Shown: one piece after another, positions 1 through 64,000 of the stretch
Layout of the letters: the number at the start of each line of letters is the position of its first letter
How positions within the stretch are numbered: the stretch's first letter is position 1
Source: Streptoalloteichus hindustanus
GTDB lineage: Bacteria > Actinomycetota > Actinomycetes > Mycobacteriales > Pseudonocardiaceae
NCBI RefSeq assembly: GCF_900129375.1
Contig: NZ_FQVN01000009.1
Span: 62,001-126,000 of the forward strand
DNA length: 64,000 nt
Reading direction: 5' to 3'
Translations under genes and position numbers: made by a program
The notes under the pieces: model-generated
Databases searched by the model: none
Seen by the model: only the letters and a program-made list of their open reading frames with translations
Told to the model about the DNA's origin: nothing

Positions 1-339
1 GTGGCCGGTGGCCAACGTGCTCAGCCGGAGCAGCATGAGCGCCCGCACGACCTCGGGCTCGACGGCGGGACCGGCACCCGCGGCGTGCGAGCGCACGAGC
101 GAGCGCTGCAGGGCGGCGCGCAGGTCCTGCGGGATGTGGCGGACGGCGAGCGCGCCGAACCCGGTGGAGACGCCGTAGGTGGGTCGTTCGCCCGCGGCCA
201 GCGCCTCGACGTGCGCGCGGCTCGCGGCCAACGCCTCCAGCGCGGCGGGGGTGAGCTCGACCCGGGCGCCGCCGCGGGTTACCGCGAGCACCTGCTCGCG
301 GCCCAGCGGCCCCGGACCGACGGGGACGGTCTGCTGCAT
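1..339 (-). CDS. hutH: Histidine ammonia-lyase, N-terminal part (partial at window edge)
   Basis: Read on the minus strand from ATG at 339. The 113 visible residues start MQQTVPVGPGPL and carry the family motifs YGVSTGFGAL (about 54-63) and LVRSHAAGAGP. These are typical of the histidine/phenylalanine ammonia-lyase superfamily, and the first motif holds a conserved active-site tyrosine. HutH deaminates histidine to urocanate, the first step of histidine catabolism. The ASG triplet that forms the MIO cofactor lies beyond the window and cannot be checked. The gene is divergent from an IclR-type regulator, with a long inverted repeat between them, which suggests local control. Assignment as HutH rather than another MIO lyase rests on these motifs. 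Confidence 0.9.
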   Translation of the reverse strand, partial: MQQTVPVGPGPLGREQVLAVTRGGARVELTPAALEALAASRAHVEALAAGERPTYGVSTGFGALAVRHIPQDLRAALQRSLVRSHAAGAGPAVEPEVVRALMLLRLSTLATGH

Positions 340-383
340 GTCCCCATCCCAACCTGGGAGAGCCGCTGGCAGAAGCCCGGGTC

Positions 384-416
384 GGGTGACACTGTCTGCG
401 ATATCAGACATCACCC
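384..416. promoter_or_regulatory. Inverted-repeat operator candidate between hutH and the IclR gene
   Basis: The left arm is GGGTGA (384-389), 3 nt, then TGTCTG (393-398). A 6-nt centre is followed by the right arm CAGACA (405-410) and TCACCC (411-416). Both arm segments are perfect reverse complements. The site sits between the divergent starts, about 45 nt upstream of hutH and about 95 nt upstream of the regulator. IclR-family proteins commonly bind such palindromes next to their own gene; that it is the operator here is inferred. Confidence 0.55.
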
Positions 417-435
417 GGGAGGCCCGACGATGTGC

Positions 436-490
436 CAGCCCCAACCCCAGCCCCAACCCCAGTCCCAGTCCGGGTCCCAGTCCGGGTCCC
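436..490. repeat. Low-complexity tandem repeat in the IclR 5' region
   Basis: Two copies of a 12-bp unit (CCCCAACCCCAG type) pass into two copies of a CAGTCCGGGTCC-type unit. An ATG at 432 is in frame with the downstream regulator gene and would translate this into a Pro-rich extension. The stronger ribosome-binding site lies after the repeat, so I treat it as untranslated leader. Confidence 0.6.
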
Positions 491-509
491 GCGCGGCCGG
501 GGAGCGAGC

Positions 510-1319
510 ATGGGCCTGAGCAGCGACGTCCCGGCCCTGCGGCGCGGACTGGCGGTGTTGCGCCTGCTGGCGAGCAAGGCGGGGCCGGTGTCGGCCGGCG
601 CGATCGCCCGGGAGCTGGACCTCCCCAGGTCGACCACCTACCACCTGCTGTCGGAGCTGGCCGAGGCCGGTTTCGTGACGCACCTGCCCGAGGAGCGGCG
701 GTACGGGCTGGGCGTGGCCGCCTTCGAGCTGGGCTCGGCGTACCTGCGGCACGACCCGCTGGAACGGCTGGCGCGCCCGCTGCTGCGGCGCCTGGTGGAC
801 CGGGTGGAGCGGACCGCGCACCTGGGCGTGCTGCACGGCCCCGAGGCGCTCTACCTGGTGCGGGAGCAGCCGAGGCAGCCGCAGACGCTGGTGACCGACG
901 TCGGCGTGCGCCTGCCGGCGCACCTGCCCGCCTCGGGCAGGGCGATGTTGGCGCACCTGCCGGCCGCGCAGGTGCGCGCCCTGTTCCCGGGCGCGGCGAG
1001 CTTCGTCGACCGGACCGGCCGCGGCCCCCGCGACCTCCCCGCCCTGCGCCGCCTGCTGACCGCGGAACGCCGCCGGGGGTGGGCGGTGGAGGACGGCTAC
1101 GTCACGGCCGGCTTCGCCTCGGTGGCGGCCCCGGTGTTCGACCACGGCGGCCGTCCCGTCGCGGCGATCAGCGTGACCTTCCGGCACGCGTGCGACCCCA
1201 CCGCGCCGCCGGGCGGTCCGGGACCGGAGTGCGGCGCCGAGTGGCCGGACCTGGCCACCGAGGTGCGCGCGGCGGCGACGGAGCTGACGGTTCGGATCGG
1301 GGGGAGTCCCGCGCCCTGA
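510..1319 (+). CDS. IclR-family transcriptional regulator
   Basis: About 269 aa, the usual IclR length. The N-terminal winged helix-turn-helix (residues ~10-65) contains GAIARELDLPRSTTY and LSELAEAGFV. The C-terminal effector domain contains LPAHLPASGRAMLAHL, EDGYVTAGFASVAAPV and PVAAISVTF, the conserved core of the ligand pocket. Start ATG 510 was chosen because GGGGAG lies just upstream and the HTH then begins near residue 10. An ATG at 432 would add a repeat-encoded Pro-rich tail. The gene is divergent from hutH, so it probably controls histidine use. The sequence alone does not say whether it activates or represses, nor which effector it binds. Confidence 0.9.
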   Translation: MGLSSDVPALRRGLAVLRLLASKAGPVSAGAIARELDLPRSTTYHLLSELAEAGFVTHLPEERRYGLGVAAFELGSAYLRHDPLERLARPLLRRLVDRVERTAHLGVLHGPEALYLVREQPRQPQTLVTDVGVRLPAHLPASGRAMLAHLPAAQVRALFPGAASFVDRTGRGPRDLPALRRLLTAERRRGWAVEDGYVTAGFASVAAPVFDHGGRPVAAISVTFRHACDPTAPPGGPGPECGAEWPDLATEVRAAATELTVRIGGSPAP

Positions 1320-1502
1320 GCCGTGTTGGCGGCCGTGTTCCACGCCGTTCCTGGGCCGCGTTCTCGGCGGCTTTGGGGCCGTGTTCCTGCCGTTTTCCGG
1401 GCATGCCGGAGCCCGGCCGCACGGCGCGCCAGGGGCAGCGCACGTGACGCCGGTGACCGAAGACGGGACCAGGGGGGCGGGAGGCAGTGGCCGCCCCGCG
1501 GC

Positions 1503-1847
1503 TCACCGTCGCTGGCGCTGGTCCCGCACCATGAGGGAGACCCCGCTGCCCATCACGAGCACGTACATGCCGGCGGCGAGGAAGATCGCCAGCTCCGCCG
1601 ACGCCGACAGCATGGAGCCCAGCAGCCCGACGCCGAGGCCGGGGATCACGCCGGCCATGGAGAGCTGCACCATGGCGGACGCGATGCTGCCGGGCGCGCG
1701 GACCGGCGCCTCGGACGTGGCGCGGACCCGACCGCCGCCGGGCAGTCGTACCTCCACCTCCTGCTTCTGCAGTTCGTAGAGGACGTCAGCGCGTCCTCCG
1801 GGGTCCCCCTCCGTCTGGGTGAGATCTGTTTCCACACCTTTGCTCAT
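1503..1847 (-). CDS. Small two-helix membrane protein of unknown function
   Basis: 114 aa. Residues 1-50 are soluble and charged (ELQKQEVEVRLPGGG). They are followed by two hydrophobic segments, about residues 57-78 (rich in G, V, L and M) and 82-103 (ELAIFLAAGMYVLVM), and a short basic tail RDQRQRR, consistent with a hairpin in the membrane and a cytoplasmic C-terminus. ATG 1847 is preceded by AGAGGTGA. I do not recognise a named family. It is divergent from the small RHH gene at 2121, and the two may share an AT-rich control region. Codon use is typical of the window, so I consider it real. Confidence 0.65.
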   Translation of the reverse strand: MSKGVETDLTQTEGDPGGRADVLYELQKQEVEVRLPGGGRVRATSEAPVRAPGSIASAMVQLSMAGVIPGLGVGLLGSMLSASAELAIFLAAGMYVLVMGSGVSLMVRDQRQRR

Positions 1848-1968
1848 TGCGGCTGGTCACCTCTCGGGTAGGGCCGTGACACCGCGTGTCCAAGTACTCC
1901 CCCTACGTCACAATAGCGGGTGATGTACAACACCCGTATGCGTATCACTCGTATGTTCTATGGGCAAT

Positions 1969-1982
1969 CACTTGACCAAGTG
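1969..1982. promoter_or_regulatory. Perfect palindrome in an AT-rich control region
   Basis: CACTTG-AC-CAAGTG is a 14-bp inverted repeat. Just upstream, three near-copies of CGTATG/C lie at about 1935, 1941 and 1950. The stretch 1910-1990 is markedly AT-richer than the rest of the window. It lies between the divergent small membrane gene and the RHH gene, and ribbon-helix-helix proteins typically bind short palindromes and autoregulate. Use as an RHH operator is inferred. Confidence 0.45.
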
Positions 1983-2120
1983 CGAACAACGGTGCGAACC
2001 TGTGGAGGTCGAGATCCGTAGGAGGCGCGATGGGAGCGAAGGCTGTCCACAGCGCCTGGGGACGTGAGTCGCCTCTAGTCCCAGTGGGTGGGGGTGGCTC
2101 GCACGAGGAAAGGCGAGCGC

Positions 2121-2387
2121 ATGCCCAGGAACGCTGGAACGGTCACCGACAGGGACCGGACGACTGGCCGGGGACACGGATCTCTGGAGCGGGTGACCGT
2201 CAATCTGACGCCCCGGTCCTCCAAGGCGTTGGAGCAGACGGTGGCACTGACGGGCGACAGTAAGACGGACACGATCAACCGCGCGCTCCAGGTCTACGCG
2301 TTCCTGGAGGAGCTCATGCAGTCCGGTGGCTCCGTGCACGTGCGGCAGAGCCCCGACGGCGAGCTGCAGCTCCTGCGCATCTTCTAG
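2121..2387 (+). CDS. Ribbon-helix-helix-like small DNA-binding protein
   Basis: 88 aa. Residues ~24-65 fit the RHH plan: a beta strand RVTVNLTPRSSKAL, helix ALEQTVALTG, then DSKTDTINRALQVYAFLEEL, as in Arc/MetJ-type and CopG-like proteins, followed by a short basic/acidic tail. ATG 2121 is preceded by GAGGAAAGG at 8 nt. An earlier GTG in the same frame at 2088 lacks such a site. No toxin partner follows, and the next gene is far away on the other strand. The likely role is a small transcriptional regulator, possibly of itself and the neighbouring membrane gene. Confidence 0.75.
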   Translation: MPRNAGTVTDRDRTTGRGHGSLERVTVNLTPRSSKALEQTVALTGDSKTDTINRALQVYAFLEELMQSGGSVHVRQSPDGELQLLRIF

Positions 2388-2703
2388 GAGCGGGCCCGCC
2401 TCCGGCGGCCCGCCTTCCAGACCCGACGGAACGCGGTGCCGACGGAACGCTGAGTTCGGTGGAACGCGTGCTCGACCGAACACGTCGGCCCAGAGCCAGG
2501 ACGGGGAGCGTCGCCGCGGCGCCCGCGGCGACAATCGGGGTCCGGTGCCGAAACGACGGCGGGCGCCCCGGGGCGCGTCCGGCGCTGACCTGATCGTCAG
2601 CCCGGCCGCCCGCAGGACGCCCACGCGTCTCGTCCCGCCGCTCCCCCCGGGTGGACGACCCCGCCTCCTCGGCCAGGTCCTCCGCCCCGGGCGGGAGTCG
2701 GCG
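2388..2703. other. Intergenic region between convergent genes, no gene seen
   Basis: About 315 bp between the end of the RHH gene and the end of the importer operon. CGACGGAACGC occurs twice with a 16-bp period (2424-2434, 2440-2450), with a third partial copy near 2458. No frame with window-like codon use was found. Confidence 0.5.
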
Positions 2704-3591
2704 TCAGAAGCCGTTCTCCTTCAGGAACCCGGACGCCACGTCCGCCACGGTGGCCTTGTCCACCTCGATCCGCCGCACCATCGCCGAGAGCTTCTCGGTC
2801 GTCAGGGCCGCGGAGACCCGGTTCACCGCCTGCCGGCCGCGGTCGTCGAGCGCGGACTGCCGCACCAGCGGCACCACGTTCTGCGCCGGGTACATCTGCT
2901 TCGGGTCGGCCAGCTCGACGAACCCGTTGACCCCGATCGCGGACGCCGTGGTGAACAGGTTCGCCACCTGCACCTGGCCGGACCGCAGCGCCTCCACGGT
3001 CACCGGCCCTGCCGGGTCGGTCGTGCGGATCTCCTTGAACACGCAGCCGTAGAGCTGCTTGATCCGCGCCTCCCAGCGACCCCGCCACTCACCGGCGGCG
3101 CCGAGCACGAGGTCGCCGCACTTCGGCCCGAGGTCGGCCATGGAGCGCAGCCCCTGCCGCTCCGCGGTCTCCTTTGACACCACCAGGACGTCCTTGTCCT
3201 CGGCCGCCGACTTCTCCAGCACCTGCAGCCCGGACGGCACCTTCTGCTGGAGCTGGGCGTAGACCTCGTCCGACTTCGCGGCGGTCGCGTCCTTGTCGAA
3301 GTAGTTCAACAGGTTGCCGGCGTACTCCGGCACCACCGCGAGCGAGCCGTCCTGCAACGCCCTGACCAGCACCTCCCGGCTGCCGATCCGAGGCCGGGTC
3401 TGCACCTGCGCCCCGGTGGAGCGCACCGCGCCCGCGTACAGCTCCATCAACAGCTCGCTCTCGGCGAAGTCGGCCGAGCCGATGGCCAGCGGGCCGCTGC
3501 CGCCACCGCCGCCGCCCTTCGTCGGGTCGCCGCCGCACCCGGCCACGACCACCGAGGCGAGCACCGCGAGCACCACCCACGCGCGCTTCAT
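2704..3591 (-). CDS. Glycine betaine/choline-type substrate-binding lipoprotein
   Basis: 295 aa. It starts MKRAWVVLAVLASVVVAGCGG, a lipoprotein signal with lipobox VAGC, so it is probably anchored outside the membrane. The mature part has the OpuC/ProX (OpuAC) binding-protein pattern: IGSADFAESELLMELYAGA, ALQDGSLAVVPEYAGNLL, LGPKCGDLVLGAAGEW and a C-terminal LTTEKLSAMVRRIEVDK. Its role is to capture quaternary ammonium solutes such as betaine, choline or carnitine; the exact ligand cannot be read. Last gene of the operon: its ATG overlaps the permease stop (ATGA), and GAGGGGA lies upstream. Confidence 0.9.
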   Translation of the reverse strand: MKRAWVVLAVLASVVVAGCGGDPTKGGGGGGSGPLAIGSADFAESELLMELYAGAVRSTGAQVQTRPRIGSREVLVRALQDGSLAVVPEYAGNLLNYFDKDATAAKSDEVYAQLQQKVPSGLQVLEKSAAEDKDVLVVSKETAERQGLRSMADLGPKCGDLVLGAAGEWRGRWEARIKQLYGCVFKEIRTTDPAGPVTVEALRSGQVQVANLFTTASAIGVNGFVELADPKQMYPAQNVVPLVRQSALDDRGRQAVNRVSAALTTEKLSAMVRRIEVDKATVADVASGFLKENGF

Positions 3592-4328
3592 TCCGTCCCC
3601 TCCCTCATCGCGGCGTCCGCCGCGACCTCCGTTCGCCCGCGCTCGACCACCCGCGCGGGTCCCCGGCCCCGCCCGCGGGCGGCCAGCCGCAGCCCCCTCG
3701 GCACGACCGCGCGTTGCAGCAGCGCGAGCAGCAGGTCGAGAACCATCGCCAGCGCCGCGACCAGCACCGCGCCCGCGACCATCTTCGGGTAGTCGAAGGC
3801 GCGCAGCCCGTCGAGCAGGAACCGGCCGAGGCCGCCCAGCCCGACGTAGGCGGCCACCGCGGTGGTGGCCACCACCTGCAGGACGGCGTTGCGGACGCCG
3901 CCCAGCAACAGGGGCAGCGCGTTGGGCAGTTCGACCCGCCACAACCGCTGCCAGCCCGTCATCCCCATGCCGCGCGCCGCGTCGACCACGCCGGCGTCGG
4001 TGTCCTGGATGCCGGCGTAGGTGCCCGCCAGCACCGGGGGCACCGCGAGCACGGTCAGCGCGACCAGCGCCGACACCTCGCCGCTGCCGAGCACCAGGAA
4101 CAGGAACGTCACCAGGCCCAGGGTCGGCAACGCGCGCATCGCGTTGCTCCCGCCCACGACCAGCACCCCGCCGCGCCCGGTGTGCCCGACGAACAGCCCG
4201 AGCGGGACGGCGACCGCCGTGGCCGCCAGCGCCGCGACCAGCGTGTACCGGAGGTGCTGGAGCAGCCGGACCGGAATCCCGTCGGTGCCGCTCCAGTGCG
4301 CGGGGTCGAACAGCCAGGAGAGGGTCAC
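3588..4328 (-). CDS. ABC importer permease (second subunit, OpuC-type)
   Basis: 246 aa from GTG 4328, which overlaps the previous permease stop as GTGA, indicating translational coupling. Five to six membrane segments are visible, with the conserved binding-protein-dependent transport loop (EAA-like) near AARGMGMTGWQRLWRVELPNA. This loop contacts the ATPase. It pairs with the permease encoded immediately upstream. An upstream in-frame start at 4352 would lie inside the other permease gene and is less likely. Confidence 0.9.
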   Translation of the reverse strand: MTLSWLFDPAHWSGTDGIPVRLLQHLRYTLVAALAATAVAVPLGLFVGHTGRGGVLVVGGSNAMRALPTLGLVTFLFLVLGSGEVSALVALTVLAVPPVLAGTYAGIQDTDAGVVDAARGMGMTGWQRLWRVELPNALPLLLGGVRNAVLQVVATTAVAAYVGLGGLGRFLLDGLRAFDYPKMVAGAVLVAALAMVLDLLLALLQRAVVPRGLRLAARGRGRGPARVVERGRTEVAADAAMREGTE

Positions 4329-4990
4329 CGCGCGCCTCCCGCCCGCGCCCACGGCGTCAGCAGTCGGCGCAACCCGACCAGCACCAGGTCGACCACCAGC
4401 GCCAGCGCCAGGACGAGCACGATCCCGACGATGATCGGCGGCAGGTAGCTCGTCTGGAAGCCCGAGGTGAACAACGCGCCGAGGCCGCCGATGCCCAGCA
4501 ACGCGCCCACGCTGGCGAGGCTGATGTTGCTCACCGACGCGACCCTGACCCCCGCGGTGAGCACCGGGACCGCCAGCGGCAGCTCCACCGCCAGGAACCG
4601 CCGCAGCGGGCGGTAGCCCATCGCGGTGGCGGCCGCGATCACGTGACCGGGCACGGCGTCGAGCGCGTCGACGACCGGGCGCACCAGCAGCGCCGCCGTG
4701 TACACGCTCAGCGCGGCGATCACGTTGACCGGGGCGAGGATCTGCGTCCCGATGACGCCCGGGATCACCACGAAGAACGCGAGCGACGGCACGGTGTAGA
4801 CGACGTTGGCGACGCCGAGCAGGCTCGTGCGGAGAAGGGGGTGCCGTTGCGCCAGCCAGCCGAGCGGGATCGCCAGCGCCACACCGACGACCAGCGGGAG
4901 CAACGCGAGCTCGACGTGCTGGACGAGCTGGTCGACGATCAGCTGGCGGGTGCTCTCGCTGCCCAGGTAGCGGGACAGGTCGTCCAGCAT
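4325..4990 (-). CDS. ABC importer permease (first subunit, OpuC-type)
   Basis: 221 aa. It starts MLDDLSRYLG, then hydrophobic helices from residue ~25. The EAA-like coupling loop reads AATAMGYRPLRRFLAVELPLA, and LLGIGGLGALFTSGFQT is a segment typical of betaine/choline (OpuCB/ProW-like) permeases. Its ATG shares one base with the ATPase stop (TGATG). Together with the next permease it forms the membrane channel of the importer. Confidence 0.9.
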   Translation of the reverse strand: MLDDLSRYLGSESTRQLIVDQLVQHVELALLPLVVGVALAIPLGWLAQRHPLLRTSLLGVANVVYTVPSLAFFVVIPGVIGTQILAPVNVIAALSVYTAALLVRPVVDALDAVPGHVIAAATAMGYRPLRRFLAVELPLAVPVLTAGVRVASVSNISLASVGALLGIGGLGALFTSGFQTSYLPPIIVGIVLVLALALVVDLVLVGLRRLLTPWARAGGAR

Positions 4991-6105
4991 CAGGCCGCGC
5001 CCCCGGCGCCCGCCCCGGCCTCGTCGCGGCGGCGTCGGATCGCGGCGAGGACCTCCTCCGCGCTCACCGCCCCGGCGTAGCGGCCGTCCTCGTCGACGAC
5101 GACGCCGAGCCCGGAGGGCGAGGACAGCGCCGCGTCCAGCGCCCCGCGCAACGGCGTTCCCCGCGTGTAGAGCGACCCGCCGGGCCGCACGCCCCCACCG
5201 GGGGCCTCCTCGGCCGGGCCCGACCGGGGTGGCAGCCAGCCGCGGGGCCGGTCCTCCTCGTCCAGCACCAGGGTCCAGGCGTCCGGCGCGCGCTCCGCCG
5301 TCGCCAGCGCCGTTTCCCTGGTCGTCGGCACCTCGGCCGGCTCGATGCCCCCTCCGTCCACAAAGGACAGACGACGGTATCCCCGGTCGCGTCCGACGAA
5401 GGAGGAGACGAAGTCGTCGGCCGGCCGGGCGAGCAGCTCGTCCGGCCCGGCGTACTGCACCAGCCGACCGCCCTGGCGGAAGACCGCGACCCGCTCCCCG
5501 ACCTTCACCGCCTCGTCGATGTCGTGGGTGACGAAGACGATCGTCTTGTCCAGTTCCGCCTGCAGGCGCAGCAACTCGTCCTGCAGGCCCTCCCGCACCA
5601 CCGGGTCGACGGCGCTGAACGGCTCGTCCATCAGCAGCACCGGCGGGTCGGCGGCCAGCGCCCTGGCCACCCCAACGCGTTGCTGCTGCCCGCCGGAGAG
5701 CTGCACGGGGTACCGCGCGCCCAGCTCCGCGGGCAGGCCGACCAGTTCCAGCAACTCGGCCGCCCTGGCCCGCGCCCGACGCCGGGTCCACCCGGACAGC
5801 AACGGGACGGTGGCGACGTTGTCGAGCACGGTCCGGTGCGGGAACAGCCCGGCCTGCTGGATGACGTAGCCGATCCCCCTGCGCAGCTGGGCGGGGTTGA
5901 CGCCGCGAACGTCCACGCCGTCCACCAGGATCGTGCCCGAGCTGGGCTCCACCATCCGGTTCACCATGCGCAGCGAGGTCGTCTTGCCGCACCCGGACGG
6001 GCCGACGAACACCGTGATCGTGCCCGCCGCCACCGACAGGTCGAGGTTGTCGACGGCGACCGTCCCGTCGTCGAACCGCTTGGTCACGGCCCGGAACTCG
6101 ATCAC
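4990..6105 (-). CDS. Betaine/choline ABC transporter ATPase with C-terminal CBS pair
   Basis: 371 aa from GTG 6105, preceded by AGGGGGG. The ABC domain shows Walker A GPSGCGKTT (~35-43), Q-loop QQAGLFPH, signature LSGGQQQR, Walker B VLLMDEPFSAVD and the switch histidine in FVTHD. After residue ~240 the protein continues with EPAEVPTTRETALATAERAP and GLGVVVDEDGRYAGAVSAEE. This resembles a degenerate CBS pair, as in OpuA/OpuC ATPases, where it senses ionic strength or c-di-AMP. First gene of the operon ATPase-permease-permease-binding protein, probably used in osmoprotection or choline uptake. Confidence 0.9.
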   Translation of the reverse strand: MIEFRAVTKRFDDGTVAVDNLDLSVAAGTITVFVGPSGCGKTTSLRMVNRMVEPSSGTILVDGVDVRGVNPAQLRRGIGYVIQQAGLFPHRTVLDNVATVPLLSGWTRRRARARAAELLELVGLPAELGARYPVQLSGGQQQRVGVARALAADPPVLLMDEPFSAVDPVVREGLQDELLRLQAELDKTIVFVTHDIDEAVKVGERVAVFRQGGRLVQYAGPDELLARPADDFVSSFVGRDRGYRRLSFVDGGGIEPAEVPTTRETALATAERAPDAWTLVLDEEDRPRGWLPPRSGPAEEAPGGGVRPGGSLYTRGTPLRGALDAALSSPSGLGVVVDEDGRYAGAVSAEEVLAAIRRRRDEAGAGAGGAA

Positions 6106-6247
6106 CGAGCCCCCCTGAGGTCGTGACGGCCTCTCGCCGGCCGCCGCGGTCGGGTCGACCTTAGCCCGGATGGCTGACAACGGCACGCGCTTAGCCACCC
6201 CGCCCCGATCCGGCGCCCTGGCGGCCACCCCGTAGGGTCAAGTGCTT

Positions 6248-7843
6248 GTGAGCAGCGCTGATTCGCTTGAGAACGTGGCAACGCACATCGCTGCCGCCCG
6301 GGTCCACGGCCGGCGGCTCCGACACGTGGTGGCCCTGCTCACGCAGGAGTGGCGCGCCCTCGACGAGTTGGTGCGCATCCCAGCCGTTCCCCGCCGCACC
6401 GTGGAGGAACTGCTCGCCGTTCTGGGTGACGACGTGGAACAGCGGGGTGACCGGTGGCGGTTGGCTCCGGCGCGGGCCGAGGCCTACCGCGCGCGGTTCG
6501 CGCTCGACGCCCTGCCCGCGCTGGACCAGGCCGCCGCGCTGACGTCCCACACCGATCTGCTCGACCGGGTGCGGTCCGACGTCGCGGCGGTGCCGCCGCC
6601 GCTCGCCGCGCTGGACCACGTGCAGGCGACGCCGGAATCGGTGCTGCGGCGGGCTTTGTGGCTGGCCGAGAACTACGACCTGGACGGCGCCCGGCTGCTC
6701 CTGCTCGGCGACCACGACCTGACCTCGTTGGCCGCGTGCGCCGTGGCGCCCGGGCTGTCGGTCACGGTCGTCGACCTCGACGAGCGCGTGCTGGAGTTCG
6801 TGGACCGCATCGCGAGGGAGCGCGGCTACGACATCCGTTGCCTGCACGCCGATCTGCGGTTCGGCCTGCCACCGGCGGCGACCGAGTGGGCCGACCTCGT
6901 GTTCAGCGACCCGCCCTACACGCCCGAGGGCATGGGGTTGTTCGCCGCGCGCGGGCTGTCCGCGCTGCGGGAGCCGGAGCTGGGCCGCCTCGCGCTGGTC
7001 TACGGCTACTCCGACCGCGCTCCGGCGTTGGGGCTCAAGGTGCAGCAGGAACTCCAGCGGCTTGGGCTGGTGTTCGAAGCCGTCCTCCCCGCCTTCGACC
7101 GCTACCAGGGCGCGCAGGCGGTGGGCAGCGCCAGCTCGCTCTACGTCTGCCAGCCGACCGCGCGCAGCCGCAAGCTCGCGGAGCGCCCGCAGGTGGCCAT
7201 CTACACGCACGGCCCGCAGTCCGTGGAGGGCGCGGGCGCGGCCGGTGAGCGGGCGCGGGCCGAGTTGGTCCGGATCGCGGCGGCGGCGGAGCACCGCGTG
7301 GAGGGCGTGCGCGGGCCGGGCTGGGACAAACCGTTGACCGTGCCGGCCGGCCAGGCCCTCGCGGTGGACGCCTCGGCCGACCCCGGGCCGTGGTTGCTGC
7401 GCACGCTTCTCGCGTCGAACGCGCGCCGCGTGGCCGTGCTGGTGGGCAACAGCCATCCGGACCTGGCCAACGAGCAGGGACAGCACGCGCTGGCCGCGCC
7501 GCTGGCGGCGAAGTTCCGGCTGCGGTACCTGCGGAGCACGCCCGAGCCGAAGTCGGCGGTGGTCGTGGCGGAGGAGGTTCCGGTCGAGTCGCTGGCCCCG
7601 GCGGACCGGGTGGTGCGCCACCTGCTCGACCGGGCGCACGGCAAGATCGGCAACATCTGGCGGGAAGCGCTGGTCGCCGCGTCCGGCGGCGCGCTGACCA
7701 AGAACGCGGCCAGGGACCGCATCGCGGCGGCGAGCGAGGCCGCGGGGCTGCGGGCGCACGAGCTCGCGGTGCGCCTCGTCGACCTGCCCCGCCACCGCCT
7801 GGGCGCGGCGCTCGCCGCGGTGCGCGACTCCCAGGCTGGCTAG
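6248..7843 (+). CDS. BpsA-like aminopropyltransferase/methyltransferase-fold protein
   Basis: 531 aa. It has an N-terminal winged-helix-like part (LTQEWRALDELVRIPAVPRRTVEELLAVL). A Rossmann methyltransferase-type core follows (RLLLLGDHDLTSLA, VTVVDLDERVLEFV, ADLVFSDPPYTPEGMGLF), then a long C-terminal domain (~300-531). The order HTH plus core with DPPYTPEG matches the bis-aminopropyl (branched) polyamine synthase family known from thermophiles (BpsA, DUF43). In that family the core transfers aminopropyl groups from decarboxylated SAM; the substrate here is unknown. TAGGGT at 6233-6238 precedes GTG 6248 by 9 nt, so I favour a leaderless start there; GTG 6242 is the alternative. Confidence 0.75.
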   Translation: MSSADSLENVATHIAAARVHGRRLRHVVALLTQEWRALDELVRIPAVPRRTVEELLAVLGDDVEQRGDRWRLAPARAEAYRARFALDALPALDQAAALTSHTDLLDRVRSDVAAVPPPLAALDHVQATPESVLRRALWLAENYDLDGARLLLLGDHDLTSLAACAVAPGLSVTVVDLDERVLEFVDRIARERGYDIRCLHADLRFGLPPAATEWADLVFSDPPYTPEGMGLFAARGLSALREPELGRLALVYGYSDRAPALGLKVQQELQRLGLVFEAVLPAFDRYQGAQAVGSASSLYVCQPTARSRKLAERPQVAIYTHGPQSVEGAGAAGERARAELVRIAAAAEHRVEGVRGPGWDKPLTVPAGQALAVDASADPGPWLLRTLLASNARRVAVLVGNSHPDLANEQGQHALAAPLAAKFRLRYLRSTPEPKSAVVVAEEVPVESLAPADRVVRHLLDRAHGKIGNIWREALVAASGGALTKNAARDRIAAASEAAGLRAHELAVRLVDLPRHRLGAALAAVRDSQAG

Positions 7844-7864
7844 AGCCGAGGTCCTTCGTGCAAG

Positions 7865-7892
7865 CCCTCGCGAGGAAAATCCCTCGCGAGGG
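7865..7892 (+). terminator. Hairpin terminator after the BpsA-like gene
   Basis: CCCTCGCGAGG (7865-7875), loop AAAATC, CCTCGCGAGGG (7882-7892), 22 nt after the stop codon. Each arm is itself nearly palindromic around TCGCGA. There is no long U tract, as is usual in such high-GC genomes. Confidence 0.65.
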
Positions 7893-7920
7893 CGAAATCC
7901 CCACTCCTTTGTGGACGGTG

Positions 7921-8048
7921 TTGTCCACAGCCTCGTGAGTTGTCCACAGGGGACAGTCGTGGTCTGGTGGCGCCCCGTCGTTCGCCGATAGGCTGGAGCG
8001 GGGCTCGCCCCCCGGGACGGGTGGGGGCTGTCCCCGGCCAGGGGTGGG
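7921..8048 (+). repeat. Dispersed DnaA-box-like element, copy 1
   Basis: TTGTCCACAG lies at 7921-7930 and again at 7940-7949 (19-bp spacing). After a 34-bp gap comes a 48-bp GC-rich core at 7984-8031, then a GGGGTGGG tail. The core is identical to the reverse complement of 31593-31640, and the box spacing and the gap are also identical there. It lies between the convergent ends of the BpsA-like gene and the GGDEF-EAL gene. TTGTCCACA matches the actinobacterial DnaA-box consensus as I know it. Function is unknown. Confidence 0.8.
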
Positions 8049-8068
8049 AGTTCTCGGCGGTCGGGGCG

Positions 8069-11000
8069 TCAGCGGGCGCGGGGGACGTGCAGGGAGCCCA
8101 TCCCCAGCAGGGAGCGGAACTCGCGCGCGGCGACCGGCCGGGAGAACAGCCAACCCTGGTACGCGTCGACCCCGACGCCGCGCAACACGTGGAACTGGGT
8201 CGCGGTCTCGACGCCCTCGGCCACGCAGTGCCGGCCCATCGCCCGCGCCATGTCGACCACGGCCTTGGCGACCGCGAGGTCCGCCGGGTCGTTGCCGACC
8301 CCCGAGACGAACCGCCGGTCCACCTTGACGATCTGCGCGGGCAGCTCCTTGAGCCGGGCCAGCGACGAGTAGCCCGTGCCGAAGTCGTCGACGGCGAACC
8401 GAACGCCGCGCTCCACCAGCTCCGCCATCTGCGCCCTGGTCCGCGACGGCAGGTCCACCAACGCGGTCTCGACCAGTTCCAGCACCACCCGGTCGAAGGC
8501 GACACCGCTCTCGATGACCGCCGTGCACACCGCGTCCACGAAGTCGGGGTCGCCGGGCACCAGGCCGGCCAGGTTCACCGCGACACCCACCGGCCGGCCG
8601 TCCTGCTGCGGCCACCTCGCCGCCTCCCGCAACGCGGTCCGCAGCACCCACCGGTCCAGCTCGCGCAACAGGTCGCCCTGCTCGGCCACGGGCAGGAAGA
8701 CGTCCGGCGCGAGCAGGCCCCGGTCGGAGTGCGGCCACCGGACCAGCGCCTCGGCCGTGAGCACCGCGCCGTCCACCCCCACCACCGGCTGGAAGTGCAG
8801 CACCAGGCCGTCCCTGGCCAGGGCGTCCCTGAGCTGGCCCTCCAGGTGCACCTGCCGGTCGGCGCTGGCCATCAGCGCCGCGCTGGCCAGCGACACCTTG
8901 CCGGCTCCGCGCCGCTTCGCCTCGAACATGGCCGCGTCGGCGAACCGCAGCAGGTCCGCGCCGGCGGGCCGGGACCCGTTGGGCACCGCCGCGCCGATGG
9001 CCGCCGAGACGCGGACGAGCTGGCCGTGCACGGGCACGGCGGTCCGCAGCAGGCTGGCCACCTTCCGCGCCAACGCCTCCACCCCGCCGACCCGGTCGAC
9101 GTCCGAGCAGATGATCACGTACTCGTCGCCGGAGAGCCGGGCGGCGGTGCACCCCTCCGGCAGGCCGCTCTCCAACCGACGCGCCAACGCCACCAGCAGC
9201 TCGTCGCCGGCGTCGTGCCCCAGGGAGTCGTTGACCCGCTTGAAGTTGTCGATGTCGCAGAACAACACGGCGACCTTCGACTCGTCGGCGTGCAGCAGCC
9301 GGCCGAGGAGTTCCTTGACGGCGGCGCGGTTGGGCAGCCCGGTGAGGTCGTCGTGCGTCGCCTGGTGTCGGAGCGCCTCCGCCGCGCGCCGCCGCTCGGT
9401 GATGTCCTGGTGCACCACCAACCAGAAACGGCGACCGTCGTCCTGCACCGACACCGCGATGTGCAGCTCGCAGTACACCGGTTCGCCGTCAGCGCGCATC
9501 AACATCCGTTGCGGGATGCGGTAACTGCGGTCCTGCCCCGCGTTGATGCGGGAAGCCGACCGGCGGCGCTCCGCCCGCTCGTCGGGGTGCGTGAGCTGTT
9601 CGGCGGTCATCCCCCGAAGCTGGTCCAGGTCGTAGCCGAGCAGTTCGCACAACGCGTCGTTGGCGTCGACCAGGCGCTCGTTGTCGTCGAACAGGCCGAT
9701 CCCCACCGGCGTGATCGACACCAGGTCGGTGAACCGCTGGCTGGAGCGCTCCATGCGGGTCTCGGTGGCCCGCTGCTCGGTGACGTCCTGCGCGGTGCCG
9801 ACCAGGAGCACGCGGCCGTCCGGGCCGCGCACCGCCGCGCCGTGGCACCGGAACACCCGCACCGCCCCGTCCCGCCGCACGATGCGGTGCTCGCACACGA
9901 CCGACCGGTGATCCTGGCGGAGCTGCCACCACTTCTCGTCCACCCAGTCCCGGTCGTCGGGGTGCACCAGGGAGAGGTAGGTCTGGTAGGTGGTGCGCTC
10001 CGCGAGGGACACCCCGTAGAGCTCGTGCAGCATGTCCGACCACGCGGTCTCGTCGGTGTCGGGGTCCCACTCCCACGTGCCCAGGCGAGCGACCCGCTGC
10101 GCGTCGTTGAGCCGCCGCCGCTCCTCCCGGAGCTGGCGCTCCAACGCGCGTTGCTCGGTGACGTCCTGGATGGTGCCCTGCAGCCAGGCGATCTCGCCGT
10201 TCGGCCCCTGCTCGGCCCGCGCCCGCCCGACGTAGACCTGCTCGCCGCGCACCCCCCGGACCTCGACCTCGACCGTCTTGCCGTGCGGTCCCCGCAGGAG
10301 CTGGTCCCGCAGCGCGGCGATCCGGGACCGGTCGTCGGGGTGCACGCCGAACAACAGGTCCCCGAAGTCGCCGTCGGAACCGCCCTCGGCGTACAGCTCG
10401 CTCAACGCCTCGCTGCGGCGCACCACACCGGTGGCCACGTCGTAGCTCCAGCTGCCCATGCGCGCGATGCGCTGGGCCTCCAGCAGCCGGGCCCGTTCGG
10501 CGGCCAGCTCGGTCTCGGCCCGCCACTGGTCGGTGATGTCCCTGATGTAGCCGGTGATGCGGACGATCTCGCCCCTGGCGTCGCGCTTGGCCTTGGCCTC
10601 GCCCCGGATCCGGCGCAGCTCGCCGTCCGGCCGCAGCACCCGGTACTCGATCTGGATCGGCGCGCCGCTGGCCTTGTGGTCGGCCCAGTAGGCGAGCACC
10701 TGCTCCCGGTCGTCCGGGTGGATCAGGGTCAGGACCGTTTCGGCTCCCGGCTTCGCGGTTCCCGGCTCCAGCCCGAGCAGCTCGTAGTGGCTCGGCGACC
10801 AGAACGTCTCCCCGGTGGCCGGGTCGAACTCCCAGGAGCCGATCCCGGCCACCCGCTGCACCTCGTTCAGCCGGCGCTGCTCGTCCCGCAGCGCCTCGGC
10901 GGCGCTGGCCAGGTCCGAGACGTCCACCAGCGACACGATCCGGCCGCCGTCGGCGAGCGGCCACGCCACGAGGCGCACGGGCAGGGCGCCGCCGTCGACG

Positions 11001-11251
11001 CGGACTAACCGCGCTTCCGCGCCCTCGCCCACCACCAGGTCGTCGACCTTGGCTCCGACGAGGTCCGGCGCGGACGCGCCGGCGAGCGCGGCGAACTCCG
11101 GCGTCACGGCCAGCACGAGGCCGTGCGCGTCGCAGCGCAGCGCGGGACCCGCCGGCAGGGCGGGGCCACTCTGGGGGCACCGCGTGCCGGCCGCTCGTCC
11201 CGCGTCGCCCACCACGGGAGCGCCTCCCGTCCGCTCGACCCGGTCGGCCAC
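8069..11251 (-). CDS. Multi-PAS GGDEF-EAL cyclic-di-GMP signalling protein
   Basis: 1060 aa from GTG 11251, chosen because ACAGGGGTGG precedes it; an ATG at 11281 is possible. A degenerate N-terminal PAS-like part is followed by four PAS/PAC units, beginning at GIGSWEFDP, RMGSWSYDV, RLGTWEWDP and FTDLVSITPVGIGLF. Then come a GGDEF domain with DDLTGLPNRAAV, FCDIDNFKRVND and RLSGDEYVI, and an EAL domain with EALVRWPH, VLELVETAL, FAVDDFGTGYSS, VKVDRRFV and AEGVET. The EAL metal and catalytic residues look intact, so phosphodiesterase activity is plausible. The cyclase motif reads SGDEY, which may be active or only GTP-binding. No transmembrane segment is seen, so it is probably a cytoplasmic sensor. 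Confidence 0.92.
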   Translation of the reverse strand: MADRVERTGGAPVVGDAGRAAGTRCPQSGPALPAGPALRCDAHGLVLAVTPEFAALAGASAPDLVGAKVDDLVVGEGAEARLVRVDGGALPVRLVAWPLADGGRIVSLVDVSDLASAAEALRDEQRRLNEVQRVAGIGSWEFDPATGETFWSPSHYELLGLEPGTAKPGAETVLTLIHPDDREQVLAYWADHKASGAPIQIEYRVLRPDGELRRIRGEAKAKRDARGEIVRITGYIRDITDQWRAETELAAERARLLEAQRIARMGSWSYDVATGVVRRSEALSELYAEGGSDGDFGDLLFGVHPDDRSRIAALRDQLLRGPHGKTVEVEVRGVRGEQVYVGRARAEQGPNGEIAWLQGTIQDVTEQRALERQLREERRRLNDAQRVARLGTWEWDPDTDETAWSDMLHELYGVSLAERTTYQTYLSLVHPDDRDWVDEKWWQLRQDHRSVVCEHRIVRRDGAVRVFRCHGAAVRGPDGRVLLVGTAQDVTEQRATETRMERSSQRFTDLVSITPVGIGLFDDNERLVDANDALCELLGYDLDQLRGMTAEQLTHPDERAERRRSASRINAGQDRSYRIPQRMLMRADGEPVYCELHIAVSVQDDGRRFWLVVHQDITERRRAAEALRHQATHDDLTGLPNRAAVKELLGRLLHADESKVAVLFCDIDNFKRVNDSLGHDAGDELLVALARRLESGLPEGCTAARLSGDEYVIICSDVDRVGGVEALARKVASLLRTAVPVHGQLVRVSAAIGAAVPNGSRPAGADLLRFADAAMFEAKRRGAGKVSLASAALMASADRQVHLEGQLRDALARDGLVLHFQPVVGVDGAVLTAEALVRWPHSDRGLLAPDVFLPVAEQGDLLRELDRWVLRTALREAARWPQQDGRPVGVAVNLAGLVPGDPDFVDAVCTAVIESGVAFDRVVLELVETALVDLPSRTRAQMAELVERGVRFAVDDFGTGYSSLARLKELPAQIVKVDRRFVSGVGNDPADLAVAKAVVDMARAMGRHCVAEGVETATQFHVLRGVGVDAYQGWLFSRPVAAREFRSLLGMGSLHVPRAR

Positions 11252-11480
11252 GTTCCACCCCTGTCCACTCCCGGCCACCATGGCGGCGGTGGCCGGGCGG
11301 CGGCTGCCTGAGCAGTGCGCCCCGGTTCGGGCCCGGCGGCGGGCCCGAACCGGTAGGCACGCACCCTTCCGGGGGTCACCTACCCGCCATCCGTCGTACA
11401 CCCCACTCGACCGCCCGCCACTGCGGACCGGCCGTGCCGACAAGTCTGGCGTTCAGGTGACGGGTATGTCCCCCGTCCGG

Positions 11481-11502
11481 TGAGATTGCCGATGGAATCT
11501 CA
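11481..11502. promoter_or_regulatory. Inverted repeat TGAGATT-N8-AATCTCA
   Basis: Perfect 7-bp arms at 11481-11487 and 11496-11502. They lie 16 bp beyond the malic enzyme stop and about 230 bp upstream of the GGDEF-EAL start, both on the minus strand. It could be a weak terminator or an operator for the signalling gene. Confidence 0.35.
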
Positions 11503-11518
11503 ACGATTCCACCGCCGC

Positions 11519-12706
11519 TCAGGCTACTCCGTCCTCCCGCGCCGCCCGGGCGACCGCGGCCGCGACCGCGGGGCCGACCCGGGGGTCGAGCGGGCTCGGC
11601 ACGATGCGGTCGGGGGCGAGGTCGTCGCCGACCACGCCGACGATCGCCTCGGCCGCCGCCAGCTTCATCCGCTCGGTGATCCGCCGCGCGCCGGCGTCGA
11701 GCGCGCCCCGGAACACCCCGGGGAACGCCAGCACGTTGTTGATCTGGTTGGGGAAGTCGCTGCGGCCGGTGGCCACCACGGCCGCGTGCCGGGCCGCCAC
11801 GGCGGGGTGGATCTCCGGGTCCGGGTTGGACAGCGCGAACACGATCGCCCCAGGAGCCATGCTGGCGACCAGCTCCTCGGCCACCGTCGACGCCGACAGG
11901 CCGACGAACACGTCGGCGCCCTTGAGCGCCTCGGCCGGCCCCCCGGACAGCCGCCGCGGGTTGGTGCTCTCGGCCAGCTCCGCCTTGATCGGGTTCAGGC
12001 CGTCCCTGGCCGGGTGGATGATGCCGCGCGAGTCCAGCACGACCACCTCGCCGACCCCGGCGGCCAGCAGGATGCGCGCGCAGGCCACGCCGGCGGCGCC
12101 GGCGCCGGAGACGACAACCTTCAGCTCGGCGAGCTGGCGGCCGAGCACGGTGCTGGCGCCGCGGAGCGCGGCGAGCACGACGATCGCGGTGCCGTGCTGG
12201 TCGTCGTGCATGACCGGGCAGTCCAGCGCCTCCACCAGCCGGTCCTCCAGCTCGAAGCACCGGGGGGCGGAGATGTCCTCCAGGTTGACGGCGCCGAACG
12301 ACGGGCGCAGCCGGACCAGCGTCTCCACGATCTCGTCGACGTCGGTCGTGTCCAGCACGAGCGGGATGGAGTCCAGCCCGCCGAACTGCTTGAACAGCGC
12401 GGACTTGCCCTCCATCACGGGCAGCGAGGCCCGCGGGCCGATGTCGCCGAGACCGAGCACGGCAGTGCCGTCGCTGACCACCGCGACCAGGCGGTTGGTC
12501 CAGGTGTACCGGGCGGCGAGCGCCGCGTCGTCGGCGATCGCCCGGCTGACCCTGGCCACGCCCGGCGTGTAGGCGATGGACAGCGCGCGCGGGTCGGTCA
12601 GCGGCGTGGTCACCTCGATCCCGAGCTTGCCGCCCTCGTGGGCGCGGAAGATCTCCTCGTCGGTGAGCTCGACGGTCGAGGTGGTGTGGTCGTTCACGGT
12701 GGTCAC
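11519..12706 (-). CDS. NAD(P)-dependent malic enzyme
   Basis: 395 aa from GTG 12706, preceded by AGGAGGGA at good spacing. Malic enzyme N-domain motifs are SIAYTPGVARVSRAI, VSDGTAVLGLGDIGP, MEGKSALFKQFGG, NLEDISAPRCFELE and HDDQHGTAIVVLAAL (metal and malate ligands). The Rossmann domain has VVVSGAGAAGVACARIL and ALSNPDPEIHP. It decarboxylates malate to pyruvate. The short bacterial form (about 400 aa) lacks the phosphotransacetylase-like extension. Cofactor preference cannot be decided by eye. Divergent from the RmlC-like gene across 379 bp. Confidence 0.93.
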   Translation of the reverse strand: MTTVNDHTTSTVELTDEEIFRAHEGGKLGIEVTTPLTDPRALSIAYTPGVARVSRAIADDAALAARYTWTNRLVAVVSDGTAVLGLGDIGPRASLPVMEGKSALFKQFGGLDSIPLVLDTTDVDEIVETLVRLRPSFGAVNLEDISAPRCFELEDRLVEALDCPVMHDDQHGTAIVVLAALRGASTVLGRQLAELKVVVSGAGAAGVACARILLAAGVGEVVVLDSRGIIHPARDGLNPIKAELAESTNPRRLSGGPAEALKGADVFVGLSASTVAEELVASMAPGAIVFALSNPDPEIHPAVAARHAAVVATGRSDFPNQINNVLAFPGVFRGALDAGARRITERMKLAAAEAIVGVVGDDLAPDRIVPSPLDPRVGPAVAAAVARAAREDGVA

Positions 12707-13085
12707 GGCGTCCCTCCTGCCGGTGTGGGGTGGACGGGTCGGTCCCGTCCTGGCGAGCACGCCCAAGCCGGCGTTGTCCTGCCGACGCAGCGGGGCGAGG
12801 TCAACCGGTCGACGGGCGGCCCGGGTGGGGCGACGCGCCGACGGACGCTGCGGTGCGGGACAGTCTGGCAGTTGATCACCCCGGTGTCAGCGATGCCGAT
12901 CACAATGAGGACCGAATTTCCGCCCAGGTCAGAGGCGGTTTAGCAAGACGTCCGTCCGGCTTGTTGGACTCGCGGGTCAGTTTCCGCAGGCGACGGCCGC
13001 CCCGGCCGACGAAGATCATCTTGTCCGGGCCGGCTCGACGCCCTCCGCAGGTCCGATCGAGTGACACGACTTACCCTCGTCCGTT
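12707..13085. other. Divergent promoter region, malic enzyme / RmlC-like gene
   Basis: 379 bp with no credible gene. At its right end TACCCT (13072-13077) lies 8 nt before the GTG of the RmlC-like gene and is the likely -10 box. Malic enzyme signals should lie near the left end, but I could not pick a convincing box there. Confidence 0.5.
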
Positions 13086-13685
13086 GTGCAGGTTCGGGAA
13101 CTGACCATCAGCGGGGCCTACGAGTTCGCCCCGGCCACCTTCCCCGACGACCGCGGCGTGTTCACCGCTCCGTACCAGGAGTCGGCGTTCGCGGCGGCCG
13201 TCGGCCACCCGCTGCGCGTCGCGCAGACCAACCACTCGGTGTCCCGGCGCGGCACCATCCGGGGGGTCCACTTCGCCGACGTGCCCCCGGGCCAGGCCAA
13301 GTACGTGTACTGCGCGCGCGGCGCGCTGCTTGACGTCGTGATCGACATCCGGGTGGGCTCCCCGACGTTCGGGCGGTGGGACGCCGTGCGGCTCGACTCG
13401 GTGGACTACCGAGCGGTGTACCTCCCCGAGGGGCTGGGGCACGCCTTCATCGCCCTGGAGGACGACACCGTCATGGGCTACATGTGCTCGGAGGGCTACA
13501 ACCCGGGCGCCGAGCACGGCATCAGCCCGCTCGACCCCGCGCTGGGCCTGCCCTGGCCGGCGGACCTCGAACCGGTCCTGTCGGACAAGGACCGGCACGC
13601 CCCCACCCTCGCCGAGGCGGCCGACGCCGGCCTCCTGCCCCGCTACGAGGACTGCCTGGCGTACTACGACAAGCTGCGCTCCTGA
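13086..13685 (+). CDS. dTDP-4-dehydrorhamnose 3,5-epimerase family (RmlC-like)
   Basis: 199 aa, normal family length. The RmlC cupin shows FPDDRGVFTAPYQE, NHSVSRRGTIRGVHF (with the catalytic histidine), KYVYCARGALLDVVIDIR, SPTFGRWDAVRLD and LPEGLGHAFIALEDDTVMGY. The enzyme epimerises C3/C5 of a dTDP-4-keto-6-deoxyglucose-type sugar for rhamnose or another deoxysugar. No rmlA, rmlB or rmlD lies nearby, so the gene is separated from its pathway. The GTG start is 8 nt after TACCCT with no Shine-Dalgarno, suggesting a leaderless transcript. Relatives that are 3- or 5-epimerases of antibiotic sugars cannot be excluded. Confidence 0.9.
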   Translation: MQVRELTISGAYEFAPATFPDDRGVFTAPYQESAFAAAVGHPLRVAQTNHSVSRRGTIRGVHFADVPPGQAKYVYCARGALLDVVIDIRVGSPTFGRWDAVRLDSVDYRAVYLPEGLGHAFIALEDDTVMGYMCSEGYNPGAEHGISPLDPALGLPWPADLEPVLSDKDRHAPTLAEAADAGLLPRYEDCLAYYDKLRS

Positions 13686-13819
13686 GGCCCGGTGGGCCGG
13701 CGCCCGCCGCCGGCCCACCACCCGCGCCAGCCCGTAGCCCGTCAGCCCGTCAGCCGCCCGGGCCACGAGTCGCGCTGGGCCATCAACCGCGCCCGGCCAG
13801 GGCCCCGCGCCTGCCCCGG

Positions 13820-14146
13820 TCAGCCGCCCGCCCGGAGCCGGCCCGGGCGGGGCCACAACCGCCAGCGCGCCACACCGAGCACCACCGCCGGGCCCAGCTC
13901 GCGCGAGTCCGTCGACGCGAACTCGTTGTCCCCCACCACGAACCAGCCGTCGGCCTCCGCGCGCAGCGCGCGCTTCACGGACAGCTGACCCGGCCGCGCG
14001 ACCCACCGCACGAGCACCACGTCACCTGGTCGGACGACACCGTCGGGCCGGACCAGGACGACGTCGCCGTCGGCCAGGGTGGGCGCCATCGAGGGTCCGC
14101 GCACCCGCACCCGCCGCACCGGCCACGGCCCCAGCTCCCGTGCCAC
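13820..14146 (-). CDS. sodX: Nickel-type superoxide dismutase maturation protease (S24/S26 fold)
   Basis: 108 aa from GTG 14146, with GGGAGGTGA upstream. It has the signal-peptidase/LexA-like pattern: VRGPSMAPTLADGDVVLV with the catalytic serine (SMAP), GDVVLVRWVARPGQLSVKRAL with the catalytic lysine (VKR), and a late FVVGDNEFASTDSRELG box. It is short and has no clear membrane anchor, as in SodX. It lies divergently beside sodN and should remove the SodN leader before His1. In Streptomyces sodX follows sodN, whereas here the pair is head-to-head. Confidence 0.88.
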   Translation of the reverse strand: MARELGPWPVRRVRVRGPSMAPTLADGDVVLVRPDGVVRPGDVVLVRWVARPGQLSVKRALRAEADGWFVVGDNEFASTDSRELGPAVVLGVARWRLWPRPGRLRAGG

Positions 14147-14183
14147 CGATCACCTCCCGCCTGCCGACACGATGATCCAGGAG

Positions 14184-14223
14184 TAGGGTCTGCCGCGTCG
14201 GAGCATCCACTGTCAGGGAGGAA
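14184..14223 (+). promoter_or_regulatory. Probable sodN promoter -10 box and ribosome-binding site
   Basis: TAGGGT at 14184-14189 fits an actinobacterial -10 element. GGGAGGAAAG at 14215-14223 is a strong Shine-Dalgarno just before ATG 14226. The leader would be about 30 nt. No clear Fur/Nur-type palindrome was found in the 79-bp divergent gap. Confidence 0.45.
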
Positions 14224-14225
14224 AG

Positions 14226-14633
14226 ATGCGACTGCTGTCGCGCGTCCTCGGTCCGCGTCTGGAGGCCACCGCGCACTGCGACCTCCCGTGCGGCGTCTAC
14301 GACCCGGCCCAGGCCAGGATCGAGGCCGAGTCCATCAAGGCCATCCAGGAGAAGTACCAGGCCAACGAGGACCCGGAGTTCCGCCAGCGGGCGATCATCA
14401 TCAAGGAGCAGCGCGCCGAGCTGGTCAAGCACCACCTGTGGGTGCTGTGGACCGACTACTTCAAGGCGCCGCACTTCGAGAAGTACCCGCAGCTGCACGA
14501 CCTGTTCAACAAGGCGACCAAGACCGCCGGCGCCTCGGGCGTCAAGGGCTCGATGGACCCCGCCAAGGGACAGGAGCTGCTCGACCTGATCGCCGAGATC
14601 GACAAGATCTTCTGGGAGACCAAGCAGGCGTGA
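14226..14633 (+). CDS. sodN: Nickel superoxide dismutase precursor
   Basis: 135 aa. A 16-residue leader (MRLLSRVLGPRLEATA) is followed by HCDLPCGVYDP, the NiSOD hook in which the new N-terminal His and two Cys bind nickel. Mature length is about 119 aa, matching characterised NiSOD subunits, and the remainder (DPEFRQRAIIIKEQRAELVKHHLWVLW) is the four-helix bundle. The enzyme dismutates superoxide in the cytoplasm as a hexamer. The leader must be cut between A16 and H17, the presumed job of the divergent SodX. Strong ribosome-binding site GGGAGGAAAG. Confidence 0.97.
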   Translation: MRLLSRVLGPRLEATAHCDLPCGVYDPAQARIEAESIKAIQEKYQANEDPEFRQRAIIIKEQRAELVKHHLWVLWTDYFKAPHFEKYPQLHDLFNKATKTAGASGVKGSMDPAKGQELLDLIAEIDKIFWETKQA

Positions 14634-14747
14634 GGTCACGGCGTCGGGGTCGACCGCCCGCGGGTGGTCGCAAGTCCCCCGGCGTCCGCTGACACCCGCC
14701 GGCGCCATCCCAGGCGACCGGCGGGCTGACAGCGACACGTACGCGGA

Positions 14748-14798
14748 CGGCCGGCGGTGCCGGGTCGGGTGGGACTCCCGACCCGGCACCGCCGGCCG
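14748..14798. terminator. Strong bidirectional terminator hairpin
   Basis: A perfect 22-bp stem (14748-14769 with 14777-14798) closes a 7-nt loop. It lies between the convergent sodN and DUF2795 genes and can serve both. Confidence 0.8.
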
Positions 14799-14838
14799 TT
14801 GCCGTGTCCGGCTCCGCGCCTGGCCGACGCCGCGACCG

Positions 14839-15030
14839 CTACTTCTGCTCGCCGATCGCCTCACTGATGTCGTTCGGCGAGTTGAAGTTGTCACGGGACA
14901 GGTTGCGCAAGGTGTTGAGGACGTCCTCGTCGGCGCCGTGCGACTCGGCGGTGCGCACGACCTCGTCCTTGGTCGCCGGGTAGTCGATCCCACCGAGGAA
15001 CTTCTGGACCTGGATCGGGTTCACAGCCAT
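14839..15030 (-). CDS. DUF2795 family small protein
   Basis: 63 aa from ATG 15030 with AGCGAGGT upstream. The sequence MAVNPIQVQKFLGGIDYPATKDEVV is followed by LRNLSRDNFNSPNDISEAIGE. This is the small helical DUF2795 pattern, with the typical GGIDYPATKDELV-like and FNSPxDVSEA-like boxes. The family has no established biochemical role; it is abundant in actinobacteria and resembles a tiny winged-helix-like fold. Convergent with sodN, sharing a strong terminator hairpin. Confidence 0.9.
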   Translation of the reverse strand: MAVNPIQVQKFLGGIDYPATKDEVVRTAESHGADEDVLNTLRNLSRDNFNSPNDISEAIGEQK

Positions 15031-15131
15031 ACCTCGCTGGTACCCCGGCTGGCCCCGGCCATCCCGGATGTCAGCCGATGTGGTGGCCACCGGGCCGGGT
15101 CGGGCCCGCGAGGCCAACTTACGATCAAGGG

Positions 15132-15743
15132 GTGGCAGCGGACAGGGAACCGGCGGTCTACCTCATCCGGCACGGCGAGACGGAGTGGTCGGCGACGGGC
15201 AAGCACACCAGCTACACCGACGTGCCGCTGACCGGCGACGGGGAGCGCGTCGCCAGGGCGGCCGGCGCGGTCCTGGCCCGGCTCCGCGGCACCGACGAAC
15301 GGCCGGCCCTGGTGCTGTCCAGTCCGCGGCGACGCGCGTTGCGGACCGCCGAACTGGCCGGCCTCACCCCGGACGAGGTGACCGACGAGCTCGCCGAGTG
15401 GAACTACGGCGAGTACGAGGGGCTCACCACCCCGGAGATCCGTCGGACGGTCGACGGGTGGACGGTCTGGACGCACCCCGTGCCCGGGGGCGAGGAGCCC
15501 GCGCGGGTGGCGGACCGGGCCGACGCCGTGCTCGCCCGCGCCAGGGCCGCGCTGTCCAGGGGCGACGTCGTCCTGGTCGGGCACGGCCACTTCAGCCGGG
15601 TGCTGACGGCGCGCTGGATCGGCCTGCCCGCGACGGCGGGCGTGCACTTCGCTCTGGAGGCGGCGGGCATCGTCGTGCTCGGCCACGAGCGGGGCGTGCC
15701 GCAGGTCCGCCGGCTGAACGTGCCACCATGGGGACTCGTCTGA
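15132..15743 (+). CDS. Histidine phosphatase family protein (phosphoglycerate-mutase-like)
   Basis: 203 aa. The active-site RHGETEWS (phospho-His acceptor) is near residue 14. LSSPRRRALRTAELAG (second Arg) and VLVGHGHFSRVL (second catalytic His) follow. These mark a broad-specificity phosphatase of the GpmB/acid phosphatase branch. In M. tuberculosis the syntenic gene, as I recall it, is Rv3214 (gpm2), an acid phosphatase rather than a true mutase. TACGAT (15120-15125) lies 6 nt before GTG 15132, so a leaderless start is favoured over an upstream ATG at 15078. The following GNAT gene is 25 nt downstream and may be co-transcribed. Confidence 0.9.
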   Translation: MAADREPAVYLIRHGETEWSATGKHTSYTDVPLTGDGERVARAAGAVLARLRGTDERPALVLSSPRRRALRTAELAGLTPDEVTDELAEWNYGEYEGLTTPEIRRTVDGWTVWTHPVPGGEEPARVADRADAVLARARAALSRGDVVLVGHGHFSRVLTARWIGLPATAGVHFALEAAGIVVLGHERGVPQVRRLNVPPWGLV

Positions 15744-15768
15744 ACGGGTGATCCGAAGGAGGTGGCCG

Positions 15769-16260
15769 GTGGCCGACCCACGAGTGCGCCCCGTGCGCGA
15801 GTCGGACGTGGAGCGGGTCGTCGAGCTGGTCTACGACCTGGCCGAGTACGAGCGGGCGCGCCACGAGTGCCACCTGACGCCCGACCAGCTGCGCGCGGCC
15901 CTGTTCGGCGAGCGCCCGGCGTTGTTCGGGCACGTGGCCGAGGTCGACGGCGAGGTCGTCGGTTTCGCCCTGTGGTTCCTAAACTTCTCCACCTGGCGCG
16001 GCACGCACGGCATCTACCTGGAGGACCTGTACGTCCGACCGGACCAGCGGGGGTCGGGGTTGGGCAGGGCCCTGCTGACCGAGCTGGCCGAGGAGTGCGT
16101 GCGGCGGGGCTACTCGCGCCTGGAGTGGTGGGTGCTGGACTGGAACACCCCCGCGATCAACTTCTACAAGTCGCTCGGCGCGGTGCCCATGGACGAGTGG
16201 ACGGTCTATCGGGTCACCGACGACGCCCTGGCCGCCCTCGGCGCCGCCGGCCGCGCCTGA
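15769..16260 (+). CDS. GNAT N-acetyltransferase (diamine acetyltransferase-like)
   Basis: 163 aa from GTG 15769, preceded by AAGGAGG at 7 nt. GNAT landmarks: VRPVRESDVERVVELVYDLAEYE at the N-terminus, HGIYLEDLYVRPDQRGSGLGRALL with the acetyl-CoA loop RGSGLGRA, and WWVLDWNTPAINFYKSLGA at the end. The spacing and the EDLYV / W..W..A..FY pattern resemble spermidine/diamine acetyltransferases (SAT1-like), so a small polyamine or amino-acid amine is a plausible substrate. Specificity is not proven. It is probably in an operon with the upstream phosphatase, and a strong hairpin follows. Confidence 0.88.
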   Translation: MADPRVRPVRESDVERVVELVYDLAEYERARHECHLTPDQLRAALFGERPALFGHVAEVDGEVVGFALWFLNFSTWRGTHGIYLEDLYVRPDQRGSGLGRALLTELAEECVRRGYSRLEWWVLDWNTPAINFYKSLGAVPMDEWTVYRVTDDALAALGAAGRA

Positions 16261-16292
16261 CCGCTTCCGCGTCCCCGGGCGGGGCGCGCCAC

Positions 16293-16330
16293 GAGCCGGA
16301 CGGCTCCTCCTGCGAGGAGCCGTCCGGCTC
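16293..16330 (+). terminator. Hairpin terminator after the GNAT gene
   Basis: A 17-bp perfect stem (16293-16309 / 16314-16330) with a 4-nt loop CTGC, 32 nt after the stop codon. Confidence 0.8.
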
Positions 16331-16480
16331 GCCGCCGTTTCGGGGCAAGGACATCGTTCGGCGGAACCTACCGGCGACCGGTCGTCGCAACTCGCGCTGT
16401 CGTTTGGCAATTGCCTTGCCGGGTGGTGACAGACACCGCCAAGGTTGATCTTGTCGTTGTCACCTCAGGAAGGGACGAGC

Positions 16481-17500
16481 ATGAGCCTCGGCAGGGGGAT
16501 CGGCTCCACCGCACGAAGACTTCTCCGCGCGGCCACCGCAACGGCGGTCGCCGGCGTGGTGCTGTTGGGCGCGGCCGGCACCGGCGCCGCGGACCCGATC
16601 AACTCGGGTGGCCGCGCGGCGGACATCACGCTGGACGGCTGGCCGGACCTGGTGGCCCGCAACAAGAGCAGCGGTCGCCTGATGGTCTACCCGCACTCCG
16701 GCCGGTTCTCCGGAACCGACACGTTCCCGTCCGCGTTCACCGCCGGCTGGGGCTGGGACGGGATGGACTGGATCGGCACGGCCGACGTCAACGGCGACCA
16801 ACGGAAGGACATCGTCGCCAGGACGAAGTCCGGCGAGCTCTACGCCTACCTGCACAGCGGCGCCACCAGGGGTTCGTCCATCTACACGACGAAGATCCTG
16901 ATCGGCACGCACTGGAACATCAACGACCTGCTGACCTTCGTCGACATCGACGGTGACGGTCGGGAGGACGTCTTCGCCCGCCGCGCCGGCACCGGCGATC
17001 TCTACGCCTACCGGAACACCGGCTCGTTGGACACCGGCATGTTCGCCAACCCCGGCAAGCCGATCACGCAGAACTGGCAGGGCCTGCGCTGGTTCCAGTT
17101 CTCCGACCTCAACCGCGACGGCCACCTCGACATGATCGCGCACGACGGGTACACGATGTTCGTCACCCCGGGGGAGCCCCGGACCGGTGAGCAGCGGACC
17201 GGCGAGCAGCGGACCGCACCGAAGCCGAAGCTGGGCAAGATCCCCAACGCGGGACAGACCGCGCGAAGCGCCGCCGCGGCCGAGGCAACGCAGCCCGTGG
17301 TCACCGGCTGGGGCTGGGACATCGCCGACACCGTGCTGATCGCCGACGTCAACAAGGACGGGTACGAGGACCTCATCGCCCGGATGAAGGACGGCAAGCT
17401 GTACGTCTACCCGCACAGCGGGTCGCTCAACGGCACCGCGACGTTCTCCCCGCGAGTGCTGGTCGGCTGGGGCTGGGAGATCAACGACATCATCACCTGA
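16481..17500 (+). CDS. Secreted FG-GAP/VCBS repeat protein
   Basis: 339 aa. Start ATG 16481 has AGGAAGGGA upstream. The signal peptide is STARRLLRAATATAVAGVV followed by a hydrophobic stretch to GAAD (~residue 38). The mature part holds repeated Ca-binding FG-GAP/VCBS-like blades: TADVNGDQRKDIVAR, VDIDGDGREDVFAR, SDLNRDGHLDMIA and ADVNKDGYEDLIAR. Each DxNxDGxxD loop is a calcium site, and GWGWD recurs between them. It is likely an extracellular beta-propeller. Residues ~235-265 are a linker with a short EQRTG repeat. No catalytic domain is visible. Alone between two terminators, so probably monocistronic. Confidence 0.85.
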   Translation: MSLGRGIGSTARRLLRAATATAVAGVVLLGAAGTGAADPINSGGRAADITLDGWPDLVARNKSSGRLMVYPHSGRFSGTDTFPSAFTAGWGWDGMDWIGTADVNGDQRKDIVARTKSGELYAYLHSGATRGSSIYTTKILIGTHWNINDLLTFVDIDGDGREDVFARRAGTGDLYAYRNTGSLDTGMFANPGKPITQNWQGLRWFQFSDLNRDGHLDMIAHDGYTMFVTPGEPRTGEQRTGEQRTAPKPKLGKIPNAGQTARSAAAAEATQPVVTGWGWDIADTVLIADVNKDGYEDLIARMKDGKLYVYPHSGSLNGTATFSPRVLVGWGWEINDIIT

Positions 17501-17511
17501 CAGTGACATGA

Positions 17512-17547
17512 CCGAGGGGCGTGGCCGGCGACGGCCACGCCCCTCGG
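17512..17547. terminator. Bidirectional terminator hairpin
   Basis: A 16-bp perfect stem (17512-17527 / 17532-17547) with loop GCGA, between the convergent FG-GAP gene and the small membrane gene. Confidence 0.8.
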
Positions 17548-17573
17548 CGTTCTTCAGGAGGCGTTCCTCCGGC

Positions 17574-17993
17574 TCAGTCCTGGTTGGGCGCGTCCGGGTC
17601 GTAGGGCCCCGCGCCCACGGCCCACGCCCTGGCGTGGGTGGTGAACAGCAGGACGATGATCGCCAGGCAGAACGCGGCCACCGCGACACCCGCGAGTTGC
17701 TGCCCCGCCGACCCGAACGCGTACCAGGCCACGCCGAGCAGCACGAGTTGGACGAACAACGCCGGCGTGCGCGCCCACCGGCGGCCCCGCAGGAGGCCGA
17801 CGCTCGCGGCGAGCACGCCCGCGCTCAGGACCAGGAAGTAGGCCGCGGTGCCGAGCGCGTTGTAGGGGCCGTGCTCGTGACCGCTCTGGGTGGCGAGCGC
17901 GACGGCGTATCCCACGCCGGCGACTCCCTGCAGGCCGGTCAACGCGCCGGCCGCGCGCACGCTGCGCGGCACCGGGGCGACTTCGGTGGGCAC
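17574..17993 (-). CDS. Four-helix membrane protein of unknown function
   Basis: 139 aa from GTG 17993, with AGGAGG 7 nt upstream. Four hydrophobic segments at roughly residues 12-32, 46-68, 76-96 and 99-121 are joined by short loops (LRGRRWARTPALF between helices 2 and 3), with a polar tail ending YDPDAPNQD. The helix layout is that of small actinobacterial integral membrane proteins. I recognise no motif that gives a function. Divergent from the lipid kinase gene. Confidence 0.8.
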   Translation of the reverse strand: MPTEVAPVPRSVRAAGALTGLQGVAGVGYAVALATQSGHEHGPYNALGTAAYFLVLSAGVLAASVGLLRGRRWARTPALFVQLVLLGVAWYAFGSAGQQLAGVAVAAFCLAIIVLLFTTHARAWAVGAGPYDPDAPNQD

Positions 17994-18211
17994 TCGACGT
18001 CCTCCTGCTCACAGGTGGCGGATGCGAAGCGCGCCACGCGGCGCGGCACGTGGGCATCCGCGATGCTATGCCCGGCGGTGAGCGGCCCCGCCCACGGCTC
18101 GGGCCACGGGATACGCGTGGATCTCCCCCGAACTCGCGGAACTGTGATCTCGCCCTCGTTGCGCCCGCCCGAGTCGGCGGTCCGCCCCCGGCCCTGACCT
18201 ACCCTCGACTG

Positions 18212-19147
18212 GTGCGCGCCCTGCTCGTGGTCAACCCCCAGGCCACCGCCACCACCCCGGCCGGACGGGACGTGCTCGCCCACGCCCTGGCCAGCGCGGT
18301 GAAGCTGGACGTGCTGGAGACCGACTACCGGGGGCACGCGGCCGACGCGGCGCGCGAGGCCGCGGCGGACCGGTTCGACCTGGTGGTCGCGCACGGCGGC
18401 GACGGCACCGTCAACGAGGTGGTGAACGGGCTGCTCGCCGACGGCGTGCGGGACGAGGCGCCGATGCTGGGCGTCGTGCCCGGCGGCTCGGCCAACGTCT
18501 TCGCCCGCGCGCTGGGGCTGCCGCGCGACCCGGTCGAGGCGACGCACCACCTGCTGCGCGCCGTCGAGGAGCGCACCAGCCGGCGGGTGGGCCTGGGCAG
18601 GGTGAGCGGGGAGGACGAGCAGCCCGACCGGTGGTTCACCTTCAACGCCGGGCTCGGCTGGGACGCCGACGTCGTCGCCAGGATGGAGACGCTGCGGGCG
18701 AGGGGCCGGGCCGCCACCCCCTTCCGGTACGCGCGGATCGCCGTGACGAGCTACTTCCGCCTCGACCAGAAACACCCGAGGCTGACGATCGAGCTCCCCG
18801 GCGCCGAGCCGGTGGACGGCGTCCACCTGGCCTTCGTGTCGAACACCGATCCGTGGACCTATCTGGCCACTCGCGCGATGCACCTGAATCCGGGCTGCTC
18901 GTTCGACGGCGGCCTCGGTCTCTTCGCACTGCGTTCCCTGCGCATGCACACCGTGTTGCGGCACGTCGCGCAGGTGTTCCGGAACAGTGAGCCGCGCGGC
19001 AGAAACCTGGTGCGCGACGACGATGTCGGTACCATCAGGGTGACCTGCGCCCGCCCGGTCCGCCTCCAGGTGGACGGCGACCACCTGGGCGAGCGATCCG
19101 CCGTGGAGTTCTCCGCGGCGCCCGCCGCACTGCGGGTCGCGGTATGA
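18212..19147 (+). CDS. Diacylglycerol kinase-like lipid kinase
   Basis: 311 aa. The DAGK catalytic core shows LLVVNPQATATT, AHGGDGTVNEVVNGL (nucleotide-binding GGDGT), GVVPGGSANVFARALGLP and FNAGLGWDADVV. The C-terminal half includes DGGLGLFALRSLR and ends with PVRLQVDGDHLGE, as in YegS/DgkB proteins. It phosphorylates a lipid such as diacylglycerol or a related membrane alcohol on the cytoplasmic face. TACCCT (18200-18205) sits 6 nt before GTG 18212 with no Shine-Dalgarno, so a leaderless start is chosen over an upstream in-frame ATG at 18050. Confidence 0.92.
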   Translation: MRALLVVNPQATATTPAGRDVLAHALASAVKLDVLETDYRGHAADAAREAAADRFDLVVAHGGDGTVNEVVNGLLADGVRDEAPMLGVVPGGSANVFARALGLPRDPVEATHHLLRAVEERTSRRVGLGRVSGEDEQPDRWFTFNAGLGWDADVVARMETLRARGRAATPFRYARIAVTSYFRLDQKHPRLTIELPGAEPVDGVHLAFVSNTDPWTYLATRAMHLNPGCSFDGGLGLFALRSLRMHTVLRHVAQVFRNSEPRGRNLVRDDDVGTIRVTCARPVRLQVDGDHLGERSAVEFSAAPAALRVAV

Positions 19148-19293
19148 GCAGCATGTAACTCGAAAGAGTTAGCGTGCTGTGCTCGTTGCCGTGTACACGG
19201 AGTAACGCAGGGAAACTCGCAGGTCAGGGAAGCTGATCTTTTCGGTGACGTGCCTCACCGGATCGGGGCGAAACCCTTGACATCGCGAGAGTT

Positions 19294-19329
19294 CGTGAAA
19301 GCATTCACAAGCACGTGAACGCATTCACA
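19294..19329 (+). promoter_or_regulatory. Two tandem CRP-like sites in the whiB1 promoter
   Basis: CGTGA-N6-TCACA occurs at 19294-19309 and again at 19314-19329, inside a 20-bp tandem duplication (19295-19314 / 19315-19334). Each differs from the CRP consensus TGTGA-N6-TCACA at one base. If GACTAT (19346-19351) is the -10 box, the second site is centred near -37 and the first near -57. I recall two CRP sites about 21 bp apart upstream of M. tuberculosis whiB1. Confidence 0.75.
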
Positions 19330-19387
19330 AGCACCCCGGACCACTGACTATCGGCGCATCAACGCGCCTAGCGAGGAGCAAGGAACA

Positions 19388-19642
19388 ATGGACTGGCGCC
19401 ACCGTGCGGTGTGCCGTGACGAGGACCCGGAGCTGTTCTTCCCGGTGGGGAACAGCGGTCCTGCGCTCCTGCAGATCGCCGAGGCGAAGGCCGTCTGCCG
19501 GCGCTGCCCCGTCATCTCCGAGTGCCTGACCTGGGCACTGGAGAGCGGGCAGGACGCCGGTGTGTGGGGCGGCATGAGCGAGGACGAGCGGCGCGCCCTC
19601 AAGCGGCGCAACGCCCGCACCCGGTCCCGTACCGGCGCCTGA
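19388..19642 (+). CDS. whiB1: WhiB1-type iron-sulfur transcriptional regulator
   Basis: 84 aa, starting MDWRHRAVCRDEDPELFFPVG. Cys9, Cys37, Cys40 and Cys46 (C..CRRC..C) are the four ligands of a [4Fe-4S] cluster. The GVWGGMSEDERR turn and a basic tail ALKRRNARTRSR bind sigma/DNA. Near-identity to mycobacterial WhiB1 along its whole length, as I remember that sequence, supports orthology. WhiB1 is an essential, NO-sensitive regulator that binds sigma-A region 4. It is convergent with pdtaS, as in M. tuberculosis Rv3219/Rv3220c. Ribosome-binding site GCGAGGAGCAAGGA; two CRP-like sites upstream. Confidence 0.97.
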   Translation: MDWRHRAVCRDEDPELFFPVGNSGPALLQIAEAKAVCRRCPVISECLTWALESGQDAGVWGGMSEDERRALKRRNARTRSRTGA

Positions 19643-19665
19643 ACCCCAGCACCACGCTAGAACCC

Positions 19666-19702
19666 CGGAAGGGGCCGCCCCACCCCAGGGCGGCCCCTTC
19701 CG
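19666..19702. terminator. Terminator hairpin after whiB1
   Basis: A 15-bp perfect stem (19666-19680 / 19688-19702) with a 7-nt loop, 23 nt after the whiB1 stop. Confidence 0.8.
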
Positions 19703-19780
19703 CGTTCCCGGCCCGTACTTCTCCGCCGCACCAACCGAATCCGTTCCCCGGCGACAGTCCGAACACCACCGTCGGCAGCG

Positions 19781-19854
19781 GACTGTCCTCTGTGGACTCG
19801 GTCGTGGACCCAGCCGCGGACTCAGTCGTGCGGCCCGGCCGTGGACTCGGTCTG
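19781..19854. repeat. Degenerate 12-14 bp tandem repeat between whiB1 and pdtaS
   Basis: Six units of the form GAC-N6..8-GTG run in tandem: 19781-19794, 19795-19806, 19807-19818, 19819-19830, 19831-19843 and 19844-19854. The first unit differs at only one position from units at 35451-35464. It lies between convergent gene ends, immediately before the pdtaS stop. Confidence 0.6.
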
Positions 19855-19866
19855 GACCGCCGGCGG

Positions 19867-21366
19867 TCAGCGCCGGCGCTGCAACGGCACCCGCAGCACC
19901 GCCTCGGTCCCGCTGGGCTGTTGCCGCCGACGCAGGCTCAGCGAGCCCCGCAGCTCCGACTCGACGAGCGTGCGGACGATCTGCAGACCGAGCCGCTCGG
20001 TGCGCTCCAGCGAGAACCCCGCCGGCAGCCCCCGACCGTCGTCGCAGATCACCACGTCCAGCCACTTCGCCGACCGGTCCGCCCGCACCACGACCTCGCC
20101 CCGCTGCCCCGGCGCGTAGGCGTGCTCGAACGCGTTCTGCACCAGCTCGGTCAACACCATCACCAACGGTGTGGCGACTTCGGCCGGCACGACGCCGAAC
20201 CGCCCCTCGCGGCGCACCGCCACCCTGGTCTCGGTGACCGCCACGTCGCTCATCATCGGGATCACCCGGTCCACCACGTCGTCCAGGTCGACGCGTTCGT
20301 CGACCGACATGGACAACGTCTCGTGCACCAGCGCGATCGAGGTCACCCGGCGCACCGACTCCTCCAGCGCCTGCCGCGCCTCCTCGTTGTTGGTGCGGCG
20401 GGACTGCAGCCGCAGCAACGCGGCCACGGTCTGGAGGTTGTTCTTCACCCGGTGGTGGATCTCGCGAATGGTCGCGTCCTTGGACAACAGGGCGCGGTCC
20501 CTGCGCTTCACCTCGGTGACGTCCCGGCACAGCACCAGCGCGCCGGCGGGCTTGCCCCTGGGGCGCAGCGGCAACGCGCGGAACAACACCGTCGCCCCCC
20601 TGGCCTCCGCCTCCATGCGCATCGAGGGCTGTCCGTCCAAGGCGGACCGGATGCGCTGCGCGACCTCGGCGGCGTCGAACGGGTCGGAGACCAGGGACCG
20701 GGTCAACGGCGCGAGATGGGTGCCGACCAGGTCGGCGGCGTGGCCCATCCGGTGGTAGGCGGACAGCGCGTTGGGGCTGGCGAACACCACCGCGCCGGCG
20801 GCGTCCACCCGGATCAGGCCGTCGCCCACGCGCGGGCTGGTGTGCACGCCGGGCGAGGGTTCCGCGGTCGGGAACGTGCCGTCGGAGATCATCTGGCACA
20901 GGTCGGCGGCGCTGCCGAGGTAGGAGATCTCCAGCGGGCTGGGCACCCTGGGCACCGCCAGGTTGGTGTCCCTGCTGAGCACGGCGACCACCTGCCGGCC
21001 CATCCGCACCGGGATGGTCTCCCGCCGGACCGGCACGCCCAGGTGCCAGCGCGGGTCCTCCTCCCGGCAGATGCGGGCCTCGGCCACCGCCCGCCGGAGC
21101 TGGGGGTGCTCCTCGGCGCCCACCACGCTGCCGACCGCGTCCTCGGGGTGCGCGGTCGGCGCGGTCGTCGGCCGGGCCTGCGCCACGCACAGGAAGCGCC
21201 CGTCCTCCGCCGCCGGCTCGTCCCCCTCCAACGGCACCCACATCAGGAAGTCCGCGAACGACAGGTCGGACAGGAGCTGCCACTCGGCCACCACGAGCTG
21301 GAGGTGGTCGACGGCGGCGCCGGGCAGGCCGGTGTGCTCGGCCAGCAGGTCGGTCAACGTGGACAC
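19867..21366 (-). CDS. pdtaS: Cytosolic sensor histidine kinase PdtaS
   Basis: 499 aa with no membrane segment. An N-terminal GAF-like region (~1-145) is followed by a PAS-like region (~160-280, GLIRVDAAGAVVFASPNAL). A HisKA_2-type dimerisation domain has REIHHRVKNNLQTVAALLR (phospho-His in HH) and the HATPase has ELVQNAFEHAY, VVICDDGRGLPAGF and GLQIVRTLV. This architecture, and the position next to whiB1, match M. tuberculosis PdtaS (Rv3220c). PdtaS phosphorylates the antiterminator PdtaR and, by published work I recall, is tied to c-di-GMP and metal/NO sensing. The response regulator is not in this window. Confidence 0.95.
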   Translation of the reverse strand: MSTLTDLLAEHTGLPGAAVDHLQLVVAEWQLLSDLSFADFLMWVPLEGDEPAAEDGRFLCVAQARPTTAPTAHPEDAVGSVVGAEEHPQLRRAVAEARICREEDPRWHLGVPVRRETIPVRMGRQVVAVLSRDTNLAVPRVPSPLEISYLGSAADLCQMISDGTFPTAEPSPGVHTSPRVGDGLIRVDAAGAVVFASPNALSAYHRMGHAADLVGTHLAPLTRSLVSDPFDAAEVAQRIRSALDGQPSMRMEAEARGATVLFRALPLRPRGKPAGALVLCRDVTEVKRRDRALLSKDATIREIHHRVKNNLQTVAALLRLQSRRTNNEEARQALEESVRRVTSIALVHETLSMSVDERVDLDDVVDRVIPMMSDVAVTETRVAVRREGRFGVVPAEVATPLVMVLTELVQNAFEHAYAPGQRGEVVVRADRSAKWLDVVICDDGRGLPAGFSLERTERLGLQIVRTLVESELRGSLSLRRRQQPSGTEAVLRVPLQRRR

Positions 21367-21499
21367 GACCGCAACTTACCCGCCGCCGGCGAGTCCCCGT
21401 CTGACGTGGACTTTCGTCCGCTCGGGGCGCGTGGGAGCGGTCACACCGGCCGGTCGGCCCGCGTTCGTGGCACCACCGCGCGGCCCGCCGGCCGCACGG

Positions 21500-21715
21500 T
21501 CACTCCACGACGGCGATGAGGTCGCCGCGCTGCACCACGTCGCCGGCGTTGACCGCGACCCTGGCCACCACGCCACCCACCTCGGTGATCACCGGGATCT
21601 CCATCTTCATGGACTCCAGGAGCACCAGCGTGGCGTCCCGGCCGACGGCCTCCCCCTCGGCGACCTCGACCCGCAACACGTTGGCCACCATCTCGGCGTG
21701 GATCTCCTCGGCCAT
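21500..21715 (-). CDS. Biotinyl/lipoyl carrier-type protein (TB7.3-like)
   Basis: 71 aa from ATG 21715. It forms one biotinyl domain: AEMVANVLRVEVAEGEAV, then LVLLESMKMEIPV with the biotinylation motif ESMKM, then VVARVAVNAGDVVQRGDLIAVVE. The length and sequence match the free-standing biotinylated protein TB7.3 (Rv3221c), which has the same neighbours. It probably acts as an independent biotin carboxyl carrier, but no carboxylase subunit lies nearby and its enzyme partner is unknown. Confidence 0.93.
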   Translation of the reverse strand: MAEEIHAEMVANVLRVEVAEGEAVGRDATLVLLESMKMEIPVITEVGGVVARVAVNAGDVVQRGDLIAVVE

Positions 21716-21970
21716 CCCGCGTCCCTCCGACGACGTCGGCCCCGGCCCGGTGTCCCCGTCGCGCCGGTCACCGGGCGCCGACCACGGGGGCGCTGAATCG
21801 AGCCAGAGCTCCGAATCCGCTGGCCATCCAACCACGCGGACCTGCGCGTCCGCCCTGCCAGAGCCCCCAGGACCCGACATGCGACACTGTGGGGAGGCAA
21901 CATTGCCCGAAAGCGGCCACCAGCACCCCGGTGGCCGTGGGCGAGCACGAACCGAGGACGAGGAGAGCCC

Positions 21971-22045
21971 ATGTCGAAGCGGGCCCGCAAGAAGCGCGAC
22001 CGCAAGAAGCGCGGCGCCAACCACGGCAAGCGCCCGAACGCCTGA
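21971..22045 (+). CDS. Ribosomal protein bL37 (24 aa)
   Basis: A tiny gene: ATG 21971, 24 codons, stop at 22043-22045. The product starts MSKRARKKRDRKKRGANHG and ends KRPNA. It is almost entirely basic and matches, from memory, the mycobacterial 50S protein bL37 (KKRDRK...ANHGKRPN core) found in ribosome structures. GAGGAGAG sits 2-9 nt upstream and a perfect terminator hairpin follows. Such genes are easily missed because of their length. It is wedged between the biotinyl protein and rshA/sigH genes. Confidence 0.9.
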   Translation: MSKRARKKRDRKKRGANHGKRPNA

Positions 22046-22064
22046 GGCGTCGCCGCGGACATGC

Positions 22065-22098
22065 CGAAGGCCCCGGACCACGTGGTCCGGGGCCTTCG
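22065..22098. terminator. Terminator hairpin after bL37
   Basis: A perfect 34-bp palindrome (17-bp arms meeting at 22081/22082) with a CTTCG end, between convergent bL37 and rshA; it can serve both directions. Confidence 0.8.
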
Positions 22099-22161
22099 CA
22101 CATCACGGGGTTGGCGGGTGGGACGACCCGGCGGCGCCGGGAGCCGGCCCCATCGGGCCGG

Positions 22162-22500
22162 TCAGTCCTCGCTCAACTCCACCCGGCGGGTGCACACCTC
22201 CACGGCCGTGCCCTCCGGCAGGTGCTCCACCGTCACCTCGGTCTGTTCGAGCACCGTCCGGCGGAGGGTGGCGAGCAGCCGCTCCTTGAGCGTGTCCGGG
22301 GCGTGGTCACCCCCGCACTTCCTGGCGAGCAGCTCCTTGATGTGCTCCTCCAGGCCGTAGTGCTCCAGGCACGGCCCGCACTCCTCCAAGTGCTGCTCCA
22401 GCTTCCGCCGACGGAGCTGGTCGCACTCGTGGTCGAGGAAGAGCCACACCTCGGCGAGGACCTCGTCGCACGGCGTCTCGTGCGGCTTGCCGCAGCTCAC
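22162..22500 (-). CDS. rshA: Zinc-binding redox anti-sigma factor RshA/RsrA
   Basis: 112 aa. The ZAS-type motif is [23 protein letters not shown] with H37-x3-C41-x2-C44, and further cysteines are at 3, 11 and 26. In the family, oxidation of these zinc-bound thiols releases the sigma factor. GTG 22500 overlaps the sigH stop as GTGA, giving coupled synthesis. Orthologous in position and motif to M. tuberculosis RshA (Rv3221A) and Streptomyces RsrA. Confidence 0.95.
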
Positions 22501-23138
22501 GACGACGTCACCTCCCGTTGGCCGGCGCGCAGGAAACCGCGGTCCCGGGCCACGTCGGTCAGCAGGTCGCGGAGCTGGCGCCGCCCCCGGTGCAGTCGGG
22601 ACATCACCGTACCGATCGGCGTGCCCATGATCTCCGCGATCTCCTTGTACGCGAAGCCCTCGACGTCGGCGAGGTAGACCGCCATCCGGAAGTCCTCGGG
22701 GAGCTGCTGCAAGGCGAACTTGACGTCGCTGTCCGGCAGCCGGTCCATCGCCTCCACCTCGGCGGAGCGCAGGCCGGTCGAGGTGTGGCTCTCCGCCTGG
22801 GCGAGCTGCCAGTCGGTGATCTCCTCGGTCGGCTGCTGCTGCGGCTGGCGCTGCCGGCGGCGGTAGCCGTTGATGTAGGTGTTGGTGAGGATCCGGTACA
22901 GCCAGGCCTTCAGGTTGGTGCCCTCGGCGAACGAGGCGAAGGCGGAGTACGCCTTGAGGTAGGTCTCCTGCACCAGGTCCTCGGCGTCGGCCGGGTTGCG
23001 GGTCATCCGCAGCGCCGCCGCGTAGAGCTGGTCGAGCAGGGGCATGGCGTCGCGCTCGAACCGCGCGGCGCGCTCCTCCGCCGTCTCCTCCACCAGATCC
23101 GACCTGGCGGAATCCACGTGTCCCTGGGTGCCGGGCAC
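22497..23138 (-). CDS. sigH: ECF sigma factor SigH/SigR (thiol-oxidative stress)
   Basis: 213 aa. Region 2 has [23 protein letters not shown] and [19 protein letters not shown]. Region 4 has [23 protein letters not shown] and [19 protein letters not shown]. This is essentially M. tuberculosis SigH / Streptomyces SigR. GTG 23138 is preceded by AAGGGAG and gives the M. tuberculosis-like length. An in-frame ATG at 23192 would add 18 residues, which recalls the long/short SigR forms of Streptomyces. Its regulon includes thioredoxin and protein-quality genes. A GGAAT-N18-GTT box upstream suggests it transcribes its own gene. Confidence 0.95.
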
Positions 23139-23352
23139 CGGGCTCCCTTCCCGCCGCCCCCTCGGGCCGGCGGATGCTGACGTCAGTCCCATGCCGGACG
23201 ACGCATGGGTACCCGCCAAGGATACGCGCCGGTCCCCCGGCCGACAGGGGCCCGAGCCGCGCGGCGGGCGGGTCAGCGCGCGGCGCTCCACGAGCTCAGA
23301 CGCCTGCTCGGGCACTGCTGTCTTCGGCACGTCGGTCACCACGTCGGAAAGG

Positions 23353-23378
23353 AACGCCGTACCCGCACCGGGCATTCC
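23353..23378 (-). promoter_or_regulatory. SigH/SigR-type promoter upstream of sigH
   Basis: On the minus strand GGAAT (23378-23374), 18 nt, then GTT (23355-23353). This is the published consensus spacing of SigR/SigH promoters (GGAAT-N18/19-GTT). It lies about 215 nt before GTG 23138 and 160 nt before ATG 23192, so it would yield positive autoregulation. Confidence 0.65.
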
Positions 23379-23427
23379 CGGCGCCGCGAACCCCCTGCGC
23401 CGCTCCGGGTGCCTAAGGTGATCTCCC

Positions 23428-23904
23428 GTGGCAGGACGGGGCACACCGGCGACGGCGCTGCTGGCGAAGCAGCGGGTTCCACACGAGTTGCACGCCTACG
23501 AGCACGACCCGAGGCACGACTCCTACGGCACGGAGGCCGCGGAGGCGCTCGGGCTGCGGCCGGAGCGCGTGTTCAAGACGCTGGTCGCGGAGGTCGACGG
23601 CCGGCTCACCGTCGGTGTGGTGCCGGTCGTGCGGCAGCTGGACCTCAAGGCGTTGGCGGCGGCCGTCGGCGGCAAGAAGGCGAAGATGGCCGCGGTGGCC
23701 GACGCCGAGCGGGCCACCGGCTACGTGGCCGGCGGCATCTCCCCGCTGGGGCAGAAGAAGCGCCTGCCGCTGGTGGTGGACGTCACCGCGCGGGACTTCG
23801 AGACGATCTTCTGCAGCGCCGGCCGGCGCGGGCTGGAGGTCGAGCTGGCACCGGCCGACCTGGTGCGCCTGACCGGGGCGGTCGTCGCGGCCATCGCCGC
23901 CTGA
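23428..23904 (+). CDS. ybaK: Cys-tRNA(Pro)/Cys-tRNA(Cys) deacylase YbaK
   Basis: 158 aa, typical length. YbaK/EbsC fold: [43 protein letters not shown] with the conserved FKTLV lysine, [22 protein letters not shown] with the GGISPxGxKK signature, and [19 protein letters not shown]. It hydrolyses Cys-tRNA(Pro) formed by prolyl-tRNA synthetase and so protects translation fidelity. TAAGGT at 23414-23419 is 8 nt before the GTG start, a leaderless arrangement. Divergent from sigH. Confidence 0.93.
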
Positions 23905-23978
23905 GCCGACGGGCGGTGCCGGCGGGCGGAGCCGGCGGCAGCCCGTCAGCCGCGCAGTCGAGCAGTGTTGGGGTCTGG

Positions 23979-24590
23979 TCAGTCGAGGGGCCGCAGCACG
24001 CGGTCCAGCCACTCGCCGACCACCCGGGCGACCCCCTCCGGGTCGGCCTTGAGCGAGTGGTCGCCGGGGAGCACGACGACCTCGCGGTGGTGCGCGGACC
24101 CCGGGAGGCCGAAGGGGTCGCGGTCGCCCTGCACGACGAGCACGGGCACCTCCACCCCGTGCAGCTCGTCGAGCCGGTGCTTCTCGGGCCGGCCCGGCGG
24201 GTGCACCGGGAACGCCAGGCACAGCACCGCCACGGCCTGCCCCTGGGCCGCGGTGCGGCAGGCCACCCGCGCGCCCGAGGAGCGCCCGCCGAACACCAGC
24301 GGCAGCCCGTCGAACCACCCCGAGCCCAGCGCCTCGGCCACCGCCAGCCACGCCGCGTCGAGCTGCCGCGCGGGCGCGGGGGCGCGCCGCCCGGCCACCC
24401 GGTACGGCTGCTCCACCAACGCCACGTGCAGTCCCACGTCCCTGGCGGCCCGCGCCGCCGCGACGAGGTCCGGCGCCTGGATGCCGCCGCCGGCGCCGTG
24501 GCCGAGGAGCAACGCGGCCCTGCCCTCCGGGGCGCAGTGCATCTCGACCCGGGCGGGGCCGTGCGGCGTCGGCAGGTCGATGCTGGTCAT
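23979..24590 (-). CDS. Small alpha/beta hydrolase (Tex30/KANL3-like)
   Basis: 203 aa. [17 protein letters not shown] is followed by [16 protein letters not shown] (oxyanion region) and [16 protein letters not shown], with the nucleophile serine in GGRSSGAR, a variant elbow of the Tex30/KANL3 domain. [12 protein letters not shown] and [11 protein letters not shown] carry the likely Asp and His. Substrate is unknown; the fold suits an esterase or dienelactone-hydrolase-like enzyme. ATG 24590 overlaps the SRAP gene stop (ATGA), so the two are translated together. Confidence 0.88.
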
Positions 24591-25414
24591 GGGTGGTCGA
24601 AGAGCGCGAGTTCCGGGGTCTCGGGCGCCGGGCGCCGGCCGCGCCGCCGGGGCTGGTCGAGCGCCGGGGCGGGATCGGCGCCCGGGTCGACCCGCGCCAC
24701 GAGCTGGGGGCCGTTGTTGCGGACGTTGTTGACCGCCGACGACACCGGCCGCAGCTCCAGCGCCGCGACGAACGCGTCGTCGGTCGGGCGGAGCAGCTCC
24801 TCGACCTCGGTGCGGGCCGGGTCCAGCCAGGCCGACCACAGCTCGCGGGGCAGCATGAGCGGCATCCGCTCGTGAACGTCGGCGAGCTGCCCGACCGCGT
24901 CCGTGGTGATGACCGCGCAGGTGATCAGCGGCGGCGCGTCGTCGGCCAGGTCCGGCGGGCGCCAGGTGGTCCAGACGCCGGCCAGCACCAGGCTGGAGCC
25001 GTCGGGCGGGGTGACGTAGTAGGGCTGCCGCCGGCCGTCCTCCTTCTTCCACTCGTACCAGCCGTCGGTCGGCAGGAGGCAGCGCCGCCGGGCGAGCGAG
25101 GTGCGGTAGGCCGGCTTCTCGGCGGCGGTCTCGGCCCTGGCGTTGATCATCCGGGAGCCGACCGCCGGGTCCTTGGCCCACGCGGGCACCAATCCCCAGC
25201 GCATGACGCGGACGCTGCGCTCGGTCCGCGTCGGGTCGGGCTCGCCGTCCGGGTCCCGGGGGTGGCGCTCGACGACGGCGAGCACCGGCTTGGTCGGCGC
25301 GACGTTGTAGTCCGGACCGGGAGCCGACCCGCCCAGCGCGTCGGTGCCGTCGATGGCGTCGAACTCCGCGGCCAACGTCGCCGGATCCCTCGTGGCGGCG
25401 TACCTGCCGCACAT
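24587..25414 (-). CDS. SRAP-domain abasic-site protein (HMCES/YedK family)
   Basis: 275 aa. MCGRYAAT places the catalytic Cys at position 2, exposed after Met removal. [19 protein letters not shown] (conserved Glu), AGVWTTW and VHERMPLML (conserved His) complete the SRAP active site. The family crosslinks to abasic sites in single-stranded DNA and shields them during replication. Neighbour order (SRAP, then divergent aroA and rsgA) is that of Rv3226c-Rv3228. An Arg-rich insert is visible near the C-terminus. First gene of a two-gene operon with the hydrolase. Confidence 0.94.
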
Positions 25415-25741
25415 CCGCAACCACCCCCGGGTCATCCACTCGTCCGTGTTCGGCGGGTCGCCCGCGCCGATCCGCCACCGCGCCGGCGCCCGCGGGCGCC
25501 GAAGATCATGATCGCCCACGGGCGGCCGCGACACCACGCGGACCACCCGAGCGGCCGTCCTGTGCGGGAAGGAGAGGAACGCGCCTCGCCCGCGACCGTC
25601 TCCAGTGTCCTCCCCGGCACCGACAGGCGGGGCGCCGTGCCGGGAGGGACGCGTGCGGCGCCGCCGCCACCTCCGCACGCATCGTGGCACGTCAGGCGGC
25701 CCACCGCGAGGGAGAGCGGCCGTGTGCGGGATCATCGGGGC
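25415..25741. other. Divergent promoter region, SRAP gene / aroA
   Basis: 327 bp with no gene I can support. Open frames cross it in several phases only because GC-rich DNA lacks stops. No clear -10/-35 pair could be chosen. Confidence 0.45.
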
Positions 25742-27052
25742 ATGACACAAGCGTGGGCCGCTCCCACCGCGGACGGACCGGTGCGCGCCACCGTGCGGGT
25801 GCCCGGCTCGAAGTCGATCACGAACCGGGCGCTGCTGCTGGCCGCGCTCGCCGACGGGCCCGCCCTGCTGCGCGCGCCGCTGCGCAGCAGGGACACCGAG
25901 CTGATGGCGGCCGCGCTGCGGGCGCTCGGCGCGGAGGTCGCCGACCGGGTCGACGGCGGCGAGGACGCCTGGCTGGTGACACCGGGCCCGCTGCGCGGTC
26001 CGGCCACGGTGGACTGCGGGCTGGCCGGCACGGTGATGCGGTTCGTGCCGCCGGCGGCCGCGCTGGCCGACGGCGAGGTCCGCTTCGACGGCGACCCGAG
26101 GGCCAGGGAGCGCCCCATGGGGACCGTCCTGGACGCGTTGCGGGCGCTCGGCGCTGAGGTGACCCCGGCCGGCGAGAACCCCGCCGGGCTGCCGTTCGTG
26201 CTGCGCGGCCGGGGTGGGCTGGCCGGCGGTGAGGTGACGATCGACGCCTCCGCCTCGTCGCAGTTCGTCTCCGGCCTGCTGCTGTCGGGGGCCAGGTACG
26301 AGCGGGGCCTCACGGTGCGGCACTCCGGCCCGCCGGTGCCCTCGCAGCCGCACATCGAGATGACCGTGCGGATGCTGCGCGACCAGGGCGTTGTGGTCGA
26401 CGACAACACCCCCGACGTGTGGCGGGTCGAGCCCGGCCCGGTGCGGGCGCGCGACCTGACCGTCGAGCCGGACCTGTCCAACGCCACGCCGTTCCTGGCC
26501 GCCGCCGCCGTGACCGGCGGCGAGGTGCGGGTCCCCGGCTGGCCGGAGCGGACCACGCAGGCCGGGGACGCGATCCGCGGCATCCTCACCGAGATGGGCT
26601 GCGACGTGGAGCTGCGCGGGCGGGCGCTCGTCGTCCGCGGCCCCGGCGCGCTGCGCGGCGTGGACGTGGACCTGCGCGACGTGGGCGAGCTGACGCCGAC
26701 CGTGGCCGCGCTGGCCGCGCTGGCCGACGGGCCGTCCCGGCTGCGGGGCATCGCCCACCTGCGCGGCCACGAGACGGACCGGCTGGCCGCGCTGGCCGCC
26801 GAGATCGGCGGGCTGGGCGGCGACGCCGAGGAGACCGAGGACGGCCTGGTGATCCGGCCCCGGCCGCTGCGCGGCGGCGGGTGGCGGGCCTACGCGGACC
26901 ACCGGATGGCCACCGCGGGAGCCATCATTGGTCTGGTGGTCCCGGGGGTCGCCGTGGACGACGTCGCGTCCACCGGCAAGACGATCCCGGACTTCCCCGG
27001 GATGTGGGCGGCCATGCTCAAGGCGAAGGAGATCGCGGTGGAGGGTGTGTGA
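25742..27052 (+). CDS. aroA: 3-phosphoshikimate 1-carboxyvinyltransferase (EPSP synthase)
   Basis: 436 aa. [18 protein letters not shown] (shikimate-3-phosphate and PEP binding), [14 protein letters not shown] (the LAGT loop), [46 protein letters not shown] and [12 protein letters not shown] identify EPSP synthase. It makes 5-enolpyruvylshikimate-3-phosphate in aromatic amino-acid synthesis. In the PEP site the segment reads GLAGTVMRF, where classic class I enzymes have GNAGTAMR-type sequences. ATG 25742 starts the conserved N-terminus. The last codons overlap the next gene (GTGA), so rsgA is coupled. Confidence 0.95.
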
Positions 27053-28059
27053 AGCGGCGGAGCTGGCGGGAGCTGGACGAGACCGACGTGCGGGTGCGGC
27101 CGGGGCGGGGGTCCCGCCCCCGCACCAAGCGGCGGCCGGAGCACGCGGACGCCTCGACCGCGTTGGTGATCGGGGTCGACCGGGGCCGCTACACCTGCGC
27201 GCTGGACGGCGACCCGCACCAGCGGGTCGTCGCGATGCGCGCCCGTGAGCTGGGCCGGAAGTCGGTGGTGATCGGCGACGACGTGCACCTGGTCGGCGAC
27301 ACCTCCGGCGAGCCGGACGCGCTCGCCCGCATCGTGCGGATCGGCGAGCGGCGCAGCGTGCTGCGGCGGACGGCGGACGACACCGACCCGTTCGAGCGGG
27401 TGGTGGTGGCCAACGCCGAGCAGCTCGTGATCGTGACCTCGCTGACCGACCCGCCGCCCCGACCGGGGTTCATCGACCGCTGCCTGGTCGCCGCCTACGC
27501 CGGCGGCCTCGCCCCGCTGCTGTGCCTCACCAAGTCCGACCTGGCCACGCCGGACGAGCTGCTGGAGCTGTACGCGAACCTGGACCTCCCGGTGGTCGTC
27601 ACCCGGTTCGACGCCGAGCCGGACGAGCTGCGGGAACGGCTCGACGGGCGGGTGTCCGCGCTGGTGGGCCACTCGGGCGTCGGCAAGTCGACGCTGGTCA
27701 ACAAGCTGGTGCCGGCCGCGGAGCGGGCCACCGGCGCGGTGAGCGCGATCGGCAAGGGCCGGCACACGTCGACCTCGGCCGTGGCCCTGCCGCTGCCCGA
27801 GGGCGGCTGGGTGGTGGACACCCCGGGCATCCGCTCGTTCGGCCTGGCCCACGTCACCCCGGACGACGTGCTCGCGGCGTTCCCCGACCTGGCCGAGGGC
27901 GTGGTGGAGTGCCCGCCGAACTGCGGGCACCTCGGCGCGCCCGAGGACCCGGACTGCGCGCTGGACGCCTGGGTGGCCGAGGGCCACGGCACGCCGCGTC
28001 GGCTGGCCTCCCTGCGCCGCCTGCTGCACTCCCGCACCGGACGGGAGGAGCAGGACTGA
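27049..28059 (+). CDS. rsgA: Ribosome small-subunit GTPase RsgA
   Basis: 336 aa from GTG 27049. The OB-fold N-terminus ([17 protein letters not shown]) precedes a circularly permuted GTPase: G4 LTKSDLA comes before G1 [14 protein letters not shown] and G3 [10 protein letters not shown]. The zinc knuckle [18 protein letters not shown] is at the end. RsgA checks the decoding centre of maturing 30S subunits. It overlaps aroA by 4 nt, as in the Rv3227-Rv3228 pair. Confidence 0.95.
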
Positions 28060-28163
28060 TCGGGCGATGTCGGCCGGGTGTTGCGGGGCGCCGGGCGTAG
28101 CGCCGCGCCGACGCGGGTAGCTCCTCGGAGAGGAATGGGCGCCCGCTCGGGAGGAAGCCGACG

Positions 28164-29006
28164 ATGCCTCGTGCCCGGCCACTCGCGCTGACCGCGCTGC
28201 TGTCCCTGACCGCACTGCTGCCCCTGGCCACGCTGGTCGGCTGCGCCGACCAGCCCGTCGGGGTTCCCCCGGCGACCGTGAGCTCGCCGGCGCCCCGCCC
28301 CAGGGGCACGCCGCACGAGCTGGCCGACACCGTGCACGCGGCGGTGGTCGACGAGCGCTCCGCCCGGCTTTCCGGCGAGGCGTCCGACGACGGTGGCCCG
28401 GCCCGGCTCGACGGGTCGCTGCGCTTCTCCGCCAACGGCACCGACCTGGACGTCACCGGGGACCGCGGCGGCCCCTCCGACCCGGCCGACCAGGCCAGGA
28501 AGCGGAGCAGGGCGATCACCGTCGGCCCGACGTCCTACCTCCGGCCGCCGCCGGGGACGACTCCGCCGGACCGGCCGTGGGTGCGGGTGGACCCGGACTC
28601 CCGGGACCCGTTCCAGCGCTACGCCACCCTGTACACCGCCGCCCTGCGGTCGGCCGTGGACCCCGAGCGGCTGCTGGCGCTCGCCGTGGCCGGCGGGCGG
28701 ATCACCAGGACGGACGTGGAGCGCGACGACGGGGTCGAGACCGTCCACTACACGCTCCAGGTGGACCTGCCCGGCGGGACCCCGCACCCCGGGCAGGCGC
28801 CGGAGTTCCGGGCGCTGGCGGACGCGGGTGTGCGGTCGATGTCGTTCGAGCTGTGGGTGGACGGCCGCGACCTGCCGGTTCGGGCGAAGACCGCGCAGCA
28901 CGTGCCCGCGCTCGGCGCCGTGACCAGCGACGTCCGCTACCGGGACTGGGGCCAGGCGGTCCGGATCGAGCCCCCACCGCGCGACGAGATCAGCAACCCC
29001 GCCTGA
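28164..29006 (+). CDS. Exported lipoprotein, LppX/LprG-like organisation
   Basis: 280 aa. Signal peptide of about 26 residues ending in lipobox ATLVGC, then a Pro/Ser-rich linker. From residue ~45 it reads LADTVHAAVVDERSARLSGEA, LDGSLRFSANGTDLDVTG, RAITVGPTSYLRPPPG and WVRVDPDSRDPFQRY, ending MSFELWVDGRDLPVRAKT and DVRYRDWGQAVRIEPPP. The order (helix, long beta sheet, GPTxYLR, ELWVDxxxLPVR) is like LppX/LprA-F-G-type lipid- or adhesion-related lipoproteins. I cannot fix a ligand. Likely anchored on the outer face of the membrane. Confidence 0.82.
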   Translation: MPRARPLALTALLSLTALLPLATLVGCADQPVGVPPATVSSPAPRPRGTPHELADTVHAAVVDERSARLSGEASDDGGPARLDGSLRFSANGTDLDVTGDRGGPSDPADQARKRSRAITVGPTSYLRPPPGTTPPDRPWVRVDPDSRDPFQRYATLYTAALRSAVDPERLLALAVAGGRITRTDVERDDGVETVHYTLQVDLPGGTPHPGQAPEFRALADAGVRSMSFELWVDGRDLPVRAKTAQHVPALGAVTSDVRYRDWGQAVRIEPPPRDEISNPA

Positions 29007-29080
29007 GACCTGACGCCGGTCGGGGGCCGCGGAACGCGGGCGGGCAGGGGTGGGCCGCCGGGAAAGACGGTGGAAAAGAC

Positions 29081-29121
29081 GGGAGGGCCGGCCACGCCGT
29101 CCGAGGCGTGCCGGCCCTCCC
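29081..29121. terminator. Terminator hairpin between lipoprotein gene and pruA
   Basis: GGGAGGGCCGGCCACGCC (29081-29098) pairs with 29105-29121 with one bulged base, loop GTCCGA. Shared by convergent genes. A duplicated ACCAGTCCCCGCCGGG follows at about 29157-29188. Confidence 0.7.
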
Positions 29122-29188
29122 CTCCCGCGACGAAGCGGGATCAGCCCGTGCCGGAACCAGTCCCCGCCGGGACCAGTCCCCGCCGGGA

Positions 29189-30817
29189 TCAGCCCATGTG
29201 CGGGTAGGTGTGGTCGGTCGGCGGGACGAAGGTCTCCTTGACCGACCGCGGGCTGGTCCAGCGGATCAGGTTGAACATCGAGCCGGCCTTGTCGTTGGTG
29301 CCCGAGGCCCGGCTGCCGCCGAACGGCTGCTGGCCGACGACGGCGCCGGTCGGCTTGTCGTTGACGTAGAAGTTGCCGGCCGAGAAGCGCAGCCTGCGGT
29401 GCGCCTCCTCGACGGCGTCGCGGTCGGTCGCGAAGATCGCGCCGGTCAGGCCGTACTGCGACGAGCCGTCCACCTTGTCCAGCACCGCCGAGTAGTCCGC
29501 GTCCTCGTAGACGTGGACCGCGAGGATCGGGCCGAAGAACTCGGTGGTGAACACCTCGTGCGTCGGGTCGGTGCCCACGAGGACGGTCGGCTGGACGAAG
29601 TAGCCCACCGAGTCGTCGCAGGTGCCGCCGGCGAGGACCTCCAGCGTGGGGTCGACAGCGGCCCGCTCCAGCACGTCGCGGTGCTTGGCGAACGCGCGGG
29701 CGTCGATCACCGCGCCGCCGAAGTACGAGAAGTCGGTGACGTCGCCGTACCGGATCGAGTTGGTGGTGTCGGCGAGCTGCTCCCGCAGGCCGTTCTCCCA
29801 CAGGGAGCGCGGCACGTAGGCGCGCGAGGCCGCGGAGCACTTCTGGCCCTGGTACTCGAAGGCGCCGCGGACCAGGCCGGTCACCACGGCGGCCGGGTCG
29901 GCCGACGGGTGGACGACGACGAAGTCCTTGCCGCCGGTCTCACCCACGATCCGCGGGTAGGAGCGGTAGGTGTCCAGGTTCTCCGCGATCGTGCGCCACA
30001 GCAGCTTGAAGGTCTTCGTCGAGCCGGTGAAGTGCAGGCCGGCGAAGTCCTGGTCGGCCAGCGCGACCTCGCTGACGGCCGCGCCGTCGCCGGTGACCAT
30101 GTTGATCACGCCGGCGGGCAGGCCGGCGGCCTCCAGCAGCCGCATCGTGTAGTGCGCGGCGAGCTGCTGCGTCGGGGAGGGCTTCCACACCACGGTGTTG
30201 CCCATCAGCGCCGGCGCCAGCGGCAGGTTGCCGGCGATCGCGGTGAAGTTGAACGGGGTGATCGCGACCACGAACCCGTCGAGCGGGCGGTGGTCGAAGC
30301 GGTTCCAGACGCCGGGGGTGGAGATCGGCTGCTCGGTCAGCAGGCGCTGGGCGAAGTGCACGTTGAACCGCAGGAAGTCGATCAGCTCGCAGGCGGAGTC
30401 GATCTCGGCCTGCTGGGCCGACTTCGACTGGCCCAGGATCGTGGCGGCGTTGAGGGTGTCCCGCCACGGGCCGGCGAGCAGGTCGGCCGCGCGCAGCAGC
30501 ACGGCGGCCCGCTCGTCGAAGGGCAGGTCGCGCCACGCCGGAGCGGCGCCCTTGGCGGCGCGCACGGCGGCGGCGACGTCCTCGCGGGTGGCCTGCGCGG
30601 TGACACCGAGCACGTGGCCGTGGTCGTGCGGCTGCACGACCCTGATCGCCTCCCCGCCGGCCATCCGCCGCTCACCGGCGATGGTCATGGTCAGCTCGTG
30701 CTGGTCCGCCTCGAGCTCGGCGATCCGCTTCTGCAGCGACTCCCGCTCGGGGGTGCCGGGCGCGTAGCCGTGGATCGGCTCGTTCGACGGGTTCGGAACG
30801 GACGTGACGGCGTCCAT
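29189..30817 (-). CDS. pruA: L-glutamate gamma-semialdehyde (P5C) dehydrogenase
   Basis: 542 aa, typical of the class 1 P5C dehydrogenase. ITPFNFTAIAGNLPLAPALMGNTVVWKPS binds NAD; GLHFTGSTKTF, ETGGKDFVVVHPSAD (general base Glu), and AFEYQGQKCSAASRAY (nucleophile Cys) form the active site; FGPILAVHVYED and GGSRASGTNDKAGS close the fold. It oxidises P5C to glutamate in proline catabolism. No proline dehydrogenase gene is adjacent. ATG 30817 has GAGGAGG about 10 nt upstream. An inverted repeat lies about 140 bp upstream. Confidence 0.95.
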   Translation of the reverse strand: MDAVTSVPNPSNEPIHGYAPGTPERESLQKRIAELEADQHELTMTIAGERRMAGGEAIRVVQPHDHGHVLGVTAQATREDVAAAVRAAKGAAPAWRDLPFDERAAVLLRAADLLAGPWRDTLNAATILGQSKSAQQAEIDSACELIDFLRFNVHFAQRLLTEQPISTPGVWNRFDHRPLDGFVVAITPFNFTAIAGNLPLAPALMGNTVVWKPSPTQQLAAHYTMRLLEAAGLPAGVINMVTGDGAAVSEVALADQDFAGLHFTGSTKTFKLLWRTIAENLDTYRSYPRIVGETGGKDFVVVHPSADPAAVVTGLVRGAFEYQGQKCSAASRAYVPRSLWENGLREQLADTTNSIRYGDVTDFSYFGGAVIDARAFAKHRDVLERAAVDPTLEVLAGGTCDDSVGYFVQPTVLVGTDPTHEVFTTEFFGPILAVHVYEDADYSAVLDKVDGSSQYGLTGAIFATDRDAVEEAHRRLRFSAGNFYVNDKPTGAVVGQQPFGGSRASGTNDKAGSMFNLIRWTSPRSVKETFVPPTDHTYPHMG

Positions 30818-31167
30818 CGGGCGGCTCGCCTCCTCGGATCTGGGGAAGGTGTGTGCGCGGTGTGCGGTGCGCGAGTGGGCGCGGCTCGTGGCCGCGGCTC
30901 CACGCTCCATCCTGTCACGGTCGAAGCCGTGCCCTGGGCGTGGTCTCAGGGGCACAACGTTGCGTGTTCGGTCGGGATTCCGCAACGACCAGTCGTCCGC
31001 GTCGCTCGCGGCGTCCGAGTCCGCCTGGCTCGCGCGGGCGTCGCCATGTCGACAGGGAATGCCCAGCGCTTTGTTGGGAGATGCCATGACGTCGGACACG
31101 ACGCGGGCGCGGGGCCCGTGCGTTCACGCGAGGGTTCGGCCGCTTACTCTCGGCTACGCTACGCGAC
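30818..31167. other. Divergent control region, pruA / VOC gene
   Basis: 350 bp without a supported gene. It holds the inverted repeat CGTTGCG-N16-CGCAACG (30958-30987) and, at its right end, TACGCT (31155-31160), 7 nt before the VOC-protein ATG. Confidence 0.5.
30958..30987. promoter_or_regulatory. Inverted repeat CGTTGCG-N16-CGCAACG upstream of pruA
   Basis: 7-bp perfect arms at 30958-30964 and 30981-30987, in the pruA/VOC divergent region. Candidate site for a proline-responsive regulator. No regulator gene is adjacent, so the binder is unknown. Confidence 0.35.
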
Positions 31168-31554
31168 ATGGCGCGGATCACAGGAATCGGCGGGGTCTTC
31201 CTCCGCGCGGGCGACGCCGACGCGCTCGCCGCGTGGTACCGCGACGCCCTCGGCATCCCGCTGGCCGACCACGGCGGCGTCACCTTCCACTGGGCGATGG
31301 GGTCGACCCCGGAGCGGCCGGGCACGACCACCTGGGCCCTGTTCCCCAGCCGGTCCAGCTACCTGGGCGGACCAAACCAGCACGCGATGATGAACTTCCG
31401 CGTGGACGACCTGCCGGGGCTGCTCGCGGAGCTGCGCGCCAAGGGCGTCCGCGTCCTCGACGACTACGAGGAGTCGGAGTTCGGCCGGTTCGCCTGGTGC
31501 CTCGACCCCGAGGGCAACCGGGTCGAGCTCTGGGAGCCCGCCGTCGGCATGTGA
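31168..31554 (+). CDS. VOC/glyoxalase-fold protein
   Basis: 128 aa. One glyoxalase-like fold: ITGIGGVFLRAGDADALAAWYRDALGIPL, MMNFRVDDLPGLLAELRAKGVRV and FGRFAWCLDPEGNRVELWEP, with His/Glu positions of the VOC metal site (N..HAMM and VELWE). Substrate unknown; such proteins are often isomerases, dioxygenases or resistance proteins. ATG 31168 lies 7 nt after TACGCT, a leaderless start. Confidence 0.88.
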   Translation: MARITGIGGVFLRAGDADALAAWYRDALGIPLADHGGVTFHWAMGSTPERPGTTTWALFPSRSSYLGGPNQHAMMNFRVDDLPGLLAELRAKGVRVLDDYEESEFGRFAWCLDPEGNRVELWEPAVGM

Positions 31555-31575
31555 CGCGCCGCCGGCCCCACCGCC

Positions 31576-31703
31576 GTCCACCCCACCCCGGAACAGCCCC
31601 CACCCGTCCCGGGGGGCGAGCCCCGCTCCAGCCTATCGGCCGAGCACAGCCCGCCACCACGCCAGCACAACCCGCTGTGGACAACTCGGGAAGGTGTGGA
31701 CAA
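31576..31703 (-). repeat. Dispersed DnaA-box-like element, copy 2 (inverted)
   Basis: On the minus strand TTGTCCACAC (31703-31694) and TTGTCCACAG (31684-31675) are 19 bp apart. A 34-bp gap leads to the 48-bp core 31640-31593, which is identical to 7984-8031. A GGGGTGGG tail follows. It lies between the convergent VOC gene and the DUF6912-like gene, the same context as copy 1. Confidence 0.8.
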
Positions 31704-31771
31704 CTCCGTCCTCGGCAGGACGAACTTCGTCACCCGATCGAGGCCTCCGCCTGTCCTCCCCTTGTCTGGGG

Positions 31772-32275
31772 TCACATGAGCTCGAGCAGGAACGGCAGCT
31801 CCTGCGGCGCGTACCAGGCCAGCTCGTGGTCCTCGGCGTCACCGAGTGTGAACTCCGCGTCGGCGTCGCCCAGGTCCGCGGCGTCGATGACCGCCGCCGC
31901 CGCGCGCACGGCCGGTTCCGCGGCCTCCAGGTCGACGTGGACCGCCGCCACCACGCGCAGCGGAACCGGGCCGGACAGCCGGACCACGGCGTCGTCCAGG
32001 TCGGGGCGGAGCTGGACGTCGTCGACGTCGGCGGAGACGACGGCCCTGCGCGCCGGGGCGTCGGCGTCGGCCTCCAGCTCGGTGGCCAGCAACCGCAGCG
32101 CGGCCCTGGCCGCGTCCATCATCGCCGCGTACTCCAGCTCCTCGGTGTCGCCGGTCGCGTAGGACTCCCGCAGCATCGGGGTGAGCGCGAACGCCGTCCC
32201 CCCGACCGGGCTCAGCTCGCCGTCGGCGACCAGCCGCCGCAGCATCGCCACCGTCGCGGGCACGTAGACCCTCAT
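31772..32275 (-). CDS. Conserved actinobacterial protein (DUF6912-like)
   Basis: 167 aa from ATG 32275, which overlaps the WS/DGAT stop (ATGA). It begins MRVYVPATVAMLRRL, then FALTPMLRESYATGDTEELEYAAMMDAARAALRLL, VVSADVDDV, and ends HELAWYAPQELPFLLELM. I recall this pattern as a short actinobacterial family of unknown function. It is acidic and soluble, rich in Ala/Asp/Glu, with no catalytic motif that I can point to. Co-translation with the acyltransferase hints at a shared context only. Confidence 0.8.
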   Translation of the reverse strand: MRVYVPATVAMLRRLVADGELSPVGGTAFALTPMLRESYATGDTEELEYAAMMDAARAALRLLATELEADADAPARRAVVSADVDDVQLRPDLDDAVVRLSGPVPLRVVAAVHVDLEAAEPAVRAAAAVIDAADLGDADAEFTLGDAEDHELAWYAPQELPFLLELM

Positions 32276-33678
32276 GCCGACACCGTCCCCATCAGCTCCT
32301 CCACCGACTCCTCCACCATCGCCGCCAGAACGTCCACATCGGACATCCCGTCCCGGTCGGCGTTGAGTCCGAAGTAGACGCCGCCGTCGTAGGAGGTCAC
32401 CCCCACCGACAACGCCTGCCCCTTCGCCAGCGGCACCACCGGGAACATCTCCACCATCCTCGCTCCTGCCACGTAGAGCGGCACCTGCGGCCCCGGCACG
32501 TTGCTGACCACCAGGTTGAAGATGCGCCGCGAGAACGAGCTGGCGACCCGTGCGCCGAGCGCGTGCAGCGTCGGCGGGGCCAGACCGGAGAGCCGGACCA
32601 GCGTGCTCGCCGCCACCGACTGGCCGGACTCCTTGTGCGCCCGCATCGCGTGGCTGACGTGGTGCAGCCGCACCACCGGGTTCGGCTCGCCCACCGGCAG
32701 GTCGACCAGGTACGCGGAGACCTTGTTGCCCGGCGGCGGCACGCTGGCGCGGTCGGCGTCCGGGTCCCGCACCGACACCGGCACCATCGCCCGCATCGTC
32801 GTGGTCGAGGTGACGACCTCGCCCCGGGAGAGCAGCCAGTTCCGCAGGGCGCCCGCCACGACGGCCAGGACGACGTCGTTGACGGTGCCGCCGTGCGCCG
32901 TCCGCACCCGGCGGTAGTCGTCCAGCGAGGTGCGGGCCACGGCGAAGCGGCGTTGCGGCGAGATCCGCACGTTGAGCGGGCTGACCGGCGCCGGGCGGGC
33001 GGCGGCGCTCACGGCGGAGGCCAGACCCCCGACGGCGTCGGCCACCTTGCGCACCGTGGCCGCCGCGTCCGCCGCTGCCGCGCGAACGTTGTCGATCACC
33101 GCGCCGGGCTGGCGCACCGCCTCGACGGCGGCGTCCAGCACGAGCTGGACCGGGCCGGGCTCCGGCTCGGGCATCCACAGCTCCTCCGGCACTTCCCGGG
33201 GCGTGGCGGAGACGTCCAGGATGACCTGGCCGATGTCGATCGCGCCGATGCCGTCGACCATCGCGTGGTGCGTCTTGGTGACGACCGCGACGCGCTGCTC
33301 GGCCAGCCCCTCCACCAGGTAGATCTCCCACAGCGGCCGGGAGTGGTCCAGCGGCCGGGACATCAGCCGGCTGACCAGCTCGCGCAGCTGCGCCTCGCTG
33401 CCCGGCCTGGGCAGCGCGGAGCGCCGCACGTGGTAGGTGAGGTCGAAGTCCGGGTCGTCGACCCACACCGGCCGGGCCAACCGGCCGGGCACGTGCGCCA
33501 CCCGCTGCCGGTAGCGCGGCACGAGCGGGAGGCGCCGCTCGATCAGCGCGAGCACCCGCTCGTAGTCGAAGCCGGAGCGGGGAGGGCTCAGCACCGCCAC
33601 GCCACCCACGTGCATCGGCGTGGTGGAGTCCTCCAGGTACAGGAACGACGCGTCCAGCGCCGACAGGCGGTCCGGCAT
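32272..33678 (-). CDS. Wax ester synthase/diacylglycerol acyltransferase (WS/DGAT)
   Basis: 468 aa. The acyltransferase motif THHAMVDGIG (HHxxxDG at ~137-143), the early LSALDASFLYLED, SRPLWEIYLVEGL, TVNDVVLAVVAGALR and NLVVSNVPGPQVPLYVAGA are the standard WS/DGAT boxes. It esterifies acyl-CoA to diacylglycerol or fatty alcohols for storage lipid. It lies where M. tuberculosis has tgs3 (Rv3234c). CAGGAT lies 6 nt before the ATG, so a leaderless transcript is plausible. Confidence 0.95.
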   Translation of the reverse strand: MPDRLSALDASFLYLEDSTTPMHVGGVAVLSPPRSGFDYERVLALIERRLPLVPRYRQRVAHVPGRLARPVWVDDPDFDLTYHVRRSALPRPGSEAQLRELVSRLMSRPLDHSRPLWEIYLVEGLAEQRVAVVTKTHHAMVDGIGAIDIGQVILDVSATPREVPEELWMPEPEPGPVQLVLDAAVEAVRQPGAVIDNVRAAAADAAATVRKVADAVGGLASAVSAAARPAPVSPLNVRISPQRRFAVARTSLDDYRRVRTAHGGTVNDVVLAVVAGALRNWLLSRGEVVTSTTTMRAMVPVSVRDPDADRASVPPPGNKVSAYLVDLPVGEPNPVVRLHHVSHAMRAHKESGQSVAASTLVRLSGLAPPTLHALGARVASSFSRRIFNLVVSNVPGPQVPLYVAGARMVEMFPVVPLAKGQALSVGVTSYDGGVYFGLNADRDGMSDVDVLAAMVEESVEELMGTVSA

Positions 33679-33788
33679 GTCCCGATCCTGACACAGCGCG
33701 TCTCGCCGCGACCCCGTTCCGCAGCGACCGCCGAACCGTGCTCACCGCGCCCGGAACGGCCGCGACCCGCGCGTGACATCCTGCTCCC

Positions 33789-34568
33789 ATGCAGGTCGAA
33801 CCGTCCCCGAAGGACCGCTTCGTCACCGTCTACGGCCGCAAGCCGGTGCTGGAGGCGCTCGCCGACCCGGCGCTCGCGGTGGACAAGGTGGTCCTGGCGG
33901 ACAACGCGCACGGCCCGGCGGCCAGGGAGATCATCACCGCCGCCGGCCGGCGCGGCGTGGTCGTGCGGCGGGCCACCGCGCACCGGGTCAAGGTCCTGGC
34001 CGGCAACGGCCGGCACGACCAGGGCGTGCTGGCCGACGTCGTCGCCCCCCGGATGCGCACGCTGGAGGCGGCGCTGGCCGGCGAGGGCGGACGGCCGCCC
34101 CGGAGCGTGCTGCTGCTCGACGGCATCACCACCCCGGCCAACGTGGGCATGATCCTGCGGACCGCGACCGCGGCCGGCGTGGAGGGCATCGTGGTGCCGC
34201 GCCGGGGAGTGGCCAGCATCGACCCGCTGGTCGTCAAGGCCTCGGCCGGGGTCGCCTTCCACGCTCCGGTGCTGCGGTGCGGCACCGCCGAGGAGGCGGC
34301 GACCGCCCTGCGCCGCGCCGGCTACCCGTTGTTCGGCCTGGCGGCCGACGCGCCGCGCACCCTGTTCGCCGCCGACCTGCCCCACCGCGCCGCGTTCGTG
34401 CTGGGCAGCGAGACCGCCGGGATCAGCGGGGGTGTGCGGACCGAGGTGACCGGCTGGCTCGCGATCCCGATGTCCGGCGGGGTGGAGTCGCTCAACGTGG
34501 CCAGCGCCGCGGCCGTGCTCTGCTTCGACCTGGTGCGGCGCCGCGGCGAGCGGTCGCGGGTCGGCTGA
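33789..34568 (+). CDS. SpoU/TrmH-family RNA 2'-O-methyltransferase
   Basis: 259 aa. An N-terminal substrate-binding part (YGRKPVLEALADPALAVDKVVL) precedes the SPOUT knot: motif 1 TPANVGMILRTATAAGVEGIVVP, motif 2 AFVLGSETAGISGGVR, motif 3 IPMSGGVESLNVASAAAVLCFDL. It transfers methyl from SAM to a ribose 2'-OH of rRNA or tRNA; the exact nucleotide cannot be read. CATCCT lies 6 nt before ATG 33789. Divergent from the WS/DGAT gene. Confidence 0.93.
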   Translation: MQVEPSPKDRFVTVYGRKPVLEALADPALAVDKVVLADNAHGPAAREIITAAGRRGVVVRRATAHRVKVLAGNGRHDQGVLADVVAPRMRTLEAALAGEGGRPPRSVLLLDGITTPANVGMILRTATAAGVEGIVVPRRGVASIDPLVVKASAGVAFHAPVLRCGTAEEAATALRRAGYPLFGLAADAPRTLFAADLPHRAAFVLGSETAGISGGVRTEVTGWLAIPMSGGVESLNVASAAAVLCFDLVRRRGERSRVG

Positions 34569-34615
34569 GGACGATCGGCCCCGCCGACGGGGCCGGGTGG
34601 ACTAGCGTGGCGCCC

Positions 34616-35254
34616 GTGCGAGGACGCGTGCGACGACTCCGGGACGCGGCGGCACTGCCCGCCGTCCTGCTCACCGCGCTGGCGACGGCGCTGACCCTGA
34701 CCGGCTGCGCCTCGACGATCGCGGGCGCACCGCGCGCGGCCGAGGGCGTCAGCCCGACGACGAAGCCGAGCCGCCCGAGCGCGGAGCGCTCCACCCCGCC
34801 CTCGGGCGGCGCCGAGCCGAGCAGCGGGCCGCTGGTCGGCGACGTGGTGGCCGACGAGTGCCTGCTGACCGCGGCGGACGTCAGCGCGCTGACCGGGAAG
34901 ACGTACCTGGACGGCCAGAACGTCACGGTCCAGAAGGACGGGAAGGAGAACAAGTCCTGCTTCTACACCAAGGACGGGGACTTCGCGCCGAGCGGCCGCA
35001 TCGACGTCTACAAGGTCAACGGGCTGACCCTCCAGGAGGCGCTGGAACGCGTCGCCAAGAACACCCCGAACAGCAAGAAGATCCAGGGCATCGGCCGGGG
35101 GGCCGTGCTGGAGCCGGACAAGGACGGCGCGCCCCGCGCCACCCTGTGGGTCGCCTCGGACAACCACCTGTCCCTGCTGTGGATCGCCGACTCCACGCCG
35201 GCGGAGGCGTCCTGGATCGACGCCGGGAACAAGCTGGCGACCAAGGCCGGCTGA
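34616..35254 (+). CDS. DUF3558-type lipoprotein
   Basis: 212 aa. The signal peptide ends at lipobox LTGC (~residue 30). A Pro/Ser/Thr linker (to ~65) is followed by DECLLTAADVSALTGKTYLDG, KSCFYTKDGDFAPSGRIDVYKVNGL and ATLWVASDNHLSLLWIADSTPAEASWIDAGNKLA. Two cysteines (in DECLL and KSCFY) with this spacing recall the DUF3558 fold of actinobacterial lipoproteins, whose function is unknown. TAGCGT (34603-34608) is 7 nt before the GTG start, giving a leaderless gene. Confidence 0.85.
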   Translation: MRGRVRRLRDAAALPAVLLTALATALTLTGCASTIAGAPRAAEGVSPTTKPSRPSAERSTPPSGGAEPSSGPLVGDVVADECLLTAADVSALTGKTYLDGQNVTVQKDGKENKSCFYTKDGDFAPSGRIDVYKVNGLTLQEALERVAKNTPNSKKIQGIGRGAVLEPDKDGAPRATLWVASDNHLSLLWIADSTPAEASWIDAGNKLATKAG

Positions 35255-35324
35255 CCGACCGGGGCCCTGCCGGCCGTGGGCACCTGCCAGCCGGACCTCC
35301 GCCACCGGGCCGGCAGGGGCAGGG

Positions 35325-35478
35325 CACTGTCCCCAGTGGTCCGCCCCCAGTGGTTCGTCCGCGGTGATCCGTCCGCCGTGGCCGGTCCCCGATGGACGGT
35401 CCCCGGAGAACAGTCCCGAGTGAACTGACCTGAGCGAAACGCCCTCTGTAGACAGTCCTCTGTGGACAGTCCTCAGTG
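35325..35478. repeat. Eleven-unit degenerate 14-bp tandem repeat
   Basis: Eleven consecutive 14-bp units with period exactly 14, starting at 35325, 35339, 35353, 35367, 35381, 35395, 35409, 35423, 35437, 35451 and 35465. The theme is GACNGTCCNCNGTG. The last two units (GACAGTCCTCTGTG and GACAGTCCTCAGTG) differ by one base. The array runs into the stop codon of the HAD gene. The period is not a multiple of three, so it is not translated. Confidence 0.8.
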
Positions 35479-35901
35479 GAAGGTGAGACCGAACAGGATC
35501 TCCAGTTCCTCCACAGTGGACTGAACCCTGACGTGGCGCACGCCGACCATGCCCGCGCTCACCGCGCCCCGCACGTTGTCCGCGAGGTCGTCGACGAACA
35601 CGCACGCCTCGGTCGGCAGCCCGAGACGCCGCGCGGTGAGCCGGTAGATCTCCGGGTCCGGCTTGGCCACGCCCACCGCCCCGGACAGCACGACCTCGTC
35701 GAACAGCTCGTGCCACCAGGCCGGCCACCGACGGCGCGGCACGGCCTCGACGTTGGACACCAACGCCGTGCGCAGCCCGTGCCGCCTGGCCAGTCGGAGC
35801 ACACCGACCAACGGCGGCTCGCCCGACGGCTCCCGCACCCCGTCGTCGCCGGGATCGGTGAGCACGCCGGCGTAGTCCAGCACCAGCCCGGTCAGGTCCA
35901 C
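35473..35901 (-). CDS. HAD-superfamily hydrolase (HAD-IA type)
   Basis: 142 aa from GTG 35901. Motif I LDYAGVLTD keeps the nucleophile Asp but has Ala in place of the usual second Asp, as in several HAD-IA members. Motif II is TALVSNVEA, motif III AVGVAKPDPEIYRLTARRLG, and motif IV CVFVDDLADNVRGAVSAGMVGVR. No large cap domain is present. Likely a small phosphatase of unknown substrate. The 3' end of the gene lies inside a 14-bp tandem repeat array. The exact start is uncertain. Confidence 0.85.
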   Translation of the reverse strand: MDLTGLVLDYAGVLTDPGDDGVREPSGEPPLVGVLRLARRHGLRTALVSNVEAVPRRRWPAWWHELFDEVVLSGAVGVAKPDPEIYRLTARRLGLPTEACVFVDDLADNVRGAVSAGMVGVRHVRVQSTVEELEILFGLTFH

Positions 35902-36005
35902 CCGCCCACCTCACCACATCAGGTGATCTGCCGGCGACACCGCCCGAAGACGGCGTCCCGCCCCCTCTGCAACCCCGGGTGATCACGAACCACCGGGAGG
36001 GCGCG

Positions 36006-36521
36006 ATGAGTCAGGACACCCTCGACGACGTCCGGGCCAGCGACGACGTCCGGGCCAGCACAGCACTCACACTCACCGCGGCCCCGGAGTCGGAGCCACC
36101 GCCCGACTCCGGCGGCCGCCGCCGACAACCCCAGCCCGACAGCGGTCCGGCGGCGATCCGGCACGACCTCGACACGCCGGCGACCCGCCCCACCGAGCCG
36201 GACCGCGGCCTTTCCGTCGCCGCCGCGCACCACCTGGCCCGCCTCGTGCTCGTCGCAGTGTTGGAGGTGGCCGACGGCCGCCGCAACGCGGCGCAGCTCG
36301 ACAGAATCCTCACCCCACGGGCCCGCGCCGCGCTGGGCGAATTCCCCCGCGGCGTCAGCCGGTCCGGCCACCGCCTCCGGTCGGTGCGGGCGGACTCCCC
36401 GCGTCCCGGGGTGATCGAGGCCAGCGGATCGGTGTGCTGCGGCGACCGGGTGCGCGCGCTCGCCGCACGCATCGAGATCGACCCGGCCGGGCCGCGCTGC
36501 ACAGAGCTCCGGCTGCTGTGA
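36006..36521 (+). CDS. Rv3235-family protein
   Basis: 171 aa from ATG 36006 with GGGAGGG upstream. The disordered N-terminal half (Asp/Pro/Thr rich) includes an exact DDVRAS-DDVRAS duplication. From ~75: SVAAAHHLARLVLVAVLEVADGRRNAAQLDRIL and ALGEFPRGVSRSGHRLRSVRA, then GVIEASGSVCCGDRVRALAARIE. This domain, with the ADGRRxxxQL motif, is found just upstream of secA across actinobacteria (Rv3235 in M. tuberculosis). Function unknown. It is convergent with secA. Confidence 0.88.
   Translation: MSQDTLDDVRASDDVRASTALTLTAAPESEPPPDSGGRRRQPQPDSGPAAIRHDLDTPATRPTEPDRGLSVAAAHHLARLVLVAVLEVADGRRNAAQLDRILTPRARAALGEFPRGVSRSGHRLRSVRADSPRPGVIEASGSVCCGDRVRALAARIEIDPAGPRCTELRLL
36023..36058 (+). repeat. 18-bp exact tandem duplication inside the Rv3235-like gene
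   Basis: CGACGACGTCCGGGCCAG occurs at 36023-36040 and again at 36041-36058, in frame, encoding DDVRAS twice. It looks like a recent slippage product in a disordered region. Confidence 0.9.
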
Positions 36522-36542
36522 CGCGGAAAGCCGTGAACGGAA

Positions 36543-36579
36543 ACGGGCTCCCCGCACCACAGGGGAGCGGGGAGCCCGT
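36543..36579. terminator. Terminator hairpin between the Rv3235-like gene and secA
   Basis: ACGGGCTCCCC (36543-36553) pairs with GGGGAGCCCGT (36569-36579); the loop contains a further short CCCC/GGGG pairing. Shared by convergent genes. Confidence 0.65.
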
Positions 36580-36607
36580 CGAACCTCGTCCGGTCAGCGC
36601 CGGGACG

Positions 36608-39445
<2,838 letters not shown>

Positions 39446-39576
39446 CCGGGGTCGACCTCGCTAGCTGATCGTGACGCGCCCGACACGGACGCCTTCGTCC
39501 CCATCGTACGGGCGTCAGGCCTCGATCTTCGAGAGTCCGCGCCGCCCAAAGCTGCGGAACGTGGGTCCGCCGACAC

Positions 39577-39620
39577 GCCTCGCGGCCCCCGGGCGCCGAG
39601 GCGCCCGGGGGCCGCGAGGC
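39577..39620 (-). terminator. Very strong hairpin after hpf
   Basis: 21-nt perfectly complementary arms (39577-39597 / 39600-39620) lie 15 nt past the hpf stop. It should separate hpf transcription from secA. Confidence 0.85.
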
Positions 39621-39634
39621 CGAGGAAGGCCTGC

Positions 39635-40318
39635 TCAGACGAGCCTGATCACCCCGTAGTCGAAGCCCTTGCGGCGGTACACCACGCTGGGGCACCCCTT
39701 GTCCGCGTCGTTGAACAAGTAGAAGTCGTGTCCGACCAGTTCCATCTCGTAGAGGGCCTGGTCGACGGTCATCGGCTTGGCCGGGTGCTCCTTCTCCCGC
39801 ACGACGCGCCCGGGTTCGACGGCCTCCAACCCGTCGTCCCACCGCTGTTCGGGCACGGTCGGCTCGTCCGTGCGAGTCTGGCTGGTCGCCGGCGCCTCAA
39901 GCACCGCGGTGCGGCCCCTGCGGCTCGCCCGCCCGCTCCCGGCCGACACGCCGTTCGCGGCGAGCGTGCCCGCCCCGGTCGCCTCGGAGACCGAGGCCGG
40001 GCGGTGTTGTCCGTAGTGGATCCGTCGGCGGTCGTGGACCCTGCGCAGCCGGTTCTCCAGCTTGTGGACCGCCACGTCCAGCGCGGCGTAGAAGTCGCCC
40101 GCGCTCGCCTCCGCCCGGATCACGGGCCCGCGTCCCTTTCCGGTGATCTCCACGCGCTGGCAGTTCTTCGCCTGCCGCCGGTTGGGCTCGTGGAACAACT
40201 CCACGTCGAAGGAGATGACCTTCCTGTCGTAACGTTCGAGGCGGGCCAGCTTCTCGGCGACGTGTGCCCGGTAGTGCTCCGGCACCTCGACGTTACGGCC
40301 CTTGACGACGATGTCCAT
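39635..40318 (-). CDS. hpf: Long-form ribosome hibernation promoting factor
   Basis: 227 aa. The N-terminal S30AE domain (MDIVVKGRNVEVPEHYRAHV, then AALDVAVHKLENRLRR) binds the 30S decoding region. A variable linker (~105-165) leads to the C-terminal dimerisation domain VREKEHPAKPMTVDQALYEM and DFYLFNDADKGCPSVVYRRKGFDYGVIRL. Long HPF forms 100S ribosomes in stationary phase or stress. A large 811-bp gene-free stretch lies upstream and may hold its promoter. Confidence 0.95.
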   Translation of the reverse strand: MDIVVKGRNVEVPEHYRAHVAEKLARLERYDRKVISFDVELFHEPNRRQAKNCQRVEITGKGRGPVIRAEASAGDFYAALDVAVHKLENRLRRVHDRRRIHYGQHRPASVSEATGAGTLAANGVSAGSGRASRRGRTAVLEAPATSQTRTDEPTVPEQRWDDGLEAVEPGRVVREKEHPAKPMTVDQALYEMELVGHDFYLFNDADKGCPSVVYRRKGFDYGVIRLV

Positions 40319-41129
40319 ACACGACCTCCCTCTGTGTCGTGCGGTGTTGGCAGGTCCTGCGGCACCGGGGGAGGTGGGGGGTTGTTCAGCGCTCCGCCGG
40401 CACCAGGGTCATGGGCTGATCGCCTCCTCCCCGCGACCGGGATCGCTGATTGCGGTGCACGTTAGCTCGGGATTCCGCGTTTCGACAGCCCCCGCGGCGG
40501 TCGATGTCAAGCCGCCACGCGCAGTGACCGGCCTCACCCGAAAAGCGGCAGGTCGGATCGCCTGCGCCAGCCACTCGCGCGATCGTGACACTGCGTACAC
40601 CCCCGATGGGGTGAACCCCGCTCCCGCGATCGTCGCCAGCAGTGGTGCTCCCTGAGGACGCGGCCTCATGACCGGGCAACGTCCGGGCCTCCCCGCCGGT
40701 TCCCCGGGCGCGGACCGCCGGCGGCGGTTTCCCACCCCGTCGGCGGCCGGGGGCTGGACGTAGCCGCGACACCTGCTCTGCCCCACGGTCACCTCCACCT
40801 GCCGGGGAACGCACCCAACGTGGTCACGCTCCGATCACGGCGATGCGCACAGCGTGCTCACCTGGCGCCTGCGGGGCAACTACGCGGAAGCATGGAGGTT
40901 CACCAGCCATTTCGGGGTTTGACGGCGCCCGCGCCGGGTGCCGTCCCGGACGTTCCCGTCACGCTGTCGCCCAGGTCCGTACCCCCACAAGCCTTCCCCC
41001 AACCCATCTGTCGCAGTGCCGACGTGGGGCGCCCAACGGCGGACCCGCCCGAACCCGGGGTCGCCGAGGCGCGGTTCGTCCCGAATCTCACCCGGATGTC
41101 GGAACGCGGTCGGGAGGAAAGCAGTCAGA
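40319..41129. other. 811-bp gene-free region upstream of hpf
   Basis: Open frames exist on both strands, but their third-position G/C is clearly lower than in real genes here and none has a recognisable domain. The region between comF and hpf (both on the minus strand) is unusually long for this compact window. It may hold a regulated hpf promoter or a small RNA. I found no strong hairpin or 6C-type motif. Confidence 0.5.
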
Positions 41130-41900
41130 TCATCGACTTCTCCCCTCCCTCGACGGCGCGCCCCGCCCGCCCGCTGACAGCAACGCGACGACGGCGGCGA
41201 CGGGGATGCCGGCGGAGCGCAGCGCCGACACGCACGCGGCGGCCGTCGCACCCGTGGTGATCACGTCGTCGAGCAGCACGACCGGAGTCCCCGGGGGTGG
41301 CAGGCCGGCGGGCCGGAGCCGCACGCGCCCGGCCAGGTTGGCCGCCCGGCCCGCCGCGTCCAGGCCAACCGCGTCGACTACTCCCCGCCCGAGCCGCAGA
41401 CCGGCCGCGACGACGGCGGGCCAGCCCGCGACCGCCAGATGGGCCGCGCACCGGCCGGCGAGCCGGCGAACGTGCTCTCCCCCGCGTCGCCGGGCGGCGG
41501 CCCGCCTGGACGGCACCGGAACCAGCCACCAGACGCCGTCCGCGGCCGGCCCCGCGCGCGGCAACAGGGGCACCGTCGCGGCGAGTCGCGCGCCGAACGG
41601 GTCCGCGAGGTCCAGCCGCCCCCGCTCCTTGTACGCCAGGAGGGCGGACCGGGCCGCCGCTCGGTACTCGCCGAGCGCATAGGCGGCGGGGCCGCGCGCC
41701 AGGGCCGCGCGGTGTACCGCGTGCGGCGCCGCCAGCAGCGGCTGGCAGGTCGGACACCAGGAACTGCCCGCGACCCCGCAGCCAGCGCAACGGACCGGCA
41801 CCAGCAGGTCGAGAAGGCACTGGAGGATGCTCCAGCGGGCGGAGCCCGCGACCGGGGGCACGGGCCGGGTGGACGGGGCGGCGGTGTGGTGAGTCGTCAT
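41130..41900 (-). CDS. ComF-family phosphoribosyltransferase-like protein
   Basis: 256 aa from ATG 41900. An N-terminal zinc ribbon RCAGCGVAGSSWCPTC is followed by the PRTase-like domain: YKERGRLDLADPFGARL, WWLVPVPSRRAAARRRGGEHVRRLA and the PRPP loop VVLLDDVITTGATAAACV. ComF proteins are needed for DNA uptake in naturally competent bacteria; in actinobacteria the role is unclear. Matches Rv3242c in place and domain. The first ~25 residues are low-complexity, so the true start may be further in. Confidence 0.88.
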   Translation of the reverse strand: MTTHHTAAPSTRPVPPVAGSARWSILQCLLDLLVPVRCAGCGVAGSSWCPTCQPLLAAPHAVHRAALARGPAAYALGEYRAAARSALLAYKERGRLDLADPFGARLAATVPLLPRAGPAADGVWWLVPVPSRRAAARRRGGEHVRRLAGRCAAHLAVAGWPAVVAAGLRLGRGVVDAVGLDAAGRAANLAGRVRLRPAGLPPPGTPVVLLDDVITTGATAAACVSALRSAGIPVAAVVALLSAGGRGAPSREGRSR

Positions 41901-42021
41901 GCGGCCACCATCCGCGGGAACCCCGACAGTTCCCGGCCCGTCAGCCACGATCGGGGGAGGAACTCCCGCGACCTTCACCCGACAGGGGAAGACCGGCGCC
42001 GGAAGAGACGACCCGACCGGC

Positions 42022-43788
42022 TCAGCCCGGGTAGAACGGGATCGCCCCGGCCTGGGCGACGTTGCTGTCGTGCACCCGCCACACCTCGGTGTCGTCGACC
42101 GTCGTCCACAGGCCCCGGCTGTCGGCGACGACGACCTGCCGGTTCGGCGCCGCGGTCACCGCCGCGACCGGCGGCGTCAGGTTGGAGGCGTTGTAGAGCT
42201 TCCACTCCCTGCCGTCCACCGTCACCCGGACGACCGGCGTGGCGTTGCTGCTCGACCCGGCGATCACGGTGTTGGGGCCCTGCCAGTCGACGCTGGTCAC
42301 CGTGTTGAGCACGTCCGGGAGCACCTTGCGGACGTTACGGACGCTGACCTCGCCGCCGTTGTCCACCACGCTGCCGAGGAACAGCCGGCCCCCGACCACC
42401 GCGGCCAGCCTGACCCCGTCCCTGGACAGCCGCAGGTCGGTGATCGGGCCGTTGTTGGTCAGCTCGGCGGCGTTCACCTGCCGGCTGCTCCACCCGCCCT
42501 GCCCGTTGGCGCTGACGCTCAGCACGGTCGCGCCCTCGGTGACCGTCCACACCTCGGTGGCACCCTTGTCGCCCGGCGGCATCCAGGTCGGGCGGGTCAT
42601 CTGCCCCACCGGCTGCGTCGCCTCGCTCAACGCCTCCTCGACCCCGCCGACCCGCAACGCCACGCCCCCGCTCGCGGAGCGCACCACGGCGGCGAGCCGT
42701 CCGCCGTCCACCGACTGCGCCGCGCTGACCACGTCGTAGTTCGCGGCTGGCCCCTTGACCGCGTCCCCGCGGAACAGCGAGCGCAACCGGCCGCCCACGA
42801 CGGCCATCCCGCGCAGCTCCGGGTTCGGCGCGGTGTCCGGGACGAACGGCGCGATGTCGGCGCGCCGCCAGTCCGGCTGCTCCGGCACGACCGGGACGTT
42901 CTCGCTGAGCACCTTGATCCGCGTGTTGGTCACCTTCTCCAGCGACAACACGATCTGGGCCACGATGAGCTGCCGGCTCTGCGGCGTCTGCTGGCCCAGA
43001 TCGCTGAGGTTGACCAGCATCGCGCCGTCGGTGCCCTCGGCCACGTTGCTCCTGGTGCGCACCCCGTCCGGGATGGCGCTGCGCACCGAGTCCCGCAGCG
43101 CGGCGGACGGCCCCCGCAGCAGCATGTCGACCACGGTGTTGGGCTGGGCGCTCGCCGGCTGGGTCTGCACGTACCGCAGGTCGGCCACCAGCGTGTTGCG
43201 CCGGGGGTTGAGGAAGTGGACCGGGACCGGGGTGTAGTTCTCGTTGAACCCGTCGATGGTGACGACGATGCCGTCCGGCGCCTCGGCCAGGCGCCACTCG
43301 CCGTCCTCCTTCTCCAACCGGATCGGCACCTCGAAGTCGCCGGACTCGGGCAGGAACGCGTTGTCCCTGACCAGCCGGCCCTTCCACTTGCCGCGCAGCA
43401 GGACCCGGACCTGGTCCTCCGAGCGCCCGCCGTCCCGGTCGCCGGTGTAGACGGTGTCGAACTCCCTGGCCAGGATCCACACCGAGCTGTCGTCCCGCCA
43501 GTTCCCCTTCGCCCTGCGGGTCAGGTACGCCTTGGCCGCGGCGTGGCCGCCCTCGGGGTCCGCGCTGGCCTCGACGTAGCGGCGGACGAGCGTGAGCGGG
43601 TCGGCGTTGCGGGGCGGCGGCGCCGGCTGCGCCACCCGCCGGCCGTCCCCCCTCGGCCCGACCGCCTCCGGCTCCGAGCTCTCCGGGATGGTCGCGCAGC
43701 CCACCAGGGTCACGGCGACCGCGAGCAGGGCGATCAGGCGGGCCAGCGCGCCGCGCCCCCGCCGTCCGCGCACGTCCTCGGCGCCCAC
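42022..43788 (-). CDS. lpqB: Lipoprotein LpqB, MtrB partner
   Basis: 588 aa from GTG 43788, with GAGGGGAGA upstream. The signal LARLIALLAVAVTLVGC gives a lipobox, then a GerMN-type domain (MLLRGPSAALRDSVRSAIPDGV, about residues 200-330). A C-terminal beta-propeller-like half follows (DLRLSRDGVRLAAVV, NTVTSVDWQGPNTVIAG). LpqB binds the extracellular part of MtrB and modulates it. It lies 11 nt after mtrB, in the invariant actinobacterial mtrA-mtrB-lpqB operon. Confidence 0.96.
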   Translation of the reverse strand: MGAEDVRGRRGRGALARLIALLAVAVTLVGCATIPESSEPEAVGPRGDGRRVAQPAPPPRNADPLTLVRRYVEASADPEGGHAAAKAYLTRRAKGNWRDDSSVWILAREFDTVYTGDRDGGRSEDQVRVLLRGKWKGRLVRDNAFLPESGDFEVPIRLEKEDGEWRLAEAPDGIVVTIDGFNENYTPVPVHFLNPRRNTLVADLRYVQTQPASAQPNTVVDMLLRGPSAALRDSVRSAIPDGVRTRSNVAEGTDGAMLVNLSDLGQQTPQSRQLIVAQIVLSLEKVTNTRIKVLSENVPVVPEQPDWRRADIAPFVPDTAPNPELRGMAVVGGRLRSLFRGDAVKGPAANYDVVSAAQSVDGGRLAAVVRSASGGVALRVGGVEEALSEATQPVGQMTRPTWMPPGDKGATEVWTVTEGATVLSVSANGQGGWSSRQVNAAELTNNGPITDLRLSRDGVRLAAVVGGRLFLGSVVDNGGEVSVRNVRKVLPDVLNTVTSVDWQGPNTVIAGSSSNATPVVRVTVDGREWKLYNASNLTPPVAAVTAAPNRQVVVADSRGLWTTVDDTEVWRVHDSNVAQAGAIPFYPG

Positions 43789-43799
43789 CCGGTCTCCCC

Positions 43800-45527
43800 T
43801 CACTCCTGCCAGCCCACGACCGACTCCGCCGGCTCGCCGGCACCCGCCTCCCGCTCCCCGCCGCCGCGCTGGTCGCCGGCCGGCGCCGGCGGTTCCGGCG
43901 GCAGCGCCAGCGGGCTGCCGGTCAGCTCCTCGCCCTGACGCCGGGGCAGGGTGAGCCGGAAGCACGCGCCGGCGCCCGGCTCGCCCCACGCCTCCAGCCA
44001 CCCGCCATGCAGCCGGGCGTCCTCCAGGCTGATCGACAGGCCGAGGCCGGTGCCGCCGGTGCGCCGGTTGCGGGACGGGTCGGCCCGCCAGAACCGGGTG
44101 AAGACCAGCTCCTCCTCGCCGGGCCGCAGGCCGACACCGTGGTCGCGCACCGCCACCGCGACGGCGTGGTCGTCGGCGGCCAGCCAGACCTCGATGGGCT
44201 GGCCCTCGCCGTGGTCGACGGCGTTGGCCAGCAGGTTGCGCAGGATGCGCTCCACGCGCCGGCCGTCGACCTCCGCGGTGACCTCGGCCGCGGCCTCCGC
44301 CGCCTCCCCGCCGGGCGTCCGCAGGTCGATCCCGACCCCGGCCTTCTCCGCGATGGGCCGCAGCGACCCGACGACGCGCCGCACCACGCCCCGCATGTCC
44401 ACGGTCTCGGCCGCCAGGTCGGCCACGCCCGCGTCCAGCCGACTGATCTCCAGCAGGTCGGTGAGCAGCGCCTCGAACCGGTCCAGCTCGTCCACCATCA
44501 GCTCGGTCGAGCGGGCCAGGCCCTCCGGGAACTGCTCGCGCGAGGCGTGCAGCACGTCGGCCGCCATCCGCACGGTGGTCAGCGGTGTGCGCAACTCGTG
44601 CGAGACGTCCGAGGTGAACTGCCGCTGGAGCTGGCCGAACTCCTCCAGCTGGCGGATCTGTCGCTGGATGCTGGCGGCCATCTCGTTGAACGACTCGGCC
44701 AGCCGGGCCACGTCGTCCTCGCCGACGACGAGCATCCGCTCGTCAAGCTGGCCGTCGGCGAACCGCTCGGCCACCTCGGCGGCCTGCCGCACCGGGCGCA
44801 CCACCTGCCTGGTCACCAGGTTGGCGATGCCGGCGAGCAGCAGCAACAACAGCAGACCCACCACGACCAGCGTGTTCTGCACCAGGCTGATCGTGCGTTG
44901 CTCGGAGTCCAGCGGGAACAGCAGGTAGAGCTGGAGCGAGCGCCCCGCGCTGCGCACCGGGATGCCGACGGCCAGCACCGGGCCGCGGCCGGAGGCCCGC
45001 TCGACGGTGGAGAACTGGGTGGTGAACTGCTCGCGCTCGACCTCGCGGCGCAGCTCCGGCGAGACGTCGTTGAACGGGCCGGTGGCGGTGGGCCGCAGGC
45101 CGCCGGCGGCGCGGCGGCCGTCCACCAGCACCGGCTCGAACGCGCCGGCGGCCACGTTGGCCTGGTCGTCGCCGTTCGGGCTGGCCAGCTTGTTCACCGC
45201 GTTGGTGAGCTTGGCCTCCACGTTCTCCGAGTCCGGGTTGACCGCCACCAGCTCCCGCTCGACGGTCTTCGCGCTGGACTCGGTCTGGCTGATCGCGGCC
45301 TGCCGCTTGGCGCTGAGCAGCCGGTCGGTGATCTGCGTCTGGAGCACCATGCCCAGCACGAAGACCACCGCCGAGGACAGGGCCAGCGTGCTGACCACCA
45401 CCCGGAGCTGCAGCGAGCGCCGCCAGAGCGCGCCGAAGGCGGCCCAACGACGCCTGACCTCACCGGCCAGGCGGTGGGACCGCCTCGCGATCTTGCGCGC
45501 CAGCCGTGCGCCGAACCTCCTCACCAC
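43800..45527 (-). CDS. mtrB: Sensor histidine kinase MtrB
   Basis: 575 aa. Transmembrane segments at ~42-62 and ~217-237 flank an extracytoplasmic sensor. HAMP follows to ~290, HisKA has FTSDVSHELRTPLTTVRM (phospho-His 310), and HATPase has ILRNLLANAVDHGEG, DHGVGLRPGEEE and GGTGLGLSI. It phosphorylates MtrA and links envelope and cell-division status to gene expression. The start is one of two adjacent GTG codons. It follows mtrA by 37 nt. Confidence 0.96.
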   Translation of the reverse strand: MVRRFGARLARKIARRSHRLAGEVRRRWAAFGALWRRSLQLRVVVSTLALSSAVVFVLGMVLQTQITDRLLSAKRQAAISQTESSAKTVERELVAVNPDSENVEAKLTNAVNKLASPNGDDQANVAAGAFEPVLVDGRRAAGGLRPTATGPFNDVSPELRREVEREQFTTQFSTVERASGRGPVLAVGIPVRSAGRSLQLYLLFPLDSEQRTISLVQNTLVVVGLLLLLLLAGIANLVTRQVVRPVRQAAEVAERFADGQLDERMLVVGEDDVARLAESFNEMAASIQRQIRQLEEFGQLQRQFTSDVSHELRTPLTTVRMAADVLHASREQFPEGLARSTELMVDELDRFEALLTDLLEISRLDAGVADLAAETVDMRGVVRRVVGSLRPIAEKAGVGIDLRTPGGEAAEAAAEVTAEVDGRRVERILRNLLANAVDHGEGQPIEVWLAADDHAVAVAVRDHGVGLRPGEEELVFTRFWRADPSRNRRTGGTGLGLSISLEDARLHGGWLEAWGEPGAGACFRLTLPRRQGEELTGSPLALPPEPPAPAGDQRGGGEREAGAGEPAESVVGWQE

Positions 45528-45564
45528 GACCGTCCGCGACGACGACGAGCCCGTGCGGCCGGTG

Positions 45565-46242
45565 TCACGGAGGACCGGCCTTGTAGCCGACGCCGCGGAC
45601 CGTGAGCACCACCTCGGGGTGCTCGGGGTCCTTCTCCACCTTCGACCGCAACCGCTGGACGTGCACGTTCACCAGCCGGGTGTCGGCGGCGTGCCGGTAG
45701 CCCCAGACCTGCTCCAGCAGCACCTCCCTGGTGAACACCTGGCGCGGCTTGCGGGCCAGCGCGACCAGCAGGTCGAACTCCAGCGGCGTGAGCTGGATCG
45801 CCCTGCCCTCCCTGACGACCTCGTGGCCGGGCACGTCGATCGTCAGGTCGCCGATGGTGAGCATCTCGGCCGGCTCGGAGTCGGTGCGCCGCAGCCGGGC
45901 CCTGATCCTGGCCACCAGCTCCTTGGGCTTGAACGGCTTGACCACGTAGTCGTCGGCGCCGGACTCCAGGCCGAGCACGATGTCGACGGTGTCGCTCTTC
46001 GCGGTGAGCATCACGATCGGCACGCCGGACTCGGACCGGATGGCCTTGCAGACGTCGATGCCGTTCATGCCGGGCAGCATCAGGTCCAGCAGGACCAGGT
46101 CGGGCTTGAGCTCGCGCAGCGCCGGAAGCGCGCGGGTGCCGTCGCCGACGACCGCGGTGTCGAAGCCCTCGCCCCTGAGCACGATCGTCAGCATCTCGGC
46201 CAGGGCCGGGTCGTCGTCCACCACGAGAACGCGTGCCTTCAT
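45565..46242 (-). CDS. mtrA: Response regulator MtrA
   Basis: 225 aa. The receiver shows VLVVDDDPALAEMLTIVLRGE, LLDLMLPGMNGIDVC with phospho-acceptor Asp53, and LTAKSDTVDIVLGLESGADDYVVKPF. The OmpR-type winged helix shows LTPLEFDLLVALARKPRQVF and VHVQRLRSKVEKDPEHP. MtrA is an essential regulator of cell wall, replication and cell-cycle genes in actinobacteria. Start ATG 46242 fits the family; ATG 46266 would add eight residues. No Shine-Dalgarno is clear for either. Confidence 0.96.
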   Translation of the reverse strand: MKARVLVVDDDPALAEMLTIVLRGEGFDTAVVGDGTRALPALRELKPDLVLLDLMLPGMNGIDVCKAIRSESGVPIVMLTAKSDTVDIVLGLESGADDYVVKPFKPKELVARIRARLRRTDSEPAEMLTIGDLTIDVPGHEVVREGRAIQLTPLEFDLLVALARKPRQVFTREVLLEQVWGYRHAADTRLVNVHVQRLRSKVEKDPEHPEVVLTVRGVGYKAGPP

Positions 46243-46531
46243 GCCCCACATGGTTGCACTGCTCATCGTTCGGGCTTGCACCCCCCGGCCGCCGACCGGC
46301 GCCAGGCCGTGCAGGTCCCCCTGCCTCCTCGCCACAGGGCCCCCTCCCAGTTCGTCGCCCCTGGTGGCGACGGCGCCGTTCGGGCGGCGCCGTCGCGTTG
46401 GCGACGCGGGTCAGGGCGCCTGACACGTCGCGTCGCCACGCCACAGCGCACCGTCACCCGGACGACTCACGCAAGGGACTGGTCGGGTGGTCTCCGGCGG
46501 TCGGCCGCCCGCCGGGCGGGGGCGAGGGTCC

Positions 46532-47173
46532 TCACAGCCCCACGCGGTCGAGGAGGTCGGCGACGTCCACCCGGGCCGAGCCGTCCACCACGTGCCACGG
46601 CGCCAGCCAGCCGGCGGCGGCCAGCTCGTCGTAGACGACGCCGCACCGGGCCTGGAGGCCGCCGTCGACCTCGTAGTGGTCCCTGGCGCGGTCCGTCTCG
46701 TGGTTCGCACGGTGCTCGGCGCGCTCGGCGGCGACGGCCGCCGGCACGCGCAGCAGCAGGTGGGCGTCCGGCGTCGGCACGCCGAACCGCTCGACCTCCA
46801 GCTGGCGGACCCAGGCGACGAACTCACCGTCGGCGCCCTGGCGCAGCCGCGCGGCGCCGTAGGCGGCGTTGGAGGCCACGTACCGGTCGAGCAGCACGAC
46901 GTCGTTGACGAGGAGGTCGGCGCGGAGCTGGGCGCTGGCGTCGCGCCGGTCCAGGGCGTAGAGGACGGCCATCCCGTGGACCGAGTCGATCAGGTCGCCG
47001 AGCCGGCCGTGCAGGGCGTCGCGCACCAGGTCGGCGTGCACGTCCTCGCCGTAGCGCGGGAAGGCGCGGCGCGCGACCCGCCGACCCCGCTCGGTCAGCG
47101 CCGCGGTGAGCGCGTCGGCCAGCGTGCGCTTGCCGGCCCCGTCCAGTCCCTCGATGACGACCAACCGTCCCAC
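46532..47173 (-). CDS. tmk: Thymidylate kinase, actinobacterial type
   Basis: 213 aa from GTG 47173. The P-loop IEGLDGAGKRTLADAL has the Arg of the actinobacterial GAGKRT form. FPRYGEDVHADLVRDALHG, LDRYVASNAAYGAARL (DRY motif) and ARDHYEVDGGLQAR (lid) follow. It phosphorylates dTMP to dTDP. Upstream of mtrA, as in M. tuberculosis Rv3247c. On its strand TACCGT lies 8 nt before the GTG, suggesting a leaderless transcript. Confidence 0.95.
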   Translation of the reverse strand: MGRLVVIEGLDGAGKRTLADALTAALTERGRRVARRAFPRYGEDVHADLVRDALHGRLGDLIDSVHGMAVLYALDRRDASAQLRADLLVNDVVLLDRYVASNAAYGAARLRQGADGEFVAWVRQLEVERFGVPTPDAHLLLRVPAAVAAERAEHRANHETDRARDHYEVDGGLQARCGVVYDELAAAGWLAPWHVVDGSARVDVADLLDRVGL

Positions 47174-47447
47174 GTGCGGAAACGGTATCGGCGTCGACGG
47201 GAGCACGCCCACCCGGGGCGGTGACCCGACCTCGCCTGTCCACTGAGGACACTCGGAGCCGGTCAGGGCGGTGACGCTCCGCCGCGCCCGCTCTGCGCCG
47301 TTCGGGTGTTCCTTTCCCGATCTCCGGGGAGAAGTCCGTTTTCGGCCACCATCAGGCGAGGATTGCGCCCGCCCCGTCCGGCCGCGGCGACGCCGACCGC
47401 GCCGGGGACCCACGGGCGGGAGACCCCCGAGAAGACGGAGCACGACG

Positions 47448-48404
47448 ATGGGAATCGCTGACTGGCTCAGGCGGCACTTCGTGGCCGAGCCCACCGGCCC
47501 CACGCCCGAGACCGCCCTCTCCCCGCCGCCGGACCCGTTCCGGCAGCAACCGCCGCCCAAACCCGTGGGCATGCCGTCGTCGGTCCGGCAGACCGCGCTC
47601 AGCGCCCGCACGCCGAGCGCCCTCGCCGGCGCCTGGTTCGACGCCGAGTTCGACCTGACGTGGCAGTCGCTGCCGGGCGGGGAGCAGCGGCACAGCCGGC
47701 CGGAGGACCTCGTGCGCGCCTACGCCTACGAGCTCGTCGCGCAGGTCACCGCGACGCACTCGGTCACGGCGGTGACCGCCGCGCAGGCCGAGGCCAACCG
47801 CCAGCTCGGCTGGGTGCGGGAGATCGAGGGCGTGGTGTCGATGCGGGGGTCGGTGGACCTCAGCGTCGCGCCGCTCTACCAGCAGGCGGCCGAGGAGCAC
47901 GAGCGGCTGCAACGCGACCGGCAGGCCGGCCGGCTGCGCAGGGAGCTGGAGACCGAGGAGATCGAGCACCTGCGGTCGGTGGCGTTCGACCAGCTCACCA
48001 GCGCGCGGATCTGGTGGGTGCTGCGGTACCCGGAGCGGGTCGGCGAGATCGCGGAGCTGGACGGCGTGTTCGCCCGCCTGTGCGGCGTCGAGCCCGACCC
48101 GCCCGTGGCGGTGACGCCGCTGCCGCCGCGGTCCGGAGGGGCGTTCGACAGCGTGGGGTGGCAGACCCTGGAGCGGGTGGCCGCGGTCCTGGAGCAGCTC
48201 GACGACACCAGCCGCGACCGGCTCGTGGAACTCGCCAACCACGTCGCGGGCAACTTCGGGCGGACGCTGACCGACGAGCAGCGGCCGCCGGTGACCGCCC
48301 CGGAGACCGCGATGGTGGACGCCGTGCCCGACACGATCCCCACGGAGCGAACCGACCACGACCTGCCCCCGGTCCGGACGAACGGGACCGGGCCGATCGC
48401 CTGA
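47448..48404 (+). CDS. Conserved protein of unknown function with central coiled coil
   Basis: 318 aa from ATG 47448 with GGAG at 9 nt. MGIADWLRRHFV precedes a Pro-rich part (to ~50). A compact core follows (residues ~65-205): GAWFDAEFDLTWQSLPGGEQ, RAYAYELVAQVTATHSVTAVTAAQAEANRQL, a charged helix AAEEHERLQRDRQAGRLRREL, then SARIWWVLRYPERVGEIAEL. The C-terminal third is a helix plus a disordered tail. No membrane segment is seen. I do not recognise a family. Divergent from tmk and convergent with sahH; monocistronic by its own hairpin. Confidence 0.75.
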   Translation: MGIADWLRRHFVAEPTGPTPETALSPPPDPFRQQPPPKPVGMPSSVRQTALSARTPSALAGAWFDAEFDLTWQSLPGGEQRHSRPEDLVRAYAYELVAQVTATHSVTAVTAAQAEANRQLGWVREIEGVVSMRGSVDLSVAPLYQQAAEEHERLQRDRQAGRLRRELETEEIEHLRSVAFDQLTSARIWWVLRYPERVGEIAELDGVFARLCGVEPDPPVAVTPLPPRSGGAFDSVGWQTLERVAAVLEQLDDTSRDRLVELANHVAGNFGRTLTDEQRPPVTAPETAMVDAVPDTIPTERTDHDLPPVRTNGTGPIA

Positions 48405-48485
48405 TCCACGGGCGGTCAGCCGAGGAACCTGGTGGACGGCAGCGGAACCTGGCGGACGGCGCACCGGCGGGGAACCGCCCCGACA

Positions 48486-48526
48486 AGCGGAGACGCCGCC
48501 GATGCTGCGTCGGCGGCGTCTCCGCT
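48486..48526. terminator. Terminator hairpin between the unknown gene and sahH
   Basis: A perfect 17-bp stem (48486-48502 / 48510-48526) with a 7-nt loop, shared by convergent genes. Confidence 0.8.
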
Positions 48527-48584
48527 GGAGCGTGTGCCCTGTGGGGCTGGAGCCGGCGACTCGTTGCCGGCTCCGGCCACGGCC

Positions 48585-50048
48585 TCAGTACCGGTAGTGC
48601 TCCGGCTTGAACGGGCCCTCGGGGTCGACGCCGATGTACTCGGCCTGCTCCTTGCTCAGCTTGGTGAGCTTGCCGCCCAGCGCCTCCAGGTGGATGCGGG
48701 CGACCTTCTCGTCCAGCTTCTTGGGCAGCCGGTACACCTCCCTGTCGTACTCCTCGTGCTTGGTGAACAGCTCGATCTGCGCGATCACCTGGTTGGAGAA
48801 GGAGTTCGACATCACGAACGAGGGGTGGCCGGTGGCGTTGCCCAGGTTCAGCAGCCGGCCCTCGGACAGGACGATGATCGAGTGGCCGTCGGGGAACACC
48901 CACTCGTCGACCTGCGGCTTGATGTTGATCCGGCGGACGCCGGGCAGCCGGGACAGGCCGGCCATGTCGATCTCGTTGTCGAAGTGCCCGATGTTGCCCA
49001 GGATCGCCTGGTGCTTCATCCGGGACATGTGCTCGGCGGTGATGATGTCCTTGTTGCCGGTGGCCGTGACGACGATGTCCGCCTGCCCGATCACCTCGTC
49101 CACAGTGGACACCTGGTAGCCGTCCATCGCCGCCTGCAGACCGCAGATCGGGTCGATCTCGGCGATGATCACGCGCGCGCCCTGGCCGCGCAGCGACTCG
49201 GCGCAGCCCTTGCCCACGTCGCCGTAGCCGCAGACCAGCGCCACCTTGCCGCCGATCAGCACGTCGGTGGCCCGGTTGATGCCGTCGACCAGCGAGTGCC
49301 GGCAGCCGTACCGGTTGTCGAACTTCGACTTGGTCACCGAGTCGTTGACGTTGATCGCCGGGAACAGCAGCTCGCCCTGTGCGGCGAGCTGGTACAGGCG
49401 CAGCACGCCGGTGGTGGTCTCCTCGGTCACGCCGCGGATGCCGTCACCGATCCTGGTCCACCGGGTGGCGTCCTCGGCCAGCGACCGGCGCAGGACGTCC
49501 AGGATGAGCTTCCACTCCTCCGGGTCGTCCTCCTCGGCCGACGGGACCACGCCGGCCTTCTCGTACTGCGCGCCCTTGTGCACCAGCAGCGTGGCGTCGC
49601 CGCCGTCGTCCAGGATCATGTTCGGGCCCTGGCCGTCCGGCCAGGTCAGCATCTGCTCGGTGCACCACCAGTACTCCGGCAGCGTCTCGCCCTTCCAGGC
49701 GAAGACCGGCACGCCCTTCGGCTCGTCGACGGTGCCGTGCTGGCCGACGACGACGGCCGCGGCCGCGTGGTCCTGCGTGGAGAAGATGTTGCAGGAGGCC
49801 CAGCGCACCTCGGCGCCCAGCGCCACCAGCGTCTCGATCAGCACGGCGGTCTGCACCGTCATGTGCAGCGAGCCGGAGATCCGCGCCCCCCGCAGCGGAT
49901 AGACCTCCGCGTACTCCCGCCGCAGCGCCATCAGACCGGGCATCTCGTGCTCGGCCAGGCGGATCTCCTTGCGGCCGAACTCGGCCAGCTCCAGATCGGC
50001 GACGGCGAACTCCACGCCGTTGCGCCGCTGCAACCTCTCGGCGGTCAT
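48585..50048 (-). CDS. sahH: S-adenosylhomocysteine hydrolase
   Basis: 487 aa, the actinobacterial long form. [65 protein letters not shown] and the NAD site [18 protein letters not shown], ending KPEHYRY, are diagnostic. It splits S-adenosylhomocysteine into adenosine and homocysteine, closing the methyl cycle. Strong GGAGGAAG before ATG 50048; TAGGGT at about 50083-50088 on the minus strand is a likely -10 box, leaving about 30 nt of leader, too short for a SAH riboswitch. Confidence 0.98.
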
Positions 50049-50200
50049 CGCGAGCTTCCTCCACGTCGTAGGGGGCCAACCGCACCCTATCCCCCGCCAC
50101 GCCGGTTGCTCCGAAAACCAGTCGCGGCTTCGTCACGTGGCGCAAGATTGGGTTCTGCCCCGTAGCGACAGCCACGATCATGCAGTTCGAGGAGGCGGCC

Positions 50201-52636
50201 GTGCTGGTGCCAGGGCCGGACACGCGCGTGGTGGAGCTGCGCGTCCACGGGGTGATGGGGAACACGGCGGAGTCGTTGGTCGACGCGGTCTCCGCGGTCG
50301 ACGTCGACGGCGACACGGTGGGCCGCGTCGTGCGGCCGGCCGACCGCATGCGCCGGCCGGTGCCGGGTCCGGTGCTGCACGCGGGCGGGCGGCCGGTGCC
50401 GCGCACCGTCGAGGGCTACGTCTGGGGGCGGATGACCTCCGGCGGCTGGGCCAAGGCGACGTGGGCGTTGTTGTTCCCGTTCTCGCTGGCCAACGTGGCG
50501 CACTGGATGCTCCCGCCGACCAGGGCGGACCACCGGGGCAGCGTCCTGCTGGGGGCGGCGCTGCGCGGCCTGCTCCGGCTGGTCGCGGTGCTGCTGACCC
50601 TGTTGTTCGTCGCGCAGTGGGCGGTGGTGTGCCTGGACCTGGTCGCGGCGCAGTGCCTCGCCCCCGGCGCGTCCTGCCTGCCGTCGGCCCCCGACTGGCT
50701 GCGCGAGCTGACCGTGCTCCGTGCGCTGCTGGGCATGGCGCCGGTGGCGCTGGTCGTCCTCGGGCTGCACCGGGTCTCGGCGGTCGACTGGAGATCGCGC
50801 GAGACCCGGCTGACCGCGCCGGCGCGTCAGCTCCGGCGGATGCCGGCGGCCAGCGTCGTCGCCGACCCCGACACCCCCGCGCTGCGGTCGCTGCACACGA
50901 CCGCGGCACTCGCCGTCACCACGCTCCTGACGACCGGCGGGCCGACAGGCCCGGCGGTCGGGGGCGCGGTCGCGGTGCTGTGGTGGGCGTCGGTCGCCCT
51001 GCTCCTGGCCAGCGTGGCCGGTGTGCTGGCGCTGGACGACCCGACGGGCGCCGCCGAGGAGGACCGGATCCGCCGCGTTCTCGGCCCCGGGCCGCGCGCG
51101 GTGCTGCTGACCTGCGCGGGCGTGTTGTTCGCGCTCACCGCCCTGACCCCGCCGCCGATGACCGGCGCGCTGCCCGGGTCGGACGACACGGTGCTCGCCG
51201 TCGCGGTCGGGCTGGCGGTGTGCTGCGGGCTGGTGGCGGCGCTGCTGGCGCCCGCGGCGTGGCTGGCGCGCGGCGAGTGGGCGGGGCAGCCCCGCGATTT
51301 GCGCCCGTGGGCGGGTGGCTGGATGGCCGCCCCGGTGCTGGCACTGGCCGGACTGCTCGGCGGCGGGTTCGGCGCGGGCGTGGCGATCACCACCCGGCAG
51401 GTTCTTCGGTCACCGGAACTGGTGCTGCCCCCCGGCTACACCGGGATCACGTTGCTGTGGGGCGCGGGCGCGGCGCTGGGCCTGGTCGCCACCCTCGCGC
51501 TGGTCGCCGTCCTCGCGGTGCTGCGGCGGATCGCCGAGCGGCGGGGCCGGTTCGTGCCGCCGGAGGTGGAGCTGCTGCACGCCGGCCGGCCGGAGGACGC
51601 GCGGGTGGCCGCGCGCGCCTGGTGGCTGGCCGAGCTGCAACGCCGGTACGGGCACCGCGTGCTGGTGGGGTTCACCGGGCTGCTCTCGGCCGGCGCGATC
51701 ACCGCCGGCGCGATCAAGCTGGGCGGCCGGGGAATGCCAGGGTGGGCCGCGCCGCTGTCCGGCATCGGCGTGGTCGCGCTCGCCGCGCTGGCGGTGGGGT
51801 TGCTGCGGATCGTCTACGTGGCCGCGTGCCGGCCGGACGCCGCGCGCCGGGTCGGGCTGCTCGCCGACCTGGCCTCGTTCTGGCCCCGGGAGGCGCACCC
51901 GACCGTGCCGCCCTGCTACGCGTTGAAGGTGGTGCCCGAGCTGACGGCCAGGGCGCTGGAGCACCTGGACCGGCCCGGCACCCGGGTCGTGCTGGTCGGC
52001 CACAGCCAGGGCAGCCTGCTGGCGACGGTGACGGCGGCCAGGGTGCTGCAGGCGCTGCCGGAGTCGGAGCGGGGCCGGATCGGCCTGGTCACCGCCGGCT
52101 CGCAGCTCCAGTGGGCGTACCCGAGGGCGTTCCCCGCCGTGGTGCCGCACTCCTCCCTGGTGGAGCTCAGCGGCGAGCTGCGCGGTCGCTGGCGGTCGCT
52201 GTGCCGGGGCACCGACCCGCTGGGCGGCGCGGTGTCGACGTGGAGTCGCCAGGTCTACGGCGGCAAGCTGCTCGGCGTCGGGTTCCGCCAGGACGGGGCC
52301 GAGGGGCCGTTGCCGTCGGCGGTCCGCAGCGACACGGGCGCGCTGGTCCTGGGCGGGGACCACTGGCTGCCCGACCCGCAGGCAGCCCCGGTGGACGGCC
52401 GGCGGTGGACCCCGGGCGTTCTCGGCCACCGCGACTACTTCGCCGACCCGGAGTGGGACCGGGCGATCGCGATGGCAGCGGGCCTGGAACGGCCGCCGAC
52501 GCCCCGGGAGCGCAAGCGGACCACGCCCGAGCCGCCCCCGTCCGGCGCCCTGCCCAGGACCCGGACGGTCCTCACCCGGCCAGCGGTCCTGCGGCCGCCC
52601 GTCCCGGAAGTGCCGGAACAGGCGAAACCGCACTAG
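50201..52636 (+). CDS. Polytopic membrane protein with split alpha/beta-hydrolase motifs
   Basis: 811 aa from GTG 50201, 5 nt after GAGGAGG; ATG 50180 is possible. The N-terminus VVELRVHGVMGNTAESLV looks like the first strand and oxyanion turn of an alpha/beta hydrolase. A long middle (~110-550) holds eight or more hydrophobic segments. The soluble C-terminal part then has TRVVLVGHSQGSLLATVTAARVL, a nucleophile elbow GHSQGS, followed by VTAGSQLQWAYPRAFP and GHRDYF. This suggests a hydrolase fold interrupted by a membrane domain. Substrate is unknown, perhaps a lipid. Divergent from sahH. Confidence 0.82.
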   Translation: MLVPGPDTRVVELRVHGVMGNTAESLVDAVSAVDVDGDTVGRVVRPADRMRRPVPGPVLHAGGRPVPRTVEGYVWGRMTSGGWAKATWALLFPFSLANVAHWMLPPTRADHRGSVLLGAALRGLLRLVAVLLTLLFVAQWAVVCLDLVAAQCLAPGASCLPSAPDWLRELTVLRALLGMAPVALVVLGLHRVSAVDWRSRETRLTAPARQLRRMPAASVVADPDTPALRSLHTTAALAVTTLLTTGGPTGPAVGGAVAVLWWASVALLLASVAGVLALDDPTGAAEEDRIRRVLGPGPRAVLLTCAGVLFALTALTPPPMTGALPGSDDTVLAVAVGLAVCCGLVAALLAPAAWLARGEWAGQPRDLRPWAGGWMAAPVLALAGLLGGGFGAGVAITTRQVLRSPELVLPPGYTGITLLWGAGAALGLVATLALVAVLAVLRRIAERRGRFVPPEVELLHAGRPEDARVAARAWWLAELQRRYGHRVLVGFTGLLSAGAITAGAIKLGGRGMPGWAAPLSGIGVVALAALAVGLLRIVYVAACRPDAARRVGLLADLASFWPREAHPTVPPCYALKVVPELTARALEHLDRPGTRVVLVGHSQGSLLATVTAARVLQALPESERGRIGLVTAGSQLQWAYPRAFPAVVPHSSLVELSGELRGRWRSLCRGTDPLGGAVSTWSRQVYGGKLLGVGFRQDGAEGPLPSAVRSDTGALVLGGDHWLPDPQAAPVDGRRWTPGVLGHRDYFADPEWDRAIAMAAGLERPPTPRERKRTTPEPPPSGALPRTRTVLTRPAVLRPPVPEVPEQAKPH

Positions 52637-53237
52637 GCAACCAGTTCGCGCCGCACGCGGGCATCCCGTAGGAGTTCCTGGCGCAGCAGTGGGAACACGG
52701 CTCTGGCATGACCCGTGAGCGGCTGCTGCGGAGCTGGCAGGCCACAGGAGTGCGGCAGCGACGGCACGAGCTGCCGGTGGCGAAGACTTGTGGCACAGGG
52801 CATTCCACGATCACGACGTGCGTGGAAGTCCTGCACGCCGAGTTGGGCCGGCCAACCGGCGCAAGCCCGGCCGAACGCCGAACGCCGAACGCCGAACCGA
52901 TGGTCACCGAGGGATTCCCAGCCTGGCCTGCTCGGACACCCGCGTGCGAGAGCTCGTTCCAAACTGACCACTGAGTCCACTGAGGACAAATGTTCGTCAG
53001 TGAATGACGGCCTGCAGAAGCAGGTCAGCTCAGAACGAGCTGGCGTGACGGCTTGCTTGTGACGCAGGACGTTCCGCGTTCATTCCCTTCCCAGAACCCC
53101 CGGCGTCACCTCATCTTCCGCCGCGGGTCGACCGGCTTTGGTGTGGACAGCAGTGTTTCCGTCGACCCCGCCTTGCACACCGGGCGCTCAACCGATGGTC
53201 ACCGGGCCGAGCTCCAGGCCGTTCGAGGCTTGCTCGA
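52637..53237. other. Gene-poor, scar-like region
   Basis: 600 bp with lower GC and atypical codons in every frame. It holds a 4-copy GCCGAAC heptamer (52870-52897), a 15-bp direct repeat (52895-52909 and 53190-53204) and short fragments such as an 88-codon frame at 52708. No intact gene is supported. It may be the remnant of a deleted or degraded insertion. Confidence 0.5.
52870..52897. repeat. GCCGAAC heptamer, four tandem copies
   Basis: Four exact 7-bp copies in a row, directly followed by and overlapping one arm of a 15-bp direct repeat whose second arm is at 53190-53204. Confidence 0.9.
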
Positions 53238-54587
53238 TCAGACCGCGAGTCGCCCCGCGGTGGCGAGGTGCTCGCGGAGCAGACCGTCCGCGAGGTCGGG
53301 CTGGTCGGCGGCGAGCAGCCCGGCCGGGGCGAGGACGTACCGCCGGTCCACGACGACGGCCGCGTGCCGCAGGACGGGACGGAGCACCGGGTCGGCGCGC
53401 AGGGTCTCCTCGACGGCGGCCAGCGCGGCGGCGTCGGCGTGGCGGAACACGCCGCCCGAGAGGACCAGCAGGCCGGCGCCGCGCGGGCCGAGCCGGCCGT
53501 CGACCAGCCGCAGGTGCCGGCGCAGCGCCACGACGGCGGCGAGCGCGGCCAGACGGGTGTCGTACGCGACCTCCTCGGGGTCGTCCGCGCCGGCGGGCAC
53601 CCAGTGCACCCGCTCCGCGCGCCGGTCGGCCGCCGACCGCAGGAGCTCCGCCTCGCCGGGAACGAGCAGCCGCTCGGCCTCGGCCTCGGCCACCACTCCG
53701 GGCGCCGACCACCGCATCCCGAGGTCGCCCTCGACCGTGCGCCGGTCCGGCGGCAGGTCGACCGTGCGCCGCCCGCGCTCTTCGTCCACTGTGGACACAG
53801 CGGAGTAGACGTCGGTGGTGGCCCCGCCGACGTCGGTCACCAGCACCGCGCCCGGGGCGTCGGCGCCGTCGGCGAGCACGGCCGCGAGCCGGGACACGCC
53901 GTGGAGGACGGCGTCCGGGGTGACGGCGCGCACCAGGCTCCGGAACCGCGGCCCCCGGGACAGGCCCTTCCCCCCGATCACGTGCCGGAGGAAGACCTCG
54001 CGGATCGCGGTCCTGGCCGGCCCCGGCGCCAGCTCGCCCACGTCGGGCAGCACGTTGTCGGTGGGGACGACGGTGCGGCCGGTGGCCAGGAGGAGCGCCT
54101 CCGCCTCCGCGCGGGCCTCGCGGTTGCCGGCGAGCACGACCGGGCACCGGACGCGGTTGGCGGCCAGCCGCCGGGCGTTGTGCAGCAGCACCCTGGTGTC
54201 GCCGCCGTCGGTGCCGCCCACCAGCAACACCACGTCCGGAGCCGCCGCGCGCAGCGCCCGGATCCCGGCGCCCGTGAGCTCGCCGGAGGACACGTGCACC
54301 ACCCTCGCGCCGGCCGACAGCGCGACCCGGTGCCCGGCCTCGGCGCTGACCAGCCGCTCCTGGCCCACGACCGCCAGCCGCAGGCCACCGCCCGCCGAGG
54401 AGCAGGCGAGCACCGCACAGTCCGCCGCGCCCAGCTCGTCGACCAAGGACCGCACCCCGTGCAGCACCTCGGGCGGGGTCGTCCGGTGCTGCGCCGTGCC
54501 CACCAGCGCGCCGGCGGCGTCGACCAGCGCGGCCTTGGTCCACGTCGACCCCACGTCCAGGCAGAGCAACCGCCCTCGTCCGCTCAT
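53238..54587 (-). CDS. MutL/GlmL-type ASKHA protein (glutamate mutase L family)
   Basis: 449 aa. An actin-like ATPase fold: LLCLDVGSTWTKAALVD (phosphate 1), VLLVGGTDGGDTRVLLHNAR, VLVTDVGGATTDVYSAVST (phosphate 2), GDLGMRWSAPGVV and a late LLVLSGGVFRHA. These are the marks of GlmL/MutL, the ATPase encoded beside glutamate mutase (and other B12 mutases) and thought to reactivate the cobamide enzyme. Here no mutase subunit is adjacent: the downstream 600 bp is gene-poor and the upstream gene is a divergent aldo/keto reductase. Partner unknown. Confidence 0.9.
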   Translation of the reverse strand: MSGRGRLLCLDVGSTWTKAALVDAAGALVGTAQHRTTPPEVLHGVRSLVDELGAADCAVLACSSAGGGLRLAVVGQERLVSAEAGHRVALSAGARVVHVSSGELTGAGIRALRAAAPDVVLLVGGTDGGDTRVLLHNARRLAANRVRCPVVLAGNREARAEAEALLLATGRTVVPTDNVLPDVGELAPGPARTAIREVFLRHVIGGKGLSRGPRFRSLVRAVTPDAVLHGVSRLAAVLADGADAPGAVLVTDVGGATTDVYSAVSTVDEERGRRTVDLPPDRRTVEGDLGMRWSAPGVVAEAEAERLLVPGEAELLRSAADRRAERVHWVPAGADDPEEVAYDTRLAALAAVVALRRHLRLVDGRLGPRGAGLLVLSGGVFRHADAAALAAVEETLRADPVLRPVLRHAAVVVDRRYVLAPAGLLAADQPDLADGLLREHLATAGRLAV

Positions 54588-54697
54588 CCGAACGCCCCGT
54601 CCGCCGACGACAACGAGGAGGTCATGTCCGGCACGCTACCGCTGGCGGGCGGGCCGCGGTTGGGAAAAGCTGGTGGCGGGACCGGCGAGGAGGAGCG

Positions 54698-55558
54698 ATG
54701 CAGCGACGCAGTGTCGGCGGCGTGCCCGTGTCCGAGATCGGCCTCGGCGCGATGCCGCTGTCCGTGAACGGCCGCCCGGACCGGCAGCGGGCGACCGACA
54801 CCGTCCACGCCGCCCTGGAGGTCGGGATCACGCTGGTCGACACCGCCGACGCCTACTCGCTGGGCGCCGACGACTTCGGGCACAACGAGGAGCTGGTCGC
54901 CGAGGCGCTGCACAACCACCCACTGGGCGTGGACGTGCTGGTGGCCACCAAGGGCGGGCACACCAGGGGCGCCGACGGCTCGTGGGAGCTGGACGGCCGG
55001 CCCGAGCACCTGGTGGCCGCGTGCGAGGCGTCGCTGCGCCGGCTCGGCCTGGAGGCGGTCGGGCTCTACCAGTTGCACCGCCCCGACCCGAAGGTGCCCT
55101 TCGCCGAGTCGGTCGGCGCGCTCGCCGAGCTGCTCGACGCCGGCAAGATCCGGCTCGCCGGGGTGTCCAACGTGGACGTCGACCAGATCCGGGAGGCCAA
55201 CGCGGTGCTGGGCGGGCGCCTGGCCGCCGTGCAGAACGAGTTCTCGCCGCGGTTCCGGGGCAGTGAGCCGGAGTTGCGGTTGTGCGCGGAGCTGGGGATC
55301 GCGTTCCTGCCGTGGGGTCCGTTCGGCGGCATCGACGAGGCCGGGGAGCTGGGCCGGCGGCACGCGGCGTTCGCGGAGGTGGCCCGGCGGCACCGGGTCA
55401 GCCCGCACCGGGTGTGCCTGGCCTGGCTGCTCGCGAAGGCGCCGGTCGTCATCCCGATCCCCGGTTCCACGCGTCCCGAGACCGTCCTGGACTCCGCGGC
55501 GGCGGCGGAGCTCCGGTTGACCCCCGAGGAGATCGCGGCGTTGGACTCCCCGGCGTGA
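54698..55558 (+). CDS. Aldo/keto reductase
   Basis: 286 aa. The (beta/alpha)8 AKR fold has the catalytic tetrad visible: Asp and Tyr in LVDTADAYSLG, Lys in VLVATKGGHTRG, His in LYQLHRPDP. GIAFLPWGPFGGI and VVIPIPGSTRPETV bind NADPH. Substrate unknown. GAGGAGGAGCG is just upstream of the ATG. The stop overlaps the next gene as GTGA, so the P-loop protein is co-translated. Confidence 0.93.
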   Translation: MQRRSVGGVPVSEIGLGAMPLSVNGRPDRQRATDTVHAALEVGITLVDTADAYSLGADDFGHNEELVAEALHNHPLGVDVLVATKGGHTRGADGSWELDGRPEHLVAACEASLRRLGLEAVGLYQLHRPDPKVPFAESVGALAELLDAGKIRLAGVSNVDVDQIREANAVLGGRLAAVQNEFSPRFRGSEPELRLCAELGIAFLPWGPFGGIDEAGELGRRHAAFAEVARRHRVSPHRVCLAWLLAKAPVVIPIPGSTRPETVLDSAAAAELRLTPEEIAALDSPA

Positions 55559-56193
55559 CCCCGCCACCGAAGCTGTGCCCCAAGGTGATCCTGGAGGGCA
55601 CCCGGCTGACGGGGAAGACCGACCTCGCGTTCGCGCTCAACGAGCACCCCCGGGTGGTCGGGCCCCGGCGTTACCGCTACCACTCGCCGCTGGTGTCCGC
55701 GGAGTGGTGCGGCTTCACGAACCGGCCGTGGGGCCGCGGCCTGATCAACTTCGAGCCGGCGGAGGAGGAGCTGGCGCTGGAGACCTACCGCACCTGGGCG
55801 CGGATGTTCGAGCTCCAGCGGTACTACTCCTGGATCGTCGACCGGTTCCACCTGTCCACGCAGGCGTTCCAGGCGCGCGCCGGGCGGCGCTACGACTTCG
55901 GGTGGCTGGAGGACCGGTTGCGCCCGCTGAACTTCGGGCTGGTGTTGTGCGTCCGCGACCCGGACACGTTTCCCGAGGCCCGACTGGAGCGGCTCGCGGT
56001 CTCCGGGAACCCGGCGCAGTACGACGACCTGTCGGTGTTCGTGCGGGAGCAGGAGGAGCTGCGCGCCCTGGCGGCGCGGAGCACCCTGCCGGTGCTGGAG
56101 CTGGAGGTGTCCCGGCGGTCCGTGGCGGAGCTGGCGGACGTCGTGGCCGACTGGCTGGCCGAGAACGACCTGCTCGGGCTGCGCGACGAGTGA
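55555..56193 (+). CDS. P-loop nucleotide-kinase-like protein
   Basis: 212 aa from GTG 55555 (GTGA overlap with the reductase). A P-loop ILEGTRLTGKTDLAFAL (G15-T22) begins the domain. SWIVDRFHLSTQAFQ resembles the DR(Y/F)H box of thymidylate/deoxynucleoside kinases, and LVLCVRDPDTFPEARLERL follows. LID-type Arg positions are not obvious. It could be a nucleoside/nucleotide kinase or a related phosphotransferase. Its operon partner is an aldo/keto reductase; no substrate is evident. Confidence 0.75.
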   Translation: MTPPPKLCPKVILEGTRLTGKTDLAFALNEHPRVVGPRRYRYHSPLVSAEWCGFTNRPWGRGLINFEPAEEELALETYRTWARMFELQRYYSWIVDRFHLSTQAFQARAGRRYDFGWLEDRLRPLNFGLVLCVRDPDTFPEARLERLAVSGNPAQYDDLSVFVREQEELRALAARSTLPVLELEVSRRSVAELADVVADWLAENDLLGLRDE

Positions 56194-56440
56194 GAGCGCC
56201 CGCGATGGGCGCGCTGCGGCCCGGAACCCCGTAATCCATAAGCGGAAACCCGCTCGCCGGCGCCAGCGGTGCGCCCGGGTGATCCACCCTTCAACGATCT
56301 TGCCGGGCCCGTGTGAGCTGGGTCGCGGGTGGCCCCCTCACCCCGGATAACCACCGGTCGGATGAGTAGGCTGCCGAGAGGTTGCCGACCGGCGGCCGCG
56401 ACGACGCGGCGGGAGACGCCGCGCATCCTGGAGGAGGAAC

Positions 56441-57067
56441 GTGCGAGCACTGCGCTGCGTGGTGTCGGCCCTGCTCGCCGGGCTGTTGCTGGCGTCCTGC
56501 GGTGACGCGGGCCCCGCTCCGACCGGCGCCACGACGACGAGCACGCCCCCGCTCAAGGCGGCCGCCTTCCCCTCGCCGCTGGACGCGCCCAAGCAGAACC
56601 TCGTCGACCTCCAGGGCCGGCCGTTCGACTTCGGCCAGCGCCTGCGCGACCGGGTCACCCTGCTGTACTTCGGCTACGCCAACTGCCCCGACGTCTGCCC
56701 GACCACGATGGGCGACATCTCGCAGGCGATGCGCGGGCTCGACGAGGGGCAGCGGAAGCGGGTCCAGGTCGTGATGGTCACCTCCGACCCGGCCAGGGAC
56801 ACCCCGGAGGCGTTCGGGACCTGGCTGCGCCAGTTCGGCCCGGACTTCGTCGGCCTGACCGGGAAGATCGACGACATCGTCGCCGCCGCGCACTCCGTGA
56901 ACATCGGCATCGAGCCGCCGAAGACCGACGCCGGCGGCGACTACGAGGTCACGCACGGCGCGCAGGTCCTGCTCTTCACGCCGGACGGGAAGGGCGCCGG
57001 CTACTACCGCAGCGGCACCAGCTCGGCCGACATGCTGAGCGACCTGCGCACGCTTCTCAACCGTTGA
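56441..57067 (+). CDS. Sco-family copper chaperone lipoprotein
   Basis: 208 aa from GTG 56441 after GGAGGAGGA. The signal peptide ends at lipobox LLASC (~20). The thioredoxin-like Sco domain has VTLLYFGYANCPDVCPTTMGD with the copper-binding CPDVC, VQVVMVTSDPARDTPEAF, and YEVTHGAQVLLFTPDGK with the conserved His. Sco proteins load copper into cytochrome oxidase CuA or other cuproenzymes at the outer membrane face. First of three genes with a PCuAC chaperone and a DyP peroxidase. Confidence 0.94.
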   Translation: MRALRCVVSALLAGLLLASCGDAGPAPTGATTTSTPPLKAAAFPSPLDAPKQNLVDLQGRPFDFGQRLRDRVTLLYFGYANCPDVCPTTMGDISQAMRGLDEGQRKRVQVVMVTSDPARDTPEAFGTWLRQFGPDFVGLTGKIDDIVAAAHSVNIGIEPPKTDAGGDYEVTHGAQVLLFTPDGKGAGYYRSGTSSADMLSDLRTLLNR

Positions 57068-57086
57068 CCGGAAGGAGAACCCACCC

Positions 57087-57728
57087 ATGGCGCACGCCAG
57101 AACCCGGCTGGCCCCGCTGGTGGCCGCGGCGGCCGTGGCGGCCGGCGCGTTGCTCACCGCGTGCAGCAACAGCGAGGAAGCCAGCACGCTGACCACCACG
57201 GTCACCCCGCCCAGGGCCACGAGGTCGGTCGCCGACCCGAGCGGGACGGCGCCCGCGCCCGCGCTGGCCAGCGCCACCGCGGACACCCTCCAGATCAGCG
57301 GCGGGTGGGTGAAGCTGCCGCCGAAGAAGGACGTCACGGCCGGCTACCTCAAGCTGCGCAACGCCGGCCCCGCGGCCGACGCCCTGGTCGGCGTGACCAC
57401 CGACGTCGCCACCAAGGCCGAGCTGCACACCATGCAGCCCACCGGCAACGGCGCCGAGAAGATGGTGCAGGTCAACGAGATCCCGCTGCCGCCGGGACAG
57501 GAGATCGAACTGCGCTCCGGTGGGCTGCACCTCATGCTGGTTGGCATGAAGAAGGACCTCGTCGCCGGTGAGCAGGTCCCGGTCGAGCTGGCCTTCGCCA
57601 GCGGGAAGAAGGTTCCGCTGCGGCTCCCGGTGCTCTCGCCGGAGCAGGCGCCGCGGGGTTCCCAGCAGACGCCGTCCGGCGGGGCGGCGACGCCTTCGGC
57701 GGGTGGCAGCGGGCATGGCGGGCACTGA
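57087..57728 (+). CDS. Periplasmic-type PCuAC copper chaperone lipoprotein
   Basis: 213 aa. Lipobox LLTAC at ~25; ISGGWVKLPPKKDVTAGYLKL starts the cupredoxin-like domain. KAELHTMQ and GGLHLMLVGMKKDL supply the His/Met copper ligands (H-M-x~10-M...H-x-M pattern). A Gly/Ser/His tail (GGSGHGGH) may bind metal. It corresponds to ECuC of Streptomyces, placed between Sco and DtpA. The stop is 14 nt past the start of the peroxidase gene, so the genes overlap. Confidence 0.92.
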   Translation: MAHARTRLAPLVAAAAVAAGALLTACSNSEEASTLTTTVTPPRATRSVADPSGTAPAPALASATADTLQISGGWVKLPPKKDVTAGYLKLRNAGPAADALVGVTTDVATKAELHTMQPTGNGAEKMVQVNEIPLPPGQEIELRSGGLHLMLVGMKKDLVAGEQVPVELAFASGKKVPLRLPVLSPEQAPRGSQQTPSGGAATPSAGGSGHGGH

Positions 57729-59016
57729 CGAGCCCTCGGCCGCGGCCGAGCAGCCGGCGACTCGGCAGAGCCCGCCCGTGGTGGGCCGCCGCCGGCTGTT
57801 CGGCCTGCTCGGCGCCGCCGGCGTGACCGGCGTGGCGCTGGGCGGCTCCGCCGGGGCGGGGATCACCGCCTCGCGCCTCGCGCCGGAGGCGGCGCCAGCG
57901 GCGGCCCAGCCCTCGTCCGCGCCCGCGCCGGCCGCCGCCGACCCCCGCCGCCAGCCGGGGGTCGCCACCCCCCTTCCGGCCCAGCTCCGGATGCTCGCCT
58001 TCGATCTCGACCCGGCCGTCGCCGACCGCCGCGACCGCCGCGCCCTCGCCACCGTGCTCACCGGGTGGCGCCGGCTCGCCGAACGGCTCCGCGCCGGCGA
58101 ACTCGCCCGCGAGGCCGAGGCGCTGCCGATGGCCGGGCTGCCGACCGAGAACGCCACCCTCACCATCGGGTTCGGCCCGAGCCTGCTGACCAGGCTCGGC
58201 CTGGACGCCCAGCGCCCGGAGGCGCTCGCCGACCTGCCGGTGTTCCCCGGCGACCAGCTCGACCCCGCGCGCTGCGGCGGCGACGTGCTCGTGCAGGTGT
58301 GCGCCGAGGACGAGCTGGTGGCCAGCGGCGTCGCCGACCTGGTGCGCAGGCAGGCCGCCGGCGTGCTGCGCCCGCGCTGGTCCCAGAACGGTTTCCGCGC
58401 GCTGAACGCCGCGCCGCAGCCCAATCCCCCGGCTCGCAACCTGATGGGCCAGGTCGACGGGATCAACAACCCGCAGCCGGGCAGCGGTCTGTTCGACACC
58501 ACGGTGTGGGTGCCGGAGTGGGAACGTCCACAGTGGATGGTGAACGGGACCTACCTGGTGGTGCGGCGGATCAGGATGCTGCTCGACGAGTGGTACGCGC
58601 TGCCGGTGGACCGCCGCGACGAGGTGATCGGCCGGCACACCGGCTCCGGCGCGCCACTGGGCCGCCAGTCGCTGACCGACCAGATCGACCTGGTCGCCAA
58701 GCGGCCGGACGGCCAGCCGCACATCCCCCGGGACGCCCACGTCCGCGTGTCCAACCCGAGCACCAACGGCGGCGCGCGGATGTTCCGCCGCCCGTTCAAC
58801 TACGACGACGGCGCCCGTCCTGACGGGACACGCGACGCCGGGCTGCTGTTCCTCGCCTTCCAGGCGGACCCGCGGCGCGGGTTCGTGCCGGTGATGCGCA
58901 GCATGGCCACCGGCGGCGACGCGCTCAACCGCTTCATCGTGCACGAGGCGAGCGCGTTGTTCGCCATTCCACCGGCCGGCGACGGCTACGTGGGCCAGCC
59001 GCTCCTCGAAGGCTGA
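57715..59016 (+). CDS. Tat-exported DyP-type heme peroxidase
   Basis: 433 aa from ATG 57715. The twin-arginine signal VVGRRRLFGLLGAAGVTG is near residue 22. DyP motifs: LMGQVDGINNPQP (GXXDG with the catalytic Asp), DAHVRVSNPS with the proximal heme His, and RMFRRPFNYDDG with the distal Arg. The family oxidises dyes and other substrates with peroxide after Tat export. The Sco-PCuAC-DyP order resembles the Streptomyces sco-ecuC-dtpA locus, where DtpA works with copper enzymes in development. Confidence 0.94.
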   Translation: MAGTDEPSAAAEQPATRQSPPVVGRRRLFGLLGAAGVTGVALGGSAGAGITASRLAPEAAPAAAQPSSAPAPAAADPRRQPGVATPLPAQLRMLAFDLDPAVADRRDRRALATVLTGWRRLAERLRAGELAREAEALPMAGLPTENATLTIGFGPSLLTRLGLDAQRPEALADLPVFPGDQLDPARCGGDVLVQVCAEDELVASGVADLVRRQAAGVLRPRWSQNGFRALNAAPQPNPPARNLMGQVDGINNPQPGSGLFDTTVWVPEWERPQWMVNGTYLVVRRIRMLLDEWYALPVDRRDEVIGRHTGSGAPLGRQSLTDQIDLVAKRPDGQPHIPRDAHVRVSNPSTNGGARMFRRPFNYDDGARPDGTRDAGLLFLAFQADPRRGFVPVMRSMATGGDALNRFIVHEASALFAIPPAGDGYVGQPLLEG

Positions 59017-59062
59017 CCCGACGCCGTTCCGGTCCCCCGACTCGGACCGCGCCACCGAGAAC

Positions 59063-59106
59063 GCCGAAGCGGGTCCCGTCCACATCGGACAGGACCCGCT
59101 TCCGGC
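59063..59106. terminator. Terminator hairpin between DyP gene and permease gene
   Basis: GCCGAAGCGGGTCC (59063-59076) pairs with 59092-59106 with one bulged base. Shared by convergent genes. Confidence 0.7.
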
Positions 59107-59139
59107 GTGATCAGCGTCAGCGTGATCCGTGGGCCGGGG

Positions 59140-60660
59140 TCAGCCGCCGGCGATCTCCGTGCCCTCCCGCTGCCGGCGCGCCAGCACCGAATGCGTTCGC
59201 CCGTAGGCGAAGTAGACGACCACGCCGGCGACCATCCACAGTCCGAACCGGACCCAGGTCATCACCGTGAGGTTCAGCATCAGCCACACGCAGGTGAGGA
59301 TCGCCAGGATCGGCACCACCGGCACCCACGGGGTGCGGAACGCGCGCGGCAGGTCGGGGCGGGTCCTGCGCAGCACCAGCACGCCGGCGGAGACCAGCAC
59401 GAAGGCGAACAACGTGCCGACGTTGACCATCTCCTCCAGCTTCGTGGCCGGGAAGAAGCCCGCGGCGACGGCCACCACGGCGGCCACCAGGACCGTGGCC
59501 CGCACCGGGGTGCCGTGCTGGCCGGTGCGCGCGAGACCGCGCGGCACGAGGCCGTCGCGGGACATGGCGAACAGCACCCGGGTCTGGCCCAGCAGCAGCA
59601 CCATGACCACCGTGGTCAGGCCGGCGAGCGCGCCGACCGCGATGATCTTCGCGGCCCAGTCCACGCCGTGCGCGGCGAACGCGGTGGCCAGGTTGGCCTT
59701 CTGCTTCGTCCCGTCCGGCAACGTCTTCGTGGCCAGGTCCTTGTAGGACTGCATCCCGGTCAGCACGAAGGACACCGCGACGTAGAGCACGGTCACGATC
59801 GACAGGGAGCCGATGATGCCGCGCGGGATGGCGCGCTGCGGGTTGCGGGTCTCCTCGGCGGTGGTCGCCACGATGTCGAAGCCGATGAAGGCGAAGAACA
59901 CGATGGACGCGCCGGCCAGCAGGCCGTAGACGCCGAAGTGGCTGGTCTCCCCGCCCAGGATCAGGGAGACGAGGGACTGGTCGAGCCCGGTGTGGCCGGC
60001 GCTGGCCTCGGCGGCCGGCGGCACGAACGGCTTGTAGTTGTCGGTGTTGACGTAGCCGATGCCGAGCACGATGACGAACAGCACCACCGCGACCTTGATC
60101 GCCGTGATCACCTGGCTGACCCGCGAGGACAGCTTGGTGCCGATCGCGAGCAGCAGGCAGAGCACGCCGACGAGCAGCACCGCGCCCCAGTCGAAATCGA
60201 TCCCGCCGATGTGCACCACGGTCGGCACCCGCACGCCGAACAACGTCGTCGTCTGGTCCAGGTACCCCGACCAGCCCTTCGCGACCACGGCGGCGGCCAA
60301 CGCGAACTCCAGCACCAGGTCCCAGCCGAGGATCCAGGCGACGAACTCGCCGAAGGTCGCGTAGGAGAAGGTGTAGGCGCTGCCCGCCGCCGGAACCGTC
60401 GAGGCGAACTCCGCGTAGCACAACGCGGCGAGCCCGCACGCGATGGCGGCGAAGACGAACGACAGCGAGACGGCGGGACCGGCGACGTCACCCGCCGTGC
60501 TCGCCGCCACCGTGAAGATGCCCGCTCCGACCACGACCGCGACCCCGAAGACCGTGAGGTCCCACGCCGTGAGGTCCTTCCGAAGTCGCGTGTCGGGTTC
60601 GTCGGTGTCCGCGATGGACTGCTCGACGGACTTGGTGCGCCAAAGTCCTGTGCCCGGCAC
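59140..60660 (-). CDS. APC-family amino acid permease
   Basis: 506 aa from GTG 60660, after AGGAGGG. About twelve to thirteen membrane helices are visible. LTVFGVAVVVGAGIFTVAAS (first helix with the GxGIF substrate motif), CYAEFASTVPAAGSAYTFSY, FFAFIGFDIVATTAEETRNPQ and GQTRVLFAMSRDGLVP are typical of cationic amino-acid (CAT/YfnA-like) APC transporters. It lies in the M. tuberculosis Rv3253c position. Substrate is likely a basic or neutral amino acid. A near-palindrome GTCCGATTAACGGAC is upstream. Confidence 0.93.
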   Translation of the reverse strand: MPGTGLWRTKSVEQSIADTDEPDTRLRKDLTAWDLTVFGVAVVVGAGIFTVAASTAGDVAGPAVSLSFVFAAIACGLAALCYAEFASTVPAAGSAYTFSYATFGEFVAWILGWDLVLEFALAAAVVAKGWSGYLDQTTTLFGVRVPTVVHIGGIDFDWGAVLLVGVLCLLLAIGTKLSSRVSQVITAIKVAVVLFVIVLGIGYVNTDNYKPFVPPAAEASAGHTGLDQSLVSLILGGETSHFGVYGLLAGASIVFFAFIGFDIVATTAEETRNPQRAIPRGIIGSLSIVTVLYVAVSFVLTGMQSYKDLATKTLPDGTKQKANLATAFAAHGVDWAAKIIAVGALAGLTTVVMVLLLGQTRVLFAMSRDGLVPRGLARTGQHGTPVRATVLVAAVVAVAAGFFPATKLEEMVNVGTLFAFVLVSAGVLVLRRTRPDLPRAFRTPWVPVVPILAILTCVWLMLNLTVMTWVRFGLWMVAGVVVYFAYGRTHSVLARRQREGTEIAGG

Positions 60661-60751
60661 GAGTGCCCTCCTGTCGTGGTCCGGATCACGTACGAACGAG
60701 GGAACACCCTAGCCGGCCTGTAGTGATGTTTCGCACCCAGTCCCTGGGAAC

Positions 60752-60819
60752 CGTCCGATTAACGGACACTCCGCCGGCGCAAATCGGGTGAGGTGTCCGA
60801 TAAACGGACACCTCACCCG
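60752..60819. promoter_or_regulatory. Pair of near-identical GTCCG-N5-CGGAC palindromes
   Basis: GTCCG-ATTAA-CGGACAC occurs near 60753-60769 and GTCCG-ATAAA-CGGACAC near 60795-60811. The right one is the core of a longer 15-bp-arm hairpin (60785-60799 / 60805-60819) just past the cation-transporter stop, likely its terminator. The left one is about 90 bp upstream of the permease start and may be an operator. Confidence 0.55.
60785..60819 (-). terminator. Hairpin after the cation diffusion facilitator gene
   Basis: CGGGTGAGGTGTCCG, loop ATAAA, CGGACACCTCACCCG: 15-bp perfect stem, 6 nt beyond the stop at 60826. Confidence 0.75.
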
Positions 60820-60825
60820 GTCGGC

Positions 60826-61752
60826 TCAGCCGTTCGTCGTGAGCCGATCGCGGTACAGGTCGGGTTCCAGGTAGATGAGCCGCGCCTCCGGAACCCGGGC
60901 GCGCACCCGGGTCTCCGCGTCGTCGATCGCCTGGGCCACGTCCTCCACGGACAGCCCCGGCACCATGGCCACCTTCGCCGCGACCAGCAGCTCCTCCGGC
61001 CCGAGGTACTGCGTCCGGATGTGGATCACCCGGTCCACCCGGCCCGCCTCCAGGGCGTCGGAGATGACGGAGAGCACGTCCGGCGTGACGCCCTCGCCGA
61101 TCAGCAGGCTCTTGGTCTCCACGATCAGCGTGATCGCGATCAGGCCCAGCAGGACGCCGATGCACAGCGTGCCGATCCCGTCCCAGACCGGGTCGCCGGT
61201 GGCCAGCGTCAGGCCGACGCCACCGAGCGCGAGCACCAGGCCGAACAACGCGCCCGCGTCCTCCAGCAGCACGACCGGCAGTTCGGGCGTCTTGGCCTGC
61301 CGGATGAACTGGACCCAGCTCGCCCCACCCTTGAGCTCGCGGGACTCGACGATCGCCGTCCGGAAGCTCCACGCCTCCAACGCGATGGCGACCACCAGGA
61401 TCACCACGGCGACCACCGGGTTGTGCAGCGGCTCCGGGTGCTCGATCTTGTGGATGCCCTCGTAGACGGCGAACACCGAGCCCAGGGTGAACAACAGCAG
61501 GGCGACGACGAAGGAGTAGAAGAACCGCTCCCTGCCGTAGCCGAACGGGTGCGCCGCCGTCGCCGCGCGCCGCGACTTCTTCCGCCCCAGCAGCAACAGT
61601 CCCTGGTTCGAGGTGTCCGCCACCGAGTGCACGGCCTCGGCCAGCATCGACGACGACCCGGTGACCGCGAAGCCGACGAACTTGGCGACCGCGATGCCCG
61701 CGTTGGCCAGCAACGCGGCGACGATCGCCCGCGCACCGCCTCCTGCAGCCAC
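60826..61752 (-). CDS. Cation diffusion facilitator (ZnT9-like CDF)
   Basis: 308 aa from GTG 61752. Six membrane segments begin IVAALLANAGIAVAKFVGF. The metal site HSVAD lies in AEAVHSVADTSNQ, and the second site is LLEDAGALFGLVLAL, with the LEDxxA pattern of the ZnT9-like branch. A cytoplasmic C-terminal domain follows from ~210 (DVLSVISDALEAG, PGLSVEDVAQAIDDAE). It exports divalent metals such as Zn, Fe or Mn; the metal cannot be deduced. Confidence 0.93.
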   Translation of the reverse strand: MAAGGGARAIVAALLANAGIAVAKFVGFAVTGSSSMLAEAVHSVADTSNQGLLLLGRKKSRRAATAAHPFGYGRERFFYSFVVALLLFTLGSVFAVYEGIHKIEHPEPLHNPVVAVVILVVAIALEAWSFRTAIVESRELKGGASWVQFIRQAKTPELPVVLLEDAGALFGLVLALGGVGLTLATGDPVWDGIGTLCIGVLLGLIAITLIVETKSLLIGEGVTPDVLSVISDALEAGRVDRVIHIRTQYLGPEELLVAAKVAMVPGLSVEDVAQAIDDAETRVRARVPEARLIYLEPDLYRDRLTTNG

Positions 61753-61898
61753 GACTACTCCTCAGTGTGTCTCGGGGCCTCGCGGCCGCCGTGCCCGGAT
61801 TGTCGGAGTGACCCTAGAACAGGACCAGCCGTTTCTCCGGTCGATCGGCCGGATGAGCACTGTGGACACAGCTCACAGGACCGGCGGCGGGACGGTCG

Positions 61899-63149
61899 TC
61901 AGGACACCCCCGCCGTGGCGCGGAAGAGCTGGACCCGGCCGCTCGCGGCGAGGTCGACCGGCTGGACGAGCACCGGAGGGTCCCCGGCCGCCACCCACAC
62001 CGACTGGCCCCTGACCACCTCGATCTCCCGGCCGTCGGCCGTCGTCAGCCGGGCTCGGCCGTGGGCGCACAGCAGGATCTGCGGCCCGGCCGAGTCGATC
62101 CACTCGCCCTCGGCGTCGTCGCCCTCGGCGGAGCCGCCCACCGACCAGTCCAAAGTGGACAGATGGAACTCCGGAGCCGGAGTCCGGTACGCGGTCTGGT
62201 GTCCCACGACGTCGCCCCGCAGCACCGGCACGTCCCCGCAGCGGAAGTCCAGCACCCGCAACAACTCCGGCACGTCGACGTGCTTCGGCGTCAGCCCGCC
62301 CCTGAGCACGTTGTCGGAGTTCGCCATGATTTCCACGCCGGTGCCGTGCAGGTAGGCGTGCAGGTTCCCGGCCGGCAGGTAGATCGCCTCGCCCGGGTGG
62401 AGCACGATCCGGTTCAGCAACAGCGCGGCGAGCACCCCGGCGTCGCCCGGGTACGCCTCGGCCAGCTCCAACGCGCTGCGGCACTCGCGGTCGAACGGGC
62501 CGTGCTCCTTCAGGTGCGCCACGCAGCCGTCCAGCACCTGCGGCACCAGCTTGTCCAGCGCCGGCTGCGGCAGGGTGATCCAGGTCGTGAACAGGGCGCG
62601 CAGCCCGTCGGCGTCCGGCTGGGCCGCGAGCAGCTCGATGTGCGCGCGCAGCGCCGGCACCTCCAGCGACTTCAACAACTCCAGCGTGCGGTGGGCGTCC
62701 CGGAACCCGGCCAGCGCGTGGAACTCGGTGAGCGCGCAGATCAGCTCGGGCTTGTGGTTGGGGTCCTTGTAGTTGCGGTTCGGCGCGTCCAGCGGGATGC
62801 CGGCCGCCTCCTCCCTGGCGAACCCCTCCGCGGCCTGGGCGGCCGACGGGTGGGCCTGCAGGCTCAACGGCTCCTCGGCGGCCAGCACCTTCATCAGGAA
62901 CGGCAACCGGTTGCCCCAGCGGTCCGCGCAGTCCGAGCCGAGCTGGCCCTCCGGGTCCTCGGTCAGCCGGTCCAGCAGCGAGACCTCCGAACCGTCCGCG
63001 CCGACCAGCAGGGACGGGTCGGCCGGGTGCGCGCCCAGCCACAGCTCCGCCTCGGGATGCGGCGCCGGCACCGGGCGCCCGAGCAGGTCGGCGATCGCGG
63101 TACGCGACCCCCACGCGTAGGGGCGCACCGCGTTGCGCAGCAGATCCAC
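61899..63149 (-). CDS. manA: Mannose-6-phosphate isomerase, class I
   Basis: 416 aa from GTG 63149, chosen because NAVRPYAWGSRTAIADLLGR then matches the family N-terminus; 63185 is the alternative. HPEAELWLGAHPADPS, LPFLMKVLAAEEPLSLQAHPS (metal His), PNHKPELICAL and LHPGEAIYLPAGNLHAYLHGTGVEIMANSDNVLRGG form the zinc and substrate site. It interconverts fructose-6-P and mannose-6-P for mannosylated glycoconjugates. The next upstream gene on the strand is the SIS-type gene at 63889 (Rv3256c order), separated by an unusual 739-bp repeat-rich gap. Confidence 0.95.
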   Translation of the reverse strand: MDLLRNAVRPYAWGSRTAIADLLGRPVPAPHPEAELWLGAHPADPSLLVGADGSEVSLLDRLTEDPEGQLGSDCADRWGNRLPFLMKVLAAEEPLSLQAHPSAAQAAEGFAREEAAGIPLDAPNRNYKDPNHKPELICALTEFHALAGFRDAHRTLELLKSLEVPALRAHIELLAAQPDADGLRALFTTWITLPQPALDKLVPQVLDGCVAHLKEHGPFDRECRSALELAEAYPGDAGVLAALLLNRIVLHPGEAIYLPAGNLHAYLHGTGVEIMANSDNVLRGGLTPKHVDVPELLRVLDFRCGDVPVLRGDVVGHQTAYRTPAPEFHLSTLDWSVGGSAEGDDAEGEWIDSAGPQILLCAHGRARLTTADGREIEVVRGQSVWVAAGDPPVLVQPVDLAASGRVQLFRATAGVS

Positions 63150-63888
63150 GATTGTCGTCTCGCTCCTTAGTCCGGCGGCCGCCACGCCCTGCCGGGCGTC
63201 GAGGTCGCTACCTGCCCTCCGGCCACCCGGTGCCTCCGGGCGGCGGGGCCGTGCTGAGCCGGTCGTCGCCGGCCGTCAACGCTCCTGTGGTTCACGGGCA
63301 CGCCCTCGCGGCGCCGACCGCCGGCCGCGCGACCCGGGATCCTCCGGGCGACATCTCCGCCGGCTCGCCGGGCCGCCGCAGCGCCACGCGCCCCGGGACA
63401 CCGACCACTCCCCGTCCGCGGGCCCGAAGCCCTCCCGACCAGTCATGGGACGTCCTCCACAAAGCCGTCCTGCGGCACCCACCCGGCCCCGCGCGTCCAG
63501 AATGCCGGCCGAGCACGGGACAGGTCCCGCACAAGCCCCCCGGTCCAGCACCGAACGAACGCCCGCGCACCCACCGAACCGCACCCACCCGGCCCTCGCC
63601 ACGGGACTCCGGAGGGCCATCCGGCTGGACGTGGGGCGCAGCCGCACAACCGCCTCGAACCGGCGCCGGGCGGTCCCCCGAATCCACCGCGGGCACCCAC
63701 CCGGCCCCGACCGAGGAGGTCCTGAGGCCACCCCAGCCGAACGTGGAGCGGATTCCGCGGAACCGCCCCGTTCCGCGCGGAGAAACCCCACGAAACCCAC
63801 CCAGCGGTACCCACCGACCCCCCTGCCAAGGAGGACCGGGGGGCACCCCGGCCGGGTGTGGGGCGGGCCCCACACGTTTCAGTCCACA
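63150..63888. other. Gene-free gap between the SIS-type gene and manA
   Basis: 739 bp. Open frames run through on both strands, but the underlying repeat period (~110 bp) is not a multiple of three and the translations are Pro/Arg or Gly/Arg-rich shadows. The right two-thirds is a degenerate tandem repeat; the left third shows nothing I recognise. Confidence 0.55.
63477..63888. repeat. Four degenerate ~110-bp tandem units
   Basis: Units begin with ACCCACC at 63477, 63583, 63695 and 63809 (periods 106, 112 and 114). The last three share ACCCACC-CGGCCC, a block of the type GGAGG(T/A)CC, then GGNGGCCACCC, then a block of the type GACGTGGGGCGG, in the same order. The first unit matches mainly at its start. 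C-rich on the plus strand throughout. Confidence 0.65.
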
Positions 63889-64000
63889 ACGGCGCTGAGG
63901 ACACCGGGGCCGCCCAGCGCGCCCGTCGCGAGTCCCAGGTAGAGCGCGGCGGTGTCGAACCGCGAGGCCAGCACCGCGGCGCACAACGCCTCGTCCCCGG
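63889..64000 (-). CDS. C-terminal end of SIS-domain-type protein upstream of manA (partial)
   Basis: Minus strand, stop at 63889, open to the window edge (37 codons). The visible tail reads ALCAAVLASRFDTAALYLGL then ATGALGGPGVLSAVVD. By position directly upstream of manA, and by this Leu-Gly-Leu-Ala-rich tail, it fits the SIS/TobH-type protein (Rv3256c in M. tuberculosis). The diagnostic part is outside the window. Confidence 0.6.

Follow-up and report, generated by a model that had tools for sequence, protein, structure and literature searches.

A dispersed intergenic repeat of Pseudonocardiaceae that combines DnaA boxes with a putative minimal promoter

In Streptomyces, a cluster of DnaA boxes described in 2006 by Smulczyk-Krawczyszyn is reportedly tied to replication control, and is said to be a single group of TTGTCCACA boxes near oriC. 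The element presented here has the same actinobacterial DnaA boxes but is found as dispersed copies and not as one cluster, and we know of no core in common between the two. REP/BIME and MITE repeats are dispersed and intergenic, lie at gene ends, undergo bursts and form tandem pairs. Chromosomal titration boxes of Escherichia coli are, in the available part of PMC12371093, scattered single boxes that accumulate near oriC and show a lagging-strand preference. The element resembles them in comprising many non-oriC DnaA boxes that are conserved between strains and, in several genomes, denser near oriC, but differs in joining two boxes of fixed spacing to a putative -10 hexamer and a core, in its number, with as many as 142 exact core matches in one genome, and in its weakly biased direction. 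A published model, as excerpted from PMC9640692, holds that titration sites near the origin prevent premature re-initiation. The datA, DARS1 and DARS2 sites of E. coli are likewise intergenic DnaA-box sites in which boxes and spacings are kept and spacers drift; in the accessible text of PMC4585315 each is one locus with three to six boxes, the DARS core consists of three DnaA boxes, datA has an IHF site between its boxes, and IHF or Fis sites are present in datA and DARS2. The element has two direct boxes, tens of copies and a promoter-type core. Its anatomy is distinct from that of datA and DARS, and it is best explained as a dispersed DnaA-binding station for titration or buffering that would also carry a DnaA-governed minimal promoter, a reading to which we give a probability of about 0.5. 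A published description of the element was not found in the literature searched, whose reach stopped short of most subscription journals.

The window, a 64-kb stretch of the Streptoalloteichus hindustanus genome (7.28 Mb in 33 contigs; contig 13, positions 62001-126000), contains two inverted copies of the element, copy 1 on the plus strand and copy 2 on the minus strand, composed of the following parts:

7921..7929, plus strand: DnaA box 1 of copy 1 (TTGTCCACA, exact match)
7940..7948, plus strand: DnaA box 2 of copy 1 (TTGTCCACA, exact match), 19 bp from box 1
7949..7983, plus strand: 35-bp gap of copy 1, non-conserved, 57-58% between orthologues
7989..7994, plus strand: putative -10 hexamer TAGGCT (TANNNT) of copy 1, position from contig 13, 69989
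7995..8033, plus strand: conserved core 3' of the -10, copy 1 (G-run, GCCCCCC, G-tracts), from orthologue identity and column counts
31695..31703, minus strand: DnaA box 1 of copy 2, exact TTGTCCACA
31676..31684, minus strand: DnaA box 2 of copy 2, exact TTGTCCACA
31641..31675, minus strand: 35-bp gap of copy 2, from sequence comparison with copy 1
31630..31635, minus strand: putative -10 hexamer TAGGCT of copy 2, from the core match at contig 13, 93611-93635, minus strand
31591..31629, minus strand: conserved core 3' of the -10, copy 2, from column counts and comparison with copy 1

Direct sequence comparison bore out three features that a sequence-only reading of this DNA had pointed to: two inverted copies, boxes spaced 19 bp start-to-start, and an identical 48-bp core, with 7984-8031 matching the reverse complement of 31593-31640 in every letter. 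The box-to-core gap, as that reading held, is of equal length in both copies, but it measures 35 bp and not 34 bp, the N35 of the accompanying search pattern being right. Over the 128-bp units, the two copies are identical at 100 of 128 positions. Exact TTGTCCACA is found four times in the window, always within the two copies, compared with approximately 0.1 occurrences expected from base composition. A clear -35 was looked for by eye in copy 1 and none was found; its transcript is predicted to start near 8000. ORF lists and a simple codon-usage gene caller agree that both copies lie in convergent spacers. Copy 1 is flanked by a plus-strand gene without an NCBIfam match and by a PAS/GGDEF/EAL gene, and copy 2 by a minus-strand gene without a match and by a small plus-strand gene that matches a FosA model weakly and far below cut-off, the product of which we take to resemble a VOC-type protein. 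Directly 5' of copy 1, at 7864-7893, lies a perfect inverted repeat of 12 nt that encloses a 6-nt loop and may be a terminator for the gene before it.

When copies are aligned on the -10, the order of parts is box 1, box 2, TANNNT, GGAGC or similar, a purine, a G-run, GCCCCCC, 4-7 bases and GGGNGGGGG, with box 2 starting 46-50 bp before TANNNT. Rows without TAGGCT or GGAGC in place were removed as chance matches, which reduced S. hindustanus from 93 to 87 copies, Streptoalloteichus tenebrarius from 81 to 78 and Goodfellowiella from 24 to 23. The 19-bp spacing is present in 42 of 57 two-box copies in S. hindustanus, 56 of 58 in S. tenebrarius and 52 of 65 elsewhere; one-box copies number 24, 8 and 22, respectively. 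At least one exact TTRTCCACA occurs on either strand within 125 bp upstream in 83 of the 87 S. hindustanus copies, and at least two in 62, giving 150 in total, compared with three exact boxes in the interval from dnaA to the adjacent called gene. By the consensus in the available portion of PMC4285127, where the box is the high-affinity DnaA box for Streptomyces and Mycobacterium, these 150 sites in 87 copies are high-affinity DnaA boxes outside oriC, and the assignment to the actinobacterial DnaA-box consensus made from the letters alone was correct. Of the 47 exact TTRTCCACA counted over 0.8 Mb of S. tenebrarius, 33 are inside elements, which fits the earlier suggestion of DnaA titration. 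The comparison with datA or DARS drawn at the same time is not supported in the strict sense: column counts of 94, 86 and 24 copies reveal two conserved box positions only, on which ground DARS was rejected, and datA was rejected by inspection between the boxes, where 10 bp is too short for an IHF site, which exceeds that size.

The upstream parts vary, and some copies have one box, an inverted box, or TCACCCGA/TCGGGTGA half-sites. In the G267 copies (L281-L290), the unit is longer and, as read by eye, a DnaA box is surrounded by inverted repeats (CGACAG..CTGTCG and GATCTT..AAGATC). At approximately 1500-1620 of six loci (L254, L257, L258, L260, L268 and L269), the best copy lies antisense between cydA-like and cydB-like genes, a reading made by eye at all six and named by model match for L258. 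Across the cydA-cydB spacer copies of several low-copy genomes, box 1 is mostly the palindromic TTGTGCACAAC. A G-quadruplex was considered and set aside, as by eye four G-runs are not retained among the variants.

The putative -10 was assessed in copies selected by their downstream C/G tracts alone (n=131). All 78 copies from S. hindustanus and all 53 from L271-L310 have TANNNT at a distance of 15-21 bp ahead of the C-run, compared with 0 and 1 in a shifted control, so that the TANNNT expected of a SigA/HrdB-type -10 is found in 131/131 core-selected copies versus 1/131. Of the 78, 74 have a DnaA box at the expected position with no more than one mismatch, as do 46 of the 53. The inner letters of the hexamer are variable (TAGGCT, TAGACT, TACGCT, TACGGT and others). 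The sequence-only reading had overlooked this promoter-type hexamer at the start of the core, as well as the size of the family, which runs from tens to over a hundred copies. TTG is present 16-19 bp upstream in 33/84 S. hindustanus and 20/70 S. tenebrarius copies, compared with 10 and 5 in the shifted control; at the same place it is found in 0/22 Goodfellowiella copies, and TT in 17 of 111 copies outside Streptoalloteichus versus 12 in the control.

Comparison with 78 S. tenebrarius copies identified a partner with flanks in the same order and direction for 24 of the 87 S. hindustanus copies, yielding 28 orthologous pairs because four S. tenebrarius sites are tandem. Within these pairs, box 1 is 80% identical, box 2 91%, the -10 99% and the next 39 bp 93%, whereas the gap and flanks are at 51-58%, falling to 51% right after the conserved core. 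As boxes, -10 and core were kept while gap and flanks drifted, the motifs look to be under selection at each site, in line with the earlier view that boxes, spacing and core are selected rather than recently duplicated. Gene conversion confined to boxes and core could also explain the kept motifs, but it would have to skip the gap. At sites not selected by partner, four S. hindustanus loci had their two flanks within the 0.8 Mb of S. tenebrarius, and all four sites carry the element there; one apparent empty site was rejected, the alignment showing a TACGCT copy. Sites common to S. hindustanus and Goodfellowiella are few.

An unlikely explanation for the element is a multicopy family of small-RNA genes, in which the functional part is a short RNA whose first base is the purine that follows the -10, and DnaA or another factor at the boxes only regulates it. 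TANNNT in all 131 core-selected copies, the excess of TTG over the shifted control in Streptoalloteichus, and the 93% conservation of the 39 bp after the -10, with its sharp edge, would all be expected of such genes. However, the conserved stretch allows just about 33 nt of RNA, 0/7 predicted pairs covary, folding stability is not in excess (z -0.6 to 0.8, four sequences), and the -35 signal is weak outside Streptoalloteichus, with no TTG in the 22 Goodfellowiella copies and TT little above its control over the 111 copies. A structured RNA family was rejected for want of covarying helices and of any Rfam match at threshold to the element. At gathering score, Rfam gave 0 matches in the whole window; at E of 5 or less, the nine loci searched yielded a single match above threshold, the 6C RNA (RF01066, 70.8 bits) in L059, and four below it, of which two are chance-level matches to mir-484 on the reverse strand of the core. 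In L059 (1174-1247 and 1501-1528), the 6C RNA lies approximately 250 bp from a DnaA-box pair without a core.

A search of the whole genome with the core, as the sequence-only reading had proposed, returned 85 matches with at most 3 mismatches in S. hindustanus, revealing a dispersed family; box pairs with at most 2 mismatches number 48, and both reversed patterns gave 0. S. tenebrarius (G001), which like Goodfellowiella coeruleoviolacea (G029) is a member of Pseudonocardiaceae, has 138 core matches. The sequence-only model R1 was built from 62 of 75 chosen copies, with the 13 omitted including several single-box copies, and so leans to two-box copies; it finds matches at E of 0.001 or less in 215/297 Pseudonocardiaceae genomes and 41/46 genera, and none in the other 82. 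Per-genome match numbers from R1 are lower bounds, as 11 to 13 candidates were scored per genome. Across 249 genomes of the order, Pseudonocardiaceae included, 23 have matches at E of 1e-6 or less and 23/23 are Pseudonocardiaceae. The exact core pattern occurs in at most 119/297 Pseudonocardiaceae genomes, an upper bound because the reversed control also gives matches, mostly 0 or 1, with a few genomes reaching 6 per strand. Exact core counts jump between species of one genus, from 0 to 142 in g45, and core variants are species-typical. This range within a genus, together with the 82/297 genomes without a model match, means that the element cannot be a general requirement. Among the 100 S. tenebrarius places listed, 15 same-strand tandem pairs lie less than 300 bp apart, nine of them at 192-199 bp; in the four cases compared, tandem S. 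tenebrarius loci (L100, L117, L138 and L209) correspond to a single copy in S. hindustanus.

By the simple codon-usage caller, the 85 S. hindustanus copies comprise 48 in convergent, 34 in co-directional and 3 in divergent spacers, compared with 18.5 convergent and 21 divergent expected from the intergenic shares of the S. tenebrarius sample. The 20 elements of that sample comprise 7 convergent (4.3 expected), 10 co-directional and 3 divergent (4.9 expected), with 0/20 inside called genes, and the convergent preference is weaker there than in S. hindustanus. The next downstream gene faces the element in 64/85 S. hindustanus copies, which speaks against the proposal of a remnant promoter of one gene family; the 21/85 copies with a co-directional next gene could be usable as gene promoters.

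This distribution bears on two further explanations. A mobile repeat of the REP or MITE kind, tolerated at gene ends and propagated by a mobilising enzyme that recognises boxes and core, is decidedly unlikely. The element shares with REP/BIME and MITE repeats a dispersed, intergenic, gene-end location, bursts of copy number and tandem pairs, and the core variants typical of species, the 15 close pairs among the 100 S. tenebrarius places listed, the favouring of convergent spacers (48/85 versus 18.5) and the avoidance of divergent ones (3 versus 21) are all compatible with mobility. Unlike such repeats, it has neither common terminal inverted repeats nor a palindromic unit in the two window copies, its separate motifs are conserved at orthologous sites where the gap has drifted, the 4/4 testable sites are common to S. 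tenebrarius with none empty, and the plasmid and phage collections searched gave no match. Also very unlikely is that the element insulates convergent genes from each other's transcription, or terminates it in both directions, through a DnaA roadblock and a G/C hairpin. The preference for convergent gene ends is in its favour, as is one convergent spacer, adjoining a gene that by eye resembles D-Ala-D-Ala ligase, in which the element has opposite orientations in S. hindustanus and G010 (L068, L064). However, a T-run after the core is absent by eye from either strand in both window copies, copy 1 already has the perfect 12-nt hairpin after the upstream gene, 34/85 copies lie between co-directional genes, and clustering near dnaA is left unexplained.

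Position relative to dnaA was analysed using the full core-match lists of four single-contig genomes, in which 5/5 matches inspected had a box and a -10. In G027, 17/30 core matches are no more than 0.5 Mb away from dnaA (expected 2.6, p 2.6e-11) and 28/30 are in the origin half, with no core match beyond 3.1 Mb of dnaA. The corresponding values are 11/40 (expected 3.1, p 2e-4) and 36/40 in G210, 4/7 (expected 0.7, p 0.003) and 7/7 in G132, and 4/18 (expected 1.9, p 0.11, not significant) and 16/18 in G241. The dnaA contig of S. hindustanus (contig 19) carries 27/85 copies (p 3e-4), whereas the draft G283, which has an expanded copy number, has no peak at dnaA along its dnaA contig. Mapping against oriC, also proposed beforehand, thus gave clustering in three of the four single-contig genomes, which fits DnaA titration or chromosome-level control, but no significant excess in G241 and no peak in G283. 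In the accessible part of PMC4210621, most of the conserved genes of Pseudonocardiaceae lie around oriC, and since conserved genes crowd there, the core genome may account for part of the clustering. Comparing 400 kb near with 400 kb far from oriC in G027, convergent spacer amounts to 15.7 versus 12.8 kb, total intergenic sequence to approximately 89 versus 72 kb, elements to 6 versus 0, and exact boxes to 17 versus 3 (outside elements, 12 versus 3, p 0.035). A reading in which the boxes serve some other regulator and the link to oriC simply reflects the core genome is highly improbable: box variants such as the palindromic TTGTGCACAAC of the cydA-cydB spacers and the TCACCCGA/TCGGGTGA half-sites, and the crowding of conserved genes near oriC (PMC4210621, as excerpted), would suit it, but exact DnaA boxes predominate, and in G027 even the boxes that do not belong to elements are denser close to oriC.

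For the DnaA-binding station with a minimal promoter, we infer from sequence the binding of DnaA, transcription, titration, an effect on replication and a role of the transcribed core. Two same-strand high-affinity boxes, 19 bp apart, would lie approximately 75 and 56 bp upstream of the presumed transcript start, and the TANNNT -10 followed by the fixed 39-bp G/C-tract stretch would form a minimal promoter. Tens to more than 100 copies could sequester much of the free DnaA, and copies near oriC, in the several genomes that have them, would double soon after initiation, such that DnaA is titrated and re-initiation delayed; the small promoter would then be governed by the DnaA bound at the boxes. 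Against the station stand G283 without a dnaA peak and G241 without a significant excess within 0.5 Mb, the copies between cydA and cydB, which an origin role leaves unexplained, and the fact that titration alone needs neither the -10 nor the fixed core, both of which are better conserved than box 1. Because titration leaves the strict -10 and core unexplained, we tentatively propose, as a somewhat doubtful extension, that the stations form a dedicated, origin-centred control element which couples initiator titration to transcription, with DnaA occupancy setting a short transcript at each station and the passage of a fork or polymerase resetting it; evolution would then tune the stations by copy number, from none to approximately 140 per genome. 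If the station reading is right, one bacterial family would control replication start with a modular repeat, copy numbers that differ by up to two orders of magnitude within a genus would be a natural experiment for the initiator-titration model, and non-coding control sites would be seen to multiply in a genome with their motifs still under selection.

The dnaA gene was located in 15 genomes, which include a set chosen after clusters appeared in the order-wide search, and of 14 dnaA regions read, 8 have a copy approximately 10 kb upstream of the gene: six from genus g15 (G132, G053, G204, G015, G171 and G154), together with G009 and G283. In G132, the gene beside this copy resembles N-acetylmuramoyl-L-alanine amidase, below curated cut-offs, and for the dnaA-near copies outside G132 the match rests on gene order. 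The 18-20 kb read around dnaA in G023, G034, G027, G210 and G241 contain no copy. In 13 dnaA regions (L365-L372, L374, L375 and L377-L379), 0-3 exact DnaA boxes lie between dnaA and the next called gene, and one exact box each in the 1.5 kb upstream of dnaA. Over six sets, 110/189 copies point away from dnaA, at most a weak bias (41/67 on the dnaA contig of G283, 17/27 on contig 19 of S. hindustanus, 16/30 in G027, 20/40 in G210, 11/18 in G241 and 5/7 in G132), which differs from the lagging-strand preference of the E. coli boxes. In S. hindustanus, a copy sits between a D-Ala-D-Ala ligase gene and a parB gene, 6.7 kb from dnaA.
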